27,009 nucleotides of DNA from a virus. Where the stretch lies: positions 1-27,009 of IMG/VR virus record IMGVR_UViG_3300035698_012853; one strand, written 5' to 3'. A program made the translations under genes and the position numbers. Positions within the stretch are counted from its first letter, which is position 1. Each line of letters begins with the position of its first letter. Positions 1 to 27,009 of this stretch are shown in pieces. A model generated the notes under the pieces. It worked only from the letters and a program-made list of their open reading frames with translations, searched no databases and was not told the origin of the DNA.

Positions 1-98
1 CTATATCTTGATGTTTGTGCAGTCCTATCTCCTCTATGTTTCCCATAAGTACCTGCAGCCTTATGTTTCTTTTTATATTCTCTTTGCGATTTTTTCAT
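1..98 (-). CDS. Partial small basic protein, unknown function
   Basis: An ATG at 98-96 opens a frame that stays open to the left edge, giving at least 32 residues beginning MKKSQREYKKKHKAAG. The visible part is strongly basic (many Lys, Arg and His) with no hydrophobic segment. Its ATG overlaps the TGA of the upstream gene (ATGA at 98-95), so translation is probably coupled. The C-terminus is outside the window. I recognise no family; a small nucleic-acid-binding protein is possible from charge alone. Confidence 0.5.
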   Translation of the reverse strand, partial: MKKSQREYKKKHKAAGTYGKHRGDRTAQTSRY

Positions 99-514
99 AA
101 TCTCACCGTTCCGGCTAAAACAGTGCCGGTATCTTCTTTAGTGCCTGTAATAACCTCTATCACCTTATAATGATTATTATAAAAAATATTTTTAAGGTTA
201 AACTTGAAATTTAACATAGGTGACATTGCCTTAAACTGACTTAATCCGTTTAAACTGTCTTCAGCCGGATATGTCACTTCCCAAGGTGTCGTTCTATTAC
301 ATAAACGTATATCAGCCATAAACCCCTCTGGTGTCTTGATTATTTCAAGCATAGTGTTATTATCTGGCTTTCCAATAAACTCCGCACCGCCAAATATATA
401 AACTTGTAGAGACGGTAAAATCTTAAGATATGCTGGTTGAACAAATCCGCTTTCACCTATTTGCATATTTCTAATTCTTCTGACAATCCTTTCTATTGGC
501 ATTTTTTCAGTCAT
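95..514 (-). CDS. Hypothetical protein, 139 aa
   Basis: Frame of 139 codons starting at ATG 514-512, preceded by an AGG-containing leader (minus strand AATATGTTGGAGG-like, with GGAGG about 6 bases before the ATG), and ending in a TGA that overlaps the next ATG. The start itself overlaps the TGA of the gene before (ATGA at 514-511). The sequence mixes beta-prone and charged stretches, with no signal peptide, membrane segment or motif I can name. It is the middle member of three coupled small genes downstream of the DUF932 gene, which suggests an accessory or early function rather than a virion part, but that is inference. Confidence 0.6.
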   Translation of the reverse strand: MTEKMPIERIVRRIRNMQIGESGFVQPAYLKILPSLQVYIFGGAEFIGKPDNNTMLEIIKTPEGFMADIRLCNRTTPWEVTYPAEDSLNGLSQFKAMSPMLNFKFNLKNIFYNNHYKVIEVITGTKEDTGTVLAGTVRL

Positions 515-780
515 TTTATACCTCCAACATAAATATGACCTTCTTTTCTTAACTCTTCGACTTTTCTAAAACCGTCCTCAAATCCAAAATAACCAATAAA
601 TTTTTTTACAGTAGGATTGATTATTTTATTTTGCAACTGAAGCCTAAAAGTTTTTTCGAGTATTCTAGTTGCCGATATATAGATGCTTTTATCTTTATTA
701 CCTTCAATGACTAATCTATCGAACATATCGGCTGCAGCCTGCATATCCTCCGGACCAATTTCTTCGACTTCTTTATACAT
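511..780 (-). CDS. Hypothetical protein, 89 aa
   Basis: The longest frame begins at 816, but the better start is the ATG at 780-778: it has a purine-rich AAGGAAGGGG leader just upstream, whereas the ATG at 816 has none. From there the product is 89 residues, starts MYKEVEEIGPEDM, and is mostly predicted helical with alternating acidic and basic residues. Its TGA overlaps the ATG of the next gene. No family is recognised. It is the first gene after the hairpin at 862-904. Confidence 0.6.
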   Translation of the reverse strand: MYKEVEEIGPEDMQAAADMFDRLVIEGNKDKSIYISATRILEKTFRLQLQNKIINPTVKKFIGYFGFEDGFRKVEELRKEGHIYVGGIK

Positions 781-861
781 TTTCCCCTTCCTTTCTTTAT
801 TTCTAAATTGTCTCATTATTTTTACCTATTTTTATATTAATAGAATTTTTTAAAAAGCGTC

Positions 862-904
862 GCCCGAGGCAGGGGAGAATTGAAAAGGGTATTAAGCCCC
901 GGGC
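862..904 (-). terminator. Stem-loop between the DUF932 gene and the small-gene cluster
   Basis: In the minus-strand RNA GCCCGGGGC (904-896) pairs with GCCUCGGGC (870-862) through all nine positions, one of them a G-U wobble, around a loop of about 25 bases. Five bases after the stem comes a short U run (minus strand 856-852). The GC-rich stem stands out in this AT-rich sequence. The long loop and delayed U run make it an imperfect intrinsic terminator; a processing or stability hairpin, or partial terminator, is equally possible. Confidence 0.5.
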
Positions 905-914
905 AACAATTTAA

Positions 915-1967
915 TTAACTAGCCAATAATTTCCATTCACTAGATGTAAGATTTAAAACTTGACCGCCTATTTTTTCATACTCGTAAGACCTGTCTTTAT
1001 CTTCTAGCGACTGTGCAAGTGCTGTAATACCGTTTACTAAACCCCACTTATTATTACTATGTCCTTCCTCTATCATGTGGCTCAATACCCCTTCTGTGTC
1101 TTGCTCCGTCATATTGAATCGCTTTGTTACATTTTCGACTGTTTTAGGGGTGTTTTCGATTTTTATTTCTGAAGCTTCACGCATTAACATTAGTTGATTA
1201 TTGAAATATGTTTCGCTTAATGCCTCTTTAACGACATCCCTCAATTTAAGTTTAAAAGCCTGTGTTTCAGCTAACAGCGTGTCGTTTCCAAAGATACGGT
1301 AGTTATCATCAGCATTATCAATTCTACGCCCTACATGGTACCTTCGTAACACTGATGAGGTAATTAAACCATTAGTGCAAACCAAACGCCAAATCATACT
1401 CTTAACGTCTACTGCACCGGCACCAACTTCTGAATTTGTTATAACCATTCCGGCTTGAACAACATCACCCTTTTTGACTTCGCCTTCTAAAGATGGAAGC
1501 TTAAATTGAAGATACATTTTCTTTTCTGTTAAACTTTGGCTCATTACATCTAAATCGCCACGTTCTTGTAAAACAGGAAGTAAAGAAGATAATATTTGAT
1601 AATTATCGAAAGGTTTGAATTTGTCGGAAACGACTGCCCTTGCCTTATCACCTAAAGTTCTTAACATGAATTTTTGATTATCTGTACTGGATTGTAGCAA
1701 TGAATTTACATTTTTAGCCCTAAGATCATCAATATCTTTAATGCGGTCATAATATTGTTTAGGAATTTTTAGCTTTGAAGCTAATTGACCGTGAGCGTGA
1801 TTTGTTAGATTATAGGCATCATGGCTATTATCACCAACTATCATGAGTTCATCACCTTGCATATTCATGACTATTTTTTCTTTTGGTACAACATAATCAT
1901 TTTTTATTGCTTCGTTCTTTTCAACTTCTTTTGCTAGGTCTACCAGGCTACTAAAATTACTTTTCAT
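915..1967 (-). CDS. DUF932-family phage/plasmid protein
   Basis: The 350-residue product resembles the DUF932 family (the phage/plasmid-like protein group) in length and in several segments: an N-terminal region with NHAHGQLASKLKIP, a central RAVVSDKFKPFDNYQ, and CTNGLI about residue 200. The biochemical function of the family is not established; members are common on phages and plasmids and have been linked to DNA metabolism or host modulation only by context. The start at 1967 is supported by AAGGAG seven bases upstream. The gene is separated from the late operon by a strong terminator (2108-2147) and a 140-base AT-rich gap, so it is probably transcribed from its own promoter, unlike the structural genes. 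A soluble protein: no signal or membrane segment. Confidence 0.8.
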   Translation of the reverse strand: MKSNFSSLVDLAKEVEKNEAIKNDYVVPKEKIVMNMQGDELMIVGDNSHDAYNLTNHAHGQLASKLKIPKQYYDRIKDIDDLRAKNVNSLLQSSTDNQKFMLRTLGDKARAVVSDKFKPFDNYQILSSLLPVLQERGDLDVMSQSLTEKKMYLQFKLPSLEGEVKKGDVVQAGMVITNSEVGAGAVDVKSMIWRLVCTNGLITSSVLRRYHVGRRIDNADDNYRIFGNDTLLAETQAFKLKLRDVVKEALSETYFNNQLMLMREASEIKIENTPKTVENVTKRFNMTEQDTEGVLSHMIEEGHSNNKWGLVNGITALAQSLEDKDRSYEYEKIGGQVLNLTSSEWKLLAS

Positions 1968-2107
1968 GCTATATCTCCTTTTTTGGTTTTTAATTTCTAT
2001 TTTTAAAACTGATGAAACTTTATTAAGGATGTAAAATAAAGTAAAGCCTTTTTTTTATATTATTTTATATTATTTTACAAATGACTTGAATTGTGTTCGT
2101 TAAGAAG
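1968..2107 (-). promoter_or_regulatory. AT-rich gap, probable promoter region of the DUF932 gene
   Basis: This 140-base non-coding stretch lies between the terminator of the late operon and the DUF932 start. It contains a tandem AT repeat (AATAATATAAA-like, about 2051-2080). Weak candidates for a sigma70 promoter on the minus strand are TTTACT, 17 bases, then TAAAGT near 2044-2016, and TATAAA boxes inside the AT repeat. None is a close consensus match, so the position is uncertain; the argument for a promoter is mainly that a terminator stands immediately upstream. An AAGGAG ribosome binding site lies at its left end. Confidence 0.35.
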
Positions 2108-2147
2108 CAAAAAAAAATAGGAACCTGTGAAATACAAGTCCCTATTT
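2108..2147 (-). terminator. Strong intrinsic terminator of the late operon
   Basis: Minus-strand RNA from 2147 forms a stem of about 14 pairs (AAAUAGGGACU then UGU, against ACA then GGUUCCUAUUU; G-U wobbles included) with a five-base loop, followed directly by nine or more U residues (2117-2109). This is a textbook Rho-independent terminator. It lies 23 bases downstream of the lipoprotein stop codon and so closes the long structural and lysis transcript. Confidence 0.9.
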
Positions 2148-2170
2148 AGTGGAATATTATCGCTTTTTAG

Positions 2171-2326
2171 CTATTTTTCTGTGTTTTTCTTTAAATTGTC
2201 AGTTAATCCTATTTCTATTTTAAGACCATCTGGAAAATTCATATTTGACAAACTATCTAATGTAGCACAGCCTGATAAAACAGCGACTGTCACAACCGCA
2301 ACACTTACTAAAATTAATCTTTTCAT
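2171..2326 (-). CDS. Small lipoprotein (51 aa), lysis region
   Basis: A short gene on the minus strand, start ATG 2326-2324, stop TAG 2173-2171. The N-terminus MKRLILVSVAVVTVAVLSGC is a complete lipoprotein signal: Lys-Arg, a hydrophobic core of about 14 residues, and the lipobox L-S-G-C with the lipidated Cys at position 20. The mature part is only 32 residues. An AAGGAG site precedes the start, and the ATG overlaps the TGA of the DUF1353 gene (ATGA), so translation is coupled. Position at the end of the lysis region suggests an outer-membrane spanin subunit (Rz1-like) or a superinfection-exclusion lipoprotein; the sequence alone cannot choose. Rz1 proteins are usually proline-rich and this one is not. 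Confidence 0.8.
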   Translation of the reverse strand: MKRLILVSVAVVTVAVLSGCATLDSLSNMNFPDGLKIEIGLTDNLKKNTEK

Positions 2327-2715
2327 TTAATTATCTCCTTTATTAACATTTTTACAAATCCAAAGGGAATTGTAAACGCAGGGAACAACCAAGAAAACAC
2401 AAGTTTACTTATTGTATCTGCTCGTTTCAAATTATAGTTGAAAATAGTGTCAGCCAAAAATCTTTCTTTTATTGTCTTAGCTTCCCTAGTCATAAAGTCA
2501 TGTATAATTCCACATTCTTTTCTAAGCTTATAACTATTGACATACTTCTTAAATCCAAATAACTTTGGAACGCTACAACCATCACTATTACACCTAAAAG
2601 AAATAGGTATAGGTGGAGAAATAAAACTGTAATCATTGAAAAACAATCCAGCGTATTTTCCTGAAACTATCAATGCCCATGTATCAAGGGCTGCTAATGT
2701 AGGTTTTGTTTTCAT
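2323..2715 (-). CDS. DUF1353-family protein
   Basis: The 130-residue product fits the DUF1353 family: a small N-terminal beta region, FRCNSDGCSVPKLFG (family pattern G-x-S-V-P), then ECGIIHDFM with the conserved His-Asp about residues 71-72, an acidic/basic helix with LADTIFNYNL, and a hydrophobic C-terminal third (KLVFSWLFPAFTIPFGFVK) that could associate with a membrane. The family is common in tailed phages near lysis and tail genes, but its function is unknown. The gene follows the holin-like gene with a TAA-A-ATG junction and overlaps the lipoprotein ATG, so all three are co-translated. It could substitute for or assist the missing endolysin, but no hydrolase motif is visible. Confidence 0.75.
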   Translation of the reverse strand: MKTKPTLAALDTWALIVSGKYAGLFFNDYSFISPPIPISFRCNSDGCSVPKLFGFKKYVNSYKLRKECGIIHDFMTREAKTIKERFLADTIFNYNLKRADTISKLVFSWLFPAFTIPFGFVKMLIKEIIK

Positions 2716-2716
2716 T

Positions 2717-2914
2717 TTATTTACTCATTATAATACAAACGCCTAGACTGCAACAAATTGAACTCAACCCTGTAATTAGGAAAGTAGCCCAAACAGGTAA
2801 ACGATTTCGTACTTTATCTAAAACTATGTTTATTTCTTTATCCTGACTATATAGTGTAATTATATTGGTTTCATTTACACTTACCCTAGAATTAATGTCA
2901 TCAGATTTGTTCAA
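2717..2914 (-). CDS. Holin-like small membrane protein, 65 aa
   Basis: The start is a TTG (2914-2912) with a strong AGGAGG site eight bases upstream; there is no suitable ATG. The 65-residue product has a polar, helical N-terminal half (about residues 1-40, with regularly spaced Ile, Val and Leu) and one hydrophobic C-terminal segment (about 41-63, WATFLITGLSSICCSLGVCI). This layout resembles the single-membrane-span holins or XhlA-type haemolysin-like proteins of phages. Its place right after the spike gene and before the DUF1353 and lipoprotein genes fits a lysis role. Function is inferred from topology and context only. Confidence 0.6.
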   Translation of the reverse strand: MNKSDDINSRVSVNETNIITLYSQDKEINIVLDKVRNRLPVWATFLITGLSSICCSLGVCIIMSK

Positions 2915-2925
2915 AATAATTCCTC

Positions 2926-4761
2926 CTAGTTTAATTGAGTTTCGTTCCCTAAAGCATCTTGATAATATAAATTATTGTCAGTTTTGCAATATACTTTTCC
3001 ATAACCTGTATCATTTGAAGGTGGTGACATATAATCTAAACTGACAGCACCTTCTACCGTTAATTTTTCATTAGGAGCCGAACCACCTATATGCGTTTCA
3101 CCTTCCGGTAAATTTACTTCCGTTATACTCGCCCCTGATCTGACTATCCTTAACCCTACTGAAAAACCGCCTGACCAAGTATCATTACCTATAAGTATTT
3201 CATAATCACCTGCATTGTTTTTCATACCCCACATCAATTCCGTAGCGGTACCGCCCAAATCATACATAAGGAAATGATCTGCGGTTGCAGTAGATTTTAT
3301 TGAACCTAAAACATTGTTATCCCATGAAGTGCTTAAATAATTCCCAATATTTGAGCTATATGTACCCAAAATAGTAAGTGTACCGCCATTAAAAATATTT
3401 CCAGTAAATATATTATAATTAGCTGTACTAGCCTCTATACAATCAGCATTTACAACCATATTACCGCTAAAATTCGTATACCTTGCTGTATCAAGTTCAA
3501 CATTGTTTGTCGTATTATTATAAAAAGTATTCCCTGTGAGGGTACAATAATCATCTTTAACGATAATACCCCTGTCATTTTCTCTAAAAATAGAGTTACT
3601 GATAATCGCATAATTTGAATCTAAATAAACACCTGTGCCGACGTTATCATTTATTTGACAACCGTCTATAATTAAATATTCATTTTTATTATAAGTAATT
3701 CCATTCTCTCCGTTGTCCTCAATAATAGAACCAGAAACTATATTCCTATTTGAAGATGATGCTGCACTATCAAATAATATGCCGGCAGTGGTTGTATTTG
3801 CTCCGCATCCCTTAATTCCACAATTCGTAATAATAACCGAGTCAGAACCAACCCTTATACCATTACTTCTAAAATTAAAAACATTTACTGATTCAATTCT
3901 GGTTTCACCGCCAACAACACTGTCAACCATATAAATACCTATTTGGTTTCCTGAAGCTTGATTTGATTCGTTACCATCTAAATATAAATCTTTGATAATT
4001 GAACCAACATTTGCTGCAGGAATATAAATGAAATTCATTGTTGCGTTTGTCGAATTAGGAATAGTGATTATTGTCCCATTTCCACAACCCTGTAAAAAAG
4101 TATTATTAACATAAACTTCTATTGCACCACCTAAATAATAATGCCCCTCTAAAAGTAAAATTGTACCACCCACAACAGGCAAATCAAGAATAGCGTTATT
4201 GATCTGCTCTTCATCATCTGTGCCGTCACAAATATAATCAGCCCTTGCAGTATTGTCAGTCGTATCATGTGCAGCTACGGTATAAATAGCCCTACTACTT
4301 ACAGCTAAACCATTAACCGTCAAATCACCAGCAATATCCACGTCATTAGAGAATGTTGCAGCCCCTGTATTTCCTTGAACTTCAAAAAAATCTGTGCCTG
4401 AATTACCTACCGAAAAGTTATTTGTTGAGGCATTACCTAGAAGGACTTTCACACTGCCATCACTCGCTGCTGAAGATATCGTTTGTAATTCAACGTCATT
4501 TGCATCAGTAATATCGTGGTCACCCATATCTAAATCACCAGTCATAGTGCTACCGCCTAGAAACATATACGTTTTTAAATTAGCCATACTGGTTTCCTTG
4601 AGATTGTTTGTATCACTATTATCAGCAAGCATAATCAAATCATCATCAACTGGTGTGACGCTTGCCGTATCGGTTGGGAAAATAACAGATGCATAAACCA
4701 ATGCAGGTAATAAGACAAAAATTAAAAAAATATAAATTAAAGCTTTAGTGGTCCTTTTCAT
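2926..4761 (-). CDS. Beta-helix tail spike with N-terminal signal peptide
   Basis: From the ATG at 4761-4759 the product is 611 residues. This start is preferred over the longer frame (4800) because AAAGGA lies nine bases upstream and because it avoids overlap with the previous gene (stop at 4766). The first 24 residues form a classical Sec signal: MKRTTK, a hydrophobic core, and VYA just before Ser25. Residues about 25-150 resemble repetitive adaptor segments of environmental phage fibres. About 160-475 is a pectate-lyase-like right-handed beta-helix: YICDGTDDEEQINNAI, GGTILLLEGHY, then rungs rich in Asn, Gly, Ile and Val. The C-terminus (ENLTVEGAV-like, then TDNNLYYQDALGNETQL) is typical of trimeric fibre tips. 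It probably binds or degrades a surface polysaccharide. The signal peptide is odd for a virion protein, since phage tails assemble in the cytoplasm. Confidence 0.8.
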   Translation of the reverse strand: MKRTTKALIYIFLIFVLLPALVYASVIFPTDTASVTPVDDDLIMLADNSDTNNLKETSMANLKTYMFLGGSTMTGDLDMGDHDITDANDVELQTISSAASDGSVKVLLGNASTNNFSVGNSGTDFFEVQGNTGAATFSNDVDIAGDLTVNGLAVSSRAIYTVAAHDTTDNTARADYICDGTDDEEQINNAILDLPVVGGTILLLEGHYYLGGAIEVYVNNTFLQGCGNGTIITIPNSTNATMNFIYIPAANVGSIIKDLYLDGNESNQASGNQIGIYMVDSVVGGETRIESVNVFNFRSNGIRVGSDSVIITNCGIKGCGANTTTAGILFDSAASSSNRNIVSGSIIEDNGENGITYNKNEYLIIDGCQINDNVGTGVYLDSNYAIISNSIFRENDRGIIVKDDYCTLTGNTFYNNTTNNVELDTARYTNFSGNMVVNADCIEASTANYNIFTGNIFNGGTLTILGTYSSNIGNYLSTSWDNNVLGSIKSTATADHFLMYDLGGTATELMWGMKNNAGDYEILIGNDTWSGGFSVGLRIVRSGASITEVNLPEGETHIGGSAPNEKLTVEGAVSLDYMSPPSNDTGYGKVYCKTDNNLYYQDALGNETQLN

Positions 4762-4765
4762 TTCC

Positions 4766-5002
4766 TTATGTCCTTTCATCATTGAAATTTTTAAATACAA
4801 ACGTTCTTTTACAATTCCTTACTACTGTCCACCTCAAAATCTTTATAGGTTCTTTTAAAAAAGCACAAAAATCACCGCAATTTGAATAACAATATTTATT
4901 ATCAGTCCCTTTTTCTGCCTTTATTAAAGGGCAAACAATGGTTTTCATTATCCCTCGTCTTTGTACTATCAAAAATCCTTCCTTTGTGATTAATCCTCTC
5001 AT
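4766..5002 (-). CDS. Small Cys-rich protein, 78 aa
   Basis: A 78-residue frame with an AAGGAG site eight bases before its ATG, lying 20 bases after the fibre gene and ending 4 bases before the preferred spike start. It has six Cys residues, five of them between about residues 24 and 46 (CPLIKAEKG, then YCYSNCGDFCAF), suggesting a small metal-binding or disulphide-bonded fold. No family is recognised. Position between fibre and spike genes suggests a tail-fibre assembly or host-interaction role, but this is inference. A start at the second Met (MKTIVC, residue 19) is possible. Confidence 0.6.
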   Translation of the reverse strand: MRGLITKEGFLIVQRRGIMKTIVCPLIKAEKGTDNKYCYSNCGDFCAFLKEPIKILRWTVVRNCKRTFVFKNFNDERT

Positions 5003-5022
5003 GCCTTTTTCTCCTTTTTTGG

Positions 5023-6573
5023 TTATGATTTCATAATAAACGCTAGTGAATAAAATTCAGGTTTTGGTAATGTGATTGCATCACCGCTTCCTGTATTTCC
5101 TACCGTATGCGTATGATCAATATTTGTAGCTATTGATAATGTATGAGTGTGTGCTCCTCCACTTGTGGCAGAAATTGTATGTGTATGTGAACCACCGCTA
5201 CCAACCGTAATTGTATGTCCATGCGCACCTGCACTACCTGTAGATGTACCTGTGTAAGAATAAGCAGCCCCTGAATCAACATCACCACCACCAGACAATC
5301 TATCATATCCATGCGTATGATTTCCAACGCTTGAAGCTGAAGCAGAGTGACCATGACTACCACCTGAAGCAGCACTACCGGTATGAGTATGTGCACCATT
5401 TGAAACTGCTGATCCTGTATGAACATGAGCACCGTCAGAAGTCAAAGTATGATTATGTATAGGTAGTTCAGCTTCAGCGATTGTCAAGCTATAAGAACCG
5501 CCAGTTGTTCCAGGGTTAGTTATAGCCGTAGCAACTGATTTAATAAATTTGTCAAGTAAATTTGGTGTGCTATTATTTCCGTCACAAATAACAAAACCGC
5601 TAGGTATGGCAGAAATTAATCCTGACCACATCATAATCATACCGCTAGGTAAAGTATATCTATTCCTAATTCTTGGCCTTATATCAGAGTAAATATAACC
5701 TTCTGTTGGGTTGGCGCCTTTATCTTCATAATCAACTATTTGAACCATACCAACTCTACAATAAATCAAACAAATCAATAACATTTCTGAAGAAACACTA
5801 GCCCAAAGAGGAACTGGTGTAATTGCCTCTGCCCCTGTTATCCAATTAAAATCACCATTTTCATCAACATATAAAATATCTATTCTTGAATTTGCTGCAG
5901 GTGGTGTTACTAAAGGACTTGATTTTTTAATAATATCGAGGGGTTGGTTCGATACATAAACTTGCTTGTAATAATCACCTAAATCTGTGCCCTCAACAGC
6001 TACATTAAGACCGCAAATTGTTTCCAATAGGTCTATCTTATAATTTTTGCTTGCGTCTGTTTTGAACCCGTATTCAACGATATCATCTAATTCAGCATCA
6101 GTACCATTATTTCCGTCAGCAGTGGTCAAATCTAAAGTTTCTTGCGCCCAAGTATCAACAGTGCCGTCAGTTGTCATAGCCCAATAACTTATATTACCAC
6201 TACTATCCTTTAAATAAGCTTGTAGTGCCTGTGTAGCCCCTGTAGTTCCTTGATGCCAAAGCTTCATTTCAAGGAAAGTATCTAAATCTTGACTTTCTGT
6301 TTTCGCTATTGTTCCTGACAAAGCAGTTCCAGCAATATTTATAGAATAATTCCCTTCATGTACTACGGAAGTTCCTGAAACTCCGCAAGCTGTTGGTGTC
6401 CAAACCTCTTCAGCACTAGCTTTACTAGGGTATTCAAAATCATCTAAAATCATGGAAGCACGTGGACGTAATGACATAAGGTCGCCCTGATGCAATGATC
6501 TTAAAGTATTTCTTAAATTCATTAAGGACATACTGCTCTGTGGCTGGTTTCTATCATAAGTGCTTTTTTCCAT
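5023..6573 (-). CDS. Tail fibre with collar-like domain and HxH metal-binding tip
   Basis: The product is 516 residues. Residues 1-300 are a poorly conserved N-terminal and shaft region. Residues about 308-350 (GMIMMWSGLISAIPSGFVIC, DGNNSTPNLLDKFI) match the phage tail collar-type domain. Residues 373-489 carry nine His-x-His motifs, mostly 12 residues apart, separated by Gly, Ser and Ala-rich segments; a 26-residue insert sits between motifs five and six. The end, PEFYSLAFIMKS, is the usual closing strand of collar-type fibres (ALAFIMK). In T4 gp37 such HxH motifs bind iron in a slender trimeric needle, so the same is expected here. An AAAGGA site supports the start; the gene overlaps the previous one by 20 bases. 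Confidence 0.85.
   Translation of the reverse strand: MEKSTYDRNQPQSSMSLMNLRNTLRSLHQGDLMSLRPRASMILDDFEYPSKASAEEVWTPTACGVSGTSVVHEGNYSINIAGTALSGTIAKTESQDLDTFLEMKLWHQGTTGATQALQAYLKDSSGNISYWAMTTDGTVDTWAQETLDLTTADGNNGTDAELDDIVEYGFKTDASKNYKIDLLETICGLNVAVEGTDLGDYYKQVYVSNQPLDIIKKSSPLVTPPAANSRIDILYVDENGDFNWITGAEAITPVPLWASVSSEMLLICLIYCRVGMVQIVDYEDKGANPTEGYIYSDIRPRIRNRYTLPSGMIMMWSGLISAIPSGFVICDGNNSTPNLLDKFIKSVATAITNPGTTGGSYSLTIAEAELPIHNHTLTSDGAHVHTGSAVSNGAHTHTGSAASGGSHGHSASASSVGNHTHGYDRLSGGGDVDSGAAYSYTGTSTGSAGAHGHTITVGSGGSHTHTISATSGGAHTHTLSIATNIDHTHTVGNTGSGDAITLPKPEFYSLAFIMKS
5107..5457 (-). repeat. Periodic HxH-coding repeat in the fibre gene
   Basis: Nine HxH codon triplets at fibre residues 373, 383, 395, 407, 419, 451, 463, 475 and 487. 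Steps are 10, 12, 12, 12, 32, 12, 12, 12, so two arrays of near-perfect 36-base periodicity flank an insert. The DNA is only imperfectly repeated: spacing and His positions are conserved more than the bases between, which points to selection on the protein. Confidence 0.85.
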
Positions 6574-6886
6574 TACAATTTCCTTTCTCTTTTTTTATTT
6601 TATCTGCTCTTATTTTAATAATTTTTTCTTTCTTTATTTTAGCAATTTTTTTCTTCATTACTTCTTTTATTTTTTTTTGCGTGTCTTTTTTTTCTTTTTT
6701 AGCCTTTTTTTCCTTACTTTTCCAAATATTTGACTTGTGATCTTCTTTACTTTTATCTTTTTTAATTATTGGGGAACCGCAAACAATACATTTGCCTGTA
6801 CATGCCTTATTACCGTTTCTTAATACGATATGTTCACAACCTACGATTTCTTTATTTACAAAACACTTATTGCAATATCCCAACAT
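6554..6886 (-). CDS. Zinc-ribbon (DUF5679-like) protein with Lys-rich tail
   Basis: The preferred start is the ATG at 6886-6884, joined to the gpJ-like stop as TAA-A-ATG and preceded by AAAGGA seven bases upstream; the longer frame from 6922 lies inside the gpJ-like gene. The 110-residue product begins MLGYCNKCF and has a second pair, CIVCG, about 30 residues on. The segment HIVLRNGNKACTGKCIVCGS matches the pattern of DUF5679 zinc ribbons (VTLKNGRPAxxGxCPVCGT). After residue 45 the chain is almost wholly Lys, Glu and Ile, a charged helix or disordered tail. Role unknown; position between the tail tip and fibre genes suggests a virion or fibre-assembly protein, or a small DNA-binding protein. 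Confidence 0.75.
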   Translation of the reverse strand: MLGYCNKCFVNKEIVGCEHIVLRNGNKACTGKCIVCGSPIIKKDKSKEDHKSNIWKSKEKKAKKEKKDTQKKIKEVMKKKIAKIKKEKIIKIRADKIKKEKGNCNGKKHL

Positions 6887-6887
6887 T

Positions 6888-9800
6888 TTAATATCCTTTC
6901 GCATCAAAATCAATTTCTGCATTACTTACAGGGATTGTTTTTGCTACATCCCCCCATACTCTTATAAATACAGACGTTTCGGTTTTTGTTATCTCCAAGA
7001 ACCCTAAAACACCGTTCACAATATTCGCATTTATTCTAGGGGCATAAGCAAAGGCACCATTAAAAAATATAGTTTTTCCACCTGAAGGAATTGCAATATC
7101 TCTACCATAATCAAGCTTTGAAATTGGTACGTTTACATAAATAATACTATCGTACAGATACATATTGTAGGCACTGTCTGTAGTTGAAAGTAAATATTTG
7201 AATTTAATGTATCTTGCGTGATAACTATAAGAAGTGTCAACTGTAGCAAAAGCTGTCCATGTAATATTGTCTTCAGAATGACTTATTTGTATCGCTACCG
7301 CACCACCAGAAACATTTTTATAATCATTATCAATAATAATATTAAAATCAAAAATTATTTCTAAATCAATAAAACTGTCATCCATTTCATAATATCCTGA
7401 AGCTTCAACAGGTCTATCTAATATGAGACTACCTGCGGCCTCTGCAACCTCCCAGGTATTTCCTTCAGCTTCTAACTCTTCCCATGTTTTAGAAGTTTTA
7501 AGGGCTAATACAGGTCTCATATAAGTATTGTTATAATCATTACGCCAAACTTTTTCAACATTTGATGTTTTCCAAGATAAATCTTCTTGCCATAGCCTGA
7601 ACTCATTAATGAAATTCATTTCAGGTGGTAATGTCACATTTATTGTATCTAAAGCAAAACCAGTACTAGGATTTTCTGAACGATCAATAGCTTTACACAT
7701 ATAAGTCTGCCAACCTATTTGACCTACTGTAGAAATAAATTCAGTTGAATCCACTAATTCAGCAACAAATTCACCGGTAGCCCAATCATTACCTCGTTTA
7801 ATTATATATCTCGATAAATCCAAGTCAGTGTTTGCCGTCCAAGAATGTTTTAATAAATTTCCTTCTTGCGAGACATCATAATCCTGAACATCTGCAGGTG
7901 GTGCAGATTTGCCTTTAACTAATACGGTATCAGAAGGACTTGAATCAATAGAATTAGATACTTGACCATCAGAAGAAACAACAGCTACTTCATAAGTCAA
8001 TAAATCAATCATATCACCTACAATATCAAAATTTTCTTCTGTTGTTTCACCCCTTAAAACCCAAGCGTCAGTATCCTCTTCTCGTAAATAAATTAAAGCT
8101 TTTTTGTATTGGTTGATATGGCTATTCACAGGGTTAGGCTTCAAAAAAGATACACCAATATATTCCTCAATAGTTCCATCACTTAGCAGTGTAATGTCTT
8201 CAATAAGCGTTAATCCTGTGACATTAGCTACACCAGTTGTAAGTGAAGAAAAATTATTATCATCTACAATAAAAATACTATCATCATAAACATCATTATT
8301 CATTTCCAGTAAGTTAAAATCTATTTCATCATTTTTTGTTCGAGATAATCCCAAAATTCTATAATCTTTTTTTTCAGAACCATCTTCGCCTAAAGTCCAT
8401 TCGTCATACTCTCTAGGAACTTGTGAAAACGCTACACTAACAGTAATTTCATCAGTCACGCCAGCTACATTGGTGACGACCCTTTCCTCTCTAGTATCAT
8501 CACGAAATTGAACGATTATGTTATATATTTTTCCGGCAGCTAATGTTAAATATTTGTCAAGCCTAACCAAAGAATAATCATCATTGAAAACCTGTATTTG
8601 ATCGTCATCAACGTCGTGAACTGCTGAAGGTTTTATGTCATATAAATCTACCGCCCTTTGTTTCCTGCACCTCCCACCACCTAAACCGAATTGAGGTACG
8701 TCATGCTGTATTGAAATTACTTGACCTGCCTGTGCTATTACACCACTGATACCAACTCTAAGCTTCATACTTTGTATCAAATTCATGTGTATTTTTTGAA
8801 GCTTTCTACATTCCCTAGTTGCTTGACTTTTACTTGTTGTCAAGAATTGATATGACTTTGTGACAATAGGGTTTCCGTCAGCTATAGCAGTAACAATATC
8901 AGCTTTACTTCTATATGAAGCAGTATCCCAAGTATAGTCCAAATCTTTATTTAAAAATTTAGCCTCTACAATGTGAGGCATATTTTTTAAAGATTTCCAG
9001 TCCATAGAAAATTTTTCATCTTTATGGCTACCCATAGTGAATAATTGAACTGAATCATCTTCTTTATCCATTCTCAATTTTATTTCATCTTGGGAATAAA
9101 TAGGCATTCCCCCAAAATTAGAAGCTAATTGCATAAATAATTGAATAGCCCCAGAAGGACTATCAATATTACAATCCATTCTATACCTTTTTTCATATCC
9201 CCCTGCACCATCAGATACTTTGTTTTCGCAGTATTGTGATATTTCAATCCATAGGTCTAAATCCATATCAGTAGAAACAATATGCTGCCCTGTGCCAAAG
9301 CGTTTATGCTCCATAAGGAACTTCATATCCCATGCAAAACTACCGTTCCATTCGTCCCTAAAAGTGGTTCCATCCCAAGTACATACAGCATCATCAGAAA
9401 GCCTTTTATATTCTTCACTTGTTCCGTCATAATAATAATCTTCCCAATCAATAGCGGAACCCAAATATTTAACGTCAGGAGCGGGTACAATCAACCCCTT
9501 AACTGTTTGAGTGAATTTAGGCATAGAGTTACTTAATTGAGGACTTGCAATAGCCTTGTAAGCAACTAGGGCTACATTAGGATATATAAACGCATTACTT
9601 GTTGTTTCGTCTAAATAAGTCCAAACTAAATCGCCTTGTTTTGTAGGACTACTGCTACTGTCGTTTGAAGTTTTTGTTTGTCTTATCATCCACTGTGCAG
9701 CATCTAAACCTTCAATGTCATATTGCCTGCTGATCGTAGCGTGTGTTTTTTCAGTCACAGAATAAGTACCTAAAGTTATCCAAGAAACATCAGCAACTTT

Positions 9801-10682
9801 TTTATATTCTATTTTTGTTGTGACTGTCCAAGCTTTACTATTCCCTATTGAGTCATATTGATAACAACCGCCAGGTAAATTATTATGCACTACAAAACCT
9901 GTAATATTTTTGGCGATTGTCGTGTATGTCCTTGTATCGTTTTTATTTAATTCTTCATTTACGTCATTCAAATCATGCTCTAATTCAAAACCTTCAATAA
10001 GTGTTTGGTCATTGGTTCCCATTCTCTCTTCAACGGTCACACCTTCAAAATTAGCTATTGGTTGATCATTTATTTTATGACTTGCTATACTTTTAATCTC
10101 ACCCTCACCTAAACCTATGAGAACATAAAGCCATGTATCTTTTCCGTCAGTCTTAATATAATAATTAAGAATTACTCCACCAACTTTCATTTCACCAAAA
10201 GTCAAACCAATACAAGCGCCTTCTTGTTGAACCGAAGTCACACCACTAAAAGTATAAGAAGGTGACCTATCAATGTACGAATCAATTTCTGGCATTTTCG
10301 TTATTGCAGGTTGCCTAGTTGTCATTGCTTGAGAGTGTGTTCTAACAGGTGCTGGTGGTGGTGGTGGTGATGGCATTGGTGGTGGTGCTATAGGTGAATG
10401 TGATCTTGTAGCTAAAAAAACACCTGCTACAAAACCAACTACACCAACTATCGCAGTAACAGGGTCTTTTATATCTGCGGTTATGATTATCTCTTCAAAA
10501 TTATTTACACCTTCTTTCAAATCTTTGCAATGGTGCCCTGAAATAATTATATGGCAATTCTCATAAATAAAGCCTGATTCTTTTAAAAAGAATTCAACAG
10601 TATGATTCGCAATATAAGCAATTTCTTTTACCCCTCTACCTGATTCTCTTAAAGGGTTAGGAATGTTTCTGACTATTATCAT
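6888..10682 (-). CDS. gpJ-like central tail tip / host specificity protein
   Basis: At 1264 residues this is the largest gene and the expected lambda gpJ equivalent: a trimeric hub closing the tail tip and carrying host-recognition domains. Residues 1-75 look like the gpI-type domain fused to many J proteins, ending in TADIKDPVTAIV. A hydrophobic helix follows at about 74-92 and a proline-rich linker at 97-113. Residues about 130-760 contain the hub domains (GEGEIKSI, about 192; RFGTG, about 461; MDCNIDSP, about 502). About 815-1018 looks like two fibronectin-III-type modules (YEVAVVSSDG, SRYIIKRG, AIDRSENPS). About 1040-1190 resembles a discoidin or carbohydrate-binding beta-sandwich, followed by a C-terminal beta domain. 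The start overlaps the upstream gene by 26 bases and has AAGGAA upstream. Confidence 0.9.
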   Translation of the reverse strand: MIIVRNIPNPLRESGRGVKEIAYIANHTVEFFLKESGFIYENCHIIISGHHCKDLKEGVNNFEEIIITADIKDPVTAIVGVVGFVAGVFLATRSHSPIAPPPMPSPPPPPAPVRTHSQAMTTRQPAITKMPEIDSYIDRSPSYTFSGVTSVQQEGACIGLTFGEMKVGGVILNYYIKTDGKDTWLYVLIGLGEGEIKSIASHKINDQPIANFEGVTVEERMGTNDQTLIEGFELEHDLNDVNEELNKNDTRTYTTIAKNITGFVVHNNLPGGCYQYDSIGNSKAWTVTTKIEYKKVADVSWITLGTYSVTEKTHATISRQYDIEGLDAAQWMIRQTKTSNDSSSSPTKQGDLVWTYLDETTSNAFIYPNVALVAYKAIASPQLSNSMPKFTQTVKGLIVPAPDVKYLGSAIDWEDYYYDGTSEEYKRLSDDAVCTWDGTTFRDEWNGSFAWDMKFLMEHKRFGTGQHIVSTDMDLDLWIEISQYCENKVSDGAGGYEKRYRMDCNIDSPSGAIQLFMQLASNFGGMPIYSQDEIKLRMDKEDDSVQLFTMGSHKDEKFSMDWKSLKNMPHIVEAKFLNKDLDYTWDTASYRSKADIVTAIADGNPIVTKSYQFLTTSKSQATRECRKLQKIHMNLIQSMKLRVGISGVIAQAGQVISIQHDVPQFGLGGGRCRKQRAVDLYDIKPSAVHDVDDDQIQVFNDDYSLVRLDKYLTLAAGKIYNIIVQFRDDTREERVVTNVAGVTDEITVSVAFSQVPREYDEWTLGEDGSEKKDYRILGLSRTKNDEIDFNLLEMNNDVYDDSIFIVDDNNFSSLTTGVANVTGLTLIEDITLLSDGTIEEYIGVSFLKPNPVNSHINQYKKALIYLREEDTDAWVLRGETTEENFDIVGDMIDLLTYEVAVVSSDGQVSNSIDSSPSDTVLVKGKSAPPADVQDYDVSQEGNLLKHSWTANTDLDLSRYIIKRGNDWATGEFVAELVDSTEFISTVGQIGWQTYMCKAIDRSENPSTGFALDTINVTLPPEMNFINEFRLWQEDLSWKTSNVEKVWRNDYNNTYMRPVLALKTSKTWEELEAEGNTWEVAEAAGSLILDRPVEASGYYEMDDSFIDLEIIFDFNIIIDNDYKNVSGGAVAIQISHSEDNITWTAFATVDTSYSYHARYIKFKYLLSTTDSAYNMYLYDSIIYVNVPISKLDYGRDIAIPSGGKTIFFNGAFAYAPRINANIVNGVLGFLEITKTETSVFIRVWGDVAKTIPVSNAEIDFDAKGY

Positions 10683-11094
10683 AGCGGTAAATTCCTTCTA
10701 TTTTTGTGGCATCAACCTCATAAATTTTTCTAGTTGTAACACCGGTTTCTTTACATTCAATAAAAGTCTTTTTATGTAAATATAATCCAGTATGAGAAAT
10801 AACACCATTTTCACCCCAGAACAAAATCACATCAAAGAAAGTGGGTTTTTCAATCGTTATCCATTGTCTTTTATAATCTCTAATAAATTTGGATATTCTT
10901 TTTCGCTCTTCATTATCGTATTTACTCCAATGCTTGCTATAATTATGAATATCTAATAAATCAATATGTCTATAATGCTTAAAACACCAAATAAGAAGTC
11001 CCCAACAATCCAATCCAGATAAATCACGACCTTCCTCTTTGTAAGGAATTCCGAGTAAATCATTAATCATTATTTTAGGGGTTACATTAATCAT
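10657..11094 (-). CDS. NlpC/P60-type tail tip peptidase (gpK-like)
   Basis: This 145-residue protein has the NlpC/P60 hallmarks: GLDCWGL with the nucleophile Cys at residue 30, and ISHTGLYL with the catalytic His at residue 101, preceded by DVILFW (family pattern D-x-x-x-F/W). It lacks the JAMM metalloprotease half found in some lambda gpK proteins, so only the cysteine-peptidase domain is present. In siphoviruses such proteins sit at the tail tip and help the tail cross peptidoglycan. Order gpL-like, gpK-like, gpJ-like agrees with lambda. The usual third polar residue is not obvious, so activity is not certain. Confidence 0.85.
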   Translation of the reverse strand: MINVTPKIMINDLLGIPYKEEGRDLSGLDCWGLLIWCFKHYRHIDLLDIHNYSKHWSKYDNEERKRISKFIRDYKRQWITIEKPTFFDVILFWGENGVISHTGLYLHKKTFIECKETGVTTRKIYEVDATKIEGIYRYDNSQKHS

Positions 11095-11695
11095 TTCTTA
11101 TAGAGGGTGCAGCGTTATATCTCGCTTGGTTTCCTAGTGCTTGACATCTTGTCAAAGAACCATCACATTCTTCGTCAGCCAATATAGTATATCCACATTC
11201 AGTACCGCCAAATCCAGGACTAAGTTTTAAACATTGACAATAATTTCTATCGTGATTTCTGCGCGGTACTATTACATTCGACAAATTGAATTTACCTGTA
11301 ACGTGCAAATATACGTCTTGCTGGTTACAAGAATAACTATCAATTTTATATGTGTTCAATTTATAAGAACTAGTATCAGATAGTTTGTTTTTAAAAACAC
11401 TAATCACGTCAACTTTTTTTCCATGCCAACCATAATTTAAAAGATAAAATATTATACCTCTTGAAACATTAGAAAGCTTAATTGTTGATCGTAGTAGCTG
11501 CATGAAAGTATTTTCTTTCATATTCCCTATTTCTATAGGTAAATAGTTATACGTTATTCCGTCGTAAACAATAGCAGTTTTTTGGTTGGTATAATGAACG
11601 TCGGTACCATCATTTTTATAGTCGTATAAAGTGAAAAGACGTACTGGTTGATTTGTCTTTTGATTTTTTTCTTCAATATAGGTCGCATTAGTCAT
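11087..11695 (-). CDS. gpL-like minor tail protein with C-terminal Cys cluster
   Basis: The 202-residue product resembles lambda gpL and the DUF2163/BR0599-type tail proteins. The N-terminal two thirds are beta-rich (VRLFTLYDYKNDG, YLPIEIGN). The C-terminus has Cys at 153, 155, 167, 177 and 184 with the spacing C-x11-C-x9-C-x6-C for the last four. In lambda gpL, conserved C-terminal cysteines hold an iron-sulphur cluster, and the same is likely here. It overlaps the gpK-like gene by eight bases and follows the gpM-like gene by four. It would form the ring between the tail tube end and the central tip protein. Confidence 0.85.
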   Translation of the reverse strand: MTNATYIEEKNQKTNQPVRLFTLYDYKNDGTDVHYTNQKTAIVYDGITYNYLPIEIGNMKENTFMQLLRSTIKLSNVSRGIIFYLLNYGWHGKKVDVISVFKNKLSDTSSYKLNTYKIDSYSCNQQDVYLHVTGKFNLSNVIVPRRNHDRNYCQCLKLSPGFGGTECGYTILADEECDGSLTRCQALGNQARYNAAPSIRND

Positions 11696-11699
11696 TTGA

Positions 11700-12035
11700 T
11701 TACCCCGAAACTATTTTTAGTTTGAATTTTCCTTGAAACAATGCGTTTTTATAGGATAGTTTATAGGTGCCTGGAACATATCTGACATTGTACTCTACGC
11801 TGTCAAAAGGTGATGTAAATGTGAAGCTAGTCAATGCACCATATTTAGCTTTGAATTGGTCAAAATATGTTTGCAGCTTTGTATATAACATTGGAGGGGT
11901 TTTTATACTAAAATCTCCGTTCATATCAACAGAAACTAATCGACGCTGCTCTGCCTGATTAGCATAATTTGTTATTAAAACTTTAAAACTAGGTGCGTGA
12001 TCAATACTTTCTCTTACTAATTCAAAATCAGACAT
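11700..12035 (-). CDS. gpM-like minor tail protein
   Basis: This 111-residue, beta-rich protein has the length and place of lambda gpM, directly after the tape measure and before the gpL-like gene. Visible elements are SFKVLITNYANQAEQRR, LYTKLQTYFDQFKAKYG, and FTFTSPFDSVEYNVRYVPG, a pattern shared with distal tail proteins of this type (PxxxxxYxVRY). It probably caps the tail tube at its distal end. No signal or membrane segment. Assignment rests on order, length and these segments. Confidence 0.75.
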   Translation of the reverse strand: MSDFELVRESIDHAPSFKVLITNYANQAEQRRLVSVDMNGDFSIKTPPMLYTKLQTYFDQFKAKYGALTSFTFTSPFDSVEYNVRYVPGTYKLSYKNALFQGKFKLKIVSG

Positions 12036-12037
12036 GA

Positions 12038-14182
12038 CTAACCCCTTCCATTCTTCTCTTCATTGCCTTGAATAACATTAATTATTGTTTCTTGTCCTAT
12101 TTCACTAGCCATAGCCTGTGCAATAGCTTCATCACCCACAACATTAATCATTGTGATTTCTCTTTTACCGTCGCTATCAGCTGAATCAGCATCATAAGCA
12201 GGCACTACCTTTTCTTTTTCGTGGAGTTTGTATAGCCCTGTATATGGAACACTTGATATTCCTTTTGCGTTTCCACCGATACCGTTCAAAGTAGAATTAA
12301 CAGCCTTATTCATTCCTACCATGCTAGCCAAACCTGTAGCACTTGATGTAGCGAAACTAGCAGCCCCTGAAGCTGCTGAAGCTCCCCAGGTGATTAAAGA
12401 CATATAGAAAGCGTTTTGTGCGAGTATCGGGGTTGCTGCTGCTTGTGTAGCTATCATGGTAGCCATTGCTACCTTTTCAGCAGATGCTCCCATTATCAAA
12501 GCAGTTATTTTACTTGCTAACATTTGAGCAAAAATTTGAACGATTGTAGTTAATACGGCTTTTCCAAAATCTTTGAATGCCTCTGAAGCTGTCTTTGTAC
12601 GCATTACTATATCAGTAAACATATCAGTCAAATTATCTCTAAAAGACAATCCTATTTCATTAAATGTTTTAATAAAATCGACCCTGCTTTCATCAACTAT
12701 TTTCTTATAGTTATTCCATTCATCACCAAGTTTTTTAATATCAAGCTTTCCACCTTGACTTGCTTTAGCAATATCTAATTGAAATTTTAACCATGATCTA
12801 CTAGCACCTTCAGCAGACTGTTTGTAAGCTTCCCCAAGTCTATTAACTGAAGAATATTCAGCGTCATGTTGCTGCATAAGAATAACCTTATCTTGTATTC
12901 TTTTTTCCATCAGCATTTGCTCTTCTTTCATGGCGTCGATTCTTGCTTGATCTTGCAAACCATATTCCTGTGCAAATTCTGACCTTTCGTCTTCCTCTGT
13001 TTTACCGTAAGCAGGGACATCCAACGCTGAAGAAAGCCCAAAAACACCACCAAACGCATTAGAAATAACGCTTGCGTCATTCATTGTTTTTACTATCTTT
13101 GTTGTCACCGTCAATAATCCTTGCAAAAACCCAATAGCTTTATTGCTTTCAGTGCCGGTAAAAAAATCCCCTATTTCTCTTTTAAATCCTTTCCATGCTT
13201 CAGAAAGTTTCGCAATACTAAATGCCCCAGTTGATGCCATCTTGTTAAAAGCTTCACCTGTCTTACCTGACCTATCTGTTATTTCAATATAATCTTCCTC
13301 ATATCCGTTTATATCTTGTAAAAGTGTTGCAATAGCTTTCATTGCCCTTATATTTGGAAACATTCTTAATACAGCTTGTGGATCTGAACCTTCAATTTTT
13401 TTCAAAACCGCTAGTAATCCATCATTTGCTAAAGTTACACCATTTAATTGATCTTTTAATTCTTTTGTAGGGTCCATCATTTGAACAATCATGCTTCTTA
13501 ATGCAGGCATAGCTTGATGCGTACTGATACCAGCCTTTGTTAATGCAGCAACTGAAGTTCCTAAATCCTCTAAAGACATTCCGGCTAAATTAGCTTGTGA
13601 AGCGACTTGACCTAACGCAGGTGCTAATTCAGCAAAAGTCGTTTTACCTTCTTTAACGATAGCAAAAAGCCAATCAGATACATCACCCGCTTTTTTAGCT
13701 TCTAATCCATAAGAATTTATCATTGTAGTTATGATATCGGCAGCAACACCGGTATCTGTCATACCAGCCGTAGCAGCCTTTGATGATTCGGTTAAAACAT
13801 CCAAAGCACTTGAAGCGTCAACACCTGCTGAAAGAATATCGTACAATCCTTTTGAAAGTGTTTTAGTTGTTTGACCGTACTCAACAGCTAAACCTTTTAA
13901 TTGTTTTTTATACAAAGGCAATATCTTCATTGATGTTTTAGTCAGCATTGTAGAAACACTAGCCATTTGCTTTTCAAATTTGATCGATTCTTTTATACTG
14001 TTTTTTAAGAAGTTTATTGAACCAATGGCTAACATCATCACGCCCATTGTCTTAATTGTTGAAGATACGCCACTGACTGAAGCTTTCAAACTTTTTGTGT
14101 CTGCTTTGGCTGAAGCAATAGATGAATTCCATTGACCCTTTTTGAGTATCAAATTACCTACTATTGAGCCTGCGTTAAACAT
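12038..14182 (-). CDS. Tail tape measure protein
   Basis: The 714-residue product sets tail length and is packed in the tube lumen. Residues about 95-300 match the TP901-type tape measure core (YGQTTKTLSKGLYDILSAG, TFAELAPALGQVASQANLAG, LTKAGISTHQAMPALRSM). About 395-520 is charged helical or coiled-coil sequence. About 540-625 is long and hydrophobic (TTIVQIFAQMLASKITALIM), as expected for a segment that enters the host membrane. Near the C-terminus, YTGLYKLHEKEKVVPA is the LHE-x-E-x-V-x-P motif seen in many tape measures. Using about 0.15 nm per residue, the tail should be roughly 105 nm long. The ATG follows the chaperone T-part stop as TAA-A-ATG. Confidence 0.93.
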   Translation of the reverse strand: MFNAGSIVGNLILKKGQWNSSIASAKADTKSLKASVSGVSSTIKTMGVMMLAIGSINFLKNSIKESIKFEKQMASVSTMLTKTSMKILPLYKKQLKGLAVEYGQTTKTLSKGLYDILSAGVDASSALDVLTESSKAATAGMTDTGVAADIITTMINSYGLEAKKAGDVSDWLFAIVKEGKTTFAELAPALGQVASQANLAGMSLEDLGTSVAALTKAGISTHQAMPALRSMIVQMMDPTKELKDQLNGVTLANDGLLAVLKKIEGSDPQAVLRMFPNIRAMKAIATLLQDINGYEEDYIEITDRSGKTGEAFNKMASTGAFSIAKLSEAWKGFKREIGDFFTGTESNKAIGFLQGLLTVTTKIVKTMNDASVISNAFGGVFGLSSALDVPAYGKTEEDERSEFAQEYGLQDQARIDAMKEEQMLMEKRIQDKVILMQQHDAEYSSVNRLGEAYKQSAEGASRSWLKFQLDIAKASQGGKLDIKKLGDEWNNYKKIVDESRVDFIKTFNEIGLSFRDNLTDMFTDIVMRTKTASEAFKDFGKAVLTTIVQIFAQMLASKITALIMGASAEKVAMATMIATQAAATPILAQNAFYMSLITWGASAASGAASFATSSATGLASMVGMNKAVNSTLNGIGGNAKGISSVPYTGLYKLHEKEKVVPAYDADSADSDGKREITMINVVGDEAIAQAMASEIGQETIINVIQGNEEKNGRG

Positions 14183-14183
14183 T

Positions 14184-14758
14184 TTATCCCTTGCCTTTCA
14201 GGATTAAATCATCCCAATTATCCTTATAAACTTGCTCTTCACTTGTATCAACCTTAGATATTTCTGACTTTAATTTTGCAACTACCCTTGCATATCCTTT
14301 AACTTCGGGGTGTCCTATTCTAGTTGACTGTATACTAAGCAAATAATCATTTAAAGATTTCTTTGTTGCTTCATTACTCCAAAAATTAAGCTCTCTAAGG
14401 TCAATATTTAACAGCTCTTTATATCTGAAAAGCCCAGGGAACGCAGATGCGATAAGAGCTATTACTTCGCCCCTGCGTCTACGTTTTTTGATTCTTTTAT
14501 TTGTCCCTGAAAGAACTTCATGACATGGGTCAACGTAGCACTTACTTTTCGGATACCAGCTTGCCTTATTTCTGCTTTAGGTATATTTGGCAAAAATACA
14601 GCTAATTGATCAACCAATATATCTTTACCTTTTTCAGCAGCAAAAACTTTATCAAGTGTTTCACTTGAAACTTTTTTAATCTCACATTTTTTGCCAGCAA
14701 ATGTTACCTCTAATGACTCAAATAAACTTTCCTGTTCATCTGCATTAAATTTTTCCAA
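14184..14758 (-). CDS. Tail assembly chaperone, frameshifted G-T type fusion
   Basis: This entry covers the product made by -1 frameshifting. Translation starts at TTG 14758, runs 92 codons in the upstream frame to the slippery site A AAA AAC (14489-14483), slips back one base, and continues 99 codons from CGT at 14483 to the TAA at 14186-14184, giving about 191 residues. The downstream frame has no start codon with a ribosome site, yet is open and reads as sensible protein (FRYKELLNIDLRELNFWSNE, EVKGYARVVAKLKSEI). The arrangement between tail tube and tape measure is that of lambda gpG and gpGT, which chaperone the tape measure during tail assembly. The T part ends one base before the tape measure ATG. 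Confidence 0.88.
14441..14489 (-). promoter_or_regulatory. Programmed -1 ribosomal frameshift signal
   Basis: The heptamer A AAA AAC lies at 14489-14483 in the correct phase of the chaperone frame (TCA AAA AAC). Four bases later ACGCAG (14478-14473) pairs perfectly with CTGCGT (14446-14441); between them GCGA pairs with TCGC and TAA with TTA, making an extended bulged hairpin. A GGG in its 5' side could alternatively pair with CCC just downstream (pseudoknot). Slippery site and stimulator together are standard for tail chaperone frameshifting. Confidence 0.88.
14462..14758 (-). CDS. Tail assembly chaperone, short form (gpG-like)
   Basis: The short product is 98 residues from TTG 14758 (LEKFNADEQESLFESLEV) to TAA at 14462. 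A longer frame reaches back to 14842, but its first 20 or so codons read through the tRNA gene, so they are an artefact; the TTG has AAAGGAG seven bases upstream. The protein is helical and charged, ends in a Lys-rich tail, and shows no membrane segment. It sits where gpG-like proteins sit, between tail tube and tape measure. Frameshifting near its 3' end adds the T domain. It should coat the tape measure before tube polymerisation and is absent from the finished virion. Confidence 0.85.
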   Translation of the reverse strand: MEKFNADEQESLFESLEVTFAGKKCEIKKVSSETLDKVFAAEKGKDILVDQLAVFLPNIPKAEIRQAGIRKVSATLTHVMKFFQGQIKESKNVDAGAK

Positions 14759-14785
14759 AACTTTTCTCCTTTTTTTGATTAAAAT

Positions 14786-14860
14786 TGGTAGCGGAGGAGG
14801 GAATCGAACCCACAACCTCTTGGATATGAGCCAAGCGAGCAACCATAGCTCCTCTCCGCA
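14786..14860 (-). tRNA. tRNA, anticodon CAT (Met or lysidine-type Ile)
   Basis: A 75-base cloverleaf can be drawn: acceptor TGCGGAG against CTCCGCT, D stem GAGC/GCTC, anticodon stem CTTGG/CCAAG with loop CTCATAT, five-base variable loop, T stem GTGGG/CCCTC with loop TTCGATT, then A and an encoded CCA. Anticodon CAT means elongator Met, or Ile if lysidine-modified. Weak points are a T-T mismatch at 1-72, one mismatch in the T stem, and A instead of U at position 8. It lies 7 bases after the tail tube stop and 27 bases before the chaperone TTG. Confidence 0.8.
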
Positions 14861-14867
14861 ACATTAA

Positions 14868-15362
14868 TTATACTCCGATAAACCACATCAAACCACTTGA
14901 AGCATTAGGGAAGCCTTTAAAAACAACCTTATATACTCTCTGATCATCAACATTAAAAGCAACATCTAAGTCAACAGTTGGATATGCCAAAGGAACTGTT
15001 AACCATGTAGCACTTGTTAAATCTGCAAAACCTGCACCACCTTTAGGCTTTAAAACTAATTCAGCAGCATTATCAAATTGCGATAGTCCCGCAGAATTAT
15101 CAACTTCAAGCTTTGTTCCTGAAACTGAACCGTTAGGAATTATAGCAGCTAATTGAGCCAAACTTGCTCTTGTTAGCATTACTTCCACTTCCAATACACC
15201 ACCAACGAAAATATTATCAACAGGCGTTACACCTTTACTATCTTCATTAATAGGTCTATCTTCTGTGGTGTATCTAAAATTTACACCACCTTTAGTTTCT
15301 CCTATAGCGGTATCATCAAACAACACATTACAAGGTCCCAAGTCTTTTATCACTCCACTCAT
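14868..15362 (-). CDS. Major tail tube protein
   Basis: The 164-residue product is beta-rich and has the form of a siphovirus tail tube subunit: an N-terminal ligand-like strand (IKDLGPCNVLFDD), GETKGGVNFRYT, an acidic loop with EDRPINEDSKG, and LEVEVMLTRASLAQLAAI. Its place just upstream of the chaperone and tape measure genes supports the call. It should polymerise in hexameric rings around the tape measure. The start at 15362 has AGAGGAGGAAA just upstream, one of the strongest sites in the window, fitting high expression. Its stop lies 7 bases from the tRNA. Confidence 0.85.
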   Translation of the reverse strand: MSGVIKDLGPCNVLFDDTAIGETKGGVNFRYTTEDRPINEDSKGVTPVDNIFVGGVLEVEVMLTRASLAQLAAIIPNGSVSGTKLEVDNSAGLSQFDNAAELVLKPKGGAGFADLTSATWLTVPLAYPTVDLDVAFNVDDQRVYKVVFKGFPNASSGLMWFIGV

Positions 15363-15377
15363 GACTATTTCCTCCTC

Positions 15378-15779
15378 TTAAATTTTTTGTGCTTTGAACA
15401 CGAAATTACAACTAAAATTAAACAACATTTTATCATCTATCCCTAAATCATAAGGTGCATTAATAGCTTCAATAACATTAGCGTACCATGTATCGCCAGT
15501 ACCTACAACTGGAAGCGTAATACCTGTCCTATTTGTAACAAACAAATCAAATAAAGTCTGTAAATTTGTTCTTGATGTATCATAATCTTCAGCTTTACTT
15601 AAAAACTGTATTCTTTTTTCAAGATAATCAGGTGAATAAAAATCAGGTGTCCCCCCACTATCTTTAATGATTATTCTATCTACGTTTATTGTTCCAGGGT
15701 CATATCCATAAAATAAATTTGTCCCTAAAGTCCAGTCAGTTAAATTATTTCCTACATATTGTGAAATAGATTTTAGCAT
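15378..15779 (-). CDS. Probable tail terminator protein
   Basis: This 133-residue protein lies between the HK97 gp10-like gene and the tail tube gene, where tail terminators or minor capsid/tail completion proteins occur. Visible features are an N-terminal helix (LKSISQYVG), FYGYDPGTINVDRIIIKDSGG, YLEKRIQFLSKAEDYDTSR and RTNLQTLFDL; the pattern of a short beta sheet with helices and an internal length near 130 fits the lambda gpU / HK97 gp10 neighbour class. Function is inferred mainly from position. It would cap the head-proximal end of the tail tube. Confidence 0.7.
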   Translation of the reverse strand: MLKSISQYVGNNLTDWTLGTNLFYGYDPGTINVDRIIIKDSGGTPDFYSPDYLEKRIQFLSKAEDYDTSRTNLQTLFDLFVTNRTGITLPVVGTGDTWYANVIEAINAPYDLGIDDKMLFNFSCNFVFKAQKI

Positions 15780-15783
15780 TTCC

Positions 15784-16233
15784 TTATCCTTTGTGCAACA
15801 CAGTGTTAGCTACTTCCAGCATATACTTTTTGCGGTTGTTAGCGATTTTATTTTCCAAAAATTTCTTTCCGGAGCTTGGTTCTGTCCAGTTTTTTATCCC
15901 TTTACCTTCGTGCATTCTAGCAGCATAAGGTGTGTTGAATCCAACAGTCGTAATATCTAATGATTTTTTATTATTAAAACCCATTTCCCTGTTAGGTGTG
16001 CCTTTACCGTTTAGGTCAGGACTAACAACAGCTAATTGACCATTAACAAAAACACTTCCTGAACCCCTTAAAGTCCCCTCTTTTAATGGTACCGTTGGTA
16101 CTTCGTTTATAGCGTCATTCATTAAATTAAGACCTGCACGACCCATACCTTTTACCAATAATTCAGGAATGGCTTTTTTTGTTATTTTTTCAAATTTCGC
16201 ATCAAAATCTATTGTATTTAAGAATAATGTCAT
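15784..16233 (-). CDS. HK97 gp10-like head-tail completion protein
   Basis: The 149-residue product has the usual gp10-like signature: an N-terminal helical region with GRAGLNLMNDAINEVPTVP, a central segment with KEGTLRGSGSVFV, and the C-terminal motif NTPYAARMHEG followed by W, SGKKFLENKI and a helix. These elements are shared by the HK97 gp10 family (PYAxxxEFG/xHEG and KFLExAl). Such proteins act at the neck between connector and tail. It lies two bases from the stopper-like gene. Confidence 0.85.
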   Translation of the reverse strand: MTLFLNTIDFDAKFEKITKKAIPELLVKGMGRAGLNLMNDAINEVPTVPLKEGTLRGSGSVFVNGQLAVVSPDLNGKGTPNREMGFNNKKSLDITTVGFNTPYAARMHEGKGIKNWTEPSSGKKFLENKIANNRKKYMLEVANTVLHKG

Positions 16234-16235
16234 AA

Positions 16236-16526
16236 TTAGGCCACATCTACAAAAATATAACCAACTCCAAAATCTTTGGCTTTTCCTTTTGCGATAATTG
16301 AATGATCTATATCATCAAAAACGATTATGTCATTGTAGTCTATAGTAATATTTCTTAGGTATATTCTAGCTGAAGAAACAACTTGCTTGCCAGATAAATC
16401 GACAACCATTTTTGTTTTGTATTCTATCCGTGACTTTATGGTTGAACTTTTGTAAGTCGCTTTATTCCATTTATCAAAAGTGCCAGTCTTTAAAACTATT
16501 TCATCTATTAAATAAGCACCAATCAT
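16236..16526 (-). CDS. Probable head closure (stopper) protein
   Basis: A 96-residue beta-rich protein between the minor capsid and gp10-like genes. It contains YKSSTIKSRIEYKTKMVVD, SSARIYLRNITI, NDIIVFDD and SIIAKGKAKDFGVG, consistent with the small barrel of head closure or stopper proteins (SPP1 gp16-like class), which plug the portal after packaging. The assignment depends on order, length and beta content rather than a diagnostic motif. ATG overlaps the preceding TGA (ATGA). Confidence 0.65.
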   Translation of the reverse strand: MIGAYLIDEIVLKTGTFDKWNKATYKSSTIKSRIEYKTKMVVDLSGKQVVSSARIYLRNITIDYNDIIVFDDIDHSIIAKGKAKDFGVGYIFVDVA

Positions 16527-17560
16527 TTTAAAACACCTATTCCTTTTTTACTTACTTGCTCAAACTCTCTAAAAGATGTAATTAGCTTATATTTCCTTTT
16601 TATCCTATCATATTGAGTCTTTGTAGTGGAAGCACTAAATAATTGCTTAACCGTTGCAGCCGGTAATTTAGGCATTAACGAAAGCTTTGACAAATTATAA
16701 TAAGTTCCATTAGCTTTTAAATGTGCCTCTGTAACAGGCGTTAAAATATGTAAACAATTAGGGTGGTAAGGCGGTTGTTCATCTAATCTTGGAAAATCCT
16801 TATTATTCCCTGATAAAGAATAAATCCTGCCTTGAAATTGAATGCAATAATTGCAACTACCGTAATGTGAGCTTATTTGAACTAAATCAACTCCGTATCT
16901 TAATGCGGTATTGATGGTACCATTTGTTGCTGCTTCTCTAGTCCTGGTTCTAGCAACCATTTGAGCATAATATTCAGGGGTATAATTTCTGCCTTTTATG
17001 TTAATGAATTGCATTTTATCCATCTTGCTTTTTAATCCGACCAAAATTTTATCTGAAGTGACCCTTCTTGTTGCCCCTTCAATAAAACCTTCAGCAACCA
17101 TCCGATTAATTTCTTTATCTTGTAATATCATTTGCTGTGTTCGCCTTATATACCTAGAAAAACCATTCTTCATAGACATATTCGCTGCAATTAAATCAAT
17201 GGTTGTATCATCTACTAACGTATTTACAGCTGCAGTATGAATTTGTGCATTAGGATTAACAAAACGAGTTACGTTTAAAGCTTTCAAGCTTTCGGCAGCA
17301 ATGTCAACGCCCCTCATATAAGTAGTAGGTATTGCTTCAAGCGACCAAGCTCTACTACTTTTATTTAATGAATAAATTATTGAATTTACGTCTGTTAAAA
17401 TTGTTTGGGTTCTTTGTCTCGAAAAATCAGTGATTGAGCCGTAGGTAAGGGTATGTACAAGCTCTTTTTGCTTCTGGCTATATAAAGTTACTAACGAGGA
17501 TATTTGCTTCTTAAAATACGCTTCACGCTCTATTTTTGTTAGATTTGGCATTTTGACCAT
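16523..17560 (-). CDS. Minor capsid protein (Phage_min_cap2 / Mu F-like)
   Basis: The 345-residue product has a helical N-terminal half and a C-terminal metal-binding-like segment: RTRTREAATNGTINTALRYG, then YGSCNYCIQFQGRIYSLSG (Cys 236 and 239) and PPYHPNC (His 267, Cys 269). This combination is typical of the Phage_min_cap2 and SPP1 gp7 / Mu gpF minor head proteins, which bind the portal and take part in head assembly and DNA ejection. In related phages the gene usually follows the portal; here it is placed after the connector, about 8 kb downstream. Start at 17560 is ATG with only a weak AAGAAAG site; MPNLT at residue 4 is an alternative. Confidence 0.85.
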   Translation of the reverse strand: MVKMPNLTKIEREAYFKKQISSLVTLYSQKQKELVHTLTYGSITDFSRQRTQTILTDVNSIIYSLNKSSRAWSLEAIPTTYMRGVDIAAESLKALNVTRFVNPNAQIHTAAVNTLVDDTTIDLIAANMSMKNGFSRYIRRTQQMILQDKEINRMVAEGFIEGATRRVTSDKILVGLKSKMDKMQFINIKGRNYTPEYYAQMVARTRTREAATNGTINTALRYGVDLVQISSHYGSCNYCIQFQGRIYSLSGNNKDFPRLDEQPPYHPNCLHILTPVTEAHLKANGTYYNLSKLSLMPKLPAATVKQLFSASTTKTQYDRIKRKYKLITSFREFEQVSKKGIGVLK

Positions 17561-17669
17561 CTTTCTTTTGTAGCGTTTTACAAAGAGGACATTTTATTAG
17601 ATTGTTTTTTCTTTCTTCGTGATCTTTGAATACACCACTGCAACTAATACATTTAGTATATTTGTCCAT
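17523..17669 (-). CDS. 48-aa zinc-ribbon protein overlapping two genes
   Basis: A short frame from ATG 17669-17667 to TGA 17525-17523. It reads MDKYTKCISCSGVFK and then KCPLCKTLQ: two CxxC pairs at residues 7/10 and 27/30, a classical zinc ribbon, followed by a Lys- and Asn-rich tail. An AAGGA lies 12 bases upstream and GGGGAAG closer. The first 73 bases overlap the 82-aa gene's end and the last 38 overlap the minor capsid start, all in different frames. The paired CxxC spacing is unlikely by chance. Function unknown; a nucleic-acid or head-assembly role is conceivable. Confidence 0.6.
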   Translation of the reverse strand: MDKYTKCISCSGVFKDHEERKNNLIKCPLCKTLQKKDGQNAKSNKNRA

Positions 17670-17845
17670 AACTTCCCCAATCCTTTAAAGGTTTTTTGTT
17701 TTACTTCTGAAGCTAAAAATTGTTTATGTAATACCTTTATTTCGATAAAATCAACTTCTCTCCTGTAACTTGGTGCATAAATCCTTTCGTATCTTTCTAT
17801 ATGCCTAATATTGTGTTTGGCTTTTAACCATTCAGTAAAAGTCAA
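17597..17845 (-). CDS. Small hypothetical protein, 82 aa
   Basis: The ATG at 17845-17843 overlaps the stop of the connector gene (ATGA). The product begins MTFTEWLKAKHNIRHIERYERIYAPSYRREVDF, a helical, aromatic and basic sequence that looks genuinely coding; the C-terminal 25 residues include LWTNILNVLVAVVYS, a modest hydrophobic segment. Its last 73 bases overlap the 48-aa zinc-ribbon frame. No family is recognised. Between connector and minor capsid genes it is probably a small head or neck protein, but a role is inferred from position only. Confidence 0.6.
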   Translation of the reverse strand: MTFTEWLKAKHNIRHIERYERIYAPSYRREVDFIEIKVLHKQFLASEVKQKTFKGLGKLWTNILNVLVAVVYSKITKKEKTI

Positions 17846-18294
17846 ATTGTATCCTCGTCTTCATCCCTTGAGATATTAACAACCCGTAAACTTGAATTTG
17901 AAATAACATAATCATCTAAAATCTGCATGACTTTGGGTGCAATAACAACACCGCCTAACATTCCTTTGACATACTCCTCTTTTACTATTCCCGCTTTAAA
18001 TACACCTTGAGCTTGTATGCCTTTGCGTCTGTCAACATCTTCACCATAAGCCAAGATGAATAATGCTTGCTCACATTGAGCATCTTTCATTGCGGTTGTG
18101 ATTGCTGTAAGGGCAGTAGGTAAAGAAAATTTCTTGCTCCAATTTATTTCTTTATATGCAGAAACAAGTGCTGATTCCTTTTGTGCTTTTGTTATTTTAT
18201 CATCCCAATAAAAATCCGAGTTTACTCTTCTATCGAAATAAGTATCAGCATCAGCAACCGATATATATGTATCTGTAGCAACCGTTATAGTCAT
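17842..18294 (-). CDS. Head-tail connector (DnaT-like / adaptor)
   Basis: This 150-residue protein matches the phage family often labelled 'DnaT-like ssDNA-binding': TYISVADADTYFDRRVNSDFYW near the N-terminus, then KESALVSAYKEINWSKKF, and an alpha-helical core ending in PKVMQILDDYV. Members usually act as the adaptor bound below the portal (gp6/gp15 type), and the label is misleading. Position in a run of neck genes agrees. A perfect AGGAGG site lies upstream of its ATG. Confidence 0.8.
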   Translation of the reverse strand: MTITVATDTYISVADADTYFDRRVNSDFYWDDKITKAQKESALVSAYKEINWSKKFSLPTALTAITTAMKDAQCEQALFILAYGEDVDRRKGIQAQGVFKAGIVKEEYVKGMLGGVVIAPKVMQILDDYVISNSSLRVVNISRDEDEDTI

Positions 18295-18307
18295 AAGAAA
18301 ATACCTC

Positions 18308-18877
18308 CTAGCTTATTTCAACTATCCAATCTTTGTCACCGTCAACTGTAGCGTTATGCTCCGTGATAGGCACATAATCTTTTGGGTCAACCCAATATTT
18401 TAATTTCAAATTACGTTTTGTGCAAAAATCTCTTATTGCCCTAGCTGTGTCAGGGGTCACAAAATCATGCCCGCCTAAAAATCCACCGATCTTTATTTTA
18501 GGGTACCATGCTTCACAATCTGCTAAAGCCGCATCATAGCTATGATTTCCGTCAATATAAACAAAATCAAAGAAATTTACAGGGAATAATTCGGCTCCCT
18601 TTATTGAAGATTGAAGTACAATAGTTACCTTATCCAAGTGTGGCATTATCCTTTTACGCATAATCACTAAGGCTTCATCCATTTTTCCTTGATTGTAAGC
18701 TAAATTATTTCCTTCATACTGCCTATATTCAACGTATGGGTCAATTAAAAACAACTGTTTAGTCCCGAGGCTCAACATTCTGCCTGCGTTTCCACCTTGA
18801 AAAACACCAACTTCAGCCATTACTAAATTACCATTTGTTCTAGCTTTTACATACTCTTGTGATTGCCTTAATGACAT
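18308..18877 (-). CDS. Class I SAM-dependent methyltransferase (Methyltransf_24-like)
   Basis: The 189-residue product has the Methyltransf_24 order: AEVGVFQGGNAGRML (motif I, about residues 21-35), LFLIDPYVEY (acidic residue after strand two), FFDFVYIDGNHSYDAALADCEAW (about 112-134, motif with the DGxHSY signature), and KIKIGGFLGGHDF (about 138-150). These enzymes transfer methyl from SAM, often to sugars or polysaccharide biosynthesis intermediates; the substrate here is unknown. A good AAGGAG site precedes the ATG. It follows a CmoB-like methyltransferase and a multidomain glycosyltransferase-like gene, so the three probably act on one glycan pathway. Confidence 0.85.
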   Translation of the reverse strand: MSLRQSQEYVKARTNGNLVMAEVGVFQGGNAGRMLSLGTKQLFLIDPYVEYRQYEGNNLAYNQGKMDEALVIMRKRIMPHLDKVTIVLQSSIKGAELFPVNFFDFVYIDGNHSYDAALADCEAWYPKIKIGGFLGGHDFVTPDTARAIRDFCTKRNLKLKYWVDPKDYVPITEHNATVDGDKDWIVEIS

Positions 18878-18894
18878 AGCTTTTCTCCTTTTGG

Positions 18895-19677
18895 TTAAGT
18901 TAAATATTTCAGTGTTTCTTTTCTATAAACATCAAAACACTCTGAAGTTATTTCTATCAAATTATCTGATTTTTTGAATCTATCATAAAATTTATCTTGA
19001 TGAAGACAACCGCAAAAAGTCACTACTTGTTGGGTTGCTTCTGGCACCTTTTCGACAAAAATATATTTAAAACCCGCATTCTTGAACCATTGAACGATAC
19101 AACTTATATTTGCCCCTGTCCAGTTTGTTATACTGCCATTACAGACATCATCTTCATAAAACGCTGACAATGGGACATTAGGACCACGATTAACTGTATG
19201 GGTTCTCATTATGAAAGTAGAGTTACAAACTGAACGAGCTTTATCTATTGCTAATAAAGGATGCCTTAAATGGTATAGAAGCCCATAACAAAAAATTAAA
19301 TCAAATGAACCGTGATCATGGAAATTCAAGTCATAAATACTTGCTCTTTGTCTTTTTACGTTTGAGTTTAATATTTCCTTTATTTCGAAAAACCCTTTAT
19401 CCTTATCAGTCGATAATTTACCCCACTCACTAAAATCAGGTTTAATCTCCCCCCAATCGTAATTTTCATATCTGTCTACATCTACACCTAACACAGCACT
19501 TGAACCTTGTTTTTCAGCCCAAAACGCCCAAAACCCATCATTGCAGGCTATATCTAAAACTGTATTCCCGCTTAAATCAATATCAATAAGGCCAAGTCTT
19601 TTAGGTTGTTGCCTATAATCAATTCTACCTTCTGTAGCTTTTCCACCAGGTAAATCTATTGTCATAAATGTTTTCAT
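18895..19677 (-). CDS. CmoB-like class I methyltransferase
   Basis: At 260 residues it resembles the DUF1698 / CmoB-like methyltransferase group: FMTIDLPGGKATEGRIDYR (about 4-22), LSGNTVLDIACNDGFWAFWAE (motif I, about 35-55), VLGVDVDRYENYDW, FDLIFCYGLLYHLRHPLLAI (about 125-144), and STFIMRTHTV. In phages and O-antigen clusters, such proteins methylate sugars or unknown small molecules rather than tRNA; here the substrate is unknown. Its ATG shares a base with the stop of the 890-aa gene (TAATG), so they are translationally coupled. Confidence 0.85.
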   Translation of the reverse strand: MKTFMTIDLPGGKATEGRIDYRQQPKRLGLIDIDLSGNTVLDIACNDGFWAFWAEKQGSSAVLGVDVDRYENYDWGEIKPDFSEWGKLSTDKDKGFFEIKEILNSNVKRQRASIYDLNFHDHGSFDLIFCYGLLYHLRHPLLAIDKARSVCNSTFIMRTHTVNRGPNVPLSAFYEDDVCNGSITNWTGANISCIVQWFKNAGFKYIFVEKVPEATQQVVTFCGCLHQDKFYDRFKKSDNLIEITSECFDVYRKETLKYLT

Positions 19678-22349
19678 TAGTACGATCTCCTAAAGTATTC
19701 GTCTGAAGTTGATTCTATTCTATCAACTAATTGCTTTGAATTCAACGGAATTGCATAATAGTTACAGATGAAGTATAAATACCTCTTAAGAATATCTTCA
19801 TTTATTTTAAAATTCGATAATTTTGTGTGCAAATATTTAAAATCTGTTATGTCTTTCATTTCAAAGACTAATCTACTGTCACTACAAAAATGGTACCCTA
19901 CTGTAGCAAATATTTTCCCCTTCATTAACCCTTCAAAAATAGTCGTTGATGAAAAAGAAGTGAAATATTTGAAAGCATTAAATAAAGTATCGATACTTTC
20001 ATCAACTATAACCACATTTTTTAAATCTTTCAAAAAATCCATACAACACATTTTATCTTTTTTAATTGTTCTGTAAACAGGATGTATTTTTACAATGAAT
20101 TTAGCACTGTGGTTGTAATTAGATAATGCTGTCATATAATCGACTAAACCCTTAATGTCGGGATTCTTTGAATAAATAAGGCTTTTATCATCAATCTCTT
20201 GTAATAATACAACTATGTTTTTTTCGTGCTTATTCAATTTGTACTTATTAAGTAAATCATCCCTACCCATTATTTTCGGTTGGTCCATTTTGGTCCTTTT
20301 TGGTCCTTTTATGTCCTCAAATATAGAGATTCTTTCAACATACTTGGATATTTCATTTTGTGGTGTAAAATGTGCATCTATCCGATCAATTACGTTCTTG
20401 ACACCGCAGAATGCTTCGCTGAATAAAAAATCAATACTAAGCTCTTTGCAAATATCTTTAACCCATTCAGTAGGGTAATCAACGCTTAAAACAGTATCGA
20501 CCCTTTCCTTTCTCAAAAAATGTTTTAAATCGTGAATACTGCTCTCATTCCTAAAAAGAACAATATACTTTTTTTGTAACTCTTTATTTTCTCGAATATA
20601 TTTATGATAAACAGCTCCAACCTTATACACCAATAAAGTTTTTTTAGTCTTTACACTAATGCTTTTTTCAATAATCTTCTTACCTTTTTCACCAGTTAAG
20701 GCTTCAAAAGACTCTATCATTTTATTTTCGTCTATATCTTTGTAACAATCGTGACTAGGCTTTAAGCAATTACAAAAAGGTTCTGGTAAAGCACAAGCAT
20801 ATTTTTCTAGCCCCATACGTTTATCTAAAAACAAATCAGGATGTTGACATCCACCATAAACACCAAAAGTCATTGTTTGTTCGGCTATCGCCAAAGGTAA
20901 TAAAAAGCAGTTGCCGGCAATAACTAAATCAGCTAATTTGACTAAACCACAAATTAATTCAAACGACAATTCGCCTTCGTGAAATTCTTTATCAATATTT
21001 TTTGGCTCTTCTAAGAAATACTCGTTATCCTCTCTTGTATCAGCGATAGAAACAAAGAAATATTTATCATTATATTTATCAACTAAAAGTTGTATATACT
21101 CCGGTTTTGGCTCCCTAGCGATACAATCCCACTCTTTACGCATAACAGGATATCTAACAATACAAAGCTTCTTACCTTCAAGTTCGAAAGTTGATATTAA
21201 TTTTTTAGCTTCCTTTATCCATTCTTTTTTAGGCTTAAAGCTAAAATCATATTTATCTATTTTGTAAATCGCCTCAAATTGTTCTGTCATTGTTAAGTTC
21301 CATTGGTAACCATTCCAATACATAGGCTTTTTAATTTGCTTGATATTTTTAGGCAATTCTGACCATTTATTTTCTGGTGAGTCAGCTATTTTATTGTGAG
21401 TTATAAAATTCTTAAATGGGTTTCTCACAAATTTTATTCCCGGTATATCCCAATACACTTGGGGCGTAAATGTCATAAGGTATAAATTTTTCTTTTTAGC
21501 TATTTCCTTAATAAATGGACGTTGCCAAAAATTATCACCTATCCCTGCATAACCCTCCAAATAAACAGATTCTTTAGGTTGTTTAATTACTTCTTTAATC
21601 GGGATACGAGTGAAGCACCTCAACGCCCCTTTATTACCGACCACCTGGACCTTTATTTTTTCATCCCTTAAAATATCGGCAACCATTTCAAACCTACATA
21701 TAAATTTTTTATAAATATTTGCTTCTTGTGTTTTAGGGTACCCTGCATGAAAATTAGATTGTTTCCCTTTATTACCATCCATATCAAAACCGATTAAATA
21801 AATAGGATTTGCACCTAAACAAACAGCAAGATTAAGGGCTGCGTATCCTGTGTTATCAGCGTAACAAATCCCCTTATCACTGTTAAAAGTAAGCATATAT
21901 CTTTTGTTGGCAGGCTCTACCGTCAAAACATCTTCAGGATATTCAAAATCTTTTGTTTTTAAAGCTACTTTGATTCCCTTAATGATTTGCCATTTATGCA
22001 AGGCTTCTTTACCTAATTGACCGCTTTCAACCCATCCCCAAAACTGTGTGTCCATCCAAATATTTACTTCGCAATCGACCTTTTCAAATGCCCTATTACA
22101 TCCAATAATATGTTCACCTTCAATTTTGCTAAAGTCAAAATCGTTTACGCTTTTACCACCACCAATAATAAAGCAGCGTTTACCTAACCAACTACTGTCA
22201 GGTAATACGTCACTCAATATTTTAGGCTTAAGAATTACTTGTGGCGGGGTTTCTTTTGTTATGTTTGGTTTGTTTATAGCTTGAGGCTTGTCATTATTGA
22301 CTTGATTACGCTTGTTTTTCTTTATATCTTTAAAAAATATAGCACCCAT
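19677..22349 (-). CDS. Three-domain glycan protein: DUF115, GT9-like, capsule GT-B-like
   Basis: This 890-residue protein appears to fuse three domains. Residues about 55-245 resemble DUF115: LGKRCFIIGGGKSVNDFDFS, IIGCNRAFE, NTGYAALNLAVCLGA, and PIYLIGFDMDG. Residues about 260-545 resemble a GT9 heptosyltransferase-type fold: VYLEGYAGIGDNFWQRPFI, KLCIVRYP, LVKLADLVIAGNCFLLPLAIA and TFGVYGGCQHPDLF. Residues about 570-890 resemble capsule polysaccharide or CDP-glycerol-type GT-B proteins: FIVKIHPVYR (KIHP at 754-757), NVVIVDESIDTLFNAF and FSSTTIFEGLMKGK. No signal or membrane segment, so it acts in the cytosol. It may glycosylate a virion protein or alter the host envelope. It is inserted between head genes and coupled to two methyltransferases. 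A nucleotide-sugar substrate is expected but not identifiable. Confidence 0.75.
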   Translation of the reverse strand: MGAIFFKDIKKNKRNQVNNDKPQAINKPNITKETPPQVILKPKILSDVLPDSSWLGKRCFIIGGGKSVNDFDFSKIEGEHIIGCNRAFEKVDCEVNIWMDTQFWGWVESGQLGKEALHKWQIIKGIKVALKTKDFEYPEDVLTVEPANKRYMLTFNSDKGICYADNTGYAALNLAVCLGANPIYLIGFDMDGNKGKQSNFHAGYPKTQEANIYKKFICRFEMVADILRDEKIKVQVVGNKGALRCFTRIPIKEVIKQPKESVYLEGYAGIGDNFWQRPFIKEIAKKKNLYLMTFTPQVYWDIPGIKFVRNPFKNFITHNKIADSPENKWSELPKNIKQIKKPMYWNGYQWNLTMTEQFEAIYKIDKYDFSFKPKKEWIKEAKKLISTFELEGKKLCIVRYPVMRKEWDCIAREPKPEYIQLLVDKYNDKYFFVSIADTREDNEYFLEEPKNIDKEFHEGELSFELICGLVKLADLVIAGNCFLLPLAIAEQTMTFGVYGGCQHPDLFLDKRMGLEKYACALPEPFCNCLKPSHDCYKDIDENKMIESFEALTGEKGKKIIEKSISVKTKKTLLVYKVGAVYHKYIRENKELQKKYIVLFRNESSIHDLKHFLRKERVDTVLSVDYPTEWVKDICKELSIDFLFSEAFCGVKNVIDRIDAHFTPQNEISKYVERISIFEDIKGPKRTKMDQPKIMGRDDLLNKYKLNKHEKNIVVLLQEIDDKSLIYSKNPDIKGLVDYMTALSNYNHSAKFIVKIHPVYRTIKKDKMCCMDFLKDLKNVVIVDESIDTLFNAFKYFTSFSSTTIFEGLMKGKIFATVGYHFCSDSRLVFEMKDITDFKYLHTKLSNFKINEDILKRYLYFICNYYAIPLNSKQLVDRIESTSDEYFRRSY

Positions 22350-22366
22350 TTTTTTGCTCCCTTTTT

Positions 22367-22570
22367 TTATTCTGGGAACTTGAATCCTGCCTTTTCAAAC
22401 AATGCAATTTGCTCTTCAGTTAATTTAGAAAAAACACGATCAGTTACCAGTATTCTTTTGGTTTTTATGTCTACCTTAAATCTTTTTCCCTTTTCATCAA
22501 AATAAAATAATTCTTTTTTTCCGTCTTTATCGTAAACCTTTATCTTTTCTTTGTTTTTTTTATCAGCCAT
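22367..22570 (-). CDS. Small charged protein, 67 aa
   Basis: A 67-residue frame directly after the hairpin downstream of the capsid gene, with GGAGATAG-like leader before its ATG. The product is very rich in Lys and Glu (MADKKNKEKIKVYDKDGKK), with a beta-prone middle (FKVDIKTKRILVTD) and the ending LTEEQIALFEKAGFKFPE. Small proteins of this sort after the major capsid gene are frequent in phages but are usually unassigned. A minor head or adaptor role is possible. Confidence 0.6.
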   Translation of the reverse strand: MADKKNKEKIKVYDKDGKKELFYFDEKGKRFKVDIKTKRILVTDRVFSKLTEEQIALFEKAGFKFPE

Positions 22571-22597
22571 TTTTCACTATCTCCTTAAATGTTAAAA

Positions 22598-22639
22598 GCA
22601 GTGCGGAATACCACAGGAGAGAAAGGCATTCCACACTGC
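22598..22639 (-). terminator. Stem-loop after the major capsid gene
   Basis: Minus-strand RNA: GCAGUGUGGAAU (22639-22628) pairs with AUUCCGCACUGC (22609-22598) over 12 positions with one G-U, and a further GCC/GGU extends the stem to about 15 pairs around a 12-base loop. Four U residues follow (22597-22594). It lies 21 bases after the capsid stop. A partial terminator or 3' stability hairpin would let the capsid gene be expressed above the genes that follow. Confidence 0.75.
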
Positions 22640-22659
22640 AAACCAAAAAAAGGGTACTA

Positions 22660-23667
22660 CTATGCAACTGAACAACGACGAAATTGTGCAGTCTCACCTA
22701 TAGCACCACCGTAACGCATCCAACCTGCAACTAAGTCAGCATATTCTAAAATCTTGAACATATTGAACAGAGTAAGATTCATTCTGTATCCAGCTTTAGA
22801 TTTTTGCTTAGGAATACACACATAATACTTGTCAGTTGCTGACAGCATAAGCGTATAAACAGGCTTAAAACTAAAGCTTTTTTTCATAGGAGAACCCACA
22901 ACAGCCTGATTAACTCTAGCTAAAGCTGCGGTAATCCTACCCCTTAAATCAACAGGGGCAACGATCAAGAATTGAGTGTTTGCATTAACCCCCATGCCTG
23001 CATTTTTTAGCGCCTTAACAATTTCTAAGGCAGCTGCATCCATTGTTCTGTAGTCACGATCGGCTGTGTAGCCGTCGTTGGTTGAAGCTATACCGGTTAC
23101 AACCCAATCCACATTATGTGCAGCATTATTAGGGATAGCATCAATCAAATCATAGAACGTTTGCGCCCTTGTTGAATAAGCTTTGTTTCTAAACGCAATG
23201 GCATTATCTTCTAATGTCCAGTACTGTTTATCATCCATTAACTCACGGTCCCACAAAAGTCCACCACCATATCTTGCGAAGCTTACATTTGTTTTCTCAC
23301 CAGTGAATTTGAATACTTTGGCTTTTCCACCAGATTTAACTTCAGCAAAAGTCAAACCACTTGAAACATCTAACAAAGAAAAACCACTTTCATTTGTACC
23401 TGTAAAATCACGAATATCAAAAACCTCTTCGTAACCTAAATCATAATCAGGTACTGCATGCCACTTTGCTAAAATCTGCAAAACATTATCATCAAAATCG
23501 CCTTTGGTAGCGAATGCCTGATAAGCTGCTTTTAATGGTGAATTAGCATTATCAGGTGCCTGCATGAATGCTTGGAACGCACCATGAAGTTTTGCTAAAC
23601 CCACTTTAGGATTTTTAGCAATTTCTTCCATAGTCGCTGACCAACTTTTTATAATTTTACCTTTCAT
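22660..23667 (-). CDS. Major capsid protein (HK97 fold)
   Basis: The 335-residue protein has the layout of HK97-fold major capsid proteins of the Mu gpT-like group. An N-terminal helical arm is followed by LAKWHAVPDYDLGYEEVFDIRDFTG, FAEVKSGGKAKVFKFTGEKTNVSFARYGGGLLWDRELMDDKQYW, RTMDAAALEIVKALKNAGM, FLIVAPVDLRGRI, and LNLTLFNMFKILEYADLVAGWMRYGG near the end. It follows the portal, protease-scaffold and decoration genes in the normal order. A GGAGG ribosome site precedes the ATG, and hairpins occur on both sides, fitting high expression. No evidence for a proteolytic delta domain is obvious. Confidence 0.9.
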   Translation of the reverse strand: MKGKIIKSWSATMEEIAKNPKVGLAKLHGAFQAFMQAPDNANSPLKAAYQAFATKGDFDDNVLQILAKWHAVPDYDLGYEEVFDIRDFTGTNESGFSLLDVSSGLTFAEVKSGGKAKVFKFTGEKTNVSFARYGGGLLWDRELMDDKQYWTLEDNAIAFRNKAYSTRAQTFYDLIDAIPNNAAHNVDWVVTGIASTNDGYTADRDYRTMDAAALEIVKALKNAGMGVNANTQFLIVAPVDLRGRITAALARVNQAVVGSPMKKSFSFKPVYTLMLSATDKYYVCIPKQKSKAGYRMNLTLFNMFKILEYADLVAGWMRYGGAIGETAQFRRCSVA

Positions 23668-23717
23668 TTTCTTTCCTCCAATTAAATTTGACCTTATTGA
23701 TAAAAAATACTAAAAAC

Positions 23718-23742
23718 GATAATAACAGTAAACCTTATTATC
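23718..23742 (-). terminator. Hairpin with U run between decoration and capsid genes
   Basis: GATAATAA (23742-23735) pairs perfectly with TTATTATC (23725-23718) in the minus-strand RNA around a nine-base loop, followed after one base by five U residues (23716-23712). The AU-only stem is weak, so it is probably a partial terminator. It lies 2 bases after the decoration stop and about 50 bases upstream of the capsid start. Confidence 0.6.
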
Positions 23743-23744
23743 AT

Positions 23745-24107
23745 TTACGCAGCTACACTTCCATTCAGTTCGATTTCAACTGTAGTATCGGTAGCACCCG
23801 CAGCAACTAAACATCTACCGCAAAGAGTATTACTACTTGAAGACGCATTCACATTTTCATCCGCATGGTCAAAATAAACTTTTTCACCGATTGCGAAAGT
23901 AACACCAGTGGCTGCAGCCTTAGGTACAACGATTTTATCGCATTGATAAACGAATGCAACTGTATCACCACTATCACCTGCTTCAACATACTGACCAACT
24001 AAGCCATTATATAGATCCATTTGACCCGCTGTTACGGTTTCAGCAAGTTCGATCTCAACAGAACGATATCTGTCAGAACGCATCTTTAAAGCTGTTGAAT
24101 TACTCAT
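23745..24107 (-). CDS. Capsid decoration protein, DUF2190-like
   Basis: The 120-residue product has the small-barrel pattern of DUF2190 proteins found beside capsid genes: IELAETVTAGQMDLYNGLVGQYVEAGDSGDTVAFVYQCDKIVVPKAAATGVTFAIGEKVYFDH, then CGRCLVAAGATDTTVEIELNG. Characteristic are VxAGxxVxxxG, a G-DTVAFVY strand, and GEKVYFD (family W/F-D). These proteins decorate the outside of the capsid. A GGAGG site lies before the ATG. It is flanked on both sides by predicted stem-loops. Confidence 0.8.
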   Translation of the reverse strand: MSNSTALKMRSDRYRSVEIELAETVTAGQMDLYNGLVGQYVEAGDSGDTVAFVYQCDKIVVPKAAATGVTFAIGEKVYFDHADENVNASSSSNTLCGRCLVAAGATDTTVEIELNGSVAA

Positions 24108-24138
24108 TTTTCTTCCTCCATTAAAATTAAATTACACT

Positions 24139-24192
24139 AATCACTTTTTCCCATCCCGGGACATAATTTGCTCAAGCATTACGCTTGTGATT
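24139..24192 (-). other. Structured leader upstream of the decoration gene
   Basis: In the minus-strand RNA AAUCAC (24192-24187) can pair with GUGAUU (24144-24139), enclosing a hairpin CAAGC-GUAAU-GCUUG and the palindrome UCCCGGGA. No U run follows, so it is not an intrinsic terminator. It ends about 30 bases before the decoration ATG. It could be a stability or processing element; significance is uncertain. Confidence 0.4.
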
Positions 24193-24197
24193 TAAAA

Positions 24198-24761
24198 CTA
24201 TACAACTCCGTCAGCAATAAAATCATTATTCTTTGGGTCTGTAAGGTCTTTACCATCATCTTTTTTATCATCATCACCATCCCCATCCCCATCACCAACG
24301 CCTTTATTATCTTTCTTTTCTTCTTTCTTAACTCCCATTAAATCAGCCATTTCATCAAATTCTTTAACTTGACCATCAACGAAACGATTAAAATTATCTT
24401 CCAGTTTCTCTTCATCATCACCTGATTCAAAAGATTTCAAATTTTTCTCAATAAACTTAACTTGCTTATCATCCAATTTTCTATCTTTTTTGTTTTTAGC
24501 AAAAAGAGAAACAACATTGGCTTTACTGACTTTGGTATTCAATGCCTTTATTGTATTACCTGAATCATCAAGCTTTTTAGTAAGGTCAATTACGTTTTCC
24601 CTCTCAACCCCTAACTCGCCCTCAACTCTTTTGGCGTGTTCATACTCACCCTGTTTTGCCTTTAATGCAGGCTCACTACTAACGATTTCACTTGAAGTAT
24701 AAACTTCAGTTATTTTGAACTTTCCCTCCCTTATTGCAGCCTGTATTTCAGCTAGTGTCAT
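24198..24761 (-). CDS. Nested internal start: probable free scaffold protein
   Basis: Within the protease-scaffold gene an in-frame ATG at 24761-24759 (residue 196) is preceded nine bases upstream by AAGGAG (24776-24771). From it comes a 187-residue protein MTLAEIQAAIREGKF with only the scaffold half. An AAGGAG-plus-ATG at the domain boundary mimics lambda C/Nu3, where the scaffold is made from a nested start. Proposed from sequence; the separate product has not been shown here. Confidence 0.6.
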   Translation of the reverse strand: MTLAEIQAAIREGKFKITEVYTSSEIVSSEPALKAKQGEYEHAKRVEGELGVERENVIDLTKKLDDSGNTIKALNTKVSKANVVSLFAKNKKDRKLDDKQVKFIEKNLKSFESGDDEEKLEDNFNRFVDGQVKEFDEMADLMGVKKEEKKDNKGVGDGDGDGDDDKKDDGKDLTDPKNNDFIADGVV

Positions 24762-25346
24762 AGTACCATTCTCCTTTTTTTTGTTTTCGCCTGCAAAAGC
24801 TTGTATAGCTGCTAACAGCGTTGCCCCTGCAAAGGCGGGTTTGTTTTTATTCGCATCCCCTAAAGCTATTGCTGAAACGCCTTGAACGTCTACCGCTTCA
24901 GCTTTGCCATTATTTAATATGTATTCTACATTACTTTCGATTGAAGCAACATCTAATTTTTCATCTTTGAATTCAGGATAAATATAAGTGGCGGTCACGG
25001 TATGCAATTTATCGTCAATTACTCGCATAGTTTTACCTATTACTTCACCTATTTGAGTGCGTCCTGCGTGATCGTTTGAACCCTTAATATGATTTTTAAA
25101 AACAGATAGCCCTATTTTTATTTTATTATGAATCTGCTCAACCGCTTTTCTAAAGTATTGCATGGCAAGGGTACCGAGTGATATTTCACCACCGTTAGCT
25201 GTGCCTTCGTGACCAACTGAAAATACTTTAATAGTAGGACTATTATCTTTCTCTTTTATTTCTTTTAGCTTATCTTCATCAACAAATCCTAAAACTTCCG
25301 AATCTGCCATATTTTGCAAAACAGCTATTAAATTAAATTTTTTCAT
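24198..25346 (-). CDS. Capsid maturation protease-scaffold fusion
   Basis: The 382-residue protein starts at an ATG overlapping the portal stop (ATGA). Residues about 35-180 look like a prohead protease: IKIGLSVFKNHIKGSNDHAGRTQIGEV (His 86 or 93 as candidate), then a beta region KLHTVTATYIYPEF, and AVDVQGVSAIALG with Ser 158. From about 195 on the chain is helical, charged and coiled-coil-like (EYEHAKRVEGELGVERENVIDLTKK), then the acidic GDGDGDGDDD stretch and a short tail, as expected for a scaffold. Protease and scaffold in one chain, just upstream of decoration and capsid genes, is a known arrangement. The catalytic residues are not certain. Confidence 0.75.
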   Translation of the reverse strand: MKKFNLIAVLQNMADSEVLGFVDEDKLKEIKEKDNSPTIKVFSVGHEGTANGGEISLGTLAMQYFRKAVEQIHNKIKIGLSVFKNHIKGSNDHAGRTQIGEVIGKTMRVIDDKLHTVTATYIYPEFKDEKLDVASIESNVEYILNNGKAEAVDVQGVSAIALGDANKNKPAFAGATLLAAIQAFAGENKKKENGTMTLAEIQAAIREGKFKITEVYTSSEIVSSEPALKAKQGEYEHAKRVEGELGVERENVIDLTKKLDDSGNTIKALNTKVSKANVVSLFAKNKKDRKLDDKQVKFIEKNLKSFESGDDEEKLEDNFNRFVDGQVKEFDEMADLMGVKKEEKKDNKGVGDGDGDGDDDKKDDGKDLTDPKNNDFIADGVV

Positions 25347-26689
25347 TTTTTAATATCCTTTTTATTTTTTTCGGCAGCTAATTTTTTTTCTTTAGTTTCA
25401 TTCGCTTTCATATCAGCTAACATCAACTTGGCTTCCTCTTCCTTTTCTTTTAATACAGCATCACTATCAATATCAGGTATCATACCCAAAAGATATTCTA
25501 AATTAACGACTCCACCATCTAATAAAGGCAACCATATTTCAACTAACTGTTTTAATTTTTCAGCCGATATAAAAGGAATATCAACCTTAACAGCATCAGG
25601 ATTTAAATTACCTTTAGTATTCGCATTATATATAACAATAGCTTTGCTTATAATCTCTTCATAACAACCTTCCCAAGCTGATCTTTCCTTAGAAGTGGAA
25701 GCGGTAATACAATCAAATAAATCTGTTGATACAGCCCTATTTGACATCAATTCAGGTAATCCTAAAAAATGCACCGGTATTCCAGTACCACCAGAAATAG
25801 ATTTTGCATTTGCCATGATTCCCTTCACTATTGATTCAGCACCTGCCCCTGTTACTTCAACATAAGAAAACTCTGCGGTTCCTGCTAAAGCTTTTCCATG
25901 ATTCCAGTTCATATTAGCTAATTTAGTTTGATAGTCATTAGCTTCCTCAACTGTCTCTGTTTTGAAATAAGGCGTAGGACAGGCAAATAATTTATTCAGT
26001 GACCTTAAATCATAAAGTCCTTTATCTAGATCTTCAATCTGCCTTAATACCATAGCTACTTTAGGAATGACCTCATTTACTTTATTTAATCTTCCGGAGA
26101 ATTTTTTATAAACAAATTCATTCGGATGTAAAGTAACCTCTTCAGACGAATTATCTTTCTTGTAAGTAACTTTTTCATAAATACTGTAATCATCATCTTT
26201 AGCGGTAACTTTGTATTTATATGTAGCATAAGAAACAAATCTCACCTTTACTTGCTTTTTTTCTTCATCCCAAGATAATCTACAAAGAAATTTCCCCTCA
26301 AGTTCTACCTCTTTTGCAAACTCTTGAGGATTTTCTTCATCCAAGTCATTAAATTCCATAAAATCTTCAACGAACTCTAATTCTCTTGAATTCTTCTCGT
26401 TACTGTCTTTGTCTTTCAATACTGGCTTTATACCTTTACCTATAATATAAGAGCTCCTTATATCAATTATCTGCCTTGTTTGTTGTATTCCCCAGTCAGC
26501 CGTACCTTCATATTTTTTATTTATTTCGTTTACAGCTTCATCAACTGTATTATAGGGATTGCCAGTATAAGATGAGGCCGTTGAAACATCAGCAGCTAAA
26601 ATATCTATTGAATTTTGCATTGTCGCTACTGTTTTCTTCAATTCTTTGACTTCGCCAGATTTGAATATTTTAGGTATATTGAATTTCAT
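25343..26689 (-). CDS. Portal protein
   Basis: The 448-residue product has the general features of siphovirus portal proteins: an N-terminal helix, VDEAVNEINKKYEGTADWGIQQTRQIIDIRSSYIIGKG, a clip/stem region with FVYKKFSGRLNKVNEVIPKVAMVLRQIEDLDKGLYDLRSLNKLF, and GGTGIPVHFLGLPELMSNRAVSTDLFDCITASTSKERSAWEGCYEEII, the conserved C-terminal part, followed by PDIDSD and a charged tail. It forms the dodecameric ring at one vertex through which DNA is packaged and released. AAAGGA lies eight bases upstream of its ATG. The gene before it ends at 26718. Confidence 0.88.
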   Translation of the reverse strand: MKFNIPKIFKSGEVKELKKTVATMQNSIDILAADVSTASSYTGNPYNTVDEAVNEINKKYEGTADWGIQQTRQIIDIRSSYIIGKGIKPVLKDKDSNEKNSRELEFVEDFMEFNDLDEENPQEFAKEVELEGKFLCRLSWDEEKKQVKVRFVSYATYKYKVTAKDDDYSIYEKVTYKKDNSSEEVTLHPNEFVYKKFSGRLNKVNEVIPKVAMVLRQIEDLDKGLYDLRSLNKLFACPTPYFKTETVEEANDYQTKLANMNWNHGKALAGTAEFSYVEVTGAGAESIVKGIMANAKSISGGTGIPVHFLGLPELMSNRAVSTDLFDCITASTSKERSAWEGCYEEIISKAIVIYNANTKGNLNPDAVKVDIPFISAEKLKQLVEIWLPLLDGGVVNLEYLLGMIPDIDSDAVLKEKEEEAKLMLADMKANETKEKKLAAEKNKKDIKK

Positions 26690-26717
26690 AATTTAATCCT
26701 TTATTCTTTTATAATAA

Positions 26718-27009
26718 TTAGTCTAGCATCATTATTCTAATCAGTTGTCCTGCATCAGCAGATACAGTAACTTGGTCGCAACCCACGTCCCATACAGCAC
26801 CTCGTGTTACATTATCTATATCTATGTTAATACCAGTTGGGATAGTTCCTAAATTAGTACCTGTACCTATTGACGTAGCTGGATCATATAATCTGTTACC
26901 ACCCTCGAATAAATGAAAATCTTCATAACCAGAAGAAATAGAGACAAATTCAGCTGTAGTTAGAGATTGTAGACCTGCGGATCCAGTTGCATCACTAGAA
27001 CCATTAGTA
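26718..27009 (-). CDS. C-terminal fragment of a beta-rich protein, upstream of portal
   Basis: The frame enters from the right edge and ends at TAA 26720-26718, giving 96 visible residues. They read as Ser, Thr, Gly, Asp and Asn-rich beta sequence (LTTAEFVSISSGYEDFHLF, GTIPTGINIDIDNVTRGAVWDVGCDQVTVSADAGQLIRIMM). The style is that of a virion or fibre-like protein, not of a terminase, which would be the common neighbour of a portal gene. The rest is outside the window and no family is recognised. Confidence 0.6.
   Translation of the reverse strand, partial: TNGSSDATGSAGLQSLTTAEFVSISSGYEDFHLFEGGNRLYDPATSIGTGTNLGTIPTGINIDIDNVTRGAVWDVGCDQVTVSADAGQLIRIMMLD

Follow-up and report, generated by a model that had tools for sequence, protein, structure and literature searches.

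Few systems are known in which phage virions are glycosylated. The Gtr-type seroconversion modules of temperate phages resemble the locus described here in having phage-encoded glycosyltransferases, and they require membrane proteins such as the GtrA flippase. Mycobacteriophages (Che8, Rita and relatives) encode glycosyltransferases and carry a glycan on the capsid protein (PMC11256854, PMC12619734). The transferase genes of mycobacteriophage Maravista lie close to the 3′ genome end (PMC11256854), whereas the island discussed here is capsid-linked. In chlorovirus PBCV-1, a single protein with three glycosyltransferase domains, A111/114R, builds the capsid glycan (PMC7826918), an organization similar to that of our locus; however, PBCV-1 is an unrelated, eukaryotic giant virus and its glycan is N-linked. 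The Maf proteins (PF01973) glycosylate flagellin, and their central domain resembles CST-II (PMC11339370). These O-glycosyltransferases belong to a Pfam family related to one domain of our locus and glycosylate protein in the cytoplasm beside exchangeable sugar genes (in part from PMC11339370), whereas our domain scores below the Pfam cut-off and is linked to a phage capsid gene, with no flagellin.

Similar gene sets occur in other phages. Pseudomonas phages PAJU2 and D3 (Detrevirus) carry DUF115-like and GT9-like genes, corresponding to the first two families of our locus, together with a methyltransferase gene in the head/neck region. The trio is located between the head closure gene and the next neck gene in PAJU2; in D3 it is scattered, with the DUF115-like gene between the capsid and Ad1 genes. 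The first-pass annotation, which knew of no such three-gene module at this place, was thus only partly right. Unlike our locus, both phages have separate small genes, a Methyltransf_23-type methyltransferase and no KpsC-like domain, and no large variable island was seen. In Klebsiella phage vB_KvM-Eowyn, gp005-gp003 are consecutive DUF115-like, GT9-like and methyltransferase genes, as here, but in opposite orientation to their neighbours, outside the head/neck region and with no structural gene annotated alongside.

The window analysed here, a 27,009-nucleotide stretch of viral DNA, contains the following features.

23745..24107, minus strand: capsid decoration (cement) protein gene (Phage_cement_2, 5.8e-12)
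22660..23667, minus strand: major capsid protein gene, left border of the island (Phage_capsid_4, 1.3e-7)
22598..22639, minus strand: terminator-like hairpin between the capsid gene and the island (15-bp stem, then TTTT)
22367..22570, minus strand: 67-aa gene, upstream of the 890-aa gene
19677..22349, minus strand: gene for the 890-aa three-domain glycosyltransferase-like protein
21576..22229, minus strand: DUF115/Maf-like domain, residues 41-258 (residues 62-258 match phrog_4603, 'alpha-2,3-sialyltransferase', 2.5e-20)
20715..21575, minus strand: GT9 heptosyltransferase-like domain, about residues 259-545 (residues 263-542 match phrog_6804, 6e-35)
19680..20642, minus strand: KpsC/Capsule_synth-like GT-B domain, about residues 570-890 (PF05159, residues 664-819, 1.2e-5)
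18895..19677, minus strand: gene for a 260-aa class I SAM methyltransferase, CmoB/Methyltransf_9-like (PF08003, 1.7e-8)
18308..18877, minus strand: gene for a 189-aa class I SAM methyltransferase, Methyltransf_24-like (PF13578, 1.2e-10)
17842..18294, minus strand: head-tail adaptor Ad1 gene, right border of the island (phrog_477, PHROG 'head-tail adaptor Ad1', 6e-10)

The three enzyme genes are minus-strand reading frames in one orientation and tightly coupled, as originally described: the 890-aa/260-aa junction reads TAATG, the 260-aa and 189-aa genes are 17 bases apart, and all three genes are preceded by a ribosome-binding site, either AGGAG-type or GGGAG. Their placement in the head operon, between the 67-aa gene and a connector gene, also holds, with the capsid gene upstream and the adaptor downstream, as do the two methyltransferase assignments, through the Pfam matches listed above. 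The 67-aa protein has no PHROG or credible Pfam match and no homologue among the fetched loci. The hairpin is probably an attenuator; part of it was picked up by a terminator scan of the window, and each of the 70 loci examined has strong folds within the 80 nt past its capsid gene. A promoter scan of the window performed no better than shuffles.

The three domains of the 890-aa protein are supported to different degrees. The KpsC-like domain scores above the curated cut-off of Pfam Capsule_synth (PF05159, 25.4 bits versus 20), and its model matches KpsC (6mgd, 2.7e-6) in Foldseek, so that Pfam and fold both indicate the Capsule_synth/KpsC-KpsS type. It contains HP at residues 756-757 and SS at 800-801. 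Searched with the model of the GT9-like domain, Foldseek returns WaaF and further GT9 enzymes (1e-7 to 6e-6; top matches 1psw, 1.3e-7, 3tov, 1.2e-6, and TibC, 6e-6), which gives it a GT-B fold related to WaaF/WaaC/TibC. It has a CxC...HxC motif at residues 526-535, and PF01075 does not match the window protein itself. These assignments agree with the GT9-like and capsule GT-B-like domains first proposed.

The DUF115 assignment, made at the same time, is upheld by the phrog_4603 match and not by Pfam or fold. PF01973 (DUF115/Maf_flag10/MptE-like) reaches 16.1 bits (E 0.0097) on the window protein, below the curated cut-off of 34.6 bits; it matches 46 of 64 relatives at E up to 1e-3, all those scanned singly falling below the cut-off. 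W54, G64, G65, S67, N85, D100, G168, D189 and Y204 are invariant family-wide and H201 is nearly so. The predicted model of the domain has a pLDDT of 92; used alone in Foldseek, it gave no significant match, listing thiamine pyrophosphokinase, a related protein and the sialyltransferase ST6GALNAC2. In sequence-profile searches of the PDB, CST-II ranks first, its match covering two motifs with E-values of 6e-4 to 7e-4. Among relatives, DUF115 has a wide variety of glycosyltransferases as fusion partners. We infer that the domain may itself act as a glycosyltransferase. Pfam matches to GT29 (sialyltransferase) were discarded as evidence on DUF115, since per-protein scans place them on separate C-terminal fused domains. 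As a counterpoint to virion glycosylation, catalysis by DUF115 leans on weak similarity, given the PF01973, CST-II and fold results above.

Loci were sampled by a capsid profile; the DUF115 count below refers to the 63 non-redundant ones whose sequence continues for 600 bp or more past the capsid gene. Scanning viral contigs with single sequences (the 890-aa, 260-aa and capsid proteins) had found no relatives, so that profiles were required, and the GT9 alignment was too divergent to serve as one. Homologues of the capsid protein share 37-60% identity in 28 loci, with 80 further matches. A DUF115 gene lies no more than 1.3 kb past the capsid stop in 61 of the 63 loci, and the layout is capsid gene, DUF115, variable genes, adaptor. 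The variable genes encode sugar enzymes (GT2, GT1-like, methyl-, sulfo- and pyruvyltransferases, deacetylases and epimerases). GT2 stretches number 19, spread over 12 of the 20 contigs, and every one of them falls within the island region, on the downstream side of the capsid gene. In one locus (L115) the site is empty, the adaptor following 57 bp past the capsid gene, so that at least one phage can do without the island. Another apparent exception (L147) was ruled out, as its DUF115 sits in a long reading frame.

The content of the island varies far more than its surroundings. Phage pairs with capsid identity below 75% have 7-13% of island genes in common, compared with 68-83% of flanking genes, and two phages with capsids 87% identical (L116 and L121) have no accessory island gene in common. 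The survey of related phages suggested by the first-pass annotation did recover the same three genes in one contig, L014 (52% identity for the 890-aa protein over its full length, 58% for the 260-aa and 61% for the 189-aa protein), with the order of the two methyltransferase genes swapped. The three-gene set is therefore not due to chance. The block is one state among others, a generality that the earlier reading missed: the best explanation is that the three window genes represent one state of a hypervariable glycan island between the capsid and head-tail adaptor genes in a large clade of uncultured siphovirus-like phages.

The original proposal left open whether these enzymes modify virion proteins or the host envelope. 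We consider it likely, from sequence comparisons, that island enzymes glycosylate a virion protein in the cytoplasm, with methyl caps in this phage, and the virus particle probably carries a glycan coat that differs from phage to phage. This reading is now better supported than an envelope change because the island has a fixed site where the capsid and adaptor genes meet and DUF115 is inherited with the virion genes, its distances tracking theirs (r 0.45-0.74). It is also favoured because DUF115 accompanies head genes in loci whose capsids belong to other families, where the genes just upstream are adaptors and major head proteins, and because 235 of 246 island genes lack a predicted membrane helix (one reaches two helices) and neither Wzx (PF01943) nor GtrA (PF04138) was matched in 20 contigs, which are fragments. 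The marks of Gtr-type seroconversion or O-antigen modification (a GtrA or Wzx flippase, a multi-pass transferase) were thus not found among these contigs and island genes, in contrast to Gtr-type modules. Soluble enzymes could still use lipid-linked host precursors as substrate.

A late change of LPS, capsule or cell-wall precursors, by which progeny would avoid debris and competing phages could not adsorb, appears unlikely. Relatives of KpsC, WaaF and Capsule_synth normally make envelope glycans, hypervariability would also suit an arms race at the cell surface, and a glycosyltransferase between the portal and capsid genes of Gratiaviridae was interpreted in this manner (PMC8008677); however, such a role would need neither the capsid-side site nor co-inheritance with virion genes, flippase, polymerase and GtrA were not found in the 20 fragmentary contigs, and the island genes encode almost no membrane proteins. 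It is still less probable that DUF115 is another nucleotide-binding enzyme (a pyrophosphokinase or methanopterin MptE-like) in an island whose product is a small molecule or a modified host protein. The name of PF01973 comes from a pterin kinase, and thiamine pyrophosphokinase and a related protein stand beside ST6GALNAC2 in the non-significant fold list, whereas the fusions to many different glycosyltransferases, the CST-II match and the capsid-linked position argue otherwise. Decoration of modified bases in the phage genome seems very improbable. A thymidylate synthase homologue, a usual source of modifiable bases, was not found in the 20 contigs (fragments), and deacetylases, sulfotransferases, pyruvyltransferases and several transferases per island, in a late head operon, better suit a surface glycan, even though DNA is the target of many phage glycosyltransferases (PMC12619734 and references therein).

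The DUF115/Maf-like domain is the conserved anchor of the island, inherited along with the virion genes; fused and neighbouring transferases and tailoring enzymes are exchanged among phages. Under virion glycosylation, this domain would put the first sugar on a virion protein in the cytoplasm late in infection, as Maf does on flagellin. The likeliest acceptor would be the capsid or the decoration protein, the latter (23745..24107) being a candidate; distance correlations singled out no virion acceptor, with partial correlation on 10 loci only. The GT9-like and KpsC-like domains would extend the glycan, perhaps drawing on the host's pools of ADP-heptose and CMP-Kdo, and capping would fall to the two methyltransferases.

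More tentatively, a broad group of tailed phages may possess a serotype-like glycan locus at one fixed capsid-side site, where a conserved DUF115 marks a virion protein and exchangeable enzymes vary the coat, as in the O-antigen and flagellar glycosylation islands of bacteria. D3 and PAJU2 make the virion-glycosylation reading testable. If it is true, an island in nearly every sampled member of the clade, with D3 as an echo among laboratory phages, would point to sugar-coated capsids as a common trait on which strong diversifying pressure acts. One would then ask whether it is the host surface, mucus, antibodies or competing phages that read the coat.

On the minus strand of the window, a 27-kb fragment of the virus, the capsid gene is followed by a hairpin, a 67-aa gene, the 890-aa gene, a 260-aa and a 189-aa methyltransferase gene, and the head-tail adaptor gene Ad1. 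Beyond Ad1 lie genes for minor head, neck and tail proteins, among them a lambda J-like protein and a tape measure. The coordinates and gene junctions of the first-pass annotation proved exact when the sequence was re-checked. Two elements precede the island, i.e. the variable sugar-enzyme genes between capsid and Ad1:

22598-22639, minus strand: terminator-like hairpin directly after the capsid gene
22367-22570, minus strand: 67-aa gene with a lysine-rich product, between capsid gene and island

No family or homologue of the 67-aa protein was detected in PHROG and Pfam searches or among the fetched loci. Its slot is filled by a 112-134-aa gene in several relatives.

Residues 62-258 of the 890-aa protein match phrog_4603 (2.5e-20), named alpha-2,3-sialyltransferase, while the PF01973 match is weak. 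Modelled alone, this N-terminal domain is predicted confidently (pLDDT 92), and a fold search with that model gave no significant match. Its profile reaches CST-II through two motifs (E 6e-4 to 7e-4), and a solved Maf structure ties PF01973 to CST-II (PMC11339370). We therefore name the domain DUF115-like and infer its catalysis. Residues 263-542 match phrog_6804 (6e-35), a family with members in D3-like Pseudomonas phages, among others; its invariant signatures are G-GD, R-EW and CxC...HxC. Residues 664-819 match Capsule_synth. A structure search with the AlphaFold2 model of the whole protein (mean pLDDT 82) retrieves WaaF, a Veillonella GT9 protein, KpsC and TibC. Since TibC is an autotransporter heptosyltransferase, GT9 includes protein-modifying enzymes.

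A capsid-profile scan, chosen so that loci would not be selected on DUF115, yielded 71 non-redundant loci; at 63 of these the sequence extends 600 bp or more past the capsid gene. In this sample, enriched for the clade because the profile was built from DUF115-bearing loci, without DUF115 itself being required, DUF115 lies no more than 1.3 kb from the capsid stop at 61 of the 63 loci. The exceptions are L115 and L136. The former is a natural empty site (L115:7621-7678), in which a 57-bp spacer with a hairpin joins the capsid gene to Ad1; no DUF115 was found on any part of the fetched contig. At the 32 loci with both borders visible, the adaptor lies 1.4-9.6 kb from the capsid gene (median 4.6 kb). 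For gene calling, a simple rule that takes the longest ORF stood in for a trained gene finder. Capsid loci homologous to that of the window are also present in contigs from MAGs that carry the labels Omnitrophota and Aminicenantes; if the binning is right, both would be possible hosts. Homologous capsid and DUF115 loci lie on L168, a 189-kb contig assigned to Aminicenantes, and on L167, assigned to Omnitrophota.

The content of this fixed site is highly variable. Pfam matches on 142 island genes are chiefly to GT2, several methyltransferase families, GT1-like, radical SAM and sugar-nucleotide enzymes, together with deacetylases and sulfo- and pyruvyltransferases. Radical SAM (8 of the 142 genes) and SPASM (3 of the 142), present at several loci, are unusual partners for a glycan island. 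Across 20 contigs 30-48 kb long, each of the 19 GT2 stretches falls in the island region, downstream of the capsid gene; in some of these contigs, including L151 (GT2 match at +9.1 kb), the right border was not detected. Phage pairs with capsid identity up to 75% have a mean of 7-13% of island genes in common, versus 68-83% of the virion genes that flank the island. With capsids 87% identical, L116 and L121 share all flanks and no accessory island genes. The DUF115 domain is the exception, with a mean identity of 44% and co-inheritance with virion genes.

A DUF115 profile search of viral contigs gave 231 relatives, of which 80 were kept. L014 encodes a counterpart of the whole three-domain protein together with the two methyltransferases, whose genes are in swapped order, and L069 and L097 have the three domains among different neighbours. 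Elsewhere DUF115 is fused to a GT77-like (Nucleotid_trans) domain (L013 and, by alignment, L105), to GT2 (L112, L025), to GT77-like, methyltransferase and GT29 domains (L094), or to a methyltransferase (L126).

At 42 non-redundant DUF115 loci the window capsid type was not detected, a few of them being on contigs that end before reaching the capsid gene. Among the one or two genes preceding DUF115 at these loci are head-tail adaptors (phrog_442, phrog_4931), major head proteins and members of the Pfam families Linocin_M18/DUF6260, Phage_capsid and Major_capside. D3 carries its own DUF115-like gene between capsid and Ad1 genes; the trio of PAJU2 (DUF115-like, GT9-like and methyltransferase genes) follows the head closure gene. 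Association with head genes has thus either evolved or been retained in several lineages. In Caulobacter phage CcrSC (L011:5019-9505), a tail protein gene is directly followed by a DUF115-like gene and a methyltransferase gene, possibly a tail-side counterpart.

A strong terminator-like hairpin of variable sequence lies directly 3' of the capsid gene in all 70 loci examined. The mean fold energy is -31.5 kcal/mol at this place, compared with -21.0 within the capsid gene and -12.5 downstream of the cement gene. It is probably an attenuator between capsid gene and island, and would cut enzyme output relative to capsid protein.

Gene position suggests late timing of the island genes. By a hydropathy rule, 235 of 246 island genes lack a predicted membrane helix, and neither Wzx nor GtrA was found in 20 contigs, which are fragments. 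This favours as acceptor a cytosolic protein made at the same time, namely a virion protein. Sugar donors, the order of sugar addition and methyl positions are conjectural.

Two reports (PMC11256854, PMC12619734) describe virion glycosylation in mycobacteriophages, so modification of this kind is known. Our literature search turned up no account of an island like this one, which does not prove that none exists. New here are the fixed-site, DUF115-anchored hypervariable island of an uncultured clade and its link with D3.
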